In this document: positions 1 through 64,000 of the stretch, in pieces
Layout of the letters: the number at the start of each line of letters is the position of its first letter
How positions within the stretch are numbered: the first letter of the stretch is position 1
Assembly (NCBI RefSeq): GCF_030813715.1
Contig: NZ_JAUSUZ010000001.1
Location: forward strand, 1,922,001-1,986,000
DNA from: Catenuloplanes indicus
GTDB lineage: Bacteria; Actinomycetota; Actinomycetes; Mycobacteriales; Micromonosporaceae
Length of the DNA: 64,000 bases
Reading direction: 5' to 3'
The notes under the pieces: generated by a model
The model's input: only the letters and a program-made list of their open reading frames with translations
The model's database searches: none
Told to the model about the DNA's origin: nothing
Made by a program: the position numbers and the translations under genes

Positions 1-49
1 GTACCCCCATGCGAACATCCGTGCATCCCGGAGAACGTGTGGAGGTCAG

Positions 50-1111
50 TTGACGCCCGTACCCGCCCCGTCCTTACCTTCGTGGGTAGCCGTGGTCCAC
101 GCGCTGCCGCTCGGCCCTGGTGGTCGTGTCTTCAGGACTCCCCATGTCACTTACGTGCTGGAGGAAGACGCACTGCACATCCTCTTCGAGCCGGGCGACC
201 GCCCCGGCCGCACCGGCATCCGCGACGCTACCGAGGTCGAGGTGTACGCCCCGTTTCCACCCGAGATCCATGCTGTTCTCTGGCCACAGTGTTCTTCCCG
301 CCGACTTAGTCGACCCGTGGCCGGGTACGTCCGCGTCGCCGGTGGTTACCTGCCACTCGGCCGACTCGTTCAACGTGGCGCCGCCTACCTGGGCACGACG
401 CTGTATCGCATGACGTATCAGCTGGAGACGCCGATCTCGTTTCGCGTGCTGGACCGGGTGCGTGCTGCTCCGGTCGATCAGCCGTGTCCGGGTGCAGAAT
501 GGCTGCGGCACCTGCCGCATGACCCGGTCAGCGCGCTGCGCGGCTTCGTGACGGAATGGTATGCAGACCTCGCCCCGCCACTCGGCCCGCTGTCCAGCGC
601 TGTGATGCCGACTCCGCTGGCCGTCGCGTATGAGGTGATCGCAGGGCGCGACGTCTTCCGACAGGATGGCCTGTTCCCGCCACATGAACTCAAGCAGGAT
701 CACGCCGGACGGCTGGTTTTCGGTTATGAGAATCAGGGCTGCTTCCGGCTGCTGACCCTGCCTGAAGGCGACGACCCGCCGGTCTGGATCCACTGGGACG
801 ACGAGGAGCCCTTGCTCAGCGCTTTGCCACTGAGCTGTTTCCTGCTTGCCACGCTGCTGTTCGAGGCGCTGCTGACCAGTGAATACCGGATGCACGGCCG
901 GGTCTGGCGTGAGGACAAAGAGCGGGCGGTCGCTGGTCTGAAACGGGTGCCACTGGCCGGCCGGGAGATCCACGACGACAATGCCGAGACATATGTGGGG
1001 CGGGGTTTGGTGATACAGGCCCAGCCGTGGGACGAGGACACCTGGACGATCTCCGCAGCAGCGAGACACCGCGCGGACCTGCTTCCCGTGGAACGGTTCC
1101 GGAACATGTGA
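50..1111 (+). CDS. SUKH-like hypothetical protein, 3' end formed by an IS
   Basis: A protein of about 353 residues without a clear function. Residues about 165-290 have the look of a SUKH (SMI1/KNR4) domain: an FGYENQG motif, then DPPVW, then an LSCFLLATLLFEALL-type helix; SUKH proteins are often immunity proteins, so that role is inference only. The start is uncertain: a TTG at 50 has GGAGG only 4 bases upstream, and the frame stays open to the left window edge. The stop codon TGA (1109-1111) is the first three bases of the left inverted repeat of an IS3-family element, so the native C-terminus was probably replaced by the insertion, although little seems to be missing. Coding-type third-position GC bias is strong. 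Confidence 0.6.
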   Translation: MTPVPAPSLPSWVAVVHALPLGPGGRVFRTPHVTYVLEEDALHILFEPGDRPGRTGIRDATEVEVYAPFPPEIHAVLWPQCSSRRLSRPVAGYVRVAGGYLPLGRLVQRGAAYLGTTLYRMTYQLETPISFRVLDRVRAAPVDQPCPGAEWLRHLPHDPVSALRGFVTEWYADLAPPLGPLSSAVMPTPLAVAYEVIAGRDVFRQDGLFPPHELKQDHAGRLVFGYENQGCFRLLTLPEGDDPPVWIHWDDEEPLLSALPLSCFLLATLLFEALLTSEYRMHGRVWREDKERAVAGLKRVPLAGREIHDDNAETYVGRGLVIQAQPWDEDTWTISAAARHRADLLPVERFRNM

Positions 1112-1138
1112 GTTCCCCCCGTTTCGACGGAGCGGTGG

Positions 1139-2053
1139 TTACCTGCTTCCGGTCGGGGCAGGGGTGAGGTTATCTGGCTCGGTGTGGGCGTGCCAGGCGG
1201 ACTCGTATTCGTCCGGGCTGAGGTAGCCGAGTTCCTTCTGGATGCGGCGGGTGTTGTACCAGGTGTCGATATACTCGAAGATCGCGTTCTCGGCCTCATC
1301 GCGGGTCCGCCACGACGTTCGGTAGACCAGTTCGATCTTCAGCGTCGACCAGAAGTTCTCCATCAGCGCGTTGTCGAACGAGTCACCGACCGACCCCATC
1401 GACGGCCGGATTCCGTTGTCCTGCAAGCGCTGTGAGAAGCGGAAACTCGTGTAGTTCGATCCTCTGTCGCTGTGATGTATGAGCTGGCCGTCGCGGACGT
1501 CACGCGACCAGATGCCGTACTCGAGGGCGGCCAGGATCAGATCGGTATCGCACCGGTCGGAGGTCTTCCACCCGACGATGCGGCGGGAGAACACGTCGCG
1601 GACGGCGGCCAGCCAGAACACGCCCTCGCCGCACGGGATCCGGGTGGCATCAGCGACCCACAGACGGTTCGGGCCGGTCGCGGTGAACTGGCGGTTGACC
1701 AGATCCGGCGCCGGCGTGTGCGCGGGATTCTGCTTCGTTGAGCCGCCGCGCCAGCCGCGGCGCAGGAACGCCCCGTGCCAGCCCTGGCCGGCCATCAGTC
1801 GCTCGACACGCTTGCGGCCGACCCGGATGCCGTCACGACGCAGCTGCCGATGAATGCGGTCGGCGCCGTAGGTGAAGCCGGACGCTTCCCAGATCTCATA
1901 GATGTTGGAGAGCAGCCCGAGGTCGACCAGGTCCCGGTCACAGGGCTGTTTGGCCTGCCTGACCCACTGGTAGTAGGTCGACTCGGCGATGTTGAGAACC
2001 CGTAGCAGGAGCGCGACCGCGAAGCAGTCACGGTGTTCGTCGATGAACCTCAT
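1139..2053 (-). CDS. IS3-family transposase OrfB (integrase core)
   Basis: The catalytic subunit of IS element A, 304 residues. It has an HTH_21-type N-terminus (FTYGADRIHRQLRRDG) and an rve integrase core with the DDE triad visible in WVADATRI, HHSDRGSNY and DNALMENFWSTLKIEL. The C-terminal YNTRRIQKELGYLSPDEYE is typical of the family. Its ATG overlaps the orfA stop (ATGA, 2050-2053), so it is expressed by translational coupling or by the -1 frameshift usual in IS3 elements. It appears intact and potentially active. Confidence 0.95.
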   Translation of the reverse strand: MRFIDEHRDCFAVALLLRVLNIAESTYYQWVRQAKQPCDRDLVDLGLLSNIYEIWEASGFTYGADRIHRQLRRDGIRVGRKRVERLMAGQGWHGAFLRRGWRGGSTKQNPAHTPAPDLVNRQFTATGPNRLWVADATRIPCGEGVFWLAAVRDVFSRRIVGWKTSDRCDTDLILAALEYGIWSRDVRDGQLIHHSDRGSNYTSFRFSQRLQDNGIRPSMGSVGDSFDNALMENFWSTLKIELVYRTSWRTRDEAENAIFEYIDTWYNTRRIQKELGYLSPDEYESAWHAHTEPDNLTPAPTGSR

Positions 2054-2352
2054 GACCGTCGCCGGGCCGGGCCGAGCTCCGATGCGAAATAACTGGACGC
2101 GGCACGCAGGATCTCATTCACCCGGCGCAGCTCAGCGACCTCTTCCCGCAGCCGGCGGCTCTCCTCCGCCATCTCCGTGGTCGGCCGGTCATGACGTTCG
2201 CCCGCGGCCTGCCGGATCCAGTTCCGCAAAGCCTCGTGATGCACGTTCAGTTGCTCGGCCAGCCGCCGGATCGTCGGCTTCGGCTCCGACTCGCGATACA
2301 AACGCACAGCACGCGCCCTCAGCTCATCGGGGTACTTCTTCGGTGCGGCCAC
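2050..2352 (-). CDS. IS3-family transposase OrfA (helix-turn-helix)
   Basis: A DNA-binding protein of 100 residues. An HTH (YPDELRARAVRLYRESEPKPTIRRLAEQLNVHHEALRNWI, described by position 7-46) is followed by a short coiled coil of the RRLREEVAELRRVNEILRAAS type, which mediates OrfA/OrfAB multimerisation in this family. It overlaps orfB by ATGA. The start is an ATG with AGGAAG-type purines upstream (2354-2360, minus strand). Intact. Confidence 0.93.
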   Translation of the reverse strand: MAAPKKYPDELRARAVRLYRESEPKPTIRRLAEQLNVHHEALRNWIRQAAGERHDRPTTEMAEESRRLREEVAELRRVNEILRAASSYFASELGPARRRS

Positions 2353-2466
2353 AGAACTTCCTCCCCATGATCAGTCGATCATGCTTGAGAAGCTCCGCCA
2401 AACCGGGGGGAACTCACTGCAGCTGGGCTTGACCCGTTTTGACGGACAGGGTTGATGAGTTGATCT

Positions 2467-3366
2467 TCAAGCTACCTTGAGGGCTGGCAGCAGGCTGATG
2501 ACGGTGCCGCCCTCGTAGGTGGCCGGGCTCAGGTAGCCGAGGCTGGAGTGCCGGCGCCGGGTGTTGTACCAGCCCTCGATGTACTCGAATATGGCCTGTT
2601 GAGCGGCTTTGCGGGTGGGCCATGCCTGGCGGTGGATGAGTTCGGTCTTGATCGTGGAGAAGAACGATTCGGCGACCGCGTTGTCCCAGCACTGCCCGCG
2701 CCGGCCCACGCTCAGCCGCACGCCGTGCCGCTTCGCGAGGCGGGCGTGCTGGGCGCTGGTGTATTGACAACCGCGATCGGAATGGAAGACGAGACCGTCG
2801 GCGGGCCGGCGCCGGGCAAGGGCGTCGGATAGGGCGGCGTTGACGAGGTCGGTTCTGAGATGGTCGGCGACCGCCCAGCCGACGACGCGACGTGAGGCCA
2901 GGTCGATGACGGTGGCCAGGTAGAGCCAGCCTTCCCAGGTGTTGATGTAGGTGATGTCGCCGCACCAGCGGGTATCGACCGCGCCGGCGTTGACGGTGAA
3001 GTCGCGGTCGACCAGGTCCGGCCGGTCGCCGGCGTGCGGGTCCGGGACGGTGGTGGTCTTCCAGCGGCGTGGACTCTTGCCGCGCACACCGGCGGCGCGC
3101 ATCCGCCGGGCGATGCGTTTACGGCCGTGCCGCAGCCCGGCCGCGGCCAGTTCAGCGTGGATACGCGGCGCCCCGTAGGTGCCATTCGATGCGGCGTGCA
3201 CGACGCGGATCTGCGCGGTCAACCGTTCGTCGACCCGGTCCCGGGTGGACTGCTCGCCGCGGGCGTGCTGGTAGTAGGCGGACCGGGAGACCTTCAACAG
3301 CTCGCACGCACGCTTGACGTTGTGCTTACCGGCCTGCTCCGCCGCGATGAACGGATACACGTTCAC
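2467..3366 (-). CDS. IS3-family transposase OrfB (integrase core)
   Basis: Transposase of element B, 299 residues. The triad residues lie in WCGDITYI, FHSDRGCQY and DNAVAESFFSTIKTEL. The family-typical YNTRRRHSSLGYLSP motif is near the C-terminus. The start codon is GTG and overlaps the orfA stop (GTGA, 3363-3366). The reading frame is complete, so the element may still be mobile. Confidence 0.95.
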   Translation of the reverse strand: MNVYPFIAAEQAGKHNVKRACELLKVSRSAYYQHARGEQSTRDRVDERLTAQIRVVHAASNGTYGAPRIHAELAAAGLRHGRKRIARRMRAAGVRGKSPRRWKTTTVPDPHAGDRPDLVDRDFTVNAGAVDTRWCGDITYINTWEGWLYLATVIDLASRRVVGWAVADHLRTDLVNAALSDALARRRPADGLVFHSDRGCQYTSAQHARLAKRHGVRLSVGRRGQCWDNAVAESFFSTIKTELIHRQAWPTRKAAQQAIFEYIEGWYNTRRRHSSLGYLSPATYEGGTVISLLPALKVA

Positions 3367-3686
3367 CGGGTCTCCCTCGCGAAGAAAGCCGTGGCCCGCT
3401 TAAGAATGTCGACGTCCTGCTGCAACCGGCGGTTCTCCGCCCGCAGCCGGGCCAGCTCGGACCGCTCATCACTGGTCAGCCCGTCCGCGCGGGCGCCGGC
3501 GTCGAGCTCGGCCTGTTTGACCCACGCCCGCACCGCCGTCTCGGTCAGGTCGAAATCCCTCGCAACCTGCCCGACCGTGCGGTCACCACGCTGACACAAC
3601 TCCACGATCTCAGCCTTGAACTCCGGCGTGAACGCCCGCCGCGGCCTCGATCGCTTCTTCCCCACGCTCTCCATGATGCTGGACAT
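3363..3686 (-). CDS. IS3-family transposase OrfA (helix-turn-helix)
   Basis: Protein of 107 residues. The HTH_Tnp_1 region is RRAFTPEFKAEIVELCQRG followed by TVGQVARDFDLTETAVRAWV. A leucine-zipper-like stretch (ELARLRAENRRLQQDVDILKRA in residues about 79-100) follows. It is coupled to orfB. The exact ATG is uncertain because MSSIMES offers two starts. Confidence 0.92.
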   Translation of the reverse strand: MSSIMESVGKKRSRPRRAFTPEFKAEIVELCQRGDRTVGQVARDFDLTETAVRAWVKQAELDAGARADGLTSDERSELARLRAENRRLQQDVDILKRATAFFARETR

Positions 3687-3806
3687 CCTCCCGGAGACCC
3701 CAGGTCCCCTGATCTTGGATGTCCGTCAAAACGGGGCAGGCCCAAGCGCGTTGCGTCAAGCCTGGCAACGACTCGGCCCGGCCCCGCTGACTGAACGGTG
3801 TTGGTA

Positions 3807-5789
3807 CTAGGCGTTGGCCAGCATGCGGGCGGCCAGCTTGCCGGCCGTCTCCTCGATCGCGGCGAGCGAGGCCTCCCACCTGTGCAGCTGAGACCGCATA
3901 TCCTCGACCTTCGTGGCATCCTGCTTTGCGGCCGCAATGGCGTTTTCCACTGCGGTGATCGGCTCCCGAAAACGAGCCTCCAGTTCGCGATAGAGCGAGT
4001 CGGTGGAGCGCCTCAGCTCGCTGTGGAGCTTGCCGGCATACTCCTCGGCTATCAGGCCGGCATTGTTGGTCAGCTCCTGCCGGAACTCCCGGACCGCGTC
4101 CTGCTGGACGCGCCGGTTCGTGAAGTGACGGATTACCACCGGAATCGCGACCACGGACAGCACCAGGGGGGCGGCGACGGCCGCCACCGCCGTGGTGCTG
4201 GCCACCCCAACCGCAGCGAACACTCCCAGTGCGGCTCCTGCGCCGGTGCCGCCGACCAGGATTCCGAGGCCGGCGTTCTGCGCGGTCTTCGGGCTCGCCT
4301 CGACCCTCGTCACCGCGGATGTGGTCATGTTCGTCAGCCACCGGCGCAGCGTGGCATCGTCGATGGTGCGCGGTGTGCTGAAGAGCCCTTCTTCCAGTTG
4401 CTCCATCTGGATCGCGTAGTCGCGCAGCACCGGCAGCAACTCACCCTGCAAATGGTCCTGGCGCTCGGCGATGAACGCGTTCAGCTGGTCCAGGGTGAAG
4501 GCACGCATCTGCCGATCCAGTTCGGTGGCCAGACGCTCATTGAGCTTGACCGCGGCCGTCCGCCGGCCAGCGGGAAGGATCCGGCTGATGTGCACGTCGG
4601 TCCGACCACGGGCGGCCCACGCGTCGACCTCCTCTGACTTTTTGCGAAGGAAGGTCTCGGTCTGCTGACGAAGCAGGGCGGTCGACTGATCGGTCCAGTT
4701 TTTCAGGGTGAGTTCTATCAGCCGGAGTGTGTGCTCAATGTTGTGCCGTACCTCGCCCTTGCTGTCGAGGATAGTGCGCAGGTCCTTCGCGTTGCGATCC
4801 AGCACCTCTCGCTGCCTGCGGACCTTCTCTCTCAGCCTGAAGATCTCTTGGCGGACAACCTCGGCTGGCCTTTGTAGCTTCAGCCGATCGCGGCCTTCGC
4901 GGAAGAACGCCCGCAGAGCATCCTCCAGCGCCGGTACGTTGGAGCCCGCTTCCAGATCCGCCTTCGCGGGGTCGGTCCGGGCTAACAGCGCCTGTTTCGC
5001 ACTGGTGAAGTAGATCCTGGGGTCGGACCGGCGATTCATCTTCCGCGCGATGGCGCGGCACCGGCTCTCTACGTCCGCGCGATCCCGGTCTTCGATCTCG
5101 TCGACCTGGTTGACCACGAAAAAGATGTCGTCGTGCCCATGCTTGCGCAACAGGTCGAGATAGTAGTTCTGGTCCTGCTGCTTGAACGCAGCCTTCGCCA
5201 GGGTCACGTAGATGACCGCATCGACCAGCGGCAGGTAATTCATCGTCACCCGCTCGCGTTCCGGGTCCTCGTTCACACCAGCGCTGTCGATCAGTTCCAC
5301 CCCCGCGCTCAGGATCGGGAACGGGCCGTAGACCGCGCCGTGCACGTATGGGCTCCGCATGGTCTGACCCTCTTCGTCCAAGCGAAGCTCGACCTGGCGC
5401 TGAAACTCCTCAATGGAGACGACATCGACCATCTCCGGGCTGTTCTCGATGTCCCGGCTGAGCCGCGCGGAGCGCTCATCCGCGCGGGAGACCACGGTGG
5501 TGAACGCGGTCGTTGGGTTTGCGCTGCGCGGAAGAATGTCTTCGCCAAGTAGCGCGTTGATCAGCGTGCTCTTGCCGCTGCTGAAGTCGCCAAAGACCAT
5601 CACCCGGAACGCCTCGCGGTGAATGCTATTGCGAGCCGCTTCGAGTATCCGCGACTGCGTGCTCGGCAGGTGCTCGTGGTCAATGCCGCGTTCTACGCCG
5701 TCAGCGATGGTCTTGACCCGCTCGAAGATCTCAAGCAGTTCACTGCGCCACGTCTGCCAGCGCTCCGGAATGATTCTGCGATCATTCAT
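3807..5789 (-). CDS. dynamin-like GTPase, second of a coupled pair
   Basis: Protein of 660 residues in the bacterial dynamin-like family, which bind GTP and remodel or bridge membranes. The GTPase motifs are G1 GDFSSGKST (67-75), G3 DSAG (168-171) and G4 NQVD (227-230). A long helical region follows, then a Gly/Ala/Val-rich hydrophobic segment (about 507-556) that could be the membrane-inserting paddle, then a C-terminal helical stretch. The start at 5789 is chosen because it overlaps the upstream GTPase gene by only 8 bases; longer in-frame starts would lie wholly inside that gene. The pair is very likely one operon. Dynamin pairs that hetero-oligomerise are known (for example LeoA/LeoBC and DynA/DynB); which role applies here is not decidable from sequence. 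Confidence 0.9.
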   Translation of the reverse strand: MNDRRIIPERWQTWRSELLEIFERVKTIADGVERGIDHEHLPSTQSRILEAARNSIHREAFRVMVFGDFSSGKSTLINALLGEDILPRSANPTTAFTTVVSRADERSARLSRDIENSPEMVDVVSIEEFQRQVELRLDEEGQTMRSPYVHGAVYGPFPILSAGVELIDSAGVNEDPERERVTMNYLPLVDAVIYVTLAKAAFKQQDQNYYLDLLRKHGHDDIFFVVNQVDEIEDRDRADVESRCRAIARKMNRRSDPRIYFTSAKQALLARTDPAKADLEAGSNVPALEDALRAFFREGRDRLKLQRPAEVVRQEIFRLREKVRRQREVLDRNAKDLRTILDSKGEVRHNIEHTLRLIELTLKNWTDQSTALLRQQTETFLRKKSEEVDAWAARGRTDVHISRILPAGRRTAAVKLNERLATELDRQMRAFTLDQLNAFIAERQDHLQGELLPVLRDYAIQMEQLEEGLFSTPRTIDDATLRRWLTNMTTSAVTRVEASPKTAQNAGLGILVGGTGAGAALGVFAAVGVASTTAVAAVAAPLVLSVVAIPVVIRHFTNRRVQQDAVREFRQELTNNAGLIAEEYAGKLHSELRRSTDSLYRELEARFREPITAVENAIAAAKQDATKVEDMRSQLHRWEASLAAIEETAGKLAARMLANA

Positions 5790-7461
5790 CAATCTCTCGT
5801 AGCCTCTCCGTGATCTGACGCTTCGCACGTGCGGCGTCCGAGCGCAGTGCGGTCCATCGGTCGATCGGCACGCTGTCGTCCCAGGCCTGCTCGCGCGTCC
5901 GCCACCAGGTGTCATGCCGCTGCTCGCCAGCCTCGACCAGGCGGGTGAACAGCTGTGCGGTCTGGCTGGCCGCGCCACCGGTGATCGCGGTCGTCCAGTC
6001 GTCCACGAACCGGTTGAGCGCGCCCTCCGCGGCGCGCAACTCGGACTGCTGGACACGCTTTTGCAGGAACTGTGTCGCACCGCGGCTGAGCAGGCCGCCC
6101 AGAGCGTTGGCCGCCGGGATCACCGGCGGCGCGGCCAGCGCGAGCCCCGCCGATGCAACGGTCCGCACGGACTCCGCGACCGCTTCCGCAATGAGCTCGA
6201 TGGTCGCGGCGGACAAGGCACCGCCCGGCCGTGACGGTGCCGGCGCCTCGCCGAGCGGCCCGTCGCAAAGTGGTGTCTCGGCCAACTCGTCCAGCGTGTC
6301 GTCGTCGCTCAATGCGCGGCCGGCCAGCCGTCTGTCAACCCATTGCGCGGTCTCGGCGAATGCCTCGTGCAGCAGCCGACCCATCGCCGTGTCATGCGCC
6401 GCGAACTGCTCGTTGATCTGCGCGGAGATCTCGGTCCATCTGGCGGCCGGGGAAGGGCTGCCAGCGAGCTCTTGGGCGTACTTTTCGGCAAGTGTCCCAC
6501 CGAGCCGATGCGTGTCCTCGGTGATTCGGTCGACAAGCTGGCTGGCCCGCGGCTCAAGCTCCGTCTTGAGCATTGCCCATAAGGCCCGGCTCGCACCTCG
6601 CTGGGCCCGAATGCGTTCCAGGATCACTGTTCGCTGCGGGGTCTCCAGAGTGGCGGCACGCAGTCCTTCCTCGGCGACCTGGTCCAGGTCGCTGCAGGTC
6701 TGCAACAGCACGTCACCGACCGGTCGGCCCTGGCGCCGCCGGTGACCCGCGAGCACGGACAGCCGGGACCGCAGCGCCTCGACCCGGTAGGAGAAGCCGC
6801 TATCGGCCAGGTCGACGCCCGGACCCTCGAAGACCTCGACGCCCGGGCCAGCCGCGCGACCGATCCCGCGCGCGCGGCGCAGCACGAGGTCGTCATTGAC
6901 CCCGTCGAGCATGGTGATCACGATCAGCGGTGGGTCCGGCCTCCGCATCGCGGCGAGCGTCGACAGCAATGCCCGTTCCCGCAAATCGAATCCACCGACC
7001 GCCCGGACGACCAACACCGCCACGTCGCTGGCGGCCGCGGTGGTCTCAGCCGTGTGCGGCCGGTCAACGCCGACCTCGTCGCTGTCCAGACCCGGTGTGT
7101 CCACGAGTTCCAGCCCCCGGGTGCGCAGCCACGGTGATTCGACCGGAATCACGCGCTCGACCACCGACGGCACGTGACCGCTGTCGTCCGGCACGACACT
7201 GCCGGCCGAGTCCCGCTGCCCCGACCGGATCAGCGTGACCCGCTCGTTTGTGGGCACCGCGCGAACCCGAAGCAGCGGAAAGCCGAGCAGACTGTTGATC
7301 AGGCTTGACTTCCCAGCCGAGGAGTGGCCGAGGAAAGCCACGCGATATGCGCTGCGGGACAATTCCTCACGCAGGTAAGCGAGGTCCTCTGAAACATGGC
7401 TCAGTCCGAATCTTTCAGCGATCTCGATGAGATCGCTGATCTCATCAGCCCAGTCTGACAC
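5782..7461 (-). CDS. dynamin-like GTPase, first of a coupled pair
   Basis: Protein of 559 residues with a GTP-binding domain: G1 GHSSAGKSS (45-53), a threonine at 71 fitting G2, and G3 DTPG (121-124). The G4 position reads TMLD instead of the usual N/TKxD, so guanine specificity may be altered. A hydrophobic Ala/Pro-rich segment in the C-terminal third (AGLALAAPPVIPAANALG) is a candidate membrane contact. The start is GTG at 7461. It overlaps the downstream dynamin gene by 8 bases. The pair lies between two IS3 elements and a ruined serine recombinase, suggesting an accessory, transferred origin. Confidence 0.88.
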   Translation of the reverse strand: MSDWADEISDLIEIAERFGLSHVSEDLAYLREELSRSAYRVAFLGHSSAGKSSLINSLLGFPLLRVRAVPTNERVTLIRSGQRDSAGSVVPDDSGHVPSVVERVIPVESPWLRTRGLELVDTPGLDSDEVGVDRPHTAETTAAASDVAVLVVRAVGGFDLRERALLSTLAAMRRPDPPLIVITMLDGVNDDLVLRRARGIGRAAGPGVEVFEGPGVDLADSGFSYRVEALRSRLSVLAGHRRRQGRPVGDVLLQTCSDLDQVAEEGLRAATLETPQRTVILERIRAQRGASRALWAMLKTELEPRASQLVDRITEDTHRLGGTLAEKYAQELAGSPSPAARWTEISAQINEQFAAHDTAMGRLLHEAFAETAQWVDRRLAGRALSDDDTLDELAETPLCDGPLGEAPAPSRPGGALSAATIELIAEAVAESVRTVASAGLALAAPPVIPAANALGGLLSRGATQFLQKRVQQSELRAAEGALNRFVDDWTTAITGGAASQTAQLFTRLVEAGEQRHDTWWRTREQAWDDSVPIDRWTALRSDAARAKRQITERLREIDE

Positions 7462-8037
7462 TGCTGCCCCGCAATTATGTCGTGGTGAATGTCGGCTTCC
7501 GCGATACTAGTGACGTGGCGCTCCGCATGGCCTCCGGAAGAGAGCCGGGAATGTCGACCTGTCCGTCCACCAGGTGGGCATAGTCGGCGCGGAGCGCAGC
7601 ACATCGGACGAGGCCGTTCCGGCTCTTCAGCCCGGAGCAGTGGGCCGACTGACACAACATCCCAATCGATGTATTCCCCGTATCGGGGCGAGACGTCCCG
7701 CTCGACGGCCGGTTCTGACCGGAGACGCCGACGAGGCCTCTGAACACTTCGCTCGCCCTGGACAGCCGACAGCGGCGGCTCCTGTCCGGCGGCCTCACCA
7801 CCGCCGACCCGCCGGAGGCACGTTCCGGAACCCAGCCGCTACCGCAGCGACATCAGCCTTGAGCGCAAGGCGGATTCGACAGGATGTCGTCTGTGAGTCC
7901 CCGCCGGTTCACATCCTGCGAGGGAGCGGTCATGTCTACGCCTGCCCTGCATCCAGTCGAGGCGACGCGCCGATCGTGTCGGCGCACGCGGCTCTCGACG
8001 GCCTGTCCATCCGAACGCTCGCGTCTTCGGCTACGCC
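7462..8037. other. non-coding or degraded stretch upstream of the dynamin pair
   Basis: About 575 bases with no convincing coding region on either strand. The part next to 7461 presumably carries the promoter of the dynamin operon, but no clear -35/-10 pair stands out. Composition is less GC-biased than the coding neighbours. Confidence 0.5.
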
Positions 8038-8466
8038 ATGGATGACCTGCATGGCCACAGCGCGAGCGAACACGACGAGCCGATCCCCGAGAATGCCGCC
8101 CGATCGGGCCCGCCTGCGCATGCCGCTTCAGTCACCAGGCCTGCCGCCGGGTCAGCGGCGTCTACACCTTCGGGGCCACCGGACAGTGGCGCGTCACGAT
8201 ATGATTCTCGCCTCGGCCAGCAGGAGGAATCGCAGCCGATCCGCAACGAGGTACGGATTAATGGCAGTCCGGAAGGACACGAGCCTAAAGCACCCGCCCA
8301 CGCGGAAGACAATGCACCCGCCAGCCGGAGCCTGCGTGTCACTACACCGGCCGAAGCGCCCGACCTCACGCCAGGCGCAGCCCGCGCGTTGCTACGCGTC
8401 CTGCTCAACGCGGCCGGCAAGCAAGGAATCGCACCACCCGACTCCGCCAATCGGCACGAGAAGTAG
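8038..8466 (+). CDS. small hypothetical protein preceding the recombinase
   Basis: A possible 142-residue protein. The N-terminal two thirds is low-complexity and unconvincing, but the C-terminus (LTPGAARALLRVLLNAAGKQ) has the pattern of short proteins often encoded just before actinobacterial serine recombinases. It stops 4 bases before the recombinase reading frame becomes recognisable. The true start may be further in. Its function is unknown, and given the decay of its partner it may no longer be functional. Confidence 0.4.
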   Translation: MDDLHGHSASEHDEPIPENAARSGPPAHAASVTRPAAGSAASTPSGPPDSGASRYDSRLGQQEESQPIRNEVRINGSPEGHEPKAPAHAEDNAPASRSLRVTTPAEAPDLTPGAARALLRVLLNAAGKQGIAPPDSANRHEK

Positions 8467-8470
8467 CGAG

Positions 8471-9636
8471 GTAGGCATAAACTTCGGTTTCTACGGCCGC
8501 GTCTCGACCGAGGACCAACAGGACCCCGCCGCTTCTCGCGGTTGGCAACTGTCCCGGGCGAAAACGCTCATCGAACCGGCCGGTGGCCAGATTGTGCACG
8601 AGTTCTTCGACATCGGGCCCTCAAGGTCGATCCCCTGGAAGCGACGTCCCGAAGCAGCACTGCTGGCCGCGTTGAAGGACCCGCACCGCGGCTTCGACGC
8701 GATCGTCATCGGCGAACCCCAGCGCGCGTTCTACGGCAACCAGTAAGGCCTGACGTTCCCCCTCTTCGTCCACTACGGAGTCCAGCTCTGGGTCCCCGAG
8801 GTCGGCGGCGCCATCGACCCGGAAAGCGAAGCCCACGACCTGGTCATGTCCGTCTTCGGCGGCATGAGCAAAGGCGAACGCACCCGCATCCGCATCCGCA
8901 TCCGGGTCCGCTCCGCCATGGCCACCCAAACCGTCATGGAAGGCCGCTTCCTCGGCGGCCGACCGCCCTACGGCTACCGCATCATCGACCTCGGCCCGCA
9001 CCCCAACCCCAGCAAGGCCGCCATCGGGCACCGCCTCCACGGACTCGGCCTCGACGAGCAGGCAGCACCGATCGTCGTCCGCATCTTCACCGAATACATC
9101 TCAAGCGCCGGCTTCTTCGCCATCGCCCAGGGCCTCACCCACGACGAGATCCCTGCCCATCAGCACACGACCGCGACCGCAACCGGCACCGCAGCGGCAT
9201 CGCCTGGTCCAAGGGCGCCGTCCGCGCCATCCTGACCAACCCCCGATACACCGGCCACCAGGTCTGGAACCGCCAGCGTAAACAGGAGGTCCTGCTCGAC
9301 GTCGACGACGTCGCCCTCGGCCACGAAACCGAAATGCGCTGGAACGACCCGAACGTATGGCTCCGCTCCACCACCCCCAGCCACCCGGCCATCGTCACAC
9401 CGGAGACCTACCAACTCGCCCAGGACGTCTTCGCCGCCGGCGGCCGCGGCAAACGGAAAATGCCCCGCACCACCCCACGCCCGTACCAGCTCAGGGGCCT
9501 GATCTACTGCGGCCTCTGCGAGCGCCGCATGCAGGGGAACTTCAACCACGGCCTGCCGCACTACCGGTGCCGCTTCCCCAACGAGTACGCCCTGGCCAAC
9601 CACGTCGAACACCCACTCACGGTGTACCTGCGCGAG
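8471..9636 (+). pseudogene. serine site-specific recombinase, multiply broken
   Basis: A large serine recombinase remnant. The resolvase domain begins at INFGFYGRVSTEDQQDP, including the catalytic serine in GRVS. The usual start codon appears lost, with ATA where an ATG would be expected (8477-8479). An in-frame TAA at 8744-8746 follows GNQ where relatives would be expected to continue with YGLTFP, so TAC to TAA is the likely change. The frame continues with VPEVGGAIDPESEAHDLVMS and GERTRIRIRIR. A one-base loss near 9153 shifts the frame; recombinase sequence resumes (HDRDRNRHRSGIAWSKGAVR, then RYTGHQVWNRQR). Homology stops abruptly at about 9636 after VYLRE, before the end of the C-terminal domain. 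Confidence 0.9.
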
Positions 9637-9980
9637 AACCCGGTGGCGGGTGCCCGACCCTGTCTCAAGACCGAAGTGTTCCGGTATGCCGCAACCAATC
9701 TTTTGATCTGCGGTCCACCAGCGATTTCCTGCGGCGATGCCAACAGCACACGTTTCAATGAACCACACGGTGGTATGCGTGCTGCCGACGCTCGAGCGGT
9801 GCCGACATCGTCGTCGGCCGCAAACGCCGCCTTCGGCGTCGCCGGGGTGTGCGGACCATGAGTCGCTGCCGGGGCGATATCGACTCGTCCGATTCGCACA
9901 CCTCGGACAGCCGCGACCGCCCGTCTCGCAGGGGTTCTCATGACCGCCGGTGTCCGCTATCCGATTCCTATGCGACGTTG
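9637..9980. other. no recognisable gene; recombination scar region
   Basis: About 340 bases between the truncated recombinase and the next gene fragment. It is locally less GC-rich. No reading frame with coding character was found. It probably marks the lost 3' end of the recombinase and an old junction. Confidence 0.45.
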
Positions 9981-10143
9981 ATGGAGACGCGCGCTCGGGA
10001 GTCCGAGAAGCAGCGGTGGGATCGGAACTTCACCGATCTGCTGGGTGAATTGCGGATCACGCAGAACGGTATGCATATCATGTTCGCGTTTCTGCTGGTC
10101 CTGCCATTCGGGACACGATTCGGCGCGGTGACCGCTGCCGAGC
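9981..10143 (+). pseudogene. 5' fragment of a DUF6328-family membrane protein gene
   Basis: The first roughly 54 codons (METRARESEKQRWDRNFTDL, then LRITQNGMHIMFAFLLVLP) match the N-terminus of the complete DUF6328 protein at 23642-24163 of this window (ETEKQRWERNFADLLQELR and QILFAFLLMLP). After about AAER the similarity ends, and the following bases are the antisense of a different gene fragment, so the remaining transmembrane segments are missing. Confidence 0.8.
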
Positions 10144-10255
10144 GGCCCAGTACGGTACGCGCCCGCAGCAGCTGGGCGATGGCCACGGTCGACCAGGGGC
10201 AGGCGATGTCAGTGTAGACGACGATCGTTGTGGGCTCAGCCTGCGGACGGGTCAT
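10140..10255 (-). pseudogene. 5' fragment of a DsbA-family oxidoreductase gene
   Basis: Reading minus from ATG at 10255, about 40 codons include TTIVVYTDIACPWSTVAIAQ, which fits the thioredoxin-like N-terminus of actinobacterial DsbA/FrnE proteins (one cysteine of the usual site is seen, in ACPWS). The frame loses meaning where the DUF6328 fragment on the other strand begins. The two fragments converge with both 3' ends missing, as after one internal deletion spanning the ends of two convergent genes. Confidence 0.6.
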
Positions 10256-10487
10256 ATGGACGGCTCCCTCCCTGGACGCTGCTGGGCGTGTACTCCGTTA
10301 CGCCGGATGAAACCACCCGAACGGCATCACCCGCGGGCGGCCCGTACGCCGACCCGGTCCATCAGGGCGGCGACCGCGGCCGGCCGCAGCGCTCCGGGAT
10401 CATCCACCGCCGCGGCCCGCGCGATGATAGCGGCGCTACACCGCACCGCCGTGGTCCGTCTGTCCGCATTGCCGGTTGATCGGTCCG

Positions 10488-11373
10488 TCACCGTTTCAGG
10501 GTGGTCAGTTCCACCCGGCCGACGAGTTCCTGGATCGTCTCGGCGCGTCCGGTGTCCAGCCCGTGGCGAGTGACGTTCAGCGCTCCGGCCGCGGCGCCGG
10601 TCCGGACTGCCTCGTGCAGGTCACCGCCTTTACAAGCACCGCCGCGATGCCGGCGGTCATGGAGTCACCGGCTCCGTGGTGGTCGACGACCTGCAGCTGC
10701 GGCACCCGCACCTTGAGCACCTCATCGTCGAGCAGGGCCGGGCCCGGCTGGTCGGCGTGGCCGATCATCACCGCCGCCGCGCCCTCCTCGCGTAGCCGGT
10801 AAGCGGCTGCCGTCAGCGCGTCGACGCTGTCGTCCTCGGCCCGGCCGGCATCGATCAGCTCCTCGTGGCTGACCTTGAGCACCGCGACACCACCGGCGAG
10901 GACCGCGGACAGCTGGTCACCGGCCAGGTCGTCCACCACCTTCACGCCGTTACCGGTCAGGTCGGCGGTGCCGCTGAACACCGCCACCGGCGCCCGCAGC
11001 CCTTCGGTCAACGCCATCGAGTACAACTCGTCGATGTCGTGGCGTGCCATCGGCGCGCCCGTCACCGCGGCGATCTCGCTACGGGAACCGTCGCGGCGGT
11101 CGTGCACGTACAGCCACTTCCCGACTGCCGGGTCACCATCCGCAGCGTCACCTGCTCGTCGGCGAGCAGCTTGCTCAGCAGGTCGCCGGTCTCGCCGCCC
11201 ACCGCCACACACAACGTGGCCGACGCCCCGATCGAGGTGATCATCCGGGCCTGCCACACACCCTGCCCACCCGGATGGACGTGCAACTCGACCGCGTCGG
11301 CCTGCTGCTCGATCGTCACGGTCAGCCGGGGTGCCGGGCGAACACCATCACACGAGATTGTCCATGCCGTCAC
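10488..11373 (-). pseudogene. PfkB-family sugar kinase, two frameshifts
   Basis: A ribokinase/PfkB-like kinase broken into three frames. The N-terminus (LTVTIEQQADAVELHVHPGG, then QARMITSIGAS and GGETGDLLSKLLADEQV) is in one frame. From about 11120 the protein continues in another (YVHDRRDGSRSEIAAVTGAP, the central domain, and the ATP/substrate motif DHHGAGDSMTAGIAAVL). From about 10630 the C-terminus continues in a third frame (KGGDLHEAVRTGAAAGALN to VELTTLKR, stop at 10488). The catalytic GAGDS motif survives. A second decayed relative lies at about 14010-14388. Sequencing error cannot be excluded, but two separate shifts favour real decay. Confidence 0.85.
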
Positions 11374-11411
11374 GTTCCCCCACCGGCGTCATCGCAACCC
11401 GGCGAATCGGG

Positions 11412-12659
11412 TTACTCGCCACGGTCGTCGGCCGGTGAGCGACGGGGTTGTCCGCGCACCGCGCGTACGGTGCGGCGCACGACGCCGTACCAGCCGGGGA
11501 CCTCGGCCTGCTCGTCGAAGGCACGGGCGACCACCACGTCGGTCGAGGAGTGCAGCAGGATCGACAACACGATGGTCACCGCGACCAAGTGGAAGATCTC
11601 GTTCGCGGCGAGGATGCCGGATTCCAGTACGATCAGTCCGTACACCACGGAGGCGAAGCCTTTCGGGCCGAACCACATCGCTGCGGCCTGCTCCCGCATG
11701 CCCAGGCCGGATCGCAGGAACGACAGCCACAACGCGACCGGCCGGGCCACGAAGATCGCCAGGACGGCGAAGATCCAGCCGGTCCAGGAGATCTCGCCCA
11801 GGAACGCCGGAGAGATCAGCGCCCCGAACACCAGCAGCGCTGCCAGTTTGAACAGCTCGGCGATGTTCTCCCCGAAGTGCTCGAACGCAGCCCGTTGCCG
11901 CGGGCCGAAGGTGGCCACGGTGATGCCGGCGGAGAACGCGGCCAGGAACAGGTTCGCGTGCGTGGCCTGCCCGACGGCGAGGACCAGCAGGCCGATGGCC
12001 AGTCCGTTGAGCGGCTCGTAGGCCGGGGAGGCGGAGAAGAAGCGGCTGCGTTCCAGCAGGATCGCGCCGAGCGGGATCAGCACGCCGATGATCAAGCCCA
12101 GCGAGACTTCCAGAGCGAGCTCGCCCAGGTGCAGATCGGCGGAACCGGCCGCGATGGCCAGGAAGACGATAACGAACGGCAACGCCAGGCCGTCGTTGAC
12201 GCCGGACTCGACGTTGAGTAGATGCCGCAGCCGGGCCGGCACCTTGTCGTTGCCGACCAGCGCGGACGCGAACACCGGGTCGGTCGGTGCCAGGATCGCC
12301 CCGATCAGCAGCGACTCGGCCCAGCTCAGCCCGGCCACGTAGTGCGCGAGCAATGCGGTGACCAGCAGGGTCAGTGGCAGGCCCCAGCCCAATGCCCGGC
12401 CGGGCAGCCGCCACGCCGAGCGCAGATCGGCCCAGCCGACCCGCATGCCGTCGGTGAACAGCACCGCGAACAGCGCCAACTCGGCCAGCGTGCCGACGAT
12501 CGGCGAGTCGGCGTGCACGTCCAGCACGTCGGTCACGCCTGGTCCGAGCAGGAACCCGGCGGCCAGGAACAGCACGGCGGTGGACAGGATCGTGCGGCCG
12601 GCGAGCGCGGACACGAGGACCGCGAGTAGCAGAACGCAGGCGAAAGCGAGCAGCAGCAC
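11412..12659 (-). CDS. Na+/H+ (cation:proton) antiporter, CPA1/NhaP type
   Basis: Integral membrane protein of 415 residues with about 11-12 hydrophobic segments. Family motifs include GAILAPTDPVFASALVGND and the ESGVNDGLALPFVIVFL helix, which carries the ion-binding ND pair of CPA1 exchangers. It exchanges Na+ or K+ for H+ across the cytoplasmic membrane and so serves pH and salt tolerance. The C-terminal tail is cytoplasmic and basic. The start is GTG at 12659 with GGAG upstream. A C-terminal remnant of a related antiporter exists at 37960-38113. Confidence 0.93.
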   Translation of the reverse strand: MLLLAFACVLLLAVLVSALAGRTILSTAVLFLAAGFLLGPGVTDVLDVHADSPIVGTLAELALFAVLFTDGMRVGWADLRSAWRLPGRALGWGLPLTLLVTALLAHYVAGLSWAESLLIGAILAPTDPVFASALVGNDKVPARLRHLLNVESGVNDGLALPFVIVFLAIAAGSADLHLGELALEVSLGLIIGVLIPLGAILLERSRFFSASPAYEPLNGLAIGLLVLAVGQATHANLFLAAFSAGITVATFGPRQRAAFEHFGENIAELFKLAALLVFGALISPAFLGEISWTGWIFAVLAIFVARPVALWLSFLRSGLGMREQAAAMWFGPKGFASVVYGLIVLESGILAANEIFHLVAVTIVLSILLHSSTDVVVARAFDEQAEVPGWYGVVRRTVRAVRGQPRRSPADDRGE

Positions 12660-12852
12660 CGAGATCTCCGGTCGAATGGCAACGGTAAGCCTGACTGCCG
12701 ATCAGACTTCCCGGCGCACCCCGCACGCACACCACCGGATCCCGCGCTTCGATGCTCGTCGCGTGACCGCGGACCGATCAGCGTGGGCATAGCAGGCCGA
12801 TATGCGGGTACGCGCCGCCGGACACGACGTCGACTCTGTGGAGGTGGGACCC

Positions 12853-13074
12853 GTGCCGGACAGCCCGGTCAAGGACAAGAACTACAACCTCATCAACATC
12901 TTGCACCTGTCGCTGGAGAACGCCTGGCGCATGGAGCAGTTCATCGCCGACGCCGAACGCGAGGGTGACACCGAGCTGGCGGACTGGTTCTGCGCGATCC
13001 AGCAGAACAGCCAGAAAGCCGGCGAGCTCGGCAAGCAGCTGCTCGCCCAGCGGCTGCAGACTGAGAACGCCTGA
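12853..13074 (+). CDS. small conserved hypothetical protein
   Basis: Protein of 73 residues: a helical, acidic protein with LINILHLSLENAWRMEQFI and FCAIQQNSQKAGELGKQLLA. The GTG at 12853 is preferred because GGAGG sits 8 bases upstream (12840-12844) and upstream residues look non-coding. I recognise the pattern from small actinobacterial proteins of unknown function. It starts a run of four small genes. Confidence 0.75.
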   Translation: MPDSPVKDKNYNLINILHLSLENAWRMEQFIADAEREGDTELADWFCAIQQNSQKAGELGKQLLAQRLQTENA

Positions 13075-13153
13075 CCGCCCCGGCCTCTCGTGGCCCCACC
13101 CAGGGCCGGTGCGGCCACGCACCGCCGAACGAACAACGAAGAGACCACTTTCC

Positions 13154-13318
13154 ATGGCGATCGAGAACCGCCCTGACGACCGCAACAACGAAGACGCCAC
13201 GGGCAAAAGTGAACGGCCGGACGGACCGGTGAAACGCGCCGACGCGCGGATCGGCTCCGCCGGAGGCGGACCGTACCCGCTGGCCGACCCCGAACGCGAC
13301 GAAGCCGAGGAGTCATGA
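13154..13318 (+). CDS. small hydrophilic hypothetical protein
   Basis: Protein of 54 residues, highly charged, Asp/Arg/Gly-rich and probably disordered. It is supported by a good ATG context (AGAGACC upstream) and by a 4-base ATGA overlap with the next gene, indicating coupled translation. Function unknown. Confidence 0.6.
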   Translation: MAIENRPDDRNNEDATGKSERPDGPVKRADARIGSAGGGPYPLADPERDEAEES

Positions 13319-13566
13319 CCAGCCCGGCCGCCAACGCACGCCGGGATCCGCGCCGCAAGCCGGTCCAGGCCGTAGCCGCCCGGGTCGTCTGGTTGCTCTG
13401 TCTCGTCGGATCCGCGGTCGCGGCCACTCTCGCGGCGATGTCGCTCAGCTCCGGCCGCACTGACCGCGGTCACCTCCTGGTTTGGACAGCTGCCGCGGCT
13501 CTGGCCATCGGTGCCCTCATCTGGTGGCGATGGCGACGAGCAATCGATGACAAACCGCGCCGATGA
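13315..13566 (+). CDS. small membrane protein with two TM helices
   Basis: Protein of 83 residues: a basic N-terminus, a first hydrophobic helix (VWLLCLVGSAVAATLAAM) and a second (LLVWTAAAALAIGALIWW), ending in a basic tail. It overlaps the preceding small gene (ATGA). Family not recognised; it is a likely inner-membrane protein of the same small-gene cluster. Confidence 0.65.
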   Translation: MTSPAANARRDPRRKPVQAVAARVVWLLCLVGSAVAATLAAMSLSSGRTDRGHLLVWTAAAALAIGALIWWRWRRAIDDKPRR

Positions 13567-13572
13567 CATGTG

Positions 13573-13596
13573 GTTCGGCGTGGCACGGCCGGGTAT
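13573..13596 (+). promoter_or_regulatory. sigma-B/F-like promoter candidate
   Basis: GTTC at 13573-13576 and GGGTAT at 13591-13596 are 14 bases apart, resembling the actinobacterial general-stress sigma consensus GTTT-N13-17-GGGTAT. The ATG of the next gene is only 10 bases beyond the -10 element, so its transcript would be almost leaderless. Confidence 0.4.
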
Positions 13597-13605
13597 CCGT
13601 TCGTC

Positions 13606-13869
13606 ATGCCGCTCAATGCGCAACCACCGAACCGGCGGGGATCTGTCGGCCATCCCTATAGCGCGCTCAACCTGCGCTTGGCGCTGGCCCTGTTCGGCCT
13701 GATCACCTCGGCCGTCTTCGCCGCGCTGCTGTTGCGCTCCGACCTTGTGGCCTTCGGCTGGCTCTTCGTCGCCCTGGCGGTGATCGCCGCGGTCGATCTG
13801 GTCGTCATTCAGTTGCGACGCCGATCGCGCCGCCGGAGCGGCGACGACAGTGGTTCCGTCTTCGAATGA
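13606..13869 (+). CDS. DUF6343-like small membrane protein
   Basis: Protein of 87 residues: a polar N-terminus, SALNLRLALALFGLITSAVF as the first helix, a second helix (GWLFVALAVIAAVDLVVIQL) and a basic, serine-containing tail. The arrangement matches the DUF6343 family of small actinobacterial membrane proteins. The ATG at 13606 is chosen because the preceding in-frame residues overlap the putative promoter. Function unknown. Confidence 0.7.
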   Translation: MPLNAQPPNRRGSVGHPYSALNLRLALALFGLITSAVFAALLLRSDLVAFGWLFVALAVIAAVDLVVIQLRRRSRRRSGDDSGSVFE

Positions 13870-14009
13870 CCGCCCGCCGCCACGAGAGCGGCGAGGCGAG
13901 ACCGGGTGCGGTCCGGCCCCTGTCGTCGGGATCGCCAGTGAGCGGTTCGCGCCTCTGCTGATCGCCGGGATGGCGCCTCGTTCGTGACCTTGATCCCCGC
14001 CCAGGCCGC

Positions 14010-14388
14010 CCGATCAGACTCCAGAGGGGTACGTTTCCGGTTCGAGCGCGTCGCCGGTGCAGGTGCAGGGGGCCGGACAGCCTGCGTCCGGTCGAACCAG
14101 CAGAAGGCGTCGTAGCGCTCGCCCGAGCACGGTCGGCACATAGTTGCCGTACCTTTCCCGGTCGGGGTGATAGCCGGCACCGCAGGAGCTGCCCGGTGAC
14201 ACCGCCGAGGCTTGTGCACACCGTGATCGCGGCACCGAGCGCCGCCAGCGCACGCGCCTGCCACATCCCTGACCGGCCGCAGGCACATGCAGCTCCGGGA
14301 AGCGGGCCGGCTGCTCCACCGTGACGGCGAGCGAATCCAATGGTGCGAAAACGACGACCCTGCCCGGCAACCCGGCGACCTCCGGCAA
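14010..14388 (-). pseudogene. second decayed PfkB-family kinase, N-terminal part
   Basis: Minus-strand segments in shifting frames repeat the N-terminal pattern of the kinase at 10488-11373: RVVVFAPLDSLAVTVEQPAR with ELHVPAAGQG in one frame, then MWQARALAALGAAITVCTSL with GGVTGQLL in another. No catalytic GAGDS region follows, so only the first third remains. It is an independent, more advanced decay of a paralogue. Confidence 0.7.
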
Positions 14389-14399
14389 CCTGACCTCGG

Positions 14400-14798
14400 C
14401 TAGTTGCCGCGGGACTTGCCGGTGCTGCTCTTGTTGGCCTTTCGGATCGCGTCGACCAGCTCCGGCTTGGTCATCCGGGACCGGCCGCTGATGTCCAGCT
14501 TCTTCGCCACGTCCATCAGATGCTGCTTGCTGGCGTTCGCGTCGACTCCGCCGGACGTCTTGGCCTTGGTGTCCCGGCCACCGGCCGCCTTCTTGTCGCT
14601 GGGGCCCTTCTCGGCTTTGGGCTCCCAGTGGTCGCCGACCTTCTCGAACGAGTGCTTGAGCGCCGCGAACGCCGTGCGGTGCGCCCGCTCGCCCTCGCCG
14701 TACTCCTCGACCGCGGAGTCGTGCGCCTTGACGTAGGTGTCCTACGCCTTCTTCGGCGAGCGTCCGATCGTGCTTGGCATGTCCTTACGCGCCGGCAT
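14400..14798 (-). pseudogene. chaB: ChaB-family protein with an early nonsense codon
   Basis: The 132-codon frame reads MPARKDMPSTIGRSPKKA, then TAG at codon 19, then DTYVKAHDSAVEEYGEGERA and HRTAFAALKHSFEKVGDHWE: a ChaB domain, followed by a Lys-rich linker and a C-terminal Rho-N/SAP-like motif (LMDVAKKLDISGRSRMTKPE). Relatives usually have Gln at the stop position, so a CAG to TAG transition is the simplest explanation. Everything else is in frame and intact, suggesting a recent loss or readthrough. Confidence 0.85.
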
Positions 14799-14945
14799 GG
14801 CGGCCTCCTTCACGACGATGACACCCCTTGCGTGCCCGACGGCGCGACGCTGAAACCGGCGCAATCCGGCGTACCGCCGATCGAGTAAAGCCCTCACATC
14901 CGGGTAGGCCGTCGACGACAGCCGACAGCCCTCGGGAGTGAGCCC

Positions 14946-16148
14946 ATGAAAGCAGTCGTCTGGCACGGCATCGGCGCCATCCGCCTCGACGACGTGCCCG
15001 AACCCAAGATCCAGGCATCCACCGACGCCATCGTCAAGGTCACCACCAGTGCGATCTGCGGCACCGACCTGCACCTGGTCCGCGGCACCATGCCCGGCAT
15101 GAAGGAGGGCACGATCATCGGCCACGAAGCCGTCGGCGAGGTCGTCGAGGTCGGCACCGGTGTCCGCAACCTCTCCCGCGGCGATCGGGTGGTGGTGCCG
15201 TCCACCATCTCGTGCGGCTTCTGCTCCTACTGCCGGGCCGGTTACCAGGCGCAGTGCGACAACGCCAATCCCGGCGGCAAGCTCGCCGGCACCGCGTTCT
15301 TCGGCGGCCCGGAGGCCGCGGGCGCCTTCGACGGGCTGCAAGCCGAGTACGCGCGAATCCCGTACGCGAACGCCACGCTCGTGCCGCTGCCCGCTGACGT
15401 CACCGACGCCCAGGCCATCATGCTGTCCGACATCTTCCCGACCGCCTGGTTCGGTGCGAAACTCGCCGAGATCCGCACCGGCGACACCGTCGCGGTCTTC
15501 GGCGCCGGACCGGTCGGCCAGCTCGCCATCCTGTCGGCCTACCTGCAGGGCGCCGGCCGGGTCATCGCCGTCGACCGGCACGCCGACCGGCTCGCCCTCG
15601 CCCGCGCCCAGCACGCCGAGATCGTCGACTTCGACAGCGAGAACCCGGTCGAGGCCATCCAGGAACTGACCGGCGGTATCGGCGTGGACCGCGTCGTCGA
15701 CGCCGTCGGCATCGACGCGCAGCGGCCGGCGACCGGCGTCGACGAGCAGCAGGCGATGCAGTTCGACGCCGAGCAGGCCCAGATCGCACCGCAGACAGGC
15801 GTCGACGGCGACAACTGGGTGCCCGGCGACGCCCCGAGTCAGGCCGCGCAGTGGGCGGCGCAGGCGGTCGCCAAGGCCGGCACCATCGGCATCATCGGCG
15901 TCTACCCGCAGACGTTCGACAGCTACCCGATCGGTGTGGTGATGAACAAGAACGTCACCGTCAAGGCCGGCAACTGCAACCACCGTCACTACATCCCGCA
16001 GCTGGTCGAGCTGGTCACCAACGGCACCGTCGACCCGGCCCTGCTGCTCACCGGACACGAACCCATGACCGACGTGATCGCCGCCTACCGCGAGTTCGAC
16101 CGGCGTGAACCCGGCTGGATCAAGGTCGCCCTCAACCCCACCACCTGA
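14946..16148 (+). CDS. zinc-dependent alcohol dehydrogenase, formaldehyde-dehydrogenase type
   Basis: MDR-superfamily NAD-dependent dehydrogenase of 400 residues. The catalytic zinc ligands are in AICGTDLH and GHEAVGEV, the structural-zinc cysteines in CGFCSYCRAGYQAQC, and the Rossmann motif is FGAGPVGQLA. The insert (QFDAEQAQIAPQTGVDGDNW) and overall length fit the glutathione-independent formaldehyde dehydrogenase-like subgroup. It probably oxidises aldehydes or alcohols in the cytoplasm. The ATG at 14946 has GGGAG upstream. Three small-to-medium genes follow at short spacing and may share its transcript up to the terminator at 17661. Confidence 0.92.
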   Translation: MKAVVWHGIGAIRLDDVPEPKIQASTDAIVKVTTSAICGTDLHLVRGTMPGMKEGTIIGHEAVGEVVEVGTGVRNLSRGDRVVVPSTISCGFCSYCRAGYQAQCDNANPGGKLAGTAFFGGPEAAGAFDGLQAEYARIPYANATLVPLPADVTDAQAIMLSDIFPTAWFGAKLAEIRTGDTVAVFGAGPVGQLAILSAYLQGAGRVIAVDRHADRLALARAQHAEIVDFDSENPVEAIQELTGGIGVDRVVDAVGIDAQRPATGVDEQQAMQFDAEQAQIAPQTGVDGDNWVPGDAPSQAAQWAAQAVAKAGTIGIIGVYPQTFDSYPIGVVMNKNVTVKAGNCNHRHYIPQLVELVTNGTVDPALLLTGHEPMTDVIAAYREFDRREPGWIKVALNPTT

Positions 16149-16162
16149 AAACGGAGAAACCG

Positions 16163-16309
16163 ATGCCGAACGAACGAGACGGACCGCACGACGGCGGCAG
16201 CATCGTCGACATCCCACAGGCGAACTCCTTGACCGAACAGATCGAGAAAGACGACAAGGTCCGGCAACAGGAGAAACACGACGACCAGAAACACCCGACA
16301 AACCACTGA
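16163..16309 (+). CDS. small hydrophilic hypothetical protein
   Basis: Protein of 48 residues, charged and Gln/Asp/His-rich ([20 protein letters not shown]), without Cys. AACGGAG lies upstream. It sits 14 bases after the dehydrogenase stop and 13 bases before the next start, so it is likely part of the same operon. Function unknown. Confidence 0.6.
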
Positions 16310-16322
16310 TCAAGGAGATCGC

Positions 16323-16553
16323 GTGACGACCACAACCTTGCCGATGCTCGACAGCTACCCGCAGACCATCGACCTGGACCGGCAGAAACTCGCCGCGGCC
16401 ATCGACACGCTCAACGCGTGCAGCCAGGCGTGCACCGCCTGCGGCGACGAATGCGAGTCGCACGCCGGCATGCACGAGCACTGCCGGATCTGCGCGGACG
16501 CGTGCCGTGCCTGTGAGCAGGCGTGCCGGGACCTGCTCGCGGAGATGAGCTGA
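16323..16553 (+). CDS. Cys-rich four-helix copper-binding protein, internally shortened
   Basis: Protein of 76 residues, GTG start with AAGGAG upstream. It resembles the four-helix-bundle Csp/DUF326 proteins that store or buffer Cu(I) through many Cys ([31 protein letters not shown]). Family members are usually about 110-140 residues. Here the N-terminal helix ([16 protein letters not shown]) runs straight into what is normally the C-terminal half, as if about 55 residues between two ACxACxDxC repeats had been deleted in frame. Whether the short form binds metal is unknown. Confidence 0.8.
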
Positions 16554-16558
16554 CCGCG

Positions 16559-17656
16559 ATGGCCTTCAGCGACGAGCCGATCGGCACCCTCGAAACGGTC
16601 GCGACGTTCGACGGCCCGATGCCCACCGGCGTCACCGTCTCCCGCAGCGGCCGCGTCTTCGTCAACTTCCCGAAGTGGGGCGACGACGTACCCGCCACCG
16701 TCACCGAGTTGCGTGACGGCAAGCCGGTGCCGTTCCCGGACCAGCGGTGGAACACCCCCGACGGCGACGATGACGAGCGCGCCTTCGTCTCGGTGCAGAG
16801 CGTCGTCGTCGACCCCGCCGACAGACTCTGGGTTCTCGACACCGGCTCACCGATGTTCCAGCCCACCCGCACCGGCGGACCGAAGCTGGTCTGTGTCGAC
16901 CTGGGCACCGACACCGTGGTCCGGACGATCGTGTTCCCACCGGACGTTGCGCTGCCCACCACGTACCTCAATGATGTTCGTTTCGATCTCCGCCGTGGTG
17001 GTGACGGCATGGCGTTCATCACCGACTCCTCCGACCAGGGCCCGAACGGGATCATCGTCGTCGACCTGGCCGCGGGCGAATCATGGCGGCGGCTGCACGA
17101 GCACCCGTCGACGAAGGCCGAACCCCTCACCACCTTCCGGCCGGTGGTCGAAGGTCGCTACCTCATGCAGCGGCCGGCCGGCGGCGACCCGCAGCCGGTC
17201 ACGATGGGTGCCGACGGCATCGCCATCTCCCACGACGGGCAGCGCCTGTACTACTGCCCGCTCGCCTCCCGGCGGCTCTACAGCGTCTCCGTCGACGCCC
17301 TGTGCGATCGGTCGCTCGACGATGACGCGGTGGCCGCCACCGTGATCGACGAGGGCGACAAGGGCACCGGCTCCGACGGCCTGGAGACCGATGACGCCGG
17401 CAACCTCTACCTGACCGCCTACGAGCACAACGCCGTGCTGCGGCGCCGGCCCGACGGCAGCTACGAGACGATCGTCCACGACGCGCGACTGCTGTGGCCG
17501 GACACCATGTCGGTCGCCGCCGACGGCCACCTGTACGTCACGGCCAACCAACTGCACCGCCAGGCCACCTACCAGAACGGCAAGGATCTGCGGCATAAGC
17601 CGTACGCCCTGTTCCGGACCCGCATCGACGCCGGTCCGATCCAGCTGCACCCATAG
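16559..17656 (+). CDS. MRJP/SMP-30-like beta-propeller protein
   Basis: Protein of 365 residues resembling the major royal jelly/yellow and gluconolactonase-like beta-propellers: repeated segments such as SVVVDPADRLWVLDTGSP, TYLNDVRFDLRRGGDGMAFI, ADGIAISHDGQRLYYCPLAS and SDGLETDDAGNLYLTAYEHN. No signal peptide is visible, so it is probably cytoplasmic; the substrate is unknown, with a sugar lactone possible. The ATG at 16559 lies 6 bases after the preceding stop. A strong terminator follows immediately. Confidence 0.85.
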   Translation: MAFSDEPIGTLETVATFDGPMPTGVTVSRSGRVFVNFPKWGDDVPATVTELRDGKPVPFPDQRWNTPDGDDDERAFVSVQSVVVDPADRLWVLDTGSPMFQPTRTGGPKLVCVDLGTDTVVRTIVFPPDVALPTTYLNDVRFDLRRGGDGMAFITDSSDQGPNGIIVVDLAAGESWRRLHEHPSTKAEPLTTFRPVVEGRYLMQRPAGGDPQPVTMGADGIAISHDGQRLYYCPLASRRLYSVSVDALCDRSLDDDAVAATVIDEGDKGTGSDGLETDDAGNLYLTAYEHNAVLRRRPDGSYETIVHDARLLWPDTMSVAADGHLYVTANQLHRQATYQNGKDLRHKPYALFRTRIDAGPIQLHP

Positions 17657-17660
17657 GTCC

Positions 17661-17695
17661 GCGAGCGGCCCCCGGGTGATTCGGGGGCCGCTCGC
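17661..17695 (+). terminator. strong intrinsic terminator-type hairpin
   Basis: A perfect 14-bp stem, GCGAGCGGCCCCCG, pairs with CGGGGGCCGCTCGC across a 7-base loop (GGTGATT), 4 bases after the stop at 17656. There is no U-tract, which is usual for actinobacterial hairpin terminators. Confidence 0.85.
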
Positions 17696-17925
17696 TGCGG
17701 CGATACCGAAATCAGGCCAGCTCGGGCGGGAGCCGGTCCAGAGATCGGCAGCCGTGCGGATCCGGATGCCGGTCGCATGGGTGACGACGTTGTAGCGGGC
17801 CCGCTGGCACCGAAGCAGGCCGACCATCGCCTGTCGGCACCCTGTCGGTGCCGGCCCGGCCTCGCCAGGATGCGGACCGCAGTATCGGATGAGGCGGCAG
17901 ACAACCGGGTCCATTTCCCTCGGCT

Positions 17926-18384
17926 CTATTCGGCGACGACCAGCGCCTGCGGGGCGGCGGCCTTCATCCGGGTACGCAGCCACTGCAACTGGATCGCGGT
18001 CTCGCCCTCGCACTGCTGGACGACCTGCTGCAGGCCGTGATCGCGAGCGCCGCGGGCGGCCTGCCCGACCACGGTCCAGCACACGTCGCACTCGGCGGCC
18101 ATCAAATACAGGTCCTGAAGATCCCGCAGCAGGCCGATGCCACCGGTCCGGGTGCCGGAGAACAGCTCCGAGTGCAGCCGCTCGGGTTCGTCCGGCGCCT
18201 CCTCGGAATAGCGGCGGGCGAAGGGCTCCAGCAGACCGGCGTGCCTGTCGCACACCCCCGCCTGCTGGTGACAGAGGTGGAAGACGTCGGGCTCGTCGGC
18301 ATGCGCCTCGCCGACCTGCCGGAAAGCGTCAGCGAGATTGCTCTGGGCACGATGCAGCAGGCCGAGATAGTGGGCGAGGTGCAT
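17926..18384 (-). CDS. hypothetical protein coupled to the molybdoenzyme
   Basis: Helical protein of 152 residues with His/Cys-bearing segments (HLCHQQAGVCDRHAG and MAAECDVCWTVVGQAARG). It overlaps the end of the molybdopterin oxidoreductase gene by one base, so it is co-translated, and may be a dedicated partner or maturation factor (inference). No family is named with confidence. The arrangement of Cys/His could bind metal. The 270 bases between its stop and the terminator at 17695 hold no gene. Confidence 0.75.
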   Translation of the reverse strand: MHLAHYLGLLHRAQSNLADAFRQVGEAHADEPDVFHLCHQQAGVCDRHAGLLEPFARRYSEEAPDEPERLHSELFSGTRTGGIGLLRDLQDLYLMAAECDVCWTVVGQAARGARDHGLQQVVQQCEGETAIQLQWLRTRMKAAAPQALVVAE

Positions 18385-20720
18385 CAGCGTCCTCCGTCCG
18401 CGTCGGCGAGCTTGACGATGCGTACCGCGGCGACCTTGAAGATCGGTTGTTTGGAGACCGGGTCCCAGGCCGTCACGGTGAGCTCGTTCGCGGCCCGCGG
18501 TAGCCGGTCGGGCCGGTCGATGTCGAAGTAGCCGTAGTGGAACGGCACGAAGATCACGCCGGCACGGATCCGGCCGATGCGGGCCGGCCCCTGGATGGCG
18601 CCGCGCGGTGCGGCGATGCCGACGAGATCGCCGTCGGTGATGCCGTGGCGAGCGGCGTCCTCGGTGCTGATCTGCACCCAGACGTCCGGTGCCGCGGCGT
18701 CCAGCTGTCGGGCACGGCCGGTCTTGGTACGCGTATGAAATTGGTACACGGTCCGCCCGGTGGTCAGCAGCAGCGGATACTCGTCGCTGGGCACCTCCGG
18801 CGACGGCTGGAAGTCGACCGCGTGCAGAAAAGCCCGCCCACCCGGTTCCTTAGCCCGGTACTGCTGCTCGCTGAACTCCGCGCCGGTGGACAGATCATGA
18901 CCGTACGTCTCGCAGTAATCCGGATCGGTGTTGAAGACGCCGTCGGTGTAGAGGCGCTCGGTGCCCTCGGGATGCTCGTCGTCGCACGGCCACTGGATAC
19001 CGCTGCCGCCACGCAGCCGCTCGTACGTGATGCGGGTGTAATCGCACGGCCGGCCTCGGGAGCACTCCTTCCACGCCTCGAAGACGTCCTCCGGCCCGGT
19101 CCAACGGATCAGCGGTTCGCCGTCGCGGTCCCGGAAATCCATCCGGCGCGCGTAGTCGAGGAAGATGTCCAGGTCGGCGCGCGCCTCGCCAGGCGGGTCG
19201 ACGGCCTTCTCACTCAGGTGCACGGTGCGGTCCACGCTGGTGAACGTGCCGAGCTTCTCGCCCCAGGTGGCGGCCGGCAGGACCACGTCGGCCAGCTCGG
19301 CGGTCTCGGTGAGGAACAGATCCTGGACGACGACGAACAGCTTCGGCTTCGCCAGGATGCGGCGGATGCGTGCCAGGTCGGGCAGCGACACCGCCGGGTT
19401 GGTCGCCGAGATCCACAGCAGTTTGATCGAGCCCTGCTCGGCGTACCGGAAGATTTGCATCGCGTGCGTCGGCGGCGCCCAGTGCGGGATGGTGTCCGGT
19501 TCCACGTTCCACAGCTCGGCAAGCTCGCGGATGTGCTGCTCGTTGTCCCAGTTCCGCAACCCCGGCAGGTCACCGTCGGCGCCGGTCTCGCGAGTGTTCT
19601 GCGCGGTCGGCTGCCCGTTCATCTGGTAGATGCCGGCCCCCGGACGGCCGATCATGCCGCGCAACAGGTGCAGGTTGTTCACCGCACACGCTGCGGCGGT
19701 GGCCTGATTCGACTGGTAGAAGCCCTGCAGCACGGTCGACAGCAGCCGCTGGGACGTGCCGATCAGTTCGGCGGCGCGTTCCACGTCAGCGGCCCGGATG
19801 TCACAGATGCCGGCGACCCGCTCGGGCGGGTAGCCGTCGACGATTCGGCACAGCTCGTCGAAGCCGATCGTGTGCGCGGCCACGTACGCCTCGTCGTACC
19901 AGCCGCGCCGGATGATCTCGCGTAGCAGGCCGTTCATCAAGGCCACGTTCGTGCCGGCCCGCACCGCCAGGTGCACGTCAGCCTCCCGGGCCACCGGGGT
20001 GTCACGCGGGTCGACTGCCAGCATCGCCGGCGGGTTTGTGCCCCGGCGCCGGTCCAGCATGCGCATCCACAGCACGCTCTGCGTCTCGGCGACGTTGTGC
20101 CCCCACAGCGCGATCGCGTCGCAGTGATCCACATCGGTGTACGAGCCGGGCTGCCCGTCCGTGCCGAAACTGGCCTTCATCGCCGCCGCCGCGGTGGCCG
20201 TGCACAGCCGGGTGTTGCCGTCCATGTGCGGCGTGCCGATACCGGCCTTGCCGATCACCCCGAGCGCGTAGTACTCCTCCAGGAACAGCTGCCCGGAGGT
20301 GTAGAAACCGAAGTGCCCCCATCCGCCCGGGCCGTCCAGCAGCTCCCGGGACCGGGTGACGATCCGGTCCATCGCGGTGTCCCAGTCCGCTTCAACGAGG
20401 CGGCCGCCGTCGCGGACCAGCGGACGGGTCAGCCGGTCCGGGCTGTTGTTGGCCTGCCAGCCGTACATGTCCTTCACATCCAGCCGGCCGTGATTGACCC
20501 GGTCCACGGCACGTCCACGTACCCCCGCGATCCTGCCGTCCTTGACGGCGATGTCCATCGCGTCACCGTTGGAGTGCAGCACCGACGCGGACTGGTACCA
20601 GCCGTCGACCTCGTCCTCGGACAGGCCGTCGCCGAGGAACATGTCGACGCGCTCCGGCCACGCGGCGCCCGGCGCGTACGGTGTGCGCGGCCCCCACGGG
20701 TCGGCGATTCGATCAACCAC
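18384..20720 (-). CDS. molybdopterin oxidoreductase lacking the N-terminal iron-sulfur site
   Basis: Protein of 778 residues of the DMSO reductase superfamily, closest in layout to NarB/FdhF-type nitrate reductases or formate dehydrogenases. GNTRLCTATAAAAMK carries the probable Mo-coordinating Cys, and the C-terminal molybdopterin dinucleotide-binding domain is present (LLTTGRTVYQFHTRTKTGRA, VPFHYGYFD). The first domain, which normally holds three or four Cys for a 4Fe-4S cluster, reads WYQSASVLHSNGDAMDIAV and RLDVKDMYGWQ, with no cluster ligands. The substrate is unknown. It overlaps the HPP gene by 8 bases and the 152-residue gene by 1, forming a three-gene operon. Confidence 0.88.
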   Translation of the reverse strand: MVDRIADPWGPRTPYAPGAAWPERVDMFLGDGLSEDEVDGWYQSASVLHSNGDAMDIAVKDGRIAGVRGRAVDRVNHGRLDVKDMYGWQANNSPDRLTRPLVRDGGRLVEADWDTAMDRIVTRSRELLDGPGGWGHFGFYTSGQLFLEEYYALGVIGKAGIGTPHMDGNTRLCTATAAAAMKASFGTDGQPGSYTDVDHCDAIALWGHNVAETQSVLWMRMLDRRRGTNPPAMLAVDPRDTPVAREADVHLAVRAGTNVALMNGLLREIIRRGWYDEAYVAAHTIGFDELCRIVDGYPPERVAGICDIRAADVERAAELIGTSQRLLSTVLQGFYQSNQATAAACAVNNLHLLRGMIGRPGAGIYQMNGQPTAQNTRETGADGDLPGLRNWDNEQHIRELAELWNVEPDTIPHWAPPTHAMQIFRYAEQGSIKLLWISATNPAVSLPDLARIRRILAKPKLFVVVQDLFLTETAELADVVLPAATWGEKLGTFTSVDRTVHLSEKAVDPPGEARADLDIFLDYARRMDFRDRDGEPLIRWTGPEDVFEAWKECSRGRPCDYTRITYERLRGGSGIQWPCDDEHPEGTERLYTDGVFNTDPDYCETYGHDLSTGAEFSEQQYRAKEPGGRAFLHAVDFQPSPEVPSDEYPLLLTTGRTVYQFHTRTKTGRARQLDAAAPDVWVQISTEDAARHGITDGDLVGIAAPRGAIQGPARIGRIRAGVIFVPFHYGYFDIDRPDRLPRAANELTVTAWDPVSKQPIFKVAAVRIVKLADADGGR

Positions 20721-21240
20721 GATGGGCCTCCTGACGCAACTGAGCCGGTGCCGACCAGACCGGCATGGGGCGACCGGTCGCCCGGTTGAACAGCCAGTCG
20801 ACCACGGTGACCAGCAGCACGCCGGCCATCGCGATCACCAACTGGGTCGGAGTGTGCAACAGTCCGAGGCTGACAATCAGCGTTGTCGCGCCGGCCGGTG
20901 GATGTGAGGCACGCAGGAACAGCAGCACCGTCGCCGTGATGGCCAGCGAACCGGCTGCGGCCACGATCCGGGCCACACCCACCCCCTCCTGCAGGACCGA
21001 CCGGTTGTCCGCCAGGCCGCACAGCAACAGGAAGCCGTAACCGGTCAGCAGCGCGACCGCATGCCCGATCACCGTGTTGCGGGGCGAGGACTCCGGGGCG
21101 TCCGGCTTCTCCACGTGCAGCATCACCGCCGGCCCCAAGCTGGGGAACAACCACGGCTGATGCGTCAGCGCCGCCACCGCGCCAGCGATCACCATCGCCA
21201 AGCCGCCACCGGCGAAGGTGTACAGCCACCGTCGCACCAC
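20713..21240 (-). CDS. HPP-family integral membrane protein
   Basis: Protein of 175 residues with about four TM helices and the defining motif ASHPPAGATTL; PSLGPAVMLHVEKPDAPESS is the other conserved loop. HPP proteins have been linked to nitrite transport in cyanobacteria and plastids. Being first in an operon with a nitrate-reductase-like enzyme it may move the substrate or product; this is inference. ATG at 21240. Confidence 0.85.
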   Translation of the reverse strand: MVRRWLYTFAGGGLAMVIAGAVAALTHQPWLFPSLGPAVMLHVEKPDAPESSPRNTVIGHAVALLTGYGFLLLCGLADNRSVLQEGVGVARIVAAAGSLAITATVLLFLRASHPPAGATTLIVSLGLLHTPTQLVIAMAGVLLVTVVDWLFNRATGRPMPVWSAPAQLRQEAHRG

Positions 21241-21540
21241 AGGCTCCCCACCATTCCTATTGCCGCGGTCCGGGCCTCGCCGGATTGCGATTGGACTGAC
21301 GGTCTACCCGATCGGATGCCCATTACGCATCACATGGATGCCGCGGTGTCCTTTCCGCAGCTATTTCGCGGCGATGGTGGGTAAGCAGCAAATCGGCGTC
21401 TTCGGCGCTGACGTGGCAACACATGCGGATCAGGCCTGCATTTCGACCGGTCAAGGTGTCGGCACAGCGGGCGACGACGGGCATGGCGAAGGTGCGACAG
21501 CCGGCGCCGCACGGTGTCACTGCCGTGAGCGGAGGTGTGA
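21241..21540. other. divergent intergenic region
   Basis: About 300 bases between the HPP operon (minus) and an antiporter (plus). It should contain both promoters. No clear consensus boxes were found, and no gene is supported. Confidence 0.5.
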
Positions 21541-22755
21541 GTGGATCGGCTGCATCTGTTCTACGCGACGGTCGGGACGTGCGCTGCCGTTCTGGCGTTG
21601 GTCAGCAGGCAGTTGCGCAGGCTACCCGTGCGTGAGCCGCTGGTCGCCTTACTCGCCGGTGTTGTCCTGGGACCGCAACTGACCGGTCTGGTCGAGATCG
21701 ACGATCCGGTCCGTGATGTGCTGTTGCTGGAAGGCGCGCGGTTGTTGCTGGCGGCCTCGGTGATGGCCGCCGCGCTGCGTTTCCCGGTCACGTCGTGGCG
21801 CCCGCTCACCGGCCGTCTGGTGGTGCTGCTGCTGGTCGTCATGCCGGTGGCCGCCGCAGTCGCCGGCGCCGCGGCCCTGCTGCTGGGCGTGCCGGTCGCT
21901 CTGGCCGTGCTCATCGGGGCGTGCCTGTCACCCACCGACCCGGTCCTCGCCGCGTCCGTGGTCACCGGGGAGCCAGCCGAGCGGGACCTGCCTGGCCGGC
22001 TGCGCCGGCTGCTGACGGTGGAGAGCGGCGCCAACGACGGTCTGGCTCTGCCGTTGGTGGCGCTGGCGCTGGCCGCCGCGCTGCCGGACGAAGGGGTGGC
22101 GGGTGTGGCCGGGACTCTGGTGTGGCAGGTCCTGGCTGGCACGGTCATCGGGGTGGTCGCCGGCGCGGCGGCCGGGTGTGCGATCCGCGCGGCGACCGGG
22201 CAGCACAGCTTGAGCCGTGGGCCAGAACTGGTGTTCACGCTGCTGCTGGCCGTTGCCGTACTGGGGGTGGCGCGGCTGGCCGGCACCGACGGGGTACTGG
22301 CGGTCTTCGTCACCGGTGCCGCCTACAACCGCGTCGTCGGCGACAACGTGCGCGGTCCGCAGGACAGCATCGACGAGGCGGTCAACCGGTATGCGGTGCT
22401 GCCGCTGTTCGTCCTGCTCGGCATCGTGCTGCCCTGGCACGATTGGATCGCGTTCGGTCCCGCGGCGGTGGCGTTCGCCGCAGCCGTCCTGCTGGTGCGC
22501 CGCCTGCCGGTGGTGCTCGCGCTGGCACGCCCGCTGCGGCTGCCGCTGCGCGAGGCGGTGTTCGCGGGATGGTTCGGCCCAATCGGGATCAGCGCTCTCT
22601 TCTATCTGACACACAGCATCGACAAGGGCGTGCAGGACCCGCGGGTGTTCGCAGCCGGCACCCTCGCCATCGCCGTCAGTGTGATCGCTTTCGGTGTCAG
22701 CGGCACACCGCTGCGCAAGGCGTACGCCGATTCCGGTAGCCGTGACTCCGAGTGA
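21541..22755 (+). CDS. Na+/H+ (cation:proton) antiporter, CPA1/NhaP type
   Basis: Protein of 404 residues with about 12 hydrophobic segments. It has CPA1 motifs LIGACLSPTDPVLAASVVTG and ESGANDGLALPLVALAL, where ND is the ion-binding pair. It is a second antiporter in the window and only distantly similar to the one at 11412. It probably expels Na+ or K+ in exchange for protons. The GTG start at 21541 is preceded by GGAGG (GCGGAGGTGTGA). It converges with the DUF389/Nramp remnants. Confidence 0.92.
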   Translation: MDRLHLFYATVGTCAAVLALVSRQLRRLPVREPLVALLAGVVLGPQLTGLVEIDDPVRDVLLLEGARLLLAASVMAAALRFPVTSWRPLTGRLVVLLLVVMPVAAAVAGAAALLLGVPVALAVLIGACLSPTDPVLAASVVTGEPAERDLPGRLRRLLTVESGANDGLALPLVALALAAALPDEGVAGVAGTLVWQVLAGTVIGVVAGAAAGCAIRAATGQHSLSRGPELVFTLLLAVAVLGVARLAGTDGVLAVFVTGAAYNRVVGDNVRGPQDSIDEAVNRYAVLPLFVLLGIVLPWHDWIAFGPAAVAFAAAVLLVRRLPVVLALARPLRLPLREAVFAGWFGPIGISALFYLTHSIDKGVQDPRVFAAGTLAIAVSVIAFGVSGTPLRKAYADSGSRDSE

Positions 22756-22784
22756 CGTCGGCACAGCCAGCACACCGACAACTG

Positions 22785-23240
22785 TCACATCTTCAGTCCC
22801 CGGCGCCGGTAGACGCGGATCGGCATCAGCACGGCGGTGGCCGTGATGAGCACGATGCCGGCGTCGTGCAGCCATCGCAGGCCCGCGCGGGTGGCCAGGT
22901 CGAGGTCGCCGGTGACCAGGCCGACGCCGACCAGCGCCGCGGTGGGCACCAGGGCGAGCGCGATCATGACTCCGGCGGTGAGCACGGCTCGGTTGGCGGC
23001 GATCAGCAGCGCACCGGCGACCCCCGCTACGACGGTGACCAGGGTGGCGGTCCATGACAGGTCGTCCCAGTAGTCGACGAGGATTCCGCTGGGCAGGTAA
23101 CCGCCGGAACCGCCGAGCGGGTCCGTGCCGAGAGTTTGCAGCAGCAGGGCGGTGAGCGCGGCGGCCGGAACCAGCACGGCGTAGCCCTTGATCACATCGA
23201 GCAGGCCGCGCCACCAGGCCCGGCTGCCGCCGACGAACCC
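22785..23240 (-). pseudogene. DUF389 membrane protein, 3' part only
   Basis: The C-terminal portion of a DUF389 (TIGR00341-type) membrane protein: GGYLPSGILVDYWDDLSWTA, then a run of hydrophobic helices with ALVPTAALVGVGLVTGDLDL, ending RVYRRRGLKM. No start codon or N-terminal half is present; upstream, in a different frame, the sequence becomes the N-terminus of an Nramp-type transporter. The junction lies near 23240. Confidence 0.75.
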
Positions 23241-23452
23241 TACAGCTTCAGCAGCAACGCCAGCACCAGCGCCCACAGCAGCGCGTAGCCGTACTGCGCG
23301 CCGACGCGCGGGGTGAACAACAGCTTGCCGGTCGCCAGTGCGGCCAGGGCCCACAACACGCCCGGTCCGATGTAGCGAAGCCGATCGCGTCCCGTCGGCG
23401 GGTCAGGAATCCCGACCGTCCCGGCCCGTCCGGTCGTCTCCGGCGCACTCAT
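23240..23452 (-). pseudogene. Nramp-family metal transporter, 5' fragment
   Basis: The first 70 codons, from ATG at 23452, read a polar leader then RLRYIGPGVLWALAALATGK and LLFTPRVGAQYGYALLWAL, the N-terminal TM1-TM2 region of an Nramp-type Mn2+/Fe2+ transporter. The frame stops at 23240, exactly where DUF389 sequence begins in another frame. Both genes were on the same strand; one deletion removed the Nramp 3' end and the DUF389 5' end. Confidence 0.7.
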
Positions 23453-23641
23453 ACGATCTACCTTCCCGGTACGCGGACGATGCCGTGCCGCCTACCCGCA
23501 CGCGACGCCGGCAACCACGACGCATCTTGAAGAATCGGTGACAAACGGATCGTGGCCGGACGCCGGGGTGTGGGTGGTCGGCTACAGGCGCCGACGGGGC
23601 CGATTCCCTCAAGGAACGTGCTGGCACAAGAGTATTGTGGT

Positions 23642-24163
23642 TTATCGATCGGTTTTGGCGTTGACCCGCTGCGAGACCTCCTGCGCGGAGAGATGCTCAT
23701 CCGGATCGTTATCGCCCCAGCTGCGCCGGGCCAGCGGCAGCACACCCCACAGCCCGAGGAACCAGAGCACCGCCACCGTGGTCAGCCCGAACGCCACCGG
23801 TCTCGGCAACAGGAAATCGGTGATCAACAGTACGGACGTCGCCATCGCCACCAGCATGCAACCCAGGCCGACGATGGCCATGCGGTGCGCGAACCGCACC
23901 AGCTGCGGCTTGCGGCCCCGACGGAACAACATCCGATGGAACGCCACCGGTGAGATGATCGCCCCCGTGGCGAACGCGGCCGCCAGCAACGCCACCAGAT
24001 ACATGCCCCGCTGCACCAGGGTGGTCTGCTCGAACTGGGCGGTGACAGGCAGCATCAGCAGGAAGGCGAACAGGATCTGCACACCGGTCTGCGCCACCCG
24101 CAGCTCCTGCAACAGGTCGGCGAAGTTACGCTCCCACCGTTGCTTCTCCGTCTCGTGACCCAT
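23642..24163 (-). CDS. DUF6328-family membrane protein
   Basis: Protein of 173 residues. The amphipathic N-terminus (ETEKQRWERNFADLLQELR) is followed by four hydrophobic segments and a short acidic C-terminus. This is the intact relative of the 54-codon fragment at 9981. The ATG at 24163 is chosen because AGGAGGGCGGG lies just upstream and the longer frame has no coding character. Function unknown; the family is common beside actinobacterial stress genes. Confidence 0.85.
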   Translation of the reverse strand: MGHETEKQRWERNFADLLQELRVAQTGVQILFAFLLMLPVTAQFEQTTLVQRGMYLVALLAAAFATGAIISPVAFHRMLFRRGRKPQLVRFAHRMAIVGLGCMLVAMATSVLLITDFLLPRPVAFGLTTVAVLWFLGLWGVLPLARRSWGDNDPDEHLSAQEVSQRVNAKTDR

Positions 24164-24284
24164 CACCACCCGCCCTCCTCGATCGTCGGTGACGGATGCC
24201 CGACGTGAGCGTGACCAAACGGCATCGCCTGCTGTCGCGAAAGGCACCGCCGCTCTCCCGGTCCACGGCGCCCGGCTCAGTGCG

Positions 24285-25304
24285 TCAACCGGCCGGTTTC
24301 TCGGCGTGGCCGCCGAACTGCTGCCGCATGGCCGACAGCGTCTGGCTGGCGAACCGGTCGAGGCCCCGCGAACTGAACCGGGAGGTCAGCGCCGTCAGAA
24401 GTACGGGTGCGGGCACGCCCTCCTCGATCGCGGCGATGGCGGTCCAGCGGCCCTCGCCGGAGTCCGACACCCGACCGGAGTAGTCCTTAAGGTCCGGGGA
24501 CTCGAGCAGAGCGGCGGCGGTCAGGTCGAGCAGCCAGGACGAGACGACGCTGCCGCGGCGCCACACCTCGGCGACCGCGGCGATGTCGAGGTCGTAGCGG
24601 TAGAAGTCAGGGTGGGCCAGCGGCGCGGTCTCGGCGTCGGCCTCCCGGGTAGCGGCGCCGATACCGGCGTTACGCAGAATGTTGAACCCTTCGGCGTAGG
24701 CGGCCATGATGCCGTACTCGACGCCGTTGTGCACCATCTTGACGAAGTGCCCGGCGCCAGCTGGGCCGCAGTGCAGGTAGCCGCGTTCGGCCTCGACGGG
24801 CTCCGCATCGCGTCCGGCGGTGCGCGGGGCCGCGTCCACACCCGGGGCGATCGCGGCGAACAGCGGAGCCAGCCGTTGCACGGTGGGGGCGTCACCCCCG
24901 ATCATCAGGCAGTAGCCGCGCTCGCGTCCCCAGACCCCGCCACTGGTACCGACATCCACGAAGTGGATGCCCTTCTCGGCCAGCGACGCGGCGCGGGTGA
25001 TGTCGTCACGGTAGTAGGAGTTCCCCCCGTCGATGATGGTGTCGTCCGCGGCGAGGACATCGGACAGGCTGGTGACGACCGCGTCGGTCGGACCGCCGGC
25101 GGGCACCATCACCCAGACGGCTCGGGGCTGCTGCAGTTTGCCGGCCAGGTCGGCAAGGGAGTCGCTGCCGGTGGCACCTTCGGCGACGAGCGCCTGAACT
25201 TTGCCGGGATCGGTGTCGAAGACGACACAGTCGTGACCGGCCGTCGTCAGCCGGCGTACCAGGTTGGCGCCCATCCGCCCGAGCCCGATCATTCCGAGTT
25301 GCAT
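24285..25304 (-). CDS. gnd: 6-phosphogluconate dehydrogenase (decarboxylating), short type
   Basis: Protein of 339 residues. The Rossmann motif [13 protein letters not shown] is at the N-terminus. The substrate motif is [10 protein letters not shown], and the catalytic Lys-His-Asn are in [13 protein letters not shown]. It oxidises 6-phosphogluconate to ribulose 5-phosphate with NAD(P)H formation (pentose phosphate pathway). The length fits the YqeC/GndA short group rather than the 470-residue form. An Ala/Glu-rich segment before the catalytic motif ([20 protein letters not shown]) looks like a small insertion. It appears intact. Confidence 0.93.
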
Positions 25305-25604
25305 GTGCTATCCCATCGACGGACATGAGGCGTGCGGTCGTGTGCCCCGGTTCCCGCAGCGCACGGCCTGAAACCCTCTTCCGGAATGTGCCGTCACATC
25401 CGGCGGCTCGCCCCGGACTTCGCCGCTGGTCGACGCGTACCGCCCAGCGGCGGCCACCGCCACTGACCGGTGACACCCGTATCGATCGATTGACCCGTCG
25501 AACGTCGGGTATCCGCGACCGAAGCCCGCGGATCACGGAAGTCGAAGCGCGTGCTTCGTGGGCCACAACGGAAATTTGCGACGGACGATTGAAGGTCGGA
25601 GCGG

Positions 25605-26192
25605 ATGGACAAGCAGAACTCGGGCGCGGCTGGTCACGTCGGCGGACAGTCGCACGACAAGAAGATGTATCTGCGGTTCGGGGCAATGATCCTCACCGCC
25701 ATGGTCGTCATGTACGCCGTGATGTTCGTCAGCAGCTGGCAATGGAGCCACATCCGGTTCAGCGAGAGCCGGGTGTTCATGGCGCTCACCATGGGCGGCA
25801 CCATGGGCCTGATCATGCTCGGCTACATGCTCAACATGTACCGCAACACCAAGGCAAATCTGGGCGTCGTCGCGGCGAGCCTGCTCCTGCTGGCCACCGG
25901 CGTGTTCCTCGACCGCAGCCAGACCACCGTGCAGGACAGCGGGTGGATGAACTCGATGATCCCGCACCACTCGATGGCCATCACCCGCTCGGAGCACGCC
26001 GAGATCACCGACGTACGGGTCTGCGAGCTCGCGAAGCAGATCAGCAAGGCCCAACGCGAGGAAATCCTCGAGATGAAATGGCTCATCGAGGACATCGAAC
26101 GCAACGGCGTGGCCGCCACCCCGCAGCAGGCGCAGGCCCGCCCGGTCCCCACTTTCGAGGAGTCCGCCGACCGCCAATGCGCCACCGAGTGA
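25605..26192 (+). CDS. DUF305-domain membrane protein
   Basis: Protein of 195 residues. Three TM helices (FGAMILTAMVVMYAVMFVSS, a Met-rich second helix, and VVAASLLLLATGVFL) precede a DUF305 domain with MIPHHSMAI, a DVRVCELA segment and QREEILEMKWLI. The conserved HH/M residues suggest metal binding, and DUF305 proteins often accompany copper resistance, so a metal-stress role is plausible. The start at 25605 has GGAGCGG upstream. Confidence 0.88.
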   Translation: MDKQNSGAAGHVGGQSHDKKMYLRFGAMILTAMVVMYAVMFVSSWQWSHIRFSESRVFMALTMGGTMGLIMLGYMLNMYRNTKANLGVVAASLLLLATGVFLDRSQTTVQDSGWMNSMIPHHSMAITRSEHAEITDVRVCELAKQISKAQREEILEMKWLIEDIERNGVAATPQQAQARPVPTFEESADRQCATE

Positions 26193-26737
26193 ACATGAAT
26201 CGGGCAGAACAGTCGATTGCGCCCCACCGGCCGAATCGCTGGGCGCCGACGTCTTCACGCCGTGCACGGAGGTCTTCCGGCCAGGTCGGATCATCATCCG
26301 CGCTGACCGCGTGCGCCGCGACCGGCGGCGCGTCCCGCACGCCCCAGTACATCCGCCGCGTGGACGGCCGCCGGCTCTGGCGCATCGATGACACGGTGAG
26401 CCCTCAGCCCGGCTGGGGCTTCGGTGGCGGCCCGTTCACCGCCGCCGCCGACCTGGACTCCGATCCCGGCCTGGCCGCCGCTCTGGTCCGCTGCCGCGGC
26501 TGACCGTCACCAGCTTCCGAACGGGTGCGCCGCGAAGCGCGGCACGAGCGCCGTGCCCCAGGCAGCCGGCCGGCGACGTACATCATGCCGCCGGTACGGG
26601 TGCCAGAGCTTGCACAGTGTCGTGACGAACCGGTGACATCGCGAATGCGGCCGGTGGGCGCGGGTATGCCGGACGCGGTCAGGGACGTCCGACCATCGCA
26701 CCACTGGGAACCGCGCCGACAGAAGGGATCGCACGCC
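26193..26737. other. no supported gene
   Basis: About 545 bases. A short open stretch (IRRVDGRRLWRIDDTVSPQP, then GWGFGGGPFTAAADLDSDPG) around 26350-26500 has some coding flavour but no start or recognisable family; it may be a remnant. The sequence GGGTAT near 26664 could be a stress -10 element for the next gene, without a convincing -35. Confidence 0.4.
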
Positions 26738-27022
26738 ATGACGTACACGGGAATCCTGATCGCGGTGGCGATCGGCCTGCTCGCAGGGATCGCCGGCCCG
26801 GTGCTCTTCAAACAGCGCCCCCGCCTTCCAGGGGTCGTCGCCCTGATCGCCGCGGTCGCCGGGGCGATGCTGGGGACGGTCCTGGCCGACCTCAGCGGGC
26901 TGGGTGGCCCGGGCTACGGGTACCGGCATCTGATCCTTCAGACGCTGCTGGCGGTGACCGCCGTGACGCTGACCATCGCCGCCGGACGAGGCCGGACCCC
27001 CGACCGGTCCGACCCACGCTGA
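26738..27022 (+). CDS. small three-TM membrane protein
   Basis: Protein of 94 residues with three hydrophobic segments (GILIAVAIGLLAGIAGPVLF, VVALIAAVAGAMLGTVLADL, LILQTLLAVTAVTLTIAAG). It is similar in layout to the protein at 45767 and to GlsB/YeaQ-type transglycosylase-associated stress proteins; the relationship is a judgement by pattern. It is followed after 18 bases by a lipoprotein gene. Confidence 0.75.
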   Translation: MTYTGILIAVAIGLLAGIAGPVLFKQRPRLPGVVALIAAVAGAMLGTVLADLSGLGGPGYGYRHLILQTLLAVTAVTLTIAAGRGRTPDRSDPR

Positions 27023-27040
27023 CGATCCTGGAGGCAGACG

Positions 27041-27559
27041 ATGACACGACGCCGAGCCGCCGCGGTCCTCGCGGCGATACTGACAGGCATGACGGCCGCC
27101 TGCGGCCAACCGCAGCAGGTGCTGCAGAGCGGCGCGCACGGCCGGGAGGCACAGACCGGCGACATCCTCATCCGGGGACTGCGGGTGCAGGGCCCGGAAG
27201 GGCCTCGGCTGGAGTCCGGCACGGACGCCCCGGTCTGGCTACGGCTGCTGAGCGAGCGCGGCACCGACACACTGCTGGCGGTCAGCAGCGGCACCGCCGC
27301 GCGCGTCGAAATCCGCTGGGACCGCGCATGCGACGGCACCGCGGAGGTGGTCGAGCACCTGCCGCTGACGGACGAGGGGTCTCGCTTCGCCGACGCCTAC
27401 CATCTGCGCATAGTCGACCTGAACCGAGACGTGCCGGTCGGCATGTCGATCCCCTTGACGTTCGACTTCGCCACTGCGCCCACCATCACGATGGACGTCC
27501 CGGTCGTACCCACCACGGAGGTGTCGGTCTATCCCAGTGTCGCATGTGCGGCCGGCTGA
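27041..27559 (+). CDS. lipoprotein, PCuAC-like fold suspected
   Basis: Protein of 172 residues with a lipobox signal peptide (RRRAAAVLAAILTGMTAACG; the Cys at about 21 is lipidated). The mature part includes APVWLRLLSERGTDTLLAVS, VVEHLPLTDEGSRF and VGMSIPLTFDFATAPTITMD, an order resembling the PCuAC copper-chaperone fold (DUF461), but the Met/His copper ligands of that family are not obvious. It is probably anchored outside the membrane. Confidence 0.75.
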   Translation: MTRRRAAAVLAAILTGMTAACGQPQQVLQSGAHGREAQTGDILIRGLRVQGPEGPRLESGTDAPVWLRLLSERGTDTLLAVSSGTAARVEIRWDRACDGTAEVVEHLPLTDEGSRFADAYHLRIVDLNRDVPVGMSIPLTFDFATAPTITMDVPVVPTTEVSVYPSVACAAG

Positions 27560-27634
27560 TGACGGCACCATCGGCGTCCGCCGCGCGGCCGGCCAGACCC
27601 GGCCGTGCGGCGCGGTGGGAACGCGGCCGGTGGG

Positions 27635-28186
27635 TCAGGACGGCCCGCGGCGCCAGCGACGCCGTTGGGCCGGCAGGAGCTGGGCCGGCAGCAACCACAG
27701 CACTCCCGCGACGATGACCAGGACGATGATCGGCCATCCGAACTCGACGGCGGCCACCAGCAGCACCGACCAGACCACGGCGGCCAGCAGCGCGGCGAAC
27801 AACGGGGCCCAGGTGCGCAACGTCACCTGCGCACCGCCGTGCTCGTCGGCGCGGAGTTCAGCCACGATGTCGTCGAATCGACGGCGCTCCAGGGTGATGG
27901 CCGAAGACCGCTCGTCGGGCACCTGGACGCGGTTGCACACGTCCCGCACGCCCTCGCTCTCACGTGCGGTGTGGCCGGCGAGCTCGCGTGTCTCCGGATC
28001 CGCGCGTCCGGTGAGGATCACGACCCCGTCCTGCACTGATATCGCGATCCGCTCATGCCGGATCCGCTCATCGATGATCAGGTTCTGCGCCACCCGACAA
28101 GCCAGCTGCACATCGGGCCCGTCGGGGTCCATGAAGCGACGAGGTCGTTCGCCGTTGCCGTCCTCCGGCAGGGGCAGTGTCGGCAT
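27635..28186 (-). CDS. BON-domain membrane protein
   Basis: Protein of 183 residues. A BON domain (residues about 27-90: RVAQNLIIDERIRHERIAIS, VQDGVVILTGRADPETRELA, GVRDVCNRVQVPD) precedes two adjacent TM helices (FAALLAAVVWSVLLVAAVEF and PIIVLVIVAGVLWLLPAQ). BON domains bind phospholipid or peptidoglycan in envelope-stress proteins such as OsmY. Paralogues occur at 44071 and 49210. It converges with the lipoprotein gene. Confidence 0.88.
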   Translation of the reverse strand: MPTLPLPEDGNGERPRRFMDPDGPDVQLACRVAQNLIIDERIRHERIAISVQDGVVILTGRADPETRELAGHTARESEGVRDVCNRVQVPDERSSAITLERRRFDDIVAELRADEHGGAQVTLRTWAPLFAALLAAVVWSVLLVAAVEFGWPIIVLVIVAGVLWLLPAQLLPAQRRRWRRGPS

Positions 28187-28448
28187 AGCGGTCGTCCCTC
28201 CGATCGGTGCCGCTGACGATGTCCGCGGTCATCGTCGTCCCGGTGTATGGCGTCGCCTGCGCGGCCGTTTGACGGTTCCGTGACGACTTCAGCAATGGTC
28301 GCCAGCACCACGGTGAACTCTGTCCACCTGGCGCCACGGCCGGCCTCTGCCCGCGAGGACCACACTGGCCACGTCGAATGTCGCGCCGCGTCTCCGTGGC
28401 TACCACGTCGATCGCGCTCGTCGATGGCGGTGCACCGGGCAACAAGTG

Positions 28449-28733
28449 TCAGTCATGCACCTCGATGTGCTCCGCCCGGAGTACCTTGGCCGTCTCGAAG
28501 GCGCGGTAGGCGTCCGGATCGCGCAGCCCGTAGCCGGGCGCGTGGGCGCCGTACGCGAAGCGACGGACTATCCCGTGCACGGTGACCAGTTGCGGCGCGG
28601 CGATCGGGGTCGCGGCGGGGTCGAGCACGAGCACCCCGGCGGCGGGCAGGTCGACGTCGCGGATGATGAAGGCGCGGGCGTCCAGCCGCTGGTCGACCGC
28701 GGCGGTGATGATGATGCGATCACCGGCCTCCAC
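28449..28733 (-). CDS. small OB-fold-like hypothetical protein
   Basis: Protein of 94 residues, rich in beta-type segments (GDRIIITAAVDQRLDARAFI, GVLVLDPA, QLVTVHGIVRRFAYGAHA, RAEHIEVHD), suggesting a small barrel such as an OB fold; this is structural inference only. No signal peptide. The start at 28733 is an ATG with AGG-type purines upstream. Coding bias is good. Confidence 0.6.
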   Translation of the reverse strand: MEAGDRIIITAAVDQRLDARAFIIRDVDLPAAGVLVLDPAATPIAAPQLVTVHGIVRRFAYGAHAPGYGLRDPDAYRAFETAKVLRAEHIEVHD

Positions 28734-29306
28734 GGTGGCGGCGCCGGAGGGGTGCGGAACGGCGTCCGGGCGTGGAGGTCATGACCGTGGCGGGACACGT
28801 GGCGCACTGTTGCGGCGCGGTCGTGCCGGCCGGTGGCGTTGCTGGCTTCGGGGCCATGTCATCACCGATCCGTCATCGAGTGCCTGGAGCGATCTTCGAC
28901 CTCCACCGTGCCTCGTGCCGATGGCGAGGTATCCGCAGCCTCGCGTCATTCCGGTGACGATCGGCAGGCAGGCCGCGTGAGCTGCGTCGTGCCGGCCGCG
29001 CCGGAGTGTGACGGTCCCGTGAAGCGTTCTACACGTTCGCGACAAAATACGCGGCGATCTCATCCCTCATAACGACATAAATGCTACTAAGTCCGGTCAG
29101 AGCAGCCGGCCAGGAGGCGAGCGGTGTGCTGTGATGGTCGCTGCTCCCGGCACCGGGACGTGCGGCCCGGGCCCGGCCGCCCGCCGATTCCGGCCGCTCT
29201 CTCGCGTCGCCTGAGGAGCAACCACCGGCCCGCACCGCCGCTTCCGGCGGCCGGCTGTGGACGCCTCGATCGCCTGTCGGCCGATCACACAGCGAAAGAC
29301 GAGGAC
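28734..29306. other. intergenic region upstream of proX
   Basis: About 570 bases without a supported gene. An unusually AT-rich patch near 29035-29100 (ACAAAATACGC, then CATAACGACATAAATGC) stands out from the local GC level and is a plausible promoter region for the proXVW operon. Confidence 0.5.
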
Positions 29307-30257
29307 ATGCTGAGAAGAATGCTCGCCGCCGTCGCGGCCGTACTGACCGGGGTCGCACTCGCCGCGTGCAGCGGTGAATCCGGGGACGATTTCGCCGCCG
29401 GCACCGACGACGGTGACCACCTGGCGCGTTTCGTACAGCAACCATGGGCGGACCTGGTGGTCGAGACCCGGATCGCGATGCAGCTGCTCGACCGGCTCGG
29501 CTACCGGACCAGCACTCAGGAGGTGTCCGTGCCCCTGGCCGCAGAAGCGCTGTCCACCGGCCAGGCCGACGCCTACCTCGGCAACTGGTGGCCCAGCCAG
29601 CAGGAGACGTTCCAGCCGGTGCTCGATGACGGGCGCGTCGAGGTCGCCGGCACCCTGCTGACCGGCACCGAGTACGCGCCCGCCGTGCCCGGGTACGTCG
29701 CCGAGGAACTGGGCATCCGGTCCCTGGCGGACCTGGACGCGCACGCCGGCGCGTTCGGCCGCGAGATCCTGGGGATCGAGCCGGGAGCGCCCGGCAACGC
29801 CACCATCCGGCAGGCCATCACGAACGACGCCTACGGGCTCGGCGACTGGAAGCTCACCGCGAGCAGCACCGAGGCGATGCTGGCCGAGGTCACCCGGCGC
29901 GCGGAGCAGAAGCGACCGGTGGCGTTCCTCGGCTGGAGCCCGCACTGGATGACCGTCGCCTGGGATCTGCACTTCCTGGAAGACCCGGAGAAGGTGTGGC
30001 CGGGCGCCGGCGAGATCCGGGTGCTGACCCGGGCCGGGCTGCGCGCCGAGGACGCCAACCTCACCAGATTCCTGTCCCAGATCACCGTCGACGCGCAGAC
30101 CGCTTCACGCTGGATCGACCAGGTCGACAAGGACAAGCAGGACCCGGCCGATATCGCCGCGGCCTGGATATCCGCCAACCCGGACACGGTACGCACCTGG
30201 CTGGCCGGGGTCACCACCGCGGATGGGAAACGGGCCGCCGACGAGGTGATCGCCTGA
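29307..30257 (+). CDS. proX: glycine betaine/choline ABC transporter, substrate-binding lipoprotein
   Basis: Protein of 316 residues: a lipoprotein signal (AVAAVLTGVALAACSG) and an OpuAC-type binding domain. Trp residues such as FVQQPWADL, YLGNWWPSQQ and LGWSPHWMTVAWDLHFL fit the aromatic cage that binds betaine. It captures compatible solute outside the membrane and passes it to ProW/ProV. Its stop overlaps the proV start (TGATG). The ATG at 29307 is preceded by GAGGAC. Confidence 0.95.
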   Translation: MLRRMLAAVAAVLTGVALAACSGESGDDFAAGTDDGDHLARFVQQPWADLVVETRIAMQLLDRLGYRTSTQEVSVPLAAEALSTGQADAYLGNWWPSQQETFQPVLDDGRVEVAGTLLTGTEYAPAVPGYVAEELGIRSLADLDAHAGAFGREILGIEPGAPGNATIRQAITNDAYGLGDWKLTASSTEAMLAEVTRRAEQKRPVAFLGWSPHWMTVAWDLHFLEDPEKVWPGAGEIRVLTRAGLRAEDANLTRFLSQITVDAQTASRWIDQVDKDKQDPADIAAAWISANPDTVRTWLAGVTTADGKRAADEVIA

Positions 30258-31087
30258 TGATCGAAGTATCGAACCTGACGAAGGTCTACGGGCTGCCGGC
30301 CGACGCGGCCACCGCGCTGCTGGCCCGGCCGGACGACGATCCCGGCACCCGCCGAGCGGCGGTCTCCGCTGCCGGCGGGTTCCTCGGCGCCGACGATGTC
30401 GGTTTCCGCGTCGCCGAGGGCGAGATCTTCGCCGTCATGGGGCTGTCCGGCTCCGGCAAGTCGACCGTGCTGCGGATGCTGAACCGGCTGGTGGAGCCGA
30501 CCGCCGGCACGATCCGGGTCGCCGGTCACGACGTGCGCGCGCTGGACGACGCCGGGCTGCGCCGGCTGCGCAACCACTCGATCGGCATGGTGTTCCAGCA
30601 CTTCGCCCTCTTCCACCACCGGTCCGTACGCGAGAACGCCGCCTACGGCCTGCGGGTGCGCGGCATGCCGAAGGCGGAACGGCTGGCCCGCGCGGATGAG
30701 GCGCTGGCCCGCGTGGGGCTGGCCGACCGGGGCGACGCCGCCCCGGCCCAGCTGTCCGGCGGCCAGCGCCAGCGGGTGGGGTTGGCCCGTGCCCTCGCCA
30801 CCGAGCCCGACGTGCTGCTGATGGACGAGCCGTTCTCCGCGCTCGATCCGCTGATTCGGCGGGAGATGCAGGAGCTGCTGCTGTCACTGCAGGCCGAGCG
30901 CCGACGGACGATCGTGTTCGTCACGCACGACTTGGTCGAAGCGCTGCGGCTCGGCACCCGAATCATGATCATGCGCGACGGGCGGGTGATCCAGTCCGGC
31001 ACCGGAGCGGAGATCCTCGGTGATCCGGCCGACGACTACGTCGCCGCGTTCGTGGCCGACCTGCGCGGGAACGAGGCCGCCGCATGA
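30257..31087 (+). CDS. proV: glycine betaine ABC transporter ATP-binding protein
   Basis: ATPase of 276 residues. Walker A GLSGSGKST, signature QLSGGQRQRVGLARAL, Walker B VLLMDEPFSALDPL and the switch His in FVTHDLVEA are all present. It has the ProV/OpuAA N-terminal extension but no C-terminal CBS pair, so the ionic-strength sensor of classical ProV/OpuA is absent. It is coupled by overlap to proX and proW. Confidence 0.95.
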   Translation: MIEVSNLTKVYGLPADAATALLARPDDDPGTRRAAVSAAGGFLGADDVGFRVAEGEIFAVMGLSGSGKSTVLRMLNRLVEPTAGTIRVAGHDVRALDDAGLRRLRNHSIGMVFQHFALFHHRSVRENAAYGLRVRGMPKAERLARADEALARVGLADRGDAAPAQLSGGQRQRVGLARALATEPDVLLMDEPFSALDPLIRREMQELLLSLQAERRRTIVFVTHDLVEALRLGTRIMIMRDGRVIQSGTGAEILGDPADDYVAAFVADLRGNEAAA

Positions 31088-31914
31088 TTCCCGACGTGCC
31101 GATCGGCGCCTGGGTGGAGACCGCGATCGAGTGGCTGCGGCTGCACCTGGGCGGCTTCTTCGACACCGTGGCCGAACTGCTCCGGCAACTGCTCAGCGTG
31201 GTCTACCACGTACTGGTGCTGCCGCATCCGCTGCTGCTGACCGCGGTGCTGGCCGGCATCGCCTGGCTGACCCTGCGCGGTTGGCGCGCGCCGACGGCGA
31301 CGGTAGCCGGGCTGCTGCTGGTGCAGGCGATGGAGCTGTGGCGGGAGACATTGCAGAGCCTGTCGGTGGTGCTGGTCGCGTCCGTGGTCGCCGTGGCGGT
31401 GGGCGTCCCGATCGGCATCTGGGCCGCGCGCAGCGACCGGGTGCGCGCGGTCACCCGGCCGGTTCTGGACTTCATGCAGACCATGCCGGTCTTCGTCTAC
31501 CTGCTCCCGGCCGTGTTCTTCTTCGGCATCGGCGTCGTGCCCGGCGTGGTCGCGACCACGATCTTCGCGGTACCGCCCGCGGTCCGGCTCACCGAACTCG
31601 GCATCCGGCAGGTCGACCGGGAGGTGGTGGAGGCCGCCGTCGCGTTCGGCGCCCGGCCCCGGCAGATCCTGCGCGACGTCCAGCTCCCCCTGGCCGTACC
31701 GTCGATCATGGCGGGGATCAACCAGGTCATCATGCTCGCGCTGTCCATGGTGGTCGTCGCCGGCCTGGTCGGTGGCGGAGGCCTCGGCGCCGTCGTGGTC
31801 CGCGCGATCACCCAGCTCGACATCGGACGCGGATTCGAGGGCGGGATCGCCGTCGTCGTTCTCGCGATCTACCTGGACCGGGTGACCGCCGGAGCCGGGC
31901 GCCGCCTGGCCTGA
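31084..31914 (+). CDS. proW: glycine betaine ABC transporter permease
   Basis: Protein of 276 residues with about six TM helices and the EAA-type loop at ELGIRQVDREVVEAAVAFGA. QTMPVFVYLLPAVFFFGIG is typical of ProW/OpuAB. The ATG overlaps the proV stop (ATGA, 31084-31087). With proX and proV it makes an osmoprotectant importer. A long hairpin lies 177 bases downstream. Confidence 0.94.
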   Translation: MIPDVPIGAWVETAIEWLRLHLGGFFDTVAELLRQLLSVVYHVLVLPHPLLLTAVLAGIAWLTLRGWRAPTATVAGLLLVQAMELWRETLQSLSVVLVASVVAVAVGVPIGIWAARSDRVRAVTRPVLDFMQTMPVFVYLLPAVFFFGIGVVPGVVATTIFAVPPAVRLTELGIRQVDREVVEAAVAFGARPRQILRDVQLPLAVPSIMAGINQVIMLALSMVVVAGLVGGGGLGAVVVRAITQLDIGRGFEGGIAVVVLAIYLDRVTAGAGRRLA

Positions 31915-32090
31915 CGCACCGGCGCGGCCGGACAGTGACCACGTACGTCGCCGCTGCCGCACGATCCGGCCGCGCCGGCGGACGGGTGCGCCGCACCGTC
32001 ATGGATCCGGGCATGATCCGTCAACCATGCCGGGCACAGTCTTCTCCGGGCGGTTCGCTGCGGTTCTGCCCGGCCCGAGCGGCGTGGGCC

Positions 32091-32148
32091 CGCCGGGCAT
32101 CCGTACGCCGGTCTCCTGGTTCAGGGGCCGGCGTACGGATGCCCGGCG
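32091..32148. terminator. 21-bp perfect inverted repeat downstream of proW
   Basis: CGCCGGGCATCCGTACGCCG plus one more G (32091-32111) is perfectly complementary to 32128-32148 across a 16-base loop. It lies between proW (plus) and a lipoprotein gene (minus), so it may act as a bidirectional terminator. The long loop and exact match are unusual; a mobile-element end or protein-binding site is the alternative. Confidence 0.6.
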
Positions 32149-32247
32149 ACGCCGCCGGCCGGCCACAGGTTGCATCGATGCCGGCAGCCGGACCGTCAGA
32201 CGTCTCACCGCAGCCGAAACCGCCGGGTCACAGCCGCTCCGGCGGCC

Positions 32248-32994
32248 TCAGCCGGCCGGCTCCAGCACCCAGCCGACATTCTTGGCGCCTTCGAAGAACA
32301 TGATGAGAGTGCGCCCGTCGCACAGGTACCGGCCGTCATCGAGCAGCGGCTTGACGTCGACGACGTCGGCCGTGCGCGTGGCACCGGAGCCGGTGTATTC
32401 GCTGAGCGGCACGGCGTCGAACAGCCGGGTCTCGGCGGGAGCGGTGAGATCGACCGTGAGGCGCACCCCGGACCAGTCGACCGGACCGTCCACGAGCCAG
32501 GCCCCCGAGACCGGTCCGCTCGGGTCCGCCGCGACGCTCGATGCGGGCGCGGGCCCGGTGGAGGCCGGTGCCGGCAACGGGGTGGGCGTGGGCGGCGTAC
32601 CGGCCGGTGGGGTCGGGGTGGGCCCGGTGGTCATGATCCCCGTGGCGCGGCCCGTGTAGCGGAACTGCCCGTTCACGGGCGCACCGGCGACCGGAACGCT
32701 GAAGACGACCGGTTGCATCCCGGTGAAGTCGGCGACGACCGCACCGTCGTCGGCAACGGACAGCCGGACGTCGCGTCCACCGCTGATGCTTCCGCCGCTC
32801 ACCGGCCCGTTCCCATGCCAGGCCACGGTGGTGGTGCGCCAGTCTCCGCGTACACAGGTGGCGACCGGTTCCCTCGCCGGCAGCGAGGCGACGCTCCTGG
32901 AGGGGGACACTGAGGGTTCGGTCTCGTCACCGGCGCATCCGGCCAGCACGGATCCGAGACAGGCCGCAACCAGTAGAGCCCCGTACCGACGCAT
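32248..32994 (-). CDS. secreted lipoprotein, unknown function
   Basis: Protein of 248 residues. The signal (RRYGALLVAACLGSVLAGCA) carries a lipobox Cys at about 19. The mature protein has two beta-rich halves separated by a Pro/Thr/Ala linker (TGPTPTPPAGTPPTPTPLPA), the first with DWRTTTVAWHGNG and GQFRYTGRATG and the second with VDWSGVRLTVDL and FFEGAKNVGWVLEPAG. No family recognised. The start at 32994 has GGAGATC upstream. Confidence 0.75.
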   Translation of the reverse strand: MRRYGALLVAACLGSVLAGCAGDETEPSVSPSRSVASLPAREPVATCVRGDWRTTTVAWHGNGPVSGGSISGGRDVRLSVADDGAVVADFTGMQPVVFSVPVAGAPVNGQFRYTGRATGIMTTGPTPTPPAGTPPTPTPLPAPASTGPAPASSVAADPSGPVSGAWLVDGPVDWSGVRLTVDLTAPAETRLFDAVPLSEYTGSGATRTADVVDVKPLLDDGRYLCDGRTLIMFFEGAKNVGWVLEPAG

Positions 32995-33132
32995 GCCGAT
33001 CTCCTTTCGCTCCGGCCGCGCGCAGGAGGTGCGCCGCGGCACGTGTGAACACCGGCTGTCCGTCGGCTACCCGTCCGGCTCGGGTGGAAACGGAAGCGCG
33101 GCACGCGTGCCGAAGCCGTCACGGAAACGACA

Positions 33133-33480
33133 CATGGACATCAGCGAGCCAGAGGCGAACGAGGCCGAGATGGCCTGGCAGACCTATCGGACGGCGTCCC
33201 TGGACCCGGCCGTGCATGATGAGCCCGGCTCCACTCCGCTCAGCCAGTTCGTGGCCGATCCGGGCGATCCGATCACGGCGGCCGTCGACGGCGTCGCGCG
33301 CGTGAGGCTGTGGAACGGCTGTCACCGCGACTCAAGCACTGGTGATCCGGTCCTACTTCGGCGACCTGGCCCAGACACAGATCGGCACCGTACCGTCCGT
33401 GTGCAGGATGCAGGTCTCGCGCCGGCTGGCACAGGCCCTCAGCGAGTTGCGGGAACGGCTCACGGAGGCAACGCTCCCGG
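33133..33480 (+). pseudogene. sigma-B/F-type sigma factor, 3' remnant with frameshift
   Basis: Only the region-3/4 part remains. The first frame reads YRTASLDPAVHDEPGSTPLS with ITAAVDGVARV (the region 3-4 linker of SigF-like factors). After about 33345 a shifted frame reads LVIRSYFGDLAQTQIGTVPS, then QVSRRLAQALSELRERL, which is a sigma region 4.2 HTH. Regions 1-2 and the core-binding helix are absent. The gene was therefore truncated at its 5' end and frameshifted. Confidence 0.75.
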
Positions 33481-33600
33481 ATGGTCAGGGACCCACGGCA
33501 CCGCCGGAGCGAACCATGACCAGTCACGAACGGAACGACCCCCTGAGCGGATCGCATCGCCGACGGCCGGGCACGCCGTTCCAGGCGAAACGTGCTGGAC

Positions 33601-33640
33601 CTGTCATCGGAGCGCGGAGGTTCCGATCCGCGATCGTCAT
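33601..33640 (+). repeat. 40-bp leader element, copy 1
   Basis: This 40-base segment (beginning CTGTCATCGGAGCGCGG) matches 36 of 40 bases at 45178-45217, the region upstream of an STAS gene. In both places the motif GAAAGGACGAAC follows about 60 bases later, immediately before the ATG in the 45-kb copy. Here the ATG and coding region are missing, so this looks like the leader of a lost STAS-type gene. Confidence 0.7.
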
Positions 33641-33782
33641 ACGGCGAAGGAAGGATAGGCGAAGCACGCGCCGCCGTGCGGATCGATGGTCACCGAGGAA
33701 AGGACGAACACGGTACGGCACGCGGTAGGCGGTCCGCCTGGACCACGTCACGGTCGTGCTCACTGCGTTGAAGGGAACGCGT

Positions 33783-35597
33783 ATGCCGGGCAGAATCGAG
33801 GACTACGCCGTCATCGGTGATCTGCAGACGGCCGCGCTGGTCGGCCGGGACGGGTCGATCGACTGGCTCTGTCTGCCCCGATTCGACTCACCTGCCTGTT
33901 TCGCCGCCCTGCTGCACGACGACTCGGCCGGCCACTGGCGGCTCGGGCCGGCAGGCGGGGGTCCGGCGACCCGCCGCCGCTACCGCCCCGACACCCTGGT
34001 CCTGGAGACCGAGTGGGACACCGCGGACGGGTCGGTGCGCGTCACCGACTGCATGCCGCCCCGCGGCGAGGCCGCCGACCTGGTCCGGGTGGTGGAGGGA
34101 CTCTCCGGCGCCGTACCTGTGCACATGCGGTTGGTGTTGCGTTTCGACTACGGGCACGTCGTGCCGTGGGTGCGCCGGCACGACGGCGACCTCGCCGCCA
34201 TCGCCGGGCCGGACACCGTCTGGCTGCACACCGACGCGCCGGTCCACGGCCAGGACCACAGTACGGTCGCGGACTTCACCGTCCACGCCGGGCAGAAGGT
34301 CTCGTTCGTGCTAACCCACCAGGCATCGCATCTGCCGCGGCCGAAACCGGTCCACGCGGCGCATGCCGTTACCGGCACCGACCGGTTCTGGCGGGACTGG
34401 ATGAGCCGCTGCACCTACGACGGACGCTGGCCCGAGGCGGTTCGACGGGCGCTGATCACCCTCAAGGCGCTCACCTATGCCCCGACCGGTGGCATTCTGG
34501 CGGCCGCGACCACCTCGCTACCTGAGCAGCTCGGCGGGCCACGCAACTGGGACTACCGGTACTGCTGGCTGCGCGACGCCACGTTCACCCTGCAGGCGCT
34601 GCTCGGTACCGGTTACCGGGACGAGGCGAAGGCCTGGCGGGAGTGGCTGTTACGCGCCGTCGCCGGCGATCCGGCGAAGTTGCAGATCATGTACGGCCTG
34701 GACGGCGCCCGGCGGATCCCCGAACAGGACCTGCCCTGGCTGTCCGGATACGAGAAGTCCGCGCCGGTACGCACCGGCAACGCCGCCGCCGACCAGCTCC
34801 AGCTGGACGTGTGGGGCGAGGTCCTGGACGGGCTGCACCTCAGCCGGGAGTCCGGCATCGCCGCCACCGACGCCGCCTGGGACCTCCAGCGGGCACTGCT
34901 CGACTTCCTCGAAGGCAACTGGCAACAGCCGGACAACAGCCTCTGGGAGGTCCGCGGGCCACGGCGGCACTTCGTCCACTCCAAGGTCCTGGCCTGGGCC
35001 GGTTTCGACCGCGCGGTCGCCGCCGTACGCCGCCACGGCCTCGACGGACCCGCCCGGCGGTGGGCCTCCGTCCGGGACCGGATCCACGCCGAGGTCTGCG
35101 CGAAAGGCTACGATCCCGAGCGCAACACCTTCACCCAGTTCTACGGCTCGGCCGGCCTGGACGCCGCGCTGCTGCTTCTTCCCCGCGTCGGCTTCCTGCC
35201 CTGGAACGACCCGCGCGTCGTCGGCACCGTCGACGCGATCCGCCGGGAACTGTACGTCGACGGTCTCGTGGTCCGCTACCACCCCCAGCACGACGACAAC
35301 GTCGACGGCCTGCCCGGCACCGAGGGCGCGTTCCTCGCCTGCAGCTTCTGGCTGGCCGACGCCCTCGACGCGACCGGACGCCGGGATGAGGCGGTCGCGC
35401 TCTTCGAGCGGCTACTGGACCTGCGCAACGACGTCGGCCTGCTCGCCGAGGAGTACGACCCGGTCGCCGGACGGCAGCTCGGCAACACACCACAGGCGTT
35501 CAGCCTCGTCGGGTTGGTCAACACCGCACGGGAACTCTCCGGCGCGGCGACCCGCACGAGTGCCAGCGCCACCGACCAGCACACCCGCCCCGACTAA
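33783..35597 (+). CDS. glycoside hydrolase family 15 (trehalase/glucoamylase-like)
   Basis: Protein of 604 residues. The N-terminal beta-domain (IEDYAVIGDLQTAALVGRDG, SIDWLCLPRFDSPACFAALL) is the DUF5911 type found in mycobacterial GH15 trehalases. The (alpha/alpha)6 catalytic domain includes GGPRNWDYRYCWLRDATFTL and GTEGAFLACSFWLADAL, with the catalytic acids in this region. It is cytoplasmic (no signal) and probably hydrolyses trehalose, linking it to osmotic adaptation. The ATG at 33783 is preceded by AAGGGAACG. Confidence 0.93.
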   Translation: MPGRIEDYAVIGDLQTAALVGRDGSIDWLCLPRFDSPACFAALLHDDSAGHWRLGPAGGGPATRRRYRPDTLVLETEWDTADGSVRVTDCMPPRGEAADLVRVVEGLSGAVPVHMRLVLRFDYGHVVPWVRRHDGDLAAIAGPDTVWLHTDAPVHGQDHSTVADFTVHAGQKVSFVLTHQASHLPRPKPVHAAHAVTGTDRFWRDWMSRCTYDGRWPEAVRRALITLKALTYAPTGGILAAATTSLPEQLGGPRNWDYRYCWLRDATFTLQALLGTGYRDEAKAWREWLLRAVAGDPAKLQIMYGLDGARRIPEQDLPWLSGYEKSAPVRTGNAAADQLQLDVWGEVLDGLHLSRESGIAATDAAWDLQRALLDFLEGNWQQPDNSLWEVRGPRRHFVHSKVLAWAGFDRAVAAVRRHGLDGPARRWASVRDRIHAEVCAKGYDPERNTFTQFYGSAGLDAALLLLPRVGFLPWNDPRVVGTVDAIRRELYVDGLVVRYHPQHDDNVDGLPGTEGAFLACSFWLADALDATGRRDEAVALFERLLDLRNDVGLLAEEYDPVAGRQLGNTPQAFSLVGLVNTARELSGAATRTSASATDQHTRPD

Positions 35598-35646
35598 CCC
35601 GTCCGGGACGGTACCCGACGACGAGAAGAACGCGGAGGTACATGAC

Positions 35647-35787
35647 ATGGAATGGTGGGTGTGGCTTCTGCTCGCCATAGCGCTGCTCATCCTCGCGGTG
35701 GGCGCGATGCTGATGACACAGTCCCGACGGCGGCGCGGTGGCGTCGTGGTCGTGGACGCACGGGCACGGCGAAGGGATCGAACATGA
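35647..35787 (+). CDS. 46-residue single-TM membrane protein
   Basis: The peptide has one N-terminal helix (WWVWLLLAIALLILAVGAML) and a basic cytoplasmic tail. GGAGGT at 35634-35639 supports the start, and its stop overlaps the next ATG (ATGA). It belongs to an operon with two PRC-barrel proteins. Confidence 0.75.
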   Translation: MEWWVWLLLAIALLILAVGAMLMTQSRRRRGGVVVVDARARRRDRT

Positions 35788-36350
35788 CCGGCCTCGTACG
35801 CGCCACCGATCTCATCGGCCGGCCGGTGGTGACCCTGTCCGGCGAGAACGTCGCACGGATCAAAGACGTCGTGTTCGCCGCACCGGGCGGTCGCATCCTC
35901 GGCTTCACACTCGCCGCCCGAGGAGCCTTCGGCGGGCGTCTGCACCAGGCACTGCCGTGGAGCCGCGTCCGCGGCGCCGGGAACGACGCCGTCATGATCG
36001 ACGACGGCGTGCTGCCGGACCGTGATGACCTGGTCGCCCGCGCCGAGATCCATGACGGCGAGGTCCTCGGCGACCTTGTGCTCACCGACGCCGGCACCTC
36101 GCTCGGCACCGTCACCGACGTGATCGTCGAGTTCGGGACCGAGCCGCAGGTGGCCGGCTACGAGATCCGCACGGGCGACGCGCTGCCACCGGCGGGCCGC
36201 ACAGTTTTGATCCCGCGGGCCGACACCATGGCGGCCTCGGGCGAGGCGGTGATCGTGCCGTCCGCTGTCACCGAGCACGTCGCGGATGACCTCGCCGGCC
36301 TCGGCGCGACCATCACCTCGATCCGCACCAGCCCAGGAGGCCGTCGATGA
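35784..36350 (+). CDS. PRC-barrel domain protein (two repeats)
   Basis: Protein of 188 residues with two PRC-barrel units: LIGRPVVTLSGENVARIKDV to DDGVLPD, and GEVLGDLVLTDAGTSLGTVT to RADT. PRC barrels occur in RimM and photosystem H subunits and mediate protein or RNA contacts. It is coupled to its neighbours on both sides by ATGA overlaps. Function unknown. Confidence 0.85.
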   Translation: MTGLVRATDLIGRPVVTLSGENVARIKDVVFAAPGGRILGFTLAARGAFGGRLHQALPWSRVRGAGNDAVMIDDGVLPDRDDLVARAEIHDGEVLGDLVLTDAGTSLGTVTDVIVEFGTEPQVAGYEIRTGDALPPAGRTVLIPRADTMAASGEAVIVPSAVTEHVADDLAGLGATITSIRTSPGGRR

Positions 36351-36781
36351 CCCGGTACACCGACATTCACCGCCGCCCCATCGTCGACACCGGCAGCGCC
36401 ACCACCGTCGCCGAGGTGGATGGCATCGTCATCGACCCGGCGACCGCAACCGTCGCAGCGCTCGGGACGCATGGCCGCCGCGACCACGCCGTCGTGCACT
36501 GGCCGGACATCACCGGCGTCGGCGACGCGGTCACGGTGGCCTCCTCCGCCGCGGTCCGGACCGCTGACGGCCGCGCCGCCGAGCTGAGTGGCCCGCAGCA
36601 CGACCCGCTCCGGAAGCGGCTGCTGACCGAGGCCGGCAACGAGATCGGACGCGTGGTCGACATCGACTTCGACCCGCGGTCCGGCCGGATCGTCGGCCTC
36701 ATGACCGAGTCGGGGACCGTCGACGGCGAACGCCTGATCGGTTGCGGCTCCTACGCCGTCGTCGTACGCGGCGACGGCTGA
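36347..36781 (+). CDS. PRC-barrel-like protein
   Basis: Protein of 144 residues, shorter and more divergent than its neighbour: TTVAEVDGIVIDPATATVAA, then a second unit with EAGNEIGRVVDIDFDPRSGR and IVGLMTESG. Translation is coupled (ATGA at 36347-36350). It is the third gene of the operon. Its 3' end faces the broken methyltransferase gene on the other strand. Confidence 0.8.
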   Translation: MTRYTDIHRRPIVDTGSATTVAEVDGIVIDPATATVAALGTHGRRDHAVVHWPDITGVGDAVTVASSAAVRTADGRAAELSGPQHDPLRKRLLTEAGNEIGRVVDIDFDPRSGRIVGLMTESGTVDGERLIGCGSYAVVVRGDG

Positions 36782-36918
36782 CCGGCGGCGGACTGCCGGA
36801 CCCCACCGGCACGGGCCGTGGCGGTCTCGACCGCGTCGGCCATGAGGATGATGACCTCCTCGGCGGCGCCGGCCGGCCCCGGATCGAGGATGGCCGTAGT
36901 CGATCCCACCGGACGTCG

Positions 36919-37817
36919 TCACCGCGGGTCCGGTGGGATCACGGCGCGCTCCGCCGAGACGAACCGTTCGATCTCGGAGATCGGCAGGTCATGGCCGGCA
37001 GGGCTGAGGTAACGGCCGGTGTATTCCGCGGCGCCGACCTGTTCGCAGACGGTCCACCGTAGGGGCGCAGGAAGGCGGCCACCTCTGCCGGGTCCAGGCC
37101 GAACCGCCAGACGTGCTGCCGGTCGACGAACTGGCGGCGGGCCGGTGCGGCGTCGTAGTCGGCGGCGCCGCCGAGGTAGTCGGCGCGCAGGTAGGTGAAG
37201 ACGATCCGGCTTCCGGGCGCCGCGGCGCCGAGTGCGGTCAGCGTCCGGCGGACGGCGTCCTCGGTCAGGTACTGGGTCACGGCCTCCCAGACGAACATCG
37301 TGGGCTGTCCGGACGCGAGCCCGGCCGCCTCCAGTGTGGTCATCAGGTCTTCGGCGGCGAAGTCGATCGGCACGAGCGTCGTGCCGGCGGTCAGACCGGC
37401 CGGCAGGGTGCGCACCCGTCGGCGTTTGACGGCGATATTGGCGGGCAGGTCGAGCTCCCAGGCGCGGCAGCCGGCCGGTGCGACGAGCCGGTAGGGTCTG
37501 GTATCCAGTCCGGCGCCGAGCAGGACGTACTGCCGGATGCCGGCGGCGAGCGCGGACCTGATCTGGTCGGTGGCGTACCGCTTACGGCACAGCACCGCGG
37601 CCCAGAGGCCGCGCGCCCGGGCGTCGGTGGCGCCGACCAGCATCCGGTAGGCCGGATCCCATCGGCAGGCGCGGGCGATCAGGCGTTGCACGGCGGGCAG
37701 CATCCGGAGGGCGAGCGGATCGTCGTACACGCGCCGGCCGGGTGGGCGGAAGTGCGCGGCGGCGGCGATCACCATCGGGCCGTACGCGGTTTGGGGGGCC
37801 GGGTCGCGTGTCACCAT
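36919..37817 (-). pseudogene. SAM-dependent methyltransferase (LCM/PPM family), frameshifted near the end
   Basis: It reads well from ATG at 37817: QTAYGPMVIAAAAHFRPPGR, YDDPLALRMLP, the SAM motif VLLGAGLDTRPYR, WELDLP, and FVWEAVTQYLTEDAV. After FLRPYG at about 37060 one base is missing; in the neighbouring frame the expected tail WTVCEQVGAAEYTGRYLSPA to IERFVSAER appears and stops at 36919. The intact paralogue at 56574-57476 has the matching tail WIVREHVGAQEYTSRYLAPT. As it stands the protein has an unrelated C-terminus. Confidence 0.88.
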
Positions 37818-37959
37818 GGCGGTGCTCCTTCACGGTACGGGGCGAGGTGCGGTCACCCGGTTTCCGACGGGGCGTCGGGCGGGGGCGAAACCACGACGGC
37901 CGGGGTTCGACGGCGCCGGCGGGGACGTTCCCACCGGACTGCCGTCGGCCGTACTGCAG

Positions 37960-38113
37960 TCACTCGTCGTCGCGCGGTGTCACCACGGGTGCGGCGGAGC
38001 GGGCGGGGTGGCGGGCGAGCCGCCGCCGGATGCCGGCCAGCCGGCTGCTCCAGGCCGGCATCCGGGCGTCGTCGAAGGTACGGGCGACGAGCACATCGGT
38101 GGAGGAGGAGCGC
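37960..38113 (-). pseudogene. C-terminal scrap of a Na+/H+ antiporter
   Basis: Minus-strand codons read SSSTDVLVARTFDDARMPAW and end VVTPRDDE at a TGA (37960). This matches the C-terminus of the antiporter at 11412 (HSSTDVVVARAFDEQAEVPG). No upstream TM helices are present. It is a leftover of a third antiporter gene. Confidence 0.75.
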
Positions 38114-38193
38114 CTCTGATTCGAGAACGGCCCGCCGCTGGTGCGGGATCTCCGTCGATCGGGGCAGCCGTGAACGGCCGCCGGAGGGCGGGA

Positions 38194-38973
38194 TCATGCG
38201 CGAGGGCTGGAATTGTCGGGCGGTGGGGGCGTGCCCGTGGCGACCATGCCGCGCAGATCGGCGACCTCGTCCCTGAGGCGGCGGATCTCATCGAGCAGAC
38301 TGGACACGTCCTGGCGTGTGGCCTGCTCGGCCGCCTCGCCGGCGGCGATGCGGTCGACGATCCAACTGGTCACCGAGCCGGTCACGAACCCGAGGAGACC
38401 GATTCCGCCGATCATCATGGCCAGGGCGACCAACCGGCCTTCGGCGGTGGCGGGAGCGAAGTCTCCGTATCCCACGGTGGTGATCGTCACCACGGCCCAC
38501 CACAGGGCCTCCGGATAGGTCTGAATGGTGCTGTCCGGCTGCCCCCGTTCGGCGTCGAGCACGGCAAGCGCGGCCACCGCCACCAGGAGTACCGTCGTGC
38601 CACCGACGTAGACGGCCAGCCGGCCACGGGTCAGGGTCTCGGCGCACTGGTTGAGTACCTTCAGCGCGAAGACCAGCCGCAGTGCCCGCAGCGGCCGTAC
38701 GACTGGAACGACCAGTACGAGCAGGTCGAACCAGTGCGAACGAAGGTAGCGCCGCCGGTGCGGGGCGAGGACGAGCCGGATCAGATAGTCGGCTCCGAAC
38801 AACGCCCAGATCACCAGGTTCGCGATCTGGCAGATGTGCTGCCAACGGGGATCCAGGCCGGGCCACAGGATCGGTATGGCGTAGACCGCGATGAACAGCA
38901 CCGACAGCGTGGTGAGGTGATAGGCGCCGATGCGTTCCCACCGGTCGAGCCGGCGCCCTGCCGACTTCTCCAT
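38194..38973 (-). CDS. voltage-gated-type potassium channel
   Basis: Protein of 259 residues. Four N-terminal TM segments form a voltage-sensor-like unit (VVRPLRALRLVFALKVL is an S4-like stretch). The pore has the filter TITTVGYGD. A C-terminal coiled-coil region (LLDEIRRLRDEVADLRGMVA) follows. It conducts K+ across the cytoplasmic membrane. ATG at 38973. Confidence 0.92.
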   Translation of the reverse strand: MEKSAGRRLDRWERIGAYHLTTLSVLFIAVYAIPILWPGLDPRWQHICQIANLVIWALFGADYLIRLVLAPHRRRYLRSHWFDLLVLVVPVVRPLRALRLVFALKVLNQCAETLTRGRLAVYVGGTTVLLVAVAALAVLDAERGQPDSTIQTYPEALWWAVVTITTVGYGDFAPATAEGRLVALAMMIGGIGLLGFVTGSVTSWIVDRIAAGEAAEQATRQDVSSLLDEIRRLRDEVADLRGMVATGTPPPPDNSSPRA

Positions 38974-39166
38974 TCGCGTTTCCGCCTCCGCTCCCCTGCC
39001 GCCCGGGCCCGGCGACGACTGCGCGCGCGGCTCCGTCGGCCCCGTGCCGACCGCCGTACGACGCCGAGATGCGCCACCTCATCGTGCACCGACGCTGTCG
39101 CGAACAGCGCGCTGTCCCGTGACAGATCCGTGACGCGGGTACGGCGAGGTCACATCGCGAGCCCGG

Positions 39167-39721
39167 CTATGCATCCCGCTGATGGTGGTCCCGGTTCGCC
39201 TGTGCGCGCCGAGGGGTGGGGTGGACGTCGCGCAGCGCGCTGCGGGCACCGGCCTGTTGCCGCGGAATGACGCTGAAGCTGCCGTCGCTCTCCAGCACGA
39301 CGGCGGCCACCGAGGTCAGATCCCCGATGCCCTGGGCGCGTACGGCCTGAAGGATCTCGCCCTCGGTGATCCGCTGACGGCGTAGCGTGCCGTCGAGCAG
39401 CTCGCCGTCGAGCAGCAGCAGGGTCGGATCCGATTTGACCAGTTCTCGCAGCTTACCGGACCGCACCGAGACCCAGCTGACCGCGAACTGCAATCCGACG
39501 AGCACCGTGAATGCGACCAGACCCTCCAGCAGCGCCACGTCCCGGGTCAACAGGATCGTGGCAAGAGTTGATCCGAGAGCGACGGTCACCACCAGATCGA
39601 AGGCGTTCATCTTCGCCAAGGTGCGTTTGCCGGAGAACCGCAGAACGGTGATCAGAAGCAGGTAGGTCAGGACGCCGACAGCAGCGATACGCCACAGGTC
39701 GTAGAAGGTGTCGAAGAACAT
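39167..39721 (-). CDS. DUF421 (YetF/YcaP-type) membrane protein
   Basis: Protein of 184 residues. Three N-terminal TM helices (AAVGVLTYLLLITVLRFSGK, FDLVVTVALGSTLATILL, GLVAFTVLVGLQFAVSWV) are followed by a cytoplasmic DUF421 domain with DPTLLLLDGELLDGTLRRQR and GSFSVIPR. Relatives are found in sporulation and stress contexts (YetF). The ATG at 39721 is used because upstream frame residues are not coding-like. Confidence 0.9.
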   Translation of the reverse strand: MFFDTFYDLWRIAAVGVLTYLLLITVLRFSGKRTLAKMNAFDLVVTVALGSTLATILLTRDVALLEGLVAFTVLVGLQFAVSWVSVRSGKLRELVKSDPTLLLLDGELLDGTLRRQRITEGEILQAVRAQGIGDLTSVAAVVLESDGSFSVIPRQQAGARSALRDVHPTPRRAQANRDHHQRDA

Positions 39722-39893
39722 GCCCGCTGGGTACCCGGTGCCGACGTCGTCACCCTGAGCACCTCGACGGCACTTTCCCGTGGCTGCCCGCCTCGCACAG
39801 TCGCCCGCAGGCACCGCGCCGACCCGCACGAACGCCCTGGATGTGATCGGCTCTCGGGTCTCGGACCAGATCTACGCACCGCCCAGGCGAGTC

Positions 39894-39918
39894 GTTTGCG
39901 GGTCCGGGCAGCGGGTAG
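39894..39918 (+). promoter_or_regulatory. sigma-B/F-like promoter upstream of a PRC-barrel gene
   Basis: GTTT at 39894-39897 and GGGTAG at 39913-39918 are separated by 15 bases, close to the general-stress consensus GTTT-N13-17-GGGTAT. The ATG follows 38 bases later with GAGAGGAAATC as the ribosome-binding region. This supports stress control of the downstream gene. Confidence 0.55.
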
Positions 39919-39955
39919 ACGGCTCAATCCGGCGAACCGAACGTGAGAGGAAATC

Positions 39956-40372
39956 ATGTCCGATCGGGCACACACACTGACGAGGCTGAGCGACACCGAC
40001 AAGGTCGTCGCGAATCCCGACCGCGACATCCGCGGCCGCACGGTCGTCGACCGCAACGGCGACGACCTCGGCAAGATCCATGACCTGCTGATCGACACCG
40101 GCGAGGAAAAGATCCGCTTCCTGCGCGTGCAGCACGGCGGCATTCTGGGTATCGGCGCGTCCGAGTCGTTCATCCCGGTGGATGCGGTCCGCGAGGTCAC
40201 CGAGGACAGGGTTCACGTCGACCTCGCCTCCGAGCAGGTCGCCGGCGCTCCCCGCTACGACCCGGAGCTCATCGATCAGAGCGACTATTACTCCGATATG
40301 TACCACTACTACGGATACGCCCCATACTGGACTCCGGGCTACATCTATCCGGCGGGCATGTACCGGATCTGA
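39956..40372 (+). CDS. PRC-barrel protein with Tyr-rich tail
   Basis: Protein of 138 residues. The PRC barrel spans about residues 23-95 (DIRGRTVVDRNGDDLGKIHD, FLRVQHGGILGIGASESFIP, REVTEDRVHVDLASEQVAGA). The tail is unusually tyrosine-rich (QSDYYSDMYHYYGYAPYWTP). GAGAGGAA lies just before the ATG. A stress-type promoter is visible upstream. Function unknown. Confidence 0.85.
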   Translation: MSDRAHTLTRLSDTDKVVANPDRDIRGRTVVDRNGDDLGKIHDLLIDTGEEKIRFLRVQHGGILGIGASESFIPVDAVREVTEDRVHVDLASEQVAGAPRYDPELIDQSDYYSDMYHYYGYAPYWTPGYIYPAGMYRI

Positions 40373-40519
40373 GAACGCGTCGCGTACGGCGGAGCCGCAG
40401 GATGGAGACGGTTGACCGGTGCACTCCCGGGCGGGCGGCGATGACACGCCACCCGCCGCCGCACCTCCACAGACGCGGCAGCATCCGGACCGGCCGGGTG
40501 ACCGCGGCAACGCCGCTCC

Positions 40520-41515
40520 TCACGACCGGGTGCGGACCTGGATCAGCCGGTCTCCGGCGGCGAACACGCCGATCCGGTCGAATCGGATCAGAACCTCATC
40601 CCGCACCACAGCCAGGACCACGTCGCCGCACTGAGCGGGTGAGAGCCCGACCTCGTGCTCCGCGACCTGCCGATCCACCAGATGCAGACCATGCCCCTGC
40701 ACGAGCAAATCACCGATCACGTCGCTCGCCGCCGGGCTCTGCGCGGACAATCCCAGCAGCCGGCCGGCCGCATCCGACGACGTGATGACCGTCGTGGCGC
40801 CGCTGCGGCGCAGTAACGGCACGTTCTCGGAGGCACGGACCGCCACGGCGATCGGAGCATCGGCGTTCAGTTGCCGCACGCTCAGCGTGACCAGCGCGGC
40901 GGTGTCGTCGCGGTCCGCGGCGACGACGACCCTGGCGGCGGAGCCCACCCCGGCCTGCGCCAGGATCATCGAGCGCGTCGCGTCGCCGATGACGGCGGCA
41001 TGGCCGTCCTCGATCGCCTCCCGCGCGGTGGCCGCCGAGGCGTCGATGACGACGAACCTGTCCCCCGGTGCGGCGCCTTCCCGTAGAGCCTGGATCGCCG
41101 CTCGGCCCTTGATGCCGTACCCGACGACCACCGTGTGACCGTGCAACCGGGACCTCCAACGGTTCAGTTTCCACTGCTGGCGGGTGCGTTGGGTCAGCAC
41201 CTCGAACGTGGTCCCCACCAGCAGCGCCAGGAAGAAGACCCGCAGTGGCATGATGACCACGACGTTGACCAGGCGAGCGGGGTCGGACACCGGCACGATG
41301 TCGCCGTAGCCGGTCGTGGACAGGCTGACCCCCGCGTAGTACACCGCGTCGAGCACCGATACGGAGCCGTCGTGCCCATCGCGATAGCCGTCCCGGTCGA
41401 GCAGCACCGTCACGCTCATGGCCGCCACGGTCGCCAGCGCCAGCGCCAGACGACGGCCCATCGTCGCCACCGGGCCGATCCGGCTCGGTGGGAGTCGCAC
41501 GCCGTCCTGGTCCAC
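40520..41515 (-). CDS. two-TM potassium channel with RCK (TrkA-N) domain
   Basis: Protein of 331 residues. The channel part has two TM helices with the filter SLSTTGYGDIVPV. The cytoplasmic RCK domain begins VVVGYGIKGRAAIQALREG (nucleotide-binding Rossmann fold) and continues to a TrkA-C-like end. It resembles Kch/MthK-type ligand-gated K+ channels. Start ATG at 41515. Confidence 0.92.
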   Translation of the reverse strand: MDQDGVRLPPSRIGPVATMGRRLALALATVAAMSVTVLLDRDGYRDGHDGSVSVLDAVYYAGVSLSTTGYGDIVPVSDPARLVNVVVIMPLRVFFLALLVGTTFEVLTQRTRQQWKLNRWRSRLHGHTVVVGYGIKGRAAIQALREGAAPGDRFVVIDASAATAREAIEDGHAAVIGDATRSMILAQAGVGSAARVVVAADRDDTAALVTLSVRQLNADAPIAVAVRASENVPLLRRSGATTVITSSDAAGRLLGLSAQSPAASDVIGDLLVQGHGLHLVDRQVAEHEVGLSPAQCGDVVLAVVRDEVLIRFDRIGVFAAGDRLIQVRTRS

Positions 41516-42046
41516 CCACGCACTCTAGCGCCGGAGCATCCCGGGCCGGGCCTGTCAGGCCTCGACCGAACCGCCGGTGCCCGGCCCTCGGCGCGATGTC
41601 GCGCTGATCAGCCGGCGCCGGAACTCCGGTGCGGCGCGGCCGTCCGGCTCCGTCTCACCGCGGCCTCACCAGCGGGCCCCACCACGGACACCGGCGGTGG
41701 CCGCCGGATCAGCCGCGCGGCGGGCACGGTCGTCACCACGAACCGCTGGTCCGGCACCGGTCGCGGTCGTCCCGCGGTGACACCCGAGGATCGGCTCGTC
41801 CGTGGCCGGTGGGTCGGCGACACCGGTCGGTCACCACAGCGCGAACGGATCCCCGCCGGCGCCCTGTGTGGCGGACGGCAGGTGCCCTCCGCCACCGCGT
41901 AGGCGCGCTTCCTCATGGAATGGTCCGAGCGGTCGCGTGGGGGCAGTGTGTCCATCGGCGCGCGACGAATTGACGATTGGGTGACATGTCGGCCGGAAGG
42001 CGCTCCGATGACGCCGTACGGCCGGGGCAGGAGTGACAATGGCCGG
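41516..42046. other. intergenic region before the sensor kinase
   Basis: About 530 bases with no supported gene. In particular no response-regulator sequence, whole or broken, was recognised next to the sensor kinase. The region should hold the kinase promoter. Confidence 0.5.
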
Positions 42047-43396
42047 ATGAGGCGGGCAGGGCTGAGAATTCGTGTGATCACCGCCTTCACCACCGGGGCG
42101 GTGCTGCTGTCGGCCGCGGTCGCGCTCATCTCTTACCAGTTGATTCGCGACTCGCTGCTGACCGAACGCGAGCGCACCGCGGTCCGCGCCGCGTACTTCG
42201 ACGCCACCGTGGTCCGCGCCGAGGTGGTGTCCGGGCGCGGCGACATCCTGGAGGTGCTGCGGCTGCTGGACACCGGTGGCAACCGGCGCGCGATCGTGCG
42301 CATCGACGGCGACTGGCACGCCCGCAGCGCCGACGGCGGCATCACCGACGCCGTCCCGGCCGCGCTCGTCGCGCAGGTGGAGGGCGGCCGGGCCGGCATG
42401 CAACGGGTGCACACCGGCGGCCGGCCGGCCGTGGTGATCGGCATCCCGCTGTCGTCCTCGGCCGGCTTCTACGAGCTGGACTCCCTCGACGAGTTGGACG
42501 CCACGCTGCGTATCCTCGCGCTGATTTTGACCACGGTCGCGGTGCTGACCGGCGCCGCAGGCGCGCTGCTCGGCTGGTACAGCACCCGCTACCTGCTCCG
42601 GCCGCTGCACACGGTCGCGGGCGCGGCGAAGGACATCGCCGCCGGGCACCTCGACGCCCGGCTCGACGAGGCCGCCGACCCGGATCTGACCGCGCTGACG
42701 TCGTCGTTCAACGACATGGTCGACAAGCTGTCCGCGCGGATGGCGCGGGACCGCCGCTTCGCCGCCGACGTCAGCCATGAGCTGCGATCCCCGCTACAGA
42801 CGCTCGCGGCCACCGCCAGCGTGCTGCGTCGCGGCCGCGATCGGCTCGATGACCGGATGGCCATGGCGGTCGACCTGATGACCGGCGAGGTCGACCGGTT
42901 CCAGGCACTCGTCAACGACCTTCTTGAGCTGTCCCGCGACGACCGGCCGGCCGACCGCACCACGGTCGACATCGCCGAGCTGGCCGCGGAGGCGTGCCGG
43001 CTCTGCGCCGTGCCGGAGAGCATCGTCACGGTCACCGGCGACGGTTCCTGGCACGTCGACCGGCGCCGGGTCCTACAGATCATGACCAACCTGCTGCACA
43101 ACGCCGTACGGTACGGCGGGGGCCCGACCGCGCTGCTGCTACAGCACGTCGACGGCCGATACGAGATCGTCGTCGACGACGAGGGCCCTGGTGTCCGGCC
43201 CGCCGAGCGCGAGGTCATCTTCGACCGGTTCGTCCGCGGGCGGCCGGCCCATGCCCGCGGCAGCACTGACGGCACCGGGCTCGGCCTGGCGCTGGTCGCC
43301 CAGCACGCGGCCGCACATACCGGAACCGCCACGGTCGAGGACTGCCCGGACGGTGGCGCACGGTTCCGGGTCCGGCTTCCGGAGGCCCAGGCATGA
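42047..43396 (+). CDS. HAMP-domain sensor histidine kinase
   Basis: Protein of 449 residues. TM1 (VITAFTTGAVLLSAAVALIS), an extracytoplasmic sensor of about 110 residues, TM2 (ALILTTVAVLTGAAGALLGW), a HAMP domain (RPLHTVAGAAKDIAAGHLDA), an H-box with the phospho-accepting His at about 244 (DVSHELRSPLQTL) and an ATPase domain with N-box LLHNAVRYGG, DDEGPGV and GTGLGLALV. The start at 42047 is preferred over the ATG at 42008 because AGGAG lies at 42029-42033, although the spacing is long. No partner response regulator is adjacent. Coupled to the lipoprotein gene by ATGA. Confidence 0.92.
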   Translation: MRRAGLRIRVITAFTTGAVLLSAAVALISYQLIRDSLLTERERTAVRAAYFDATVVRAEVVSGRGDILEVLRLLDTGGNRRAIVRIDGDWHARSADGGITDAVPAALVAQVEGGRAGMQRVHTGGRPAVVIGIPLSSSAGFYELDSLDELDATLRILALILTTVAVLTGAAGALLGWYSTRYLLRPLHTVAGAAKDIAAGHLDARLDEAADPDLTALTSSFNDMVDKLSARMARDRRFAADVSHELRSPLQTLAATASVLRRGRDRLDDRMAMAVDLMTGEVDRFQALVNDLLELSRDDRPADRTTVDIAELAAEACRLCAVPESIVTVTGDGSWHVDRRRVLQIMTNLLHNAVRYGGGPTALLLQHVDGRYEIVVDDEGPGVRPAEREVIFDRFVRGRPAHARGSTDGTGLGLALVAQHAAAHTGTATVEDCPDGGARFRVRLPEAQA

Positions 43397-43971
43397 ACAC
43401 CCGACGGCTCGCCGTGGCCGTACCGGCCATGCTGTTGACGGCTACCGCCGCCTGCGGCATTCCCGCCGAGGAGGCGCCCCGGGGCATCACCGCGCCCAAC
43501 GGCCGCTACGACGCCGCCGCGTCCGCGCGGCCGGCCACCGGCGCACCCGGCAGCATCGCCGAGACGGTGTACTTCGTCGCTGACTCCCGGCTGACCGCCA
43601 TCACCCGCAGCGTCGGCACCTACCCCGACCTCGCCACGCACCTGCAGCACCTGCTCAGCGGACCGACCATCCAGGAGGCCGCCGCGGGACTGTCCAGCGC
43701 GCTGACCGGCACCACGACCATCGGCGAGGTTCGCCCCAACGGCGCCGAGGCGATCGTCTCCGTCGGTGACTCGCCGGAGGGCAGCAGCCGCAGCGACGAG
43801 GCCCTCGCCTTCGGGCAGATCGTCTGCACGCTCGCCAGCCGCCCCGGTACCGCGGTGGTTTCCTTCACCCGCGACGGCCAGCCACTCGGCGTGCCGCGCG
43901 CCGACGGCTCGCTCTCCGAGGGCGCCCTCACCTGCGGCGACTACACCGGCCTGCTGACCGACGGCGGATGA
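43393..43971 (+). CDS. GerMN-domain lipoprotein
   Basis: Protein of 192 residues: lipobox signal (AVPAMLLTATAACGIP), then a GerMN (sporulation/germination) domain with ETVYFVADSRLTAITRSVG, LLSGPTIQEAAAGLSSAL and EAIVSVGDSPEG. It overlaps the kinase gene (ATGA), a layout like MtrB-LpqB in actinobacteria where a GerMN lipoprotein modulates a sensor kinase; a similar role here is an inference. Confidence 0.88.
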   Translation: MNTRRLAVAVPAMLLTATAACGIPAEEAPRGITAPNGRYDAAASARPATGAPGSIAETVYFVADSRLTAITRSVGTYPDLATHLQHLLSGPTIQEAAAGLSSALTGTTTIGEVRPNGAEAIVSVGDSPEGSSRSDEALAFGQIVCTLASRPGTAVVSFTRDGQPLGVPRADGSLSEGALTCGDYTGLLTDGG

Positions 43972-44070
43972 CTCCGCCCGTCCGGCGGCACACCGCCCGG
44001 CACACGTCGCACCGAGCGGCCCGGTCCCGCGCCACTCGATCGGCGGGCGCACCGGAACACGTCCGCCGGC

Positions 44071-44367
44071 TCACGGCAGAGCGTCGTCCCAGCCGCCGGG
44101 GATCGCCAGCGCGTTGCACACGTCGAGAACGCCCGGGGTCCGCCAGACCTCCGCGCCGATCTGCGCCGCCAGGTCGGCGGTGTCCACGTCACCCTCCAGG
44201 ATCACGACCCTATTCTGCACGGACACCCTCGCGGGCTGGGTCCGCAGGTGCGCCACCCGCAGCAGCCGGTGGATCGCCATCCGCCGGATGCGCTCATCGG
44301 TGGGCGCCGGGTACTCGCCCTCGTACGGCCCGAGGTGATCGTCGTCGTCCGGGTACGGAATGCCCAT
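44071..44367 (-). CDS. small BON-domain protein
   Basis: Protein of 98 residues: an acidic N-terminus (GIPYPDDDDHLGPYEGEYPA) and one BON domain (RMAIHRLLRVAHLRTQPARV, VVILEGDVDTADLAAQIGAE, GVLDVCNALAIPGG). There are no TM helices, unlike the paralogue at 27635. ATG at 44367 with GAGAGGGA upstream. Confidence 0.82.
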   Translation of the reverse strand: MGIPYPDDDDHLGPYEGEYPAPTDERIRRMAIHRLLRVAHLRTQPARVSVQNRVVILEGDVDTADLAAQIGAEVWRTPGVLDVCNALAIPGGWDDALP

Positions 44368-44446
44368 CCCTCTCCCCACGGCCCGGCACGGTCGCCGCGC
44401 CGGCCGATCGATCCAGTTGCCTACCGGCACGGCGCCGACCGTCGCA

Positions 44447-44608
44447 TCACACCAGGACGGTACGGGTGCGGCCGGTGTCGCGACGCGGGTGCGACGCCGG
44501 GCGGCCGGCCCAGCTTCCCGGGGCGATCAGCAGCACCGAGGCGACCGGCCAGGGACGCCCGGTACCGGTGCGCGACGGCCGGGTACGGCCACGACCCATG
44601 CCCCTCAT
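44447..44608 (-). CDS. 53-residue basic ORF coupled to the HesB-like gene
   Basis: A small Arg/Gly/Pro-rich frame whose ATG (44608-44606) overlaps the stop of the upstream HesB-like gene (ATGA). The middle is hydrophobic (PWPVASVLLIAPGSW). Third-position GC bias is high. No family recognised. The overlap is the main evidence for expression. Confidence 0.4.
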   Translation of the reverse strand: MRGMGRGRTRPSRTGTGRPWPVASVLLIAPGSWAGRPASHPRRDTGRTRTVLV

Positions 44609-44907
44609 CGAATGTCTCCCTCCTCGGGCACGCGCCGCCCGGTGACGCTGAAGGTGACGGTCCCGTCGTCCGCGTCGACGCTGGCGTCCAGCGTCCGTCC
44701 GTCCAGCGGCGCCGAGATCTCGCGGGCCAGGAAGACCGCCGCGCCGTCCCTCTCGACGATCTCGTCGCCGTCGGCCGGAGCGTCCGTCACCACCACGTCC
44801 AGCGAGCCGTCCGTGTTGCCGCGGCTGATCCGCAGCCCGCTCGTCGCCTTGTGGCCGGCGGTGACCTCACGGATGATCGTGGCGGCGTAGTCGGTCAGGA
44901 CCAACAT
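44605..44907 (-). CDS. HesB/IscA-fold protein without cysteines
   Basis: Protein of 100 residues with the fold pattern of IscA/HesB scaffolds (DYAATIIREVTAGHKATSGL, VVVTDAPADGDEIVERDGAA, VFLAREISAPLDGRTLDASV) but with none of the three conserved Cys, so it cannot bind an Fe-S cluster in the usual way. A paralogue lies at 50035. The role is unknown; both occur beside stress genes. ATG at 44907 with GGAGG (CTGGAGGTCCACCGAC) upstream. Confidence 0.8.
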   Translation of the reverse strand: MLVLTDYAATIIREVTAGHKATSGLRISRGNTDGSLDVVVTDAPADGDEIVERDGAAVFLAREISAPLDGRTLDASVDADDGTVTFSVTGRRVPEEGDIR

Positions 44908-45177
44908 GTCGGTGGACCTCCAGGTCGGCGGGAAGGTAGCGCCCGGTCACGCCTACTCTGCGCCGCAGGCCTCACGCCGGCCGATCGTTTCCATGTCGAT
45001 CCCGTGACACTCTGCACGTTGCTGTGATCCGGGGAGCGGCTTTCCGTGCGTGCGCGGGCGGAATCATGTGCCTGGATACACGATCCTGGCGTCGGGCTCC
45101 GAGACACGCCGGCGCATTCGCCGATCGACGGGTGCCGGGAACCAGCCTGCGGCGGCTCGGCCAAGAACGTCTTCGAT

Positions 45178-45217
45178 CCGTCATCGGAGCGCGGGGGTTC
45201 CGCGCCGCGATCGTCAT
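45178..45217 (+). repeat. 40-bp leader element, copy 2, upstream of an STAS gene
   Basis: The second copy of the element at 33601-33640 (36 of 40 identical; core TCATCGGAGCGCGG and CCGCGATCGTCAT). It lies about 67 bases upstream of the STAS ATG at 45285, the right place for a promoter or regulatory leader. GGAAAGGACGAACG immediately before the ATG is also shared and is the ribosome-binding site. Confidence 0.7.
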
Positions 45218-45284
45218 GGAAGCGAGCAAACGTGGAGAGGTAGGACCGCCGCGAGATCGCGCGGCCGACCGGAAAGGACGAACG

Positions 45285-45617
45285 ATGACCTTCGTGATCG
45301 ATACTCACCGCATGCCCGAACCGGACGTGGTGATCGCCATCGAGCCGCAGGGCGAGATCGACTCCTCCGACGCCGCCCGCCTGCTCCGCGAGCGGTTCAC
45401 CATGGTCCTGGTGGCGACACGGCCCGCCCGCATCGTCGTCGACCTCAGCGCCGTGCCCGCCATCTCCGACAGCGGCCTGCTCGCGCTGCGCACCGGATGC
45501 GACAGTGCCGCGGCCAACGACGCCAGCGTTGCGCTGGTCGCCGCCGCGCCACAGGTTCGCGACCGGCTGAGCCGGCACGGCCTGGGCAGGCTGCTCGACC
45601 GGCCCGGCTCCCGTTAG
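45285..45617 (+). CDS. STAS-domain anti-sigma factor antagonist
   Basis: Protein of 110 residues with a single STAS domain (VVIAIEPQGEIDSSDAARLL, RIVVDLSAVPAISDSGLLAL). The Ser of ISDSG is the usual phosphorylation site of SpoIIAA/RsbV-type antagonists. It would bind an anti-sigma kinase and release a stress sigma factor; neither partner is adjacent. AAAGGACG precedes the ATG. Confidence 0.9.
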   Translation: MTFVIDTHRMPEPDVVIAIEPQGEIDSSDAARLLRERFTMVLVATRPARIVVDLSAVPAISDSGLLALRTGCDSAAANDASVALVAAAPQVRDRLSRHGLGRLLDRPGSR

Positions 45618-45766
45618 ACCCACTCCAGTCGGCGGCGCGCGCCCCGCGCAGGCGGCCCGCGGCCCCAGGTACGGGCTGTCCAGCGCGGCGGAGTCGCCGC
45701 CCGCCGCCTATCGTGACGTGCCGCTCAGGTTCGGCGCTCGATGCGCCCGAGTGAGAGGAAGACGGG

Positions 45767-46063
45767 ATGCTCCTCCTTGCGTGGTTTCTGGCCGTGGCGA
45801 TCGGACTGCTCGTCGGCGTTCTCGGCCGGCTCGCCACCCGGCGATACCGCACGGTCTCCGGCCGGGTCATGATCGCCGTCTCGGTCGGCGCCGCATTGCT
45901 GGGCGCGGGCACGGCCGAGATGAGCGGCAGTAGGGATCTCGGGCGGTTCGTGCTACCCACGCTACTGGCCATGATGGGAGTCGGGTTGACCGTCATGATG
46001 ACGGCGCGCCCCCGCGCTGACCCGCCCGGCGCGATCCGGACCGGCCCGGGACGAAAGTCATAG
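45767..46063 (+). CDS. small three-TM membrane protein, GlsB-like
   Basis: Protein of 98 residues with three hydrophobic segments (AWFLAVAIGLLVGVLGRLAT, MIAVSVGAALLGAGTAEM, FVLPTLLAMMGVGLTVMM) and a polar tail. The first helix with GLLVGVLGRL resembles YeaQ/YmgE/GlsB transglycosylase-associated proteins. It is a distant paralogue of the protein at 26738. GAGAGGAAG lies upstream of the ATG. Confidence 0.8.
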   Translation: MLLLAWFLAVAIGLLVGVLGRLATRRYRTVSGRVMIAVSVGAALLGAGTAEMSGSRDLGRFVLPTLLAMMGVGLTVMMTARPRADPPGAIRTGPGRKS

Positions 46064-46118
46064 GTCCGTCACGTGGATGCAGGAGGTCCGTGACGGTGAT
46101 CCGGCAACGTGATCCGGG

Positions 46119-47801
46119 ATGAGACGGATAGCGGACCGGTACCGGTTGGACGCGCAGGTGGGACGCGGCGGCATGGCCGTCGTCTGGCGCGGCCACGATC
46201 TCGTGCTGCACCGTACGGTCGCGGTCAAGGTGTGGTCGCCGGCATCGGACCCGGAGCCGGACTCCGCGCGACGGATGCGCGACGAGGCCGCCGCGGCGGC
46301 CCGGCTGAACCATCCACGGGTCGCCCGGATCTTCGACTACGGCGAGGACGACGCGTGGGGACAGGCGACGCCGTACCTGGTGCTGGAGTTCATCGAGGGC
46401 GAAACGCTGTTCAACCGTCTGCGCCGCGGCCCGATGCCGTGGGCGCAGGCCGCCCGGGTCTGCGCCCACGTCGCCGAAGGACTGGCCGCGGCGCACGCCG
46501 CCGGGCTCGTCCACCGGGACATCAAACCCGCCAACATCATGCTGACCGCGGACGGCGCGAAGATCATCGACTTCGGTGTCGCGTCCCCCGCGGGCCAGGA
46601 GACCCTTGACCCGGCAGGCCGCGTCTGGGGCACCCTCCGCTACCTCGCGCCGGAGCAGATCCACGGCGGACCGGCCGCACCGTCCTGCGACGTGTTCGCA
46701 CTCGCGGTAACGCTCGGCGAATGCCTGACCGGATCTCGCCCGCGGCGGGAACGTCGCCGCCGGACCGAGCCGTCCACGGCTGCGCCGGTCGTGCGCGGCC
46801 TGCCCGCCTCGATCGCGGCGCTGCACCGGCGGTGCGTCGCGGACGATCCGCGGGTGCGGCCCACCGCGGCCGACGTCGCACACGAGCTGCGAACCGCGGT
46901 CGCCGCTCGCTCGGACGCGGCCGGCCGGCCTCGTGCGGCACACCCGAGACGCGTCGCGGGTGTGCTGGCCGGCTCCGCCGCGGCCATGGCGGCCGCCATC
47001 GTGGCGGCACCGATCGGCGGCCACACTTCCGACGAGGTGCAGGCGGCGGCACTCGACGACGCGCCTTCGACCCCGGCATGCGCAGCCCGGTACGAGACCC
47101 GGCGCGGAACCGACGGCACGTTCGCCGCGACGCTGACGTTGACCAACACCGGCCGTACCGCCCTGCGCGCGTGGGAATTGACGTTCGCCGTGCCGCGTGG
47201 CCACCGGGTGACCGAGGTGCGGTCCGCGACCGCATGGTCGCAGCACCAGCGGACCGTGCGGGTCGTCCCATCGGACGGTCTGCCAGCGGGTGCCGCGACC
47301 GCGGTGGGGCTCGGCGGCCGGTTCGATCCGGCCGCGGCCACACTGCCCAGCGGGTTCGCCGTCGACGGTGTGCCATGCGACGGCGTGCGCGTCGAGGTGC
47401 GTCCGCTGGATCCGGGTGCTCAGGTGCCGCCGGTCCACACCACGGAGGACCGGGCGGCTCCCGGACCGTCGTCCGCGCCGGTCGGCGGTCCGTCGCCGGC
47501 GGCTTCGCCGGCGACGTCACCGGAGGTCTCACCGCCCCCGTCACCATCCACATCGCCGTCGCCATCCACGCTGGCGCCATCGCCATCCACAGCGCCGTCG
47601 TTGCCATCCGCATCGCCGTCGTCGCCATCCGCATCGCCGTCGCCACCCACGCCACAGCCGACGGTGCCCGAGGCATCCGAGTCGGCACCGATGTCGTCCG
47701 CTCCCCCGTCACCGGTGGCCGAGCCGATGGTGACCGCGAGCGGGTACCGGTCGCCGGCCGGCTCCAAGGCGGCGACCCGCACGGTGCAGGCAACGGCCTG
47801 A
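46119..47801 (+). CDS. Ser/Thr protein kinase with extracellular CBM2-like domain
   Basis: Protein of 560 residues. The PknB-type kinase domain spans 1-260: glycine loop GRGGMAVVWRG, Lys37 in VAVKVW, catalytic HRDIKPANIM (Asp134) and DFG at 151-153. A TM helix at about 279-300 follows. Outside, residues 321-420 form a cellulose-binding (CBM2-like) module bounded by Cys321 and Cys420 with Trp352 and Trp373, then a Ser/Pro-rich tail of about 120 residues. It probably signals in response to a cell-wall or environmental polysaccharide (inference). The start is ATG at 46119. Confidence 0.9.
   Translation: MRRIADRYRLDAQVGRGGMAVVWRGHDLVLHRTVAVKVWSPASDPEPDSARRMRDEAAAAARLNHPRVARIFDYGEDDAWGQATPYLVLEFIEGETLFNRLRRGPMPWAQAARVCAHVAEGLAAAHAAGLVHRDIKPANIMLTADGAKIIDFGVASPAGQETLDPAGRVWGTLRYLAPEQIHGGPAAPSCDVFALAVTLGECLTGSRPRRERRRRTEPSTAAPVVRGLPASIAALHRRCVADDPRVRPTAADVAHELRTAVAARSDAAGRPRAAHPRRVAGVLAGSAAAMAAAIVAAPIGGHTSDEVQAAALDDAPSTPACAARYETRRGTDGTFAATLTLTNTGRTALRAWELTFAVPRGHRVTEVRSATAWSQHQRTVRVVPSDGLPAGAATAVGLGGRFDPAAATLPSGFAVDGVPCDGVRVEVRPLDPGAQVPPVHTTEDRAAPGPSSAPVGGPSPAASPATSPEVSPPPSPSTSPSPSTLAPSPSTAPSLPSASPSSPSASPSPPTPQPTVPEASESAPMSSAPPSPVAEPMVTASGYRSPAGSKAATRTVQATA
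47525..47660 (+). repeat. tandem Ser-Pro codon repeats in the kinase tail
   Basis: Repeated units of roughly 9-15 bases based on TCGCCATCC, TCGCCGTCG and ATCCGCATCGCCGTCG encode SPSPST, SPSASPSS and similar. Such low-complexity DNA is prone to length change; it may also explain the reading of long ORFs on the opposite strand here. Confidence 0.7.
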
Positions 47802-48016
47802 TCGCCGCGAGGGTAGTCACCCCCGACCACGGCATGCCCTCTGCCGCTACGGCGTATGCGGGGCCGGTGCTCTGGCCTTCGGACCCGGCGATGAGCGACC
47901 CCCGCCCGGACGTCGCGCGCTTCGCACGTACCGTGGAGAGAATCTGCGTCCTTCAGGGCGCGGTCACGATCATGAAGTCCGGCCGGATCACGCCAACCCT
48001 GGCACCCGCGGTCCGG

Positions 48017-48706
48017 TCATCCCCGCCGACGGCCGATCCCGGAGGTCGCCCGCCGGTATCCTCCGACACGCGCACCGCCGGGGCGCGCGCGACCCGCGGC
48101 ATCGCCGGAACGGCCGCTCACACGCTCGGTGCCCGGTGTGGACGACCGGCTCCAGGCCAGCGCGGCCGACCGGTCGGGGAAGCAGGGAAACGCCTCGGTG
48201 AGGCGCATGGTGTGCAGCACGGCCAGGACGAACCGCGACGGCGCGGCCAGGCACACCGTCCCGCGGCGACGCCGGCACACCTGGCGCACGCGGACGAGTC
48301 CGGACAGTCCGTTCGGGTCCACGGTCGCGACGCCGCCCAGATCCAGGACCACGTGGGCGCAGCGCCCGGCCGGGTCCTCGAGCGCGGCCTGCACGGTGTC
48401 CGTCACGTGCCGGTCGAGGGTGCCGGTGACCTCGGCGACGAGCGCCTCCCCGGCGCCCCGGGCGACCACCGCGCCGGGCGGCCCCGACGGCGGCACCTCA
48501 GCCGACGGCGGTGCCGAGGTGGCCGGGCAGGCCGGGCAGAGATGACGTCCGGTGGCGAAAGCGGAGCCGGACCAGCCTGCCTCACTGATCACCGGCCAGA
48601 CCAGCTCTTCCTCCCGTACCAGATGATCCGGCTGGTCCAGCGCGTCGCCGCACGAGTCGCAGATGAGCCGCACCGTTCCGGGAACCCGGCCAGGCACCGC
48701 CGTCAT
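48017..48706 (-). CDS. STAS-domain protein with N-terminal zinc-ribbon-like motif
   Basis: Protein of 229 residues. The N-terminus has two Cys pairs about 40 residues apart (LICDSCGDALD and HLCPACPA), a possible zinc site. The STAS domain follows (EVTGTLDRHVTDTVQAALED, HVVLDLGGVATVDPNGLSGL). The C-terminal 40 residues are Arg/Gly-rich and may be disordered. DPNG lacks the usual phosphorylatable Ser of antagonists, so regulation may differ. It overlaps the next STAS gene by ATGA. Confidence 0.82.
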   Translation of the reverse strand: MTAVPGRVPGTVRLICDSCGDALDQPDHLVREEELVWPVISEAGWSGSAFATGRHLCPACPATSAPPSAEVPPSGPPGAVVARGAGEALVAEVTGTLDRHVTDTVQAALEDPAGRCAHVVLDLGGVATVDPNGLSGLVRVRQVCRRRRGTVCLAAPSRFVLAVLHTMRLTEAFPCFPDRSAALAWSRSSTPGTERVSGRSGDAAGRARPGGARVGGYRRATSGIGRRRG

Positions 48707-49062
48707 CGCGTCTCCACCCTCGTCCCGGGCCTTCCGGACGCGACAGCGGCCGGTTCGGCGGCGCGTTCCACCTCGACGACATCGGTGACGTGGGCGAGGT
48801 CAAGAAGGCGGTGGACCCGGCAGGACGGGGCTCGCAGCAACAGCCGGCCGCCGTCATGCCAGAGCCTGCGGTGCGTGGCGAGCAGCAGCTCGACCGCGGA
48901 TGCGTCGATGGCCGTGCAGTCGGTCAGGTCCAGGACGAGCCGGTGCGGCCGAATCGCGTGCGCACCATCGAGAACGTCCGCGACCGACGCGATCGTGTGC
49001 TGGTCGAACCGGTCCCTGATCTCGATCTCGATCAGGGCCGCAACCGGTGCCGTCATCGCCAT
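48703..49062 (-). CDS. STAS-domain protein
   Basis: Protein of 119 residues: an STAS domain with VADVLDGAHAIRPHRLVLDL, TDCTAIDASAVELLLATHRR and LLLRAPSCRVHRLLDLAHVT. The Ser in IDASA occupies the antagonist phosphorylation position. The start at 49062 is chosen over upstream frames because GAGAAAGG lies just before it. It is the first gene of a two-gene STAS operon. Confidence 0.82.
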   Translation of the reverse strand: MAMTAPVAALIEIEIRDRFDQHTIASVADVLDGAHAIRPHRLVLDLTDCTAIDASAVELLLATHRRLWHDGGRLLLRAPSCRVHRLLDLAHVTDVVEVERAAEPAAVASGRPGTRVETR

Positions 49063-49209
49063 CGCCGCGCCTTTCTCGTAGCGGAACTGTGCTGTGGTCA
49101 AGCCTGCCCACACCGCTTGACGGAAGATTCCCGTGCGCATGTCGGTCCGATGACGTTCCCGCCCCGTGCGGCTCACCGGCGCCGAACCGGCCGTGGGCCG
49201 TGTGGTGAG

Positions 49210-49713
49210 CTATGCCGCAGGACAGCCGCGGCCAGGGCGGTCGTCGCCGACGACCGCACTCCTCACCAGCCGGCCACCACCACGGCGGCCAGCAGCGACC
49301 AGAACCCGGTCGCCACCAGGACCGCCGCTATCAGCGCTGGGGGTCCGCAACACGGCCGGCGGCGGGCGATCCCACCGCGACGCCTCCGCGACCAGCCCGG
49401 CCACGATCGTGTCGAACCGCTGCCGTTCGAGTCTGACACCGGTGTCCGGCGCGTCGATACGGTTGCACACGTCACGCACCCCGTCGCTGCCCAGGGCGAT
49501 GCCGCCCGCCACCTCACGGGCCTCAGCGCCCGCACGGCCACTGAGGATGGCGACGCCGTCGCGCACGGAGACCACGATCCGTTCCCTGCGTGTCCGATCG
49601 TCCACCAGCAGGTTATGCGCCACCTGGTAGGTCAGCCGCGCGTCGAGACCCGAAATCCTCCGGGGCCCAGGCACTCCCGAGCCTTCACGGTCGTGCGGCA
49701 GCGGCGTCGCCAT
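49210..49713 (-). CDS. BON-domain protein with frameshifted membrane tail
   Basis: As read, 167 residues. The BON domain (QVAHNLLVDDRTRRERIVVS, VRDGVAILSGRAGAEAREVA, GVRDVCNRIDAPD) closely resembles the protein at 27635. Near 49345 the frame leaves the expected path: in the adjacent frame the TM helix ALIAAVLVATGFWSLLAAVV appears, matching the position of the TM pair in the paralogue. The present C-terminus is Arg/Gly-rich. The protein has probably lost membrane anchoring. Confidence 0.75.
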   Translation of the reverse strand: MATPLPHDREGSGVPGPRRISGLDARLTYQVAHNLLVDDRTRRERIVVSVRDGVAILSGRAGAEAREVAGGIALGSDGVRDVCNRIDAPDTGVRLERQRFDTIVAGLVAEASRWDRPPPAVLRTPSADSGGPGGDRVLVAAGRRGGGRLVRSAVVGDDRPGRGCPAA

Positions 49714-50034
49714 GTCTCACTCCTACGGGTGCCGCGCGTCGTACGGAACGGCGCCGCTGGACGGTCGTGGTAGCCCGTCGCCGGTAAACCGGCACGGAAT
49801 GTGCCGGGCGTCCGGGCACCCGTGCGCCGGCGCCCGAACCAGTACGCCGCCGCATGGGTGCCCGTCCGGCCCCGGCTGCTCGGGCCGGGCGGCGGAGGTG
49901 GCCACCGCACGAGGAGCACTCTTCCGTGCGCGTTTGACGGGCGCTTCCCTGGACGATGACGGACCGATGACGTTCGCCGCCCCGCACCCCGGTCACCCGT
50001 GGACCACGACACGCCTCCACGACCGACGGTGCGC
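49714..50034. other. no supported gene
   Basis: About 320 bases between two minus-strand genes; frames are short and without family patterns. It may carry the promoter of the BON gene. Confidence 0.45.
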
Positions 50035-50304
50035 TCAGTTCGCCCGGTTCAGCAGAAGGTGACTGGCGAGGACGGCGTTCGCGGTGGCGTCCAGCCGGGC
50101 GTCCTCGAGCGCGTCCGCGGCCGGCCGGTCCAGGTACACATTGGCCCGGGGAATGGTGATGTCATTATCGGCGGGCGCCGGGACGATAGACAGCGAGAAT
50201 TTGTTGTCGGCTATTTTCCGGATACTCAGCCCAGCCCGCGGATACACATCAGTGTTGGTCATTCGCCGCAGGGCCGCAGCGGCGTTGTCGGTCACGTCTA
50301 TCAC
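50035..50304 (-). CDS. HesB/IscA-fold protein without cysteines, paralogue
   Basis: Protein of 89 residues starting at GTG 50304, chosen because AAGGAGG (50311-50317) lies exactly 6 bases upstream. IDVTDNAAAALRRMT, GLSIRKIADNKFSLSIVPAP and VYLDRPAADALEDARLDATA follow the layout of the protein at 44605. No Cys is present. The C-terminal strand is followed by a short helix (NAVLASHLLL). Function unknown. Confidence 0.75.
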   Translation of the reverse strand: MIDVTDNAAAALRRMTNTDVYPRAGLSIRKIADNKFSLSIVPAPADNDITIPRANVYLDRPAADALEDARLDATANAVLASHLLLNRAN

Positions 50305-50317
50305 GATGCGCCTCCTT

Positions 50318-50744
50318 AGCTCCATCCCCTACACTCACCGAAATAACCGCAGCGGGCAACCCGATCGGCGCGGGAGTCACGATATCTTCACGCAACCGCG
50401 AACATTGTCATACAACCGTCGGAGCACCGTCCCTTTTATGCCTCGACCAGTAATGCATTCCCCACCGATGACTATTCGGAATGGTAGCCCTCGACGTCCT
50501 CGGCCGGGGTGGGCGGCAGCGACTGGATGACGATTGTTCAGCGCGATCCGCGGGTCGTGAAATAGCCGGCCGAACAGGGATTCCGTCGCACCGTCACGCG
50601 GCGCACCCGCCGTACGGCCGGCTGAGGCGCCACCGCGGGCGACTCGATCGGCATCGAGACGACGGCGGGGCCTCTGCACCGTTCGCGTACACGGCGCCGG
50701 GCAGGCCCAGCTATCCGTACCGTTCGTCCGCGGGCGGCCGATGA
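50318..50744. other. degraded or non-coding stretch
   Basis: About 425 bases, with a locally AT-rich patch (50330-50480) next to the GTG gene that is the likely promoter region. No gene is supported. The right part adjoins the remains of an iron-transporter operon. Confidence 0.45.
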
Positions 50745-50917
50745 GGCGCCGTGTGCGGGCGCAGCGCGCGGTAGGCGGCGCCGATGAGTGTGGACTTCTC
50801 GCTGCCGTTCGAGCCGAGCACGCCGGCGAACGCGCCGTCGGGCACGTCGACGTCGACACCGTCCAGCACGATGGCGCCGCCGAGCGCGACGGTGAGGGCG
50901 GAGGTGCGCCGGTTCAT
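50745..50917 (-). pseudogene. ABC ATPase 5' fragment (siderophore type)
   Basis: From ATG at 50917 about 57 codons read TSALTVALGGAIVLDGVDVD, then VPDGAFAGVLGSNGSEKSTL, the start of a FecE/FepC-type ATPase. The Walker A is GSNGSEKST where relatives have GPNGSGKST; the Gly to Glu change should abolish nucleotide binding. Signature and Walker B regions are absent. Confidence 0.8.
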
Positions 50918-50929
50918 GTCGCTGACCTG

Positions 50930-51680
50930 CGCAGCAGCAAGAGGAAGAACGGCACACCGATCACCGCGCTGACCGCGTTCAGCGCCCGCCACTGGATCAG
51001 CAGCGCGACCGTGCCGGTCACGAGGACGAGCACGGGGATGCCGAGGTTGGTTCAGCGAGCGCCGGCGAGGCTGCCGAGCAGCCAGAACAGCAGGACTGGG
51101 CGGCGCGGGCGGCGTCGCCTGCCGCAGCACGAACGAGTGCCCGGCCTGGAACGGATACGCCAGCGCCACCCCGGCGAGCACGAGGCGGCCGGCAGTGAGC
51201 CGGCCGCCGGAGTGGGCGAGGACGTAGACGGCGAGCATCGCGGTGAGCGCGCCGGCGAACGCGGCCCCGGCCAGGCCCAGCCCGCCGAGCGTGGTCCCGG
51301 TGACGATGACGAGCACCGAGCAGGAACGGGTCCGCGAGCGGGTTGCGGACCACCGCATGCAGGACCGCGCCGACGGGCGCCGGCCCGGCACCGGCGAGCA
51401 GCGCGAGGACGGCGCGGGGCGCCCGGTACTCCCAGACGATGCGGTCCTGCACCGCGCCCGCGTCGCCGTGCGTGCCGGGCAGCAGGTGGTCGGCGAGGAG
51501 ACCGAGCGCGGTCCCGGGCTCGCCGCCCGGTCGCAGGCGCTGAGGCACGCACCGCGGAGGAGAATCGCGCGCCGATTGACGCGGGCCTCTCCCGCAGGAC
51601 GCCCAGCAGGGTGACGGCTTTGCCCTCGGCGACACCGGTGTCGATGCGGCTCTGGAGGGCCTGATACCGGTGCGCAGCAC
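50930..51680 (-). pseudogene. FecCD-family iron-siderophore permease, several frameshifts
   Basis: Pieces of a BtuC/FecCD permease occur in different minus-strand frames: EYRAPRAVLALLAGAGPAPV with GAVLHAVVRNPLADPFLLGA, then GGLGLAGAAFAGALTAMLAV and GRLVLAGVALAYPFQAGHSF, then scattered C-terminal helices. At least two frame changes are needed. It lies immediately upstream of the ATPase fragment, so a whole iron-uptake operon has decayed. Confidence 0.8.
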
Positions 51681-51756
51681 AGATGATCACCGTTAGTCCC
51701 GGTTGATCTCTCTCGGTTCGTATGCCGCCCCTTCTCCCCGGCCGGGCGCCCGATGC

Positions 51757-52062
51757 CTACCAGGAGGCCTTGCGGACCCCGGGAAGCTCACCGCGCAGGG
51801 CCAGCTCACGGAAGCGGACCCGGGACAGGCCGAAGCGGCTGAGCACGCCGCGGGGCCGGCCGTCGATCTGGTCGCGGTTGCGCCGCCGGCTGGGGCTGGA
51901 GTCCCGGGGCAGGGACGCGAGGGTACGCGCGGCGGCCGCCCGGACGTCCGGGTCGGTGTCCGGCGCGGAGATCGCGCGCTTCAGATCGGCGCGCCGCTCG
52001 GCGTAGCGCGCGGTCAGCGCGGTCCGGCGCTTCTCCCGCTCGGTGAGGCTGCGGCGGGCCAT
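51757..52062 (-). CDS. rpsN: 30S ribosomal protein S14, zinc-free paralogue
   Basis: Protein of 101 residues, the long S14 type without the zinc-binding CxxC pairs (no Cys at all). [16 protein letters not shown] and [20 protein letters not shown] are diagnostic. It replaces the zinc-containing S14 in ribosomes when zinc is scarce. Its ATG overlaps the rpmG stop (ATGA). Last gene of a three-gene unit under the Zur box at 52478. Confidence 0.95.
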
Positions 52063-52229
52063 CAGCGTTCCTCCCGGAAGTCGACGTGACGACGCACCAT
52101 CGGGTCGTACTTGCGCAGCACGAGGCGGTCCGGGTCGTTGCGCCGGTTCTTGCGGGTCACGTAGGTGTACCCGGTCCCCGCGGTGCTGCGCAGCTTGATC
52201 ACGGGGCGAACCTCGGTACTCCTGGCCAT
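52062..52229 (-). CDS. rpmG: 50S ribosomal protein L33, zinc-free paralogue
   Basis: Protein of 55 residues: [32 protein letters not shown] and [11 protein letters not shown]. No Cys is present where the zinc form has four. It overlaps rpmB and rpsN by 1-4 bases, indicating coupled translation. It belongs to the zinc-starvation ribosome set. Confidence 0.95.
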
Positions 52230-52462
52230 CAGAGCTTCACTCCCCGGGCACGCAGCCGGGCGACGACCGAGTCGATGCCGTCCCGGTCGATGATCTTCAG
52301 CCCGGTGGTGCTGATGTTCAGGCGGACGGTGGTGCCGTCGGCGAGGCGGAAGCGGCGGCGCTGGACGTTGGGATTCCAGCGGCGCCGGGTGCGGCGGTGG
52401 GAGTGCGACACGGCGTTGCCGAAGCTCGGCTTGGCGCCGGTCACGTCGCAGATGGAAGACAT
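52229..52462 (-). CDS. rpmB: 50S ribosomal protein L28, zinc-free paralogue
   Basis: Protein of 77 residues: [38 protein letters not shown] and [20 protein letters not shown]. Only one Cys remains (CDVTG in place of CxxC). First gene of the operon, 16 bases from a Zur box. No canonical ribosome-binding site is seen in the short leader beyond purines. Confidence 0.95.
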
Positions 52463-52477
52463 GCCGCAACTCTATAC

Positions 52478-52492
52478 TGAAAATCGTTGTCA
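52478..52492. promoter_or_regulatory. Zur box between divergent zinc-starvation units
   Basis: TGAAAATCGTTGTCA is a 7-1-7 imperfect palindrome close to the actinobacterial Zur consensus TGAAAATNATTTTCA. It sits in the 59-base gap between rpmB (minus) and the CobW-family gene (plus), in a sudden AT-rich patch (to about 52500). Zur with zinc would be expected to repress both directions. Confidence 0.85.
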
Positions 52493-52521
52493 TTATCAAT
52501 TGGGTGCGCCAGGATGGCCGG

Positions 52522-53802
52522 GTGAGTGCCGAACCGATCACCTCCGCCGTGTCCCCCGCCGTGGACCGCCGGCCTGCCGTCACCGTGTTGTCCGGCTTCT
52601 CCGCCGGTGCCGTCCAGGCCGCCGCCCGGGCGCTGCTCATCGCGGACGACAGCCTCATCGCGGTCCGCCACGACCTCACCGGCCTGCGGCACGGACTCAT
52701 CGGCCGCACCGTCGAGACGGCCGCCATCGTGCTGGAGCACACCGCCGTCGACCTGGCGCACGGCTGCGTCTCCTGCACTCTGCGCGAGGACGCGCTGCCC
52801 ACTCTGGCCCGGCTGGCCCGCGAGCGCCCGGACGGCGACCTGCTGCTGGTCCTCCCGCCGGTCGTGGAGCCGGAGGCCGTCGCGTCCGCCTGCGCGCACT
52901 GCACGATCGACGGCACACCGGTGACCGACACCGTGCGATTCGACAGCTACGTCACCGTCGTCGACGCCGACAGCTTCCTCGACGACCTGTCCAGCCCCGA
53001 CAACCTGCGCGACCGCGGCATGCACGCCGCCGACGACGACCACCGGGCCGTCGCCGAGGTGGTGGCCCACCAGGTCGAGTTCAGCGACACCGTCATCATC
53101 TGGAGCCGCCCCGGCACCGACGTGCTGGAGCTGGACCGGCTGGACACACTCGTGCACCACCTCGCGCCATGGGCGGTACGGGTCCCCACCGGCACGGCCC
53201 CCAGCCTCGACTGCACCGCGCTCGCCGCGCGCGTGCGCCGCACCGGCCGCCACGACCCGCAGCGCCCCGGCGTCCTCGGGCTCGCCCTCGAGGGGAGGCC
53301 GATCGCCGTACACGACACCGACGGCGGCCACAGCGTCACGTCGATCGTCTTCGACACGCGCCGGCCGTTCCACCCGCAGCGGCTGCATGACGCCTTGGAG
53401 GAGGTGACCGAGCACGCGTTACGCGGCCGCGGCCAATTCTGGATCGCCAGTCAACCCGACACCGCCGTCGCCTTCGAATTCGCCGGCGGCGGCGTGAGCG
53501 CCGGCAGCCTCGGCTACTGGCTCGCCGCCCTGCCCACCGGCCGATGGGCCGAGGCCAGCGACGATCGCCGGATCGCAGCCGACCTCGACTGGGACCCGTA
53601 CTACGGCGACCGGCGGACCGTACTCGCCCTGATCGGGCTGGACCTCGACCACGAGGCCATCACCGCGCTACTGAACAGCTGCCTGCTCACCGACGCGGAA
53701 CTCGCCGACGGATTCGACGCCTGGCGTGCCCTGCCCGACCCGTTCGCCGGCTGCTTCCCTCCGGCCGACGACGACGTCATCGCCGAGGAGACGCGAGAGT
53801 AG
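52522..53802 (+). CDS. CobW/Mrf-like protein with degenerate P-loop
   Basis: Protein of 426 residues with the CobW fold: [17 protein letters not shown] in the P-loop position (25-36) lacks the GKT/GKS, and the metal motif is [10 protein letters not shown] (Cys82, Cys85) where metal chaperones have CxCC. The C-terminal CobW_C region ([38 protein letters not shown]) is complete. It resembles Mrf, which in mycobacteria lies with zinc-free ribosomal genes and recruits the hibernation factor. The GTG at 52522 is used because AGGA lies 7 bases upstream and the earlier GTG overlaps the Zur region. Confidence 0.88.
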
Positions 53803-54275
53803 GACGCGGCATCCACCTCGCCGGGCGTCCATCGACATCGCAGCGCCGGCTTCGCCCTCACCGGATCAAACCATGATCGGCGATGCCAGGTCGAGTGGGG
53901 CACCGCGATGCCAACCCGCTCCTCGGCCCGCCATTCGTTCCGGACCCGCAAGCCCCGCATGCCGGGGACAGGAGTTCCACGGCGCACCCCGGGCAAATCG
54001 ATGTGGATGAGTGCGCTGGTGGCGCGGCCGGCAGCGGCGTGGCATCGCCAGCACGGCGGCGCGGCCGGGCTTTCGTGACGGCTATGCCCCGGGTCGTGTG
54101 ATCCGTACCGGCGAGCCTCGTCGCCGGCGAGTTCGACGTGTCGTTCCCGAGGCGCCCAGGCCATGGTTTCTACGCTGGGCAGATGACTGGCACGACGCGT
54201 GATGCCACCGCCGCGGACGACCTCGACCAGCGACACGAGGCGGTGCTCCTCATGTCTCGGGTGCGGTGTAGCCGA
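53803..54275. other. no supported gene
   Basis: About 470 bases between the CobW-family gene and IS701 debris. Frames are short and incoherent. No terminator hairpin was recognised directly after 53802. Confidence 0.45.
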
Positions 54276-54488
54276 TCATCTGCCCGCCGTTGCTGCTGGT
54301 TCCCCTTTTGTCGTGGCGTTTCTGGCGACGACGATCCAGGCGAGAGCGGCCATGGACAAGGTGATGTGGGCGTGCCAGGCACGCCAGTCACGGACCTGGT
54401 ACTCATCCAGGCCGGCCTGGCCTTTGGCTTGCTGGAAGCATTCCTCGACCGCCCAGCGGGATCCCGCGATGCGGGTGAGGTCCATCAG
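54276..54488 (-). pseudogene. IS701-like transposase, 3' fragment in inverted orientation
   Basis: About 70 codons read LMDLTRIAGSRWAVEECFQQ, AKGQAGLDEYQVRDWRAWHA and HITLSMAALAWIVVARNATT to a TGA at 54276: the C-terminal part of an IS701-type DDE transposase including the catalytic Glu region (VEECF). It points opposite to the 5' part found 100 bases to the right. Confidence 0.75.
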
Positions 54489-54585
54489 CCGGGTTGTGCA
54501 GGGCCTAGTACGGCAGCCGCCATTCGTGAGGTGACCTCGGATCCCGCGGGTACGGGGACGGCCACCGCATGATCGTCTGTGCGTT

Positions 54586-55430
54586 GTGGACACGACATCA
54601 GACCTTGCGGTGGCCGAGAGCCACAGCGTAGAGCCTACCCAGTGGCGACGAACCATCGACCTGGTCATCGACTCGTTCGCCGGCCGGTTCTGCCGGGTCG
54701 AGCCTCGCCGGGCAGCGGCCGGGTTCGTCACCGGACTGCTCGCCGACCTGGAGATCAAGACTTGCTGGCAGGTCGCTGAGCAGGCCGGATGCGATGCAAC
54801 GGTTGCTCTACCGAGCCAGGTGGGACGCCGACGCGGTGCGTGACGACGTGCGTCAGGTCGTCGTCGACCGGCTCGGTGACCCCGACGGTGTCCTCATCGT
54901 GGACGAGACCGGCGATCTGAAGAAGGGTGTGCACTCGGTCGGTGTCCAGCGGCAGTACACCGGAACCGCTCGGCGGATCGAGAACGCGCAGGTCGGAGTG
55001 TTCCTCGCCTACGCGAGCAGGCACGGTCACGCCATGATCGGCCGCAGGATCTACCTGCCGAAGTCCTGGACCGACGACCGTGGCCGGTGCGAGCAGGCCG
55101 GAATCCCGGACACGATCGCGTTCGCCACCAGGTCCGAGCTGGCCGACGACATGATCACCGCTGCGGTGAATGCCCTGGTCCCGGCCCGGTGGGTCGCCGC
55201 GGACGAGGCGTACGGCAACAACACCCGACTCCGCGGTGAGTTGCGCAGACTGCGCCTCGGTTACGTCCTGGCGGTCTCCTGCGATCACCTCGTGCCGATC
55301 GACAGCGGGAAAATCCGCTGCCGCGCTGACCGGCTGGCCGACGGTGCGGCCCACCGTGAGCCCCACCGTAGCTGGTGCGGGTGCCGCTGGGCCGGGGTGC
55401 CTGCCGTGACGACATCCCTGCCCGGGACCG
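54586..55430 (+). pseudogene. IS701-like transposase, 5' part, frameshifted and truncated
   Basis: From GTG at 54586 the frame reads IDSFAGRFCRVEPRRAAAGF, then GLLADLEIKTCWQVAEQAGC. At about 54795 it shifts into DAVRDDVRQVVVDRLGDPDG, LIVDETGDLKKGVHSVGVQR (first catalytic Asp region) and ARWVAADEAYGNNTRLRGEL (second Asp). Similarity fades after SCDHLVPIDSGK near 55320 and the gene is cut off before the C-terminal domain. Confidence 0.85.
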
Positions 55431-55434
55431 TGGA

Positions 55435-56577
55435 TCAGCCCGGGTAGAGATCAGCCGGCAGGGCTCGGATCGGGTCGTAGGGGATCGTTTCCACGGCGAG
55501 TACAGGGCCCAACGGCGTACGAATCGCCTCGTCGATCTGCACCGTGCACCAGGCGCCGGGCCGGGGCTCGCCGTAGAGGGTTGCCCGGGTGCTGCTGGGT
55601 ACCCGGTTGCAGTCGTGCGCGGTGTCCTCCGTGTCGGTGAGGGGAAGGATGAGTTCTTCGGCGGTGCGGGCCGGTCCTGGGATGAGGATGGTGAGGCAGT
55701 CGCCGTCGTCGACGAGACGGGCGTCGCGGACCGGCTGGGCCGTGGTGAACAGTGCGTGCATGCCGCGGTCCCATGCACGGGCCAGTGACAGCAGCGCCGC
55801 TCCGGCACCGGCCGCTACGGTCGCGACGACGAGCAGGAGCGTGATGTCGTACGGCTCGGTGCGAAGCTGCCGCAGCCCGGCCGCATCGACGAGGACCGGC
55901 ACCGTAGCGCCGACCGGATAGTCGGTAGCGGCCAGGACCTCGGCGTTCCACAGCTGGCCATCAGGCAGCTCTACCTCGATGGTGTCCTCCGCCACCTGGG
56001 CGCGCACCACGGCGGTGACGGTCTCGGCGCTGTTCTCCCGGGCGGTGGCCGCGTGCTGCCGCCAGACGGTCCCGCCTCCGAGGACGACGCCCGCGATGAG
56101 GAGCAGGATTCCGGCCAGCCCTGCCAGCGCGTGTGGCCGGGGCAGCTGCGCCGGGCGTGGTGGTGTGCGGTGCCGGAGCGCGGCACCGGTTGCCGGTGCC
56201 GGGCGCAGCCGTGCGACGCCCGTGGTGATGGCGACCAGGGCGAGCGGCAGCGCGGCCCGCCAGCCGAGGCCGCTGTCGTCGGTGATGATGCTGAGCGGCC
56301 ACAGGACGGCGCTGGCCGCCGCGGCCCAGACCGCGGCCGGCCGGTGCATGTAGGCCATCACCGCGGCAGCGCACAGGGCACCGACCGCGGTCGCCGTCAC
56401 GGGTTCGGGCCCGCACGGGTCGGCGGCGGTGCACGGCTGCTCGGGCACGGTGAACACGGTGATCAGGAAGATCGACGCGGCGACCGCGGCGATCACATGA
56501 TCCAGGTAGGGCCGAGGGCGTGCCGCCCGGTTCGTCCGCACGACCGCCGACGGCGACAACCGGCCCGGGCCGATCAT
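55435..56577 (-). CDS. multi-TM membrane protein, DUF3592-like second half
   Basis: Protein of 380 residues starting at ATG 56577, which overlaps the methyltransferase stop (ATGA), so translation is coupled. The first half has about five TM helices (HVIAAVAASIFLITVFTVPE and others). The second half has an extracytoplasmic-like segment (VEDTIEVELP-type strands: EDTIEVELPDGQLWNAEVLA), a TM pair (ITLLLVVATVAAGAGAALLS) and a C-terminal cytoplasmic domain. The middle resembles DUF3592. Function unknown. The stop at 55435 is next to IS701 debris but the end looks natural. Confidence 0.75.
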   Translation of the reverse strand: MIGPGRLSPSAVVRTNRAARPRPYLDHVIAAVAASIFLITVFTVPEQPCTAADPCGPEPVTATAVGALCAAAVMAYMHRPAAVWAAAASAVLWPLSIITDDSGLGWRAALPLALVAITTGVARLRPAPATGAALRHRTPPRPAQLPRPHALAGLAGILLLIAGVVLGGGTVWRQHAATARENSAETVTAVVRAQVAEDTIEVELPDGQLWNAEVLAATDYPVGATVPVLVDAAGLRQLRTEPYDITLLLVVATVAAGAGAALLSLARAWDRGMHALFTTAQPVRDARLVDDGDCLTILIPGPARTAEELILPLTDTEDTAHDCNRVPSSTRATLYGEPRPGAWCTVQIDEAIRTPLGPVLAVETIPYDPIRALPADLYPG

Positions 56578-57476
56578 CGGGGTTCCCCGGCGGTCGCGTC
56601 CTGGCGCTCGGCGAGGACGAAGCGTTCGATGCCGGAGACCGGCAGGTCGCGTCCGGTCGGTGCGAGATACCGGCTCGTGTACTCCTGCGCGCCGACGTGC
56701 TCGCGCACGATCCACCCGTAGGGTCGCAGGAGTGTGGTGATCTCGGCGGGGTCGAGACCGAACCGCCAGATGTGCTGCCGGTCGACGAAGTCGCGTCGGG
56801 CGGGTGCGGCGTCGTAGTCGGTGGTGCCGTCGAGGTAGTCGGCGCGCAGATAGGTGAAGATCAGGCGGCTGCCGGGTGCGGCGGTACCGAGGAAGGCCAG
56901 CGTCCCGAGAACGGCGTCCTCGGTGAGGTACTGGGTCACCGCCTCCCAGATGAACATCGCCGGCTTCGCGGGTGCGAATCCGGCCGCCCGTAGCGTGCCG
57001 GGTAGGTCGTCGGTGGCGAAGTCGATCGGCACGAGCGTGGTGCCGGCGACCAGGCCGGCCGGCAGAGACCGGGTCCGCCGGCGTTTGACGGCGATGTTCG
57101 CGGGCAGGTCGAGTTCCCAGGCGTGGGCGCCGGCCGGGGCGATGAGCCGGTACGGGCTGGTGTCGAGGCCGGCGCCGAGGATGACGTACTGCCGGATGCC
57201 GGCGTCGATCGCCGCTTTGATCTGGTCGGTGGCATACCGTTTGCGGCACAGCACGCCGGCCCACAGGCCGCGTGCGCGGGCGTCGGTGGCGGCGACCAGC
57301 TGCCGGTAGACCGGTTCCCACCGGCAGCTTCGGGCGATCCAGCGCTGAGCCGTGGGCAGCATGCGGACGGCGAGCGGATCGTCGTACAGGCGCTGACCGG
57401 GCGGCCGGGCGTGTTCGGCGGCGGCGATGACCATCGGGCCGTACGCGGTCTGTGTGGCGGGATTGCGTGGCGTCAT
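56574..57476 (-). CDS. SAM-dependent methyltransferase, LCM/PPM family
   Basis: Intact protein of 300 residues: QTAYGPMVIAAAEHARPPGQ, YDDPLAVRMLP, SAM motif VILGAGLDTSPYR, WELDLP, FIWEAVTQYLTEDAV and the tail YTSRYLAPTGRDLPVSGIER. The family includes leucine-carboxyl methyltransferase-like and TIGR00027 enzymes; the substrate is unknown. The paralogue at 36919 has lost its frame near the end. It is co-translated with the membrane protein. Confidence 0.9.
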   Translation of the reverse strand: MTPRNPATQTAYGPMVIAAAEHARPPGQRLYDDPLAVRMLPTAQRWIARSCRWEPVYRQLVAATDARARGLWAGVLCRKRYATDQIKAAIDAGIRQYVILGAGLDTSPYRLIAPAGAHAWELDLPANIAVKRRRTRSLPAGLVAGTTLVPIDFATDDLPGTLRAAGFAPAKPAMFIWEAVTQYLTEDAVLGTLAFLGTAAPGSRLIFTYLRADYLDGTTDYDAAPARRDFVDRQHIWRFGLDPAEITTLLRPYGWIVREHVGAQEYTSRYLAPTGRDLPVSGIERFVLAERQDATAGEPR

Positions 57477-57515
57477 GGATGCGCTCCTTCACGGTGCGGG
57501 GTGAGGAGGTGCGGG

Positions 57516-58196
57516 TCAGTCGGTTTCGGCGAAGCGTTCGACTTTGTCGATGGCGCCGACGACCAGGACGATGTCGCCGTAGGCGAGCACGGTGTCCGGG
57601 GTGGCGTAGGTGAAGCCGCGTGGTGCGCCGGGTGCGGGTGCCTGAGGTTTGACGGCGACGACGGTGACGCCCCAGCGGCTGCGCAGCTTCGATTCGCGTA
57701 GCGGGACGCCGACGACGTCGCGGGGTGGGGTGGTCTTGATGACGGCGAAGTCGGCGTCGACTTCGACGTAGTCGAGGATCCGGCCGGAGAGCAGGTGGGC
57801 GACGCGTTCGCCCATGTCGTTCTCCGGGAAGACGACGTGGTGGGCGCCGACGCGGGAGAGGATGCCGGCGTGCTGGGCGTTGACGGCCTTCGCCCAGATG
57901 TCGCGGATGCCGAGGTCGGACAGCAGCGCGGTGGTGAGGATGCTGGCCTGGATGTCGGTGCCGATCGCGACGACCGCACGGTGGAAGGCGGTGATGTCGA
58001 GCTGGTGCAGGGCCTCGGCGTCGGTGCTGTCGGCAGTGACCACGTGCGGCAGCCGTCCGGCGAGTTTCTGCACGACGGCGGGGTTGCCGTCGATGGCGAG
58101 GACTTCGGTGCCGCGACGGTCGAGTTCGACGGCGAGGGCGGTGCCGAACCGGCCGAGTCCGATGACGACGACGGGTGCGGTGGGTGTGTCAGCCAA
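57516..58196 (-). CDS. trkA: potassium uptake regulatory protein TrkA/KtrA
   Basis: Protein of 226 residues: RCK N-domain with VVVIGLGRFGTALAVELDRR and the acidic residue of the nucleotide site in LAIDGN, then a TrkA-C domain (LRESKLRSRWGVTVVAVKPQ, LAYGDIVLVVGAIDKVERFA). It gates TrkH in response to nucleotide. It overlaps trkH by 8 bases. Confidence 0.94.
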   Translation of the reverse strand: MADTPTAPVVVIGLGRFGTALAVELDRRGTEVLAIDGNPAVVQKLAGRLPHVVTADSTDAEALHQLDITAFHRAVVAIGTDIQASILTTALLSDLGIRDIWAKAVNAQHAGILSRVGAHHVVFPENDMGERVAHLLSGRILDYVEVDADFAVIKTTPPRDVVGVPLRESKLRSRWGVTVVAVKPQAPAPGAPRGFTYATPDTVLAYGDIVLVVGAIDKVERFAETD

Positions 58197-59628
58197 CGAT
58201 GGTTCTCTCCTCGGGCAGTTCGTAGCGCTGGTCGCGGTCGCGGAGCGCCAGTGCGGAGGCCAGGGTCAGCGGGCCGATCCGCCCGGCGAACATCAGCGCC
58301 ACCAGCAGTAGCTGCGCCTGCGCGGGCAGGTCCGCGGTGATGCCGGTGGACAGGCCGACGGTCGCGAACGCCGAGATCGTCTCGAACAGCACCGCGTCGA
58401 GGGTGTGGCTGGTCACGGCGAGCAGGGTGAAGGTGGCGGCGATGACCGCGCCGACGCTGAGCAGGGCGATCGCGAGGGCCTGGCGCTGGTTGGTGGCGGG
58501 GATACGGCGGCGCCCTGCGTTGACGTGAGTGCGGCCGCGGATCTCCGACCAGAGCATGAACGCCAGCACCCCGAACGTGGTGACCTTGATCCCGCCCGCG
58601 GTGCCGGCGCTGCCGCCACCGACGAACATCAGCACGTCCGTGGCGAGCAGGCTCTCCGGCCGCAGCGCGCCGATGTCGACGCTGTTGAAACCAGCGGTCC
58701 GTGCCATCGCGGACGCGAAGAACCCGGCCAGCAGTCGGTCACCCGGTGCAAGGGCGCCGATGGTACGGGTGTTCGTCCACTCCGCCGCCGTGAACACGGC
58801 CGTGCCCGCGGCGAGCAGGACGGCAGTCAGGGTGACGGTGATGCGGGTCATCACCGACCAGCGGCCCGGGCGCCGCCATCCGCGGGCGAGCTCGAAGACG
58901 ACCGGGAAACCCAGACCGCCGACGATGACCGCCGCGGCCACGGTCAGGCAGACCCACGCATCACCGGCGTAGCGGACCAAGCCGTCGGCGTGCAGGGAGA
59001 ACCCGGCGTTGTTGAACGCGGAAATCGCATGGAACACACCGCTGTAGAGGGCGTCCGACGGTGCGATCCGGTAGGCGGTGATCAGCCGGACGGTCAGCAC
59101 CACCGCGACGATGGCTTCGGTACCGAGGCTGAACAGCACGATGCGGCGCACCAGCCCACGCACGTCGTGCAGGCTGAGACTCTTCGTCTCCGCCTGCGCC
59201 AGAAACCTCGCGCGCAGCCCGAGCCGGCGGGACAGCAGCAGGGTCAGCATCGTCGCCAGCGTCATGATCCCCAGCCCCCCGGCCTGGATCAGCAGCAGGA
59301 TGACCGCCTGCCCGAACGGCGACCAGTGGGTGCCGGTGTCGACCGTGGCCAGGCCCGTCACACAGACCGCGGACGTCGCCGTGAACAACGCGTCGACCAG
59401 CGACGCAGGTTCATCCGACGCGGTCGCCCACGGCAGGCTCAGCAACCCGGTGCCGGCCGCGACCGCCGCGCCGAACCCGACCGTGATCACCTGGGCGGGA
59501 TGCCGGAACCGGTCGGCTCGCCGCCGCCACGCGCGTGCTGGCCCGGCTAGGATCTCGCGTCCGCGCCGGGTCAGCATCCGGTGCGGCGTGGTGATCGCAA
59601 CGGCAGCCTCGCCCGCCCCGGCACGCAC
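58189..59628 (-). CDS. trkH: potassium uptake membrane protein TrkH/KtrB
   Basis: Protein of 479 residues with four membrane-pore-membrane repeats, whose filters read SAVCVTGL, FNNAGFS, MARTAGFN and FATVGLSTG, each with the conserved Gly. The gating loop region GGGSAGTAGGIKVTTF is present. It takes up K+ (driven by membrane potential or Na+). Coupled with trkA downstream. Confidence 0.94.
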   Translation of the reverse strand: MRAGAGEAAVAITTPHRMLTRRGREILAGPARAWRRRADRFRHPAQVITVGFGAAVAAGTGLLSLPWATASDEPASLVDALFTATSAVCVTGLATVDTGTHWSPFGQAVILLLIQAGGLGIMTLATMLTLLLSRRLGLRARFLAQAETKSLSLHDVRGLVRRIVLFSLGTEAIVAVVLTVRLITAYRIAPSDALYSGVFHAISAFNNAGFSLHADGLVRYAGDAWVCLTVAAAVIVGGLGFPVVFELARGWRRPGRWSVMTRITVTLTAVLLAAGTAVFTAAEWTNTRTIGALAPGDRLLAGFFASAMARTAGFNSVDIGALRPESLLATDVLMFVGGGSAGTAGGIKVTTFGVLAFMLWSEIRGRTHVNAGRRRIPATNQRQALAIALLSVGAVIAATFTLLAVTSHTLDAVLFETISAFATVGLSTGITADLPAQAQLLLVALMFAGRIGPLTLASALALRDRDQRYELPEERTIVG

Positions 59629-60051
59629 CGCGGCTCAAGTCGGCCCGAGGCGGGGTCACGGTAGACCGGTGCCGGTGATATCGGCGTACACGGTGGCGGC
59701 AGAGACATGGTGACGGGGCTTCCTGTAGGCACGATGAATCGAACATCGCCGACCAGGCTTCCCGGCACACCTGCGCGCAGCGTATCAGCGGGACGCCTCC
59801 GAGACGGGCAGCATGGCATGCCGGCGGGACCGCGCTCGGGGACGCCGCGCGGTGAACCGCCCGACACGAATCCGGCCGGCCGCGCTGTCACACAGCTCAG
59901 TGACAGGCCGCCCGGACGTCAGCGCCGCGTGCGTGATGACGCCGTCGTCGGGCCGACCGCGAGGAGTCGAGTCGGATTCTCAGTCGCAATGAGGTTCCCC
60001 CTCGGGACCGGACATCTCGAAACCGGACAGCGGTCTGGGGAAGGATGTCCC
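59629..60051. other. intergenic region upstream of trkH
   Basis: About 420 bases without a supported gene; should hold the promoter of the trkH-trkA unit. The right end runs into an IS3 remnant. Confidence 0.5.
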
Positions 60052-60307
60052 GGTGCCTCGTCCCTCGAAGTATCCCGAGCAGTTCCGTAAGGACGCCGTC
60101 GATCTGGTCCGCGCCCTGGGGCCGGACGATCCGTGACGTCGGCCGTGAGCTCGGCGTCAACCACGAGACCCCGCGGAACTGGGTCGCCGCCGCGAAACGC
60201 GCCGAGCAGGGCCCCACAGCCGGCGACAGTGGCGCGGGCGGGCAGGTCAGCCCGGCCGAACGCGAGGAACTGAACCGGCTGCGCAAGAAGGTCGCCGAAC
60301 TCGAACT
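60052..60307 (+). pseudogene. IS3-family orfA remnant, frameshifted and interrupted
   Basis: GTG at 60052 begins PRPSKYPEQFRKDAVDLVRA, then one base is out near 60118, and the expected HTH TIRDVGRELGVNHETPRNWV plus the coiled coil EREELNRLRKKVAELEL follow in the next frame. At 60308 the inverted repeat of an IS5-like element begins. No orfB part was recognised beyond the far end of that element. Confidence 0.85.
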
Positions 60308-61224
60308 GAGCCTTTTTCAACCTGATATTGCTGGTCAGTCCGTTTCGGTGGGGGTCGGTGATCGATGAGGGCGAGGCTCCAGGTAGGACAGCAAATCGAC
60401 CAAAACCCGATGCCCCGACCGGGAGCCTCGCCATGCTGTCTTACCCGTCCACGATCTCGCTGTCCAGCCGGACCCTGCACCACCTCGCCGACCGCATCCG
60501 CGACCACCGCCAGCAGCGCAATTCCCGATGGCGCCGACTGACCCCGGGCCGCCAGGCCCTGCTCGCCCTGGCTCACCTTCGCAACGGTGACACCTACGCC
60601 CGCCTCGCCGCCGGGTCCGAGATCGGGATCGCGACCGCCTGGCGCTACGTCCAGGAAGCAATCATGCTGCTCAGCGCCGCTGCTGACGACCTGAATACCG
60701 CGATGCGGCGCATCCGACTGCTCGCGTACGCGATCCCGGACGGCACCCTGATCCCGATCGACCGCGTCGCGGACCAAAAGCCCTACTATTCCGGCAAGCA
60801 CCAGCGTCACGGCGTGAACGTGCAGGTCATCGCGGACGCGGCCGGGCGCCTCGTCTGGGCGTCGGCGGCGCTGGCCGGTGCCGTCCATGACCTGACCGCC
60901 GACCGCACCCACGGCATCATCGACGCGCTGACCAGAGCAAACCTGATGACCTTCGCCGACAAGGGCTACCAGGGCGCCGGTGGCGCCGTCCGGACACCGC
61001 TCAAACGACACCGCCGCCGGCCGAAGCTGACACGCAGGCAGAAAGCCGCCCACCGAGCCCACGCCAAGATCCGCGCCCGCGGCGAACGCGCGATCGCCAC
61101 CCTCAAGACCTGGAAAGTCCTGGCCAAGCTGCGCTGCTGCCCGCGCCGAGCCACCTCCATCGTGCAGGCCATCCTCGCCCTGCACCACGTCGAGGCCAAC
61201 CGCCACGCAGGATGAAAAAGGCTC
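60308..61224 (+). mobile_element. IS5-like insertion sequence nested in an IS3 remnant
   Basis: A 917-bp element. Terminal inverted repeats GAGCCTTTTTCAACCT (60308-60323) and its complement with one mismatch (61209-61224). One intact transposase gene lies inside. The flanks (ACT on the left, TTT on the right) show no clear target duplication. It interrupts the orfA remnant, giving a nested order: the IS3 element was there first. Confidence 0.88.
60433..61215 (+). CDS. IS5-family (DDE_Tnp_4-type) transposase
   Basis: Protein of 260 residues: an N-terminal HTH-type domain (RRLTPGRQALLALAHLRNGD, TYARLAAGSEIGIATAWRYV), then the catalytic core with LIPIDRVADQKPYYSGKHQR, FADKGYQGAGG and RGERAIATLKTWKVL (acidic residues of the DDE triad). 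Start ATG at 60433. Intact. Confidence 0.93.
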   Translation: MLSYPSTISLSSRTLHHLADRIRDHRQQRNSRWRRLTPGRQALLALAHLRNGDTYARLAAGSEIGIATAWRYVQEAIMLLSAAADDLNTAMRRIRLLAYAIPDGTLIPIDRVADQKPYYSGKHQRHGVNVQVIADAAGRLVWASAALAGAVHDLTADRTHGIIDALTRANLMTFADKGYQGAGGAVRTPLKRHRRRPKLTRRQKAAHRAHAKIRARGERAIATLKTWKVLAKLRCCPRRATSIVQAILALHHVEANRHAG

Positions 61225-61358
61225 TTTCATCGAACCGGTCGATTCGCCAGGTGCGACGACCGATGCCTCGATCGAGTCGCCGCGGGGGTGGCTGACCTTG
61301 CGACCACGGTGAACGATGGATGCGGTGACCGCGCGGCGCGGCCGAGGAGGTACACGAC

Positions 61359-61750
61359 ATGTGGCGACGGCTGTGGCCGTGGCTGATCTTGCTCATCGCC
61401 TCAGGAACGGGCGGCGCGTTCGGTGTGCTCGCGGCCGTCTGGCTGCCGCGATCGTCGGTACTGCCGCCGCGGGTGTGGCCGGCATCTTCAGCGCGCGGGC
61501 GCAGGAGTCCATCAACCGCAGACCGATCACCGCCGGCACCGTGACGCACGTACGCGACCTGACCAACCCGATCGTCCTCGGTGTCCATCCGGCCGCGAAG
61601 GCAAGAACCGGGACAGGGGAAGCCGACCGTGTTCCCCAGTTCGTGCGCCGCGATGCGTACGCCGCGCTCCGGCGGTCGGCCCCGACTCCTGGGACTCCAC
61701 CGGTGAATGGAGAGGCCGTGCCAACAATCCCTCACGCTGACAAGCGCTAG
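61359..61750 (+). pseudogene. N-terminal fragment of a large membrane-anchored regulator-like protein
   Basis: A strong start (GAGGAGG at 61346-61352, ATG 61359) leads WRRLWPWLILLIASGTGGAF with GVLAAVWLP, a TM anchor. After a frame change at about 61480, the protein continues SINRRPITAGTVTHVRDLTN, PIVLGVHPAAKA and VPQFVRRDAYAALR. This V-DL-P--LGVHPA then VP-FV-RD layout is what I know from actinobacterial NB-ARC/TPR-type proteins, whose remaining domains are absent here. Confidence 0.55.
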
Positions 61751-61827
61751 CATGGACTTGCTACCACTGTCTGGTCGACGATCGCGATCTGCCGCGCTCT
61801 TATCGGTCTTCGACACCACATCGATCA

Positions 61828-61843
61828 ACCTAATCGATTAGGT
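61828..61843. promoter_or_regulatory. 16-bp perfect palindrome
   Basis: ACCTAATCGATTAGGT is an exact palindrome in an AT-enriched spot within about 275 bases of non-coding DNA (61751-62025). It has the shape of an operator for a dimeric regulator, although no start codon is close on either side. No other gene is supported in this stretch. Confidence 0.4.
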
Positions 61844-62025
61844 AGCGCCACGTTGCTCCGGTCGCCCGGAGCGACTACGCGCCGTCAGCGCCACAGATCA
61901 ATCGCGCGGAGCCAGTCTCTTCCGGGCTGACTGTTGGTGACGGGCGCCCCGCCTCCGGGATCGCAGCAGTCGCGACACTCTGAACGCCTCCATGGGTGAC
62001 CGATCCCTTGATCGAGGGAACCGCA

Positions 62026-63519
62026 TCACTCCGCTGGAAACGGCTCCCCGGTCTCCGCGTCCCAGCGACGCACTGTCGCAGCGCGCTCGCGCGAGGCGTG
62101 GATATCCAGGGAGAACAGCACCGGCCTGCCGTCCACAACCCCCGCCGCGATATCACGCAACTGCGGGCGGTGGCCGTGTAGTGGTGGTCCGAGCGGCTCG
62201 CCGGTCTCCGCGTCGAAGCGCAGCACCTGCCGATACGCGGCGACGGCCAGGCGGTCCCGCCCCTGCCACTGGTAGATACACAATGCCGCGGGCCGTTCCG
62301 CCACGATCGGCGAGCCCACCTCCTCGCCGGTCGCCACATCGTACCTGCGGATCTCGCTCCGGCCGTTCACGCCGGTGATCGCCGCGATCCGGGCGTGCCC
62401 GTCGGCGGTATAGAACGCTGGCTTCTCCCAAACGTGCTCCTTAACGCGAAGCCCGGTCGTGACATCCGGGATCAAGCCGAGCCGCAGCACGGCAGCGACC
62501 CGGCCAACGCCAGTACTCAGGTCCAGGCTGTGGACGGTCTTACCCAGGGTCAGCGGCGGGCCGACCGAAACCCCGGTGTGGCTGTCGAACCGGGCGATCA
62601 TGCCGTCGCCGTATCCGATGACGCACTCTCCGCCGCCCGCAGCCATCGCGCGCACCCGCCGGGCGGACGGCCGCAGGCTCCGGCCAGGCCGGATAAGTCG
62701 GATCGGTCGCCACCTGTCGCCGTCCAGGCGCCACAGCCAGGCGCGGGGACTGCGCTGTTCCGCGACGAGCACACCTGGTCCTTGGTCGTCGATGAATGCT
62801 TCGGACCAGCGGACCGGGAGCCGCACCTCACCGCTCGGCGGCGACACCCGGACCCTTTGGTGGTGTGCCGGGTTCGGGAAGGTCAGCGCCGCCACTACCG
62901 TGCCGTCAGCCGCCGAGTGGAAGACCACCTGGGTCTCCTCATTCACAGCCAAAAGGTCGCCGTGCGCGGTCAGCTGCGACGATACGGTACGCAGGAACGG
63001 CAGGGCGACGCCACGCCACCGGGGCTCATCCGCGCCGCCCGGCAGGATCCCCGCGTCGATACCCGCCAGCAGGCGCACGATCACCGGCGCGAGTTCCGAC
63101 GGGTGCCTGGCCGCCTCGGCGAGCGCCGGACGTGCCTCGATCAGCGCCGCACGAAGCCCGTCCACCCGCGCGTCCATCTCCGCGCCGGATCTCCCTGCGC
63201 GCTGCACCTCGCTGTGCGCGATCCGGTCGATCAGCTCGATCACGTCCTCGCGGACGATGGCGCCCGGCTGCGCGACGATCCGGGCAAGGAAGACGAGCGC
63301 GGGCACGGCCGCGTCCCGGTAACCGAATCCCTCGTCCACGGTCCCACACGGATAGCTGTAATCCTCGTCGTCGAGCAGGTCCGTGACCGTGTCCGCGTTT
63401 CCGCCTTTCGCGGCCAGACGGGTCAACGCATCAAGGAACGGCGCGGTGTCGTTGCCAAGCAATTCCATCCATGGCACCTCGTCAATCCCCGCCAGCGGGC
63501 GATCCCAATATGATTCCAT
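62026..63519 (-). CDS. HEAT-like/beta-propeller hypothetical protein
   Basis: Protein of 497 residues from ATG 63519. Residues 1-150 are helical and HEAT-like (PWMELLGNDTAPFLDALTRL, GFGYRDAAVPALVFLARIVA). From about 190 there are WD40-like units ending in RFDSHTGVSVGPPL, RRYDVATGEEVGSPI, RFDAETGEPLGPPL and RRWDAETGEPF, i.e. at least four blades with the pattern (R)(F/Y/W)D--TG---G-P. No signal peptide. It lies 77 bases downstream of the glycine-zipper gene on the same strand; a partner role is inference. Confidence 0.75.
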   Translation of the reverse strand: MESYWDRPLAGIDEVPWMELLGNDTAPFLDALTRLAAKGGNADTVTDLLDDEDYSYPCGTVDEGFGYRDAAVPALVFLARIVAQPGAIVREDVIELIDRIAHSEVQRAGRSGAEMDARVDGLRAALIEARPALAEAARHPSELAPVIVRLLAGIDAGILPGGADEPRWRGVALPFLRTVSSQLTAHGDLLAVNEETQVVFHSAADGTVVAALTFPNPAHHQRVRVSPPSGEVRLPVRWSEAFIDDQGPGVLVAEQRSPRAWLWRLDGDRWRPIRLIRPGRSLRPSARRVRAMAAGGGECVIGYGDGMIARFDSHTGVSVGPPLTLGKTVHSLDLSTGVGRVAAVLRLGLIPDVTTGLRVKEHVWEKPAFYTADGHARIAAITGVNGRSEIRRYDVATGEEVGSPIVAERPAALCIYQWQGRDRLAVAAYRQVLRFDAETGEPLGPPLHGHRPQLRDIAAGVVDGRPVLFSLDIHASRERAATVRRWDAETGEPFPAE

Positions 63520-63544
63520 CGGCGTGGCCCTTTCCGGCACGAAA

Positions 63545-63578
63545 CTGGGTGGCGGGGCTCGGAAGCCCCGCCACCCAG
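63545..63578 (-). terminator. perfect hairpin terminator
   Basis: A 15-bp perfect stem (CTGGGTGGCGGGGCT with its complement) closes a 4-base loop; TTTC follows on the minus strand. It lies between the glycine-zipper gene (stop at 63597) and the propeller gene, so the two are probably transcribed separately or by partial read-through. Confidence 0.85.
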
Positions 63579-63596
63579 TACTACTCAACGGTATTA

Positions 63597-64000
63597 TCAG
63601 AACAGGTCCGCGATGAAGCCACCGGCCTTGCGTCCGGCCCAGTTGCCGACCGCGCCGAGCGCGACCGCACCGACCGCGCCGAACGCGGCGGCGCCAGCAA
63701 TACCGCCGACCGCTTCTGCCGCCACGTGCACACGTTTCGCCGGCGGCGCAGTGGCCACGTCGTATACGTCGAGTGCGGCGCCGGCTACGGTACCTGCCGG
63801 TCCAGCAGCGCGGAATGCGCGGCCTGCCAGAGCCTTGTTGCGGCCCAGGCCCTCCATGACACCATTCGCCTTGGAGAGCACCGCACCAGCTTTGTTTCCC
63901 TCCAGGACTCGCTCCAGGGCCGACGTGCCGGCTCGGGTATAAAGCGAGGTCCGTGTGTAGTCGTTGCTTCCGTCCTTAGTGCGTGTTTGAGATAGGTTGG
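63597..64000 (-). CDS. C-terminus of a glycine-zipper protein (partial, runs off the window)
   Basis: The frame is open from the right window edge to the stop at 63597 (134 codons seen). The sequence is TRTSLYTRAGTSALERVLEG, then KANGVMEGLGRNKALAGRAF, ending in a long glycine-zipper-like membrane segment (VGGIAGAAAFGAVGAVALGA) and KAGGFIADLF. Such tails occur in polymorphic toxins and secreted or pore-forming effectors as well as in ordinary membrane proteins; the N-terminus needed to decide is outside the window. Confidence 0.65.
   Translation of the reverse strand, partial: NLSQTRTKDGSNDYTRTSLYTRAGTSALERVLEGNKAGAVLSKANGVMEGLGRNKALAGRAFRAAGPAGTVAGAALDVYDVATAPPAKRVHVAAEAVGGIAGAAAFGAVGAVALGAVGNWAGRKAGGFIADLF

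Follow-up and report, generated by a model that had tools for sequence, protein, structure and literature searches.

A probably acquired tandem pair of unlike dynamin-like GTPase genes in Catenuloplanes indicus

Closest described bacterial dynamins

Operon pairing is reported for most bacterial dynamins, and pairing between unlike (heterotypic) partners is regarded as fundamental to them (PMC6104087). In a 64,000-nucleotide stretch of the Catenuloplanes indicus genome (the window) an initial annotation had recognised two unlike dynamin GTPases of 559 and 660 residues, encoded on the minus strand by genes that overlap by 8 bases, all of which was borne out by the analysis (genes A and B, Table 1). 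Tandem dynamins are a known kind of system, of which the A/B pair is an uncommon and probably acquired member and not a new type.

Protein B, compared alone with solved structures, matched Nostoc BDLP1 at E 8.6e-29. The B-family profile gave BDLP1 305 bits over nearly its full length, against 106.5 bits for 5OWV (presumably the structure of the Campylobacter Cj-DLP1/Cj-DLP2 pair), 78 for IniA and 41.5 for LeoA. The similarity of B to BDLP1 of Nostoc punctiforme (PDB 2J68) extends over the whole protein and includes a hydrophobic, paddle-like stretch in the corresponding position. The two differ in their neighbours: B has an A-type neighbour wherever this was classified, whereas the gene adjoining BDLP1 reportedly encodes a DnaJ-like domain (PMC6104087).

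Among the solved structures protein A alone matched IniA, at no better than E 8e-4. Its family profile scored IniA at 96.8 bits over most of the length, BDLP1 at 88.9 and 5OWV at 85.1, by which A appears nearest to IniA, narrowly, with 8 bits over BDLP1. Mycobacterial IniA (PDB 6J72), the best solved match for the A family, represents the IniA/IniC system in this comparison, IniC having no solved structure in the lists. Unlike IniA, A has a drifted switch I and G4, and the iniBAC gene order was not seen at the pair, iniB-like genes lying outside the searches. Lipid binding by IniA is reported to require positively charged residues, and IniC may regulate IniA (PMC6715688).

Several other described systems join two dynamin units. 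Cj-DLP1 and Cj-DLP2 are likewise encoded side by side and are reported to form a 2:2 tetramer that tethers membranes; Cj-DLP1 is described with a 119-residue N-terminal assembly domain (PMC6104087), for which A and B, with 44 and 66 residues before the P-loop, are too short. In Bacillus subtilis DynA two dynamin units are needed together, and the protein, which gathers at damaged membrane, protects it (PMC6104087, PMC8844932). DynA is one fused chain, in contrast to the two genes found here, and the NCBIfam DynA model gave 29 bits for A and 64 bits for B against a cut-off of 1600. LeoA and LeoBC (Eleos) are also tandem unlike dynamins of patchy occurrence, and it has been proposed that LeoA depends on LeoBC to bind or hydrolyse GTP (PMC4159319); they differ in that LeoBC of Escherichia coli is split into two genes, and the scores of A and B with their models are at the level of other dynamins. 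From the Streptomyces DynA/DynB pair, A/B is set apart by distribution, as it is not a core pair (1 of 5 genus genomes, 1 of 394 genomes of the order).

Genes, motifs and drift in A

Both genes are intact open reading frames, A starting with GTG and B with ATG.

Table 1 Positions of the pair, its motifs and neighbouring mobile elements in the window
Feature	Positions	Strand	Remark
Gene A (P0001)	5782..7461	-	IniA-like dynamin GTPase, 559 aa
Gene B (P0002)	3807..5789	-	BDLP1-like dynamin GTPase, 660 aa
Overlap of A end and B start	5782..5789	-	8 bases
A, G1 (P-loop)	7303..7329	-	GHSSAGKSS
A, switch I (G2), residue 72	7246..7248	-	Asn at the Thr position
A, G3	7090..7101	-	DTPG
A, G4	6904..6915	-	TMLD, Met for Lys (canonical TKLD)
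B, G1	5565..5591	-	GDFSSGKST
B, G2	5505..5516	-	PTTA
B, G3	5277..5288	-	DSAG
B, G4	5100..5111	-	NQVD
B, hydrophobic paddle-like stretch	4131..4265	-	residues 509-553
IS3-family element, complete	2424..3744	-	25-nt inverted ends, transposase domains; neighbour, not part of the pair
Other IS3 element	1139-2352		ORFs
Serine recombinase, broken	about 8470..9588	+	lies upstream of A at about 1 kb; a neighbour outside the pair

In both proteins Pfam recognises a dynamin GTPase domain (Dynamin_N, 53.3 bits for A and 98.9 for B, above the cut-off of 27). A helical neck and trunk after the GTPase domain is recognised in B by its own domain model (bacterial dynamin helical domain, 36.3 bits, cut-off 28.3) and is seen in A only via the family-profile match to IniA. 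The G1 and G3 motifs noted earlier in both proteins, and TMLD at G4 of A, were all located. Hydrophobic segments had been claimed for both as well; that of B is strong and that of A weak (best 19-residue Kyte-Doolittle means of 2.68 and 1.55). The membrane action proposed with them finds support in the homology of B to BDLP1, which suggests that B may act in this way.

The A stop and B start overlap in all nine close actinomycete relatives, by 4 bases in L061-L063 and by 1 in L064-L069, with the B start sites judged by eye; at L070, L087 and L103 there is a short gap instead. The overlap suggests that A and B are co-produced.

The Thr of switch I is required for hydrolysis and the Asp of G4 for guanine choice. 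Thr occupies the switch-I position in 39 of 39 B-group domains against 23 of 32 A-clade domains, and each of the nine A domains without it comes from an actinomycete. In the controls it was present in 100/102 domains of other tandem dynamins and in 44/45 actinobacterial comparison domains. Among the ten close actinomycete A proteins (the window and L061-L069) the Thr is replaced in nine, L062 retaining it, although an adjacent Thr could substitute in A of the window, L061 and L065-L069. The A protein of L064, which a motif filter had dropped, has Asp at this position, DTQG at G3 and TALD at G4; the alignment at switch I is poor for L070. The G4 Asp is absent from five A proteins (L065-L069). 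The TMLD of the window protein recurs in three A proteins of actinomycetes in which a Thr is retained (L062, L087 and L103) and, among Clostridia, in the A of L084, whose switch I is intact. In nine of these ten actinomycete pairs switch I of A is altered, often with G4 as well, while the motifs of B remain intact, and this motif change in one partner hints at an asymmetric complex. In the B group the G4 Asp is replaced by Asn in 12 of 39 domains (10 cyanobacterial, one Chloroflexi and one Streptomyces, L070), and several cyanobacterial pairs seem to drift in the opposite direction, with the motifs of A kept and Asn for the G4 Asp of B. The one-sided drift of A in actinomycetes is the freshest point of the finding. 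Among the papers listed by a literature search, none was recognised by title as treating a bacterial dynamin pseudo-GTPase.

Pairing, distribution and surroundings

At all 32 A-clade loci (31 fetched and the window) the next dynamin downstream on the same strand is a B-group gene, and two unlike dynamin genes are thus kept side by side across lineages at each classified locus. The loci were found through B, and the fair count is that 32 of 39 B-group genes have a classified A neighbour; L064, whose A had been removed by the motif filter, adds a further one. In cyanobacteria and Clostridia a third dynamin often adjoins the pair.

A FastTree phylogeny of 218 GTPase domains contained an A clade (n=32, support 0.95) and a B group (n=39, support 0.55), and with 18 added domains the support became 0.96 and 0.78. 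P0001 and P0002 are long branches inside their clades in FastTree. IQ-TREE on 81 chosen domains gave a bootstrap of 99 for the A clade and of 100 for both the A and the B clade of the close actinomycetes. The B group was not recovered as a clade of its own in this tree; the smallest group with all 22 B-group domains includes 18 others, among which some cyanobacterial dynamins of the BDLP1 kind. Tree distances of A and B were correlated over 32 pairs (Spearman 0.86, with 0 of 2000 permutations as high), a correlation that common descent alone could yield. Gene order, overlap and co-occurrence together support the heteromeric pair of the initial annotation as probable.

A was found in its own genome only: 1 of 5 in the genus, 1 of 397 in the order (E 1e-15) and 1 of 396 in the phylum (1e-8). 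These thresholds would miss distant relatives (Streptomyces-type A proteins score about 42-46 bits), and B is therefore the safer measure of distribution. B occurred in 1 of 394 genomes of the order and, at 1e-15, in 27 of the 396 phylum genomes. Sixteen of its 26 other phylum matches were fetched: L180 carries one gene of the A clade and one of the B group, whereas each of the remaining 15 regions has a single dynamin outside both. Another pair of tandem dynamins, by contrast, was found in each of the 5 genus genomes; in C. indicus it lies at 316-318 kb. The single-protein scan returned no relatives of A in genome contigs, plasmids or phages, and for B no relatives in viral contigs and distant dynamins only in plasmids (5 records) and phages (1 record). 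Further relatives were obtained by scanning species genomes with a four-member B alignment; of 534 confirmed relatives the best 80 were kept, a sample from which frequencies are not derivable. Among these 80 the closest B relatives are from two Actinomadura (37 and 40% identity), Streptomyces, Actinacidiphila and actinobacterium OV450, and the next from, among others, cyanobacteria, Chloroflexi and Clostridia. Its spread shows the pair to be accessory and patchy, not a set of core genes at one fixed locus in all relatives, the pattern that had been named as speaking against the initial annotation. It was probably acquired.

The two IS3 elements and the decayed serine recombinase noted earlier on the flanks of the pair are indeed present. 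The complete IS3 element, of which an identical second copy exists, ends 62 bases from the stop codon of B. The broken recombinase has a Recombinase domain and a weak zinc-ribbon match in frame 8542-9861, and the frame holding its N-terminal part had no Pfam match. However, the direct repeats of at least 16 bases in window positions 1-12000 form five short families, and none flanks the pair in the manner of attachment sites. The elements thus offer no evidence of having carried it, and the horizontal transfer read from them found no support here. Nothing syntenic with the flanks turned up in the other 4 genomes of the genus, and an empty site could hence not be defined. GC3 is 0.81 in A and 0.82 in B against a median of 0.86; with 8 and 13 of 53 nearby genes as low or lower, this is weak evidence of foreign origin. 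To the left of the pair lie IS elements and sensor kinases, to the right genes for a Na+/H+ exchanger, a kinase-like protein and a dehydrogenase. A literature search for surveys of dynamins and their horizontal transfer in actinobacteria listed no paper recognisable by title as one.

Candidate roles of the pair

Most likely, the pair is an acquired membrane-remodelling or repair module. We infer that A and B are two subunits of one heteromeric bacterial dynamin that would assemble together. B, of the BDLP1 type with intact GTPase motifs and a paddle-like stretch, would insert in the cytoplasmic membrane and supply most of the GTP hydrolysis; A, IniA-like with drifted switch I and G4, would pair with B and set its assembly or activity. 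The complex may then tether, reshape or seal the membrane under envelope stress, a role suggested by analogy with other dynamins. This explanation as a whole, from acquisition to a catalytic B, a regulatory A and remodelling under stress, is considered rather probable. More tentatively, and with doubt prevailing, A of actinomycetes might be a regulatory pseudo-GTPase retained only as partner of a sole catalytic dynamin B, by which the roles would already be split in a naturally asymmetric heteromeric dynamin.

A defence role is possible by analogy, and the pair might be an anti-phage system, either a relative of Eleos or a DynA-like module that delays lysis. Its patchy spread would fit, and B. 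subtilis DynA is reported to delay phage lysis in a manner that needs its GTPase residues (PMC8844932). Scored without PADLOC's own thresholds, B reached 92 bits with the LeoA model and 60 with LeoBC, and A 34.5 and 24. However, control dynamins score alike: a resident dynamin of a type that all 5 genus genomes carry had 72 (LeoA) and 75 bits (LeoBC), and with LeoA other B-type proteins had 64-78, a Nostoc dynamin (L109) 50 and the third cyanobacterial dynamin 94. B scores 20 bits over the genus resident and so stands near the upper end of these values, yet is level with the third cyanobacterial dynamin. Since other dynamins score like B, the LeoA model does not separate Eleos from other dynamins, and an Eleos label for the pair was rejected on this range of 50-94 bits. 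The LeoA structure (4AUR) is likewise far behind BDLP1 as a match for the B family. Automatic Eleos calls in this phylum merit checking, as both models give the all-genus dynamin sizeable scores. One survey has reported Eleos as extremely enriched in Rhodococcus (PMC10482375). The neighbouring genes also lend no support to the defence link that had been suggested. In a region that begins about 40 kb to the left of the window and extends to window base 26192, PADLOC (E 1e-10) matched 1 of 42 chosen ORFs; it is a subtilase-like protein ~30 kb away that also matches IetS (L006:14202-16073), and the ORF that follows it gave no match that would be its IetA partner. At 7 of the 10 closest actinomycete loci, represented by 55 ORFs, 17 models were matched by one ORF each (best E 4.2e-20), mostly kinase-type or other general proteins. 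The ORFs were selected by base composition, and some may be in wrong frames. The neighbours examined at L062, L063 and L067 are housekeeping genes. With these settings no recognisable defence system was found near the pair or at those seven loci, and an anti-phage system is regarded as unlikely.

It is much less probable that the pair serves cell division or sporulation. This reading draws on the tandem DynA and DynB of Streptomyces, reported to act in sporulation septation (PMC6715688, PMC6104087), and on the presence of tandem dynamin genes in an actinomycete, but the A/B pair is not core, and the other tandem dynamins of all five genus genomes could do that work. A recently arrived pair that is decaying and has no present function is also very improbable: the adjoining IS elements and broken recombinase and the long branches of P0001 and P0002 would agree with it, whereas both frames are open over their full length, the motifs are conserved and the genes are coupled by their overlap.

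The related pairs in several phyla offer a natural comparison: nucleotide motifs drift in A among actinomycetes and, in many cyanobacteria, in B. How the two subunits divide their labour can thereby be tested directly.

Mobile elements and probable exchange within the genus

Recent exchange between species of the genus is likely, judging from the DNA sequences, because region L005 contains two stretches, one of 2057 bases and one of 3030 bases, that show 100 % identity to adjoining sequence in G004, another species of the genus. An IS21-like transposase gene is located in this identical sequence. The window and L005 each hold a copy of an IS3-family element of 1321 bases; the two copies show 0 differences, have the same orientation and are spaced ~7 kb apart, and the dynamin pair lies outside the segment that they enclose. 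Beside the IS3 elements of the window is an open frame of 353 residues with a coding-like composition, for which a Pfam search gave no match. Part of the broken serine recombinase shares 77 % DNA identity with a stretch of a Streptomyces plasmid, where it is unannotated.

Coordinates of the features described
Feature	Region	Position
Open frame	window	50-1111
IS3-family copy	window	2424-3744
IS3-family copy	L005	15496-16816
Identical to G004	L005	13068-15124
Identical to G004	L005	16847-19876
Broken recombinase, matching part	window	8481-9324
Subtilase-like protein	L006	14202-16073
Gene after pair	L087	9657-10835
Gene after pair	L103	3818-5029
Three dynamin genes	L057	2840-9536

Genes near the dynamin pair and its relatives

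A subtilase-like protein encoded ~30 kb from the dynamin pair matches two models of PADLOC, subtilase and IetS; no partner of the IetA type was identified for it, the next ORF being without a PADLOC match. In two Streptomyces relatives (L087, L103) the pair is followed by a conserved gene of ~400 residues without Pfam match. Three consecutive dynamin genes are found on a Lysinibacillus plasmid (L057).

Variation of the G4 motif

The G4 Asp is replaced by Asn in 12 of the 39 GTPase domains grouping with gene B (L070, L071, L073-L080, L089 and L091), and the same replacement occurs in 25 of the 102 domains from other tandem dynamins. In other GTPases this substitution alters nucleotide choice.
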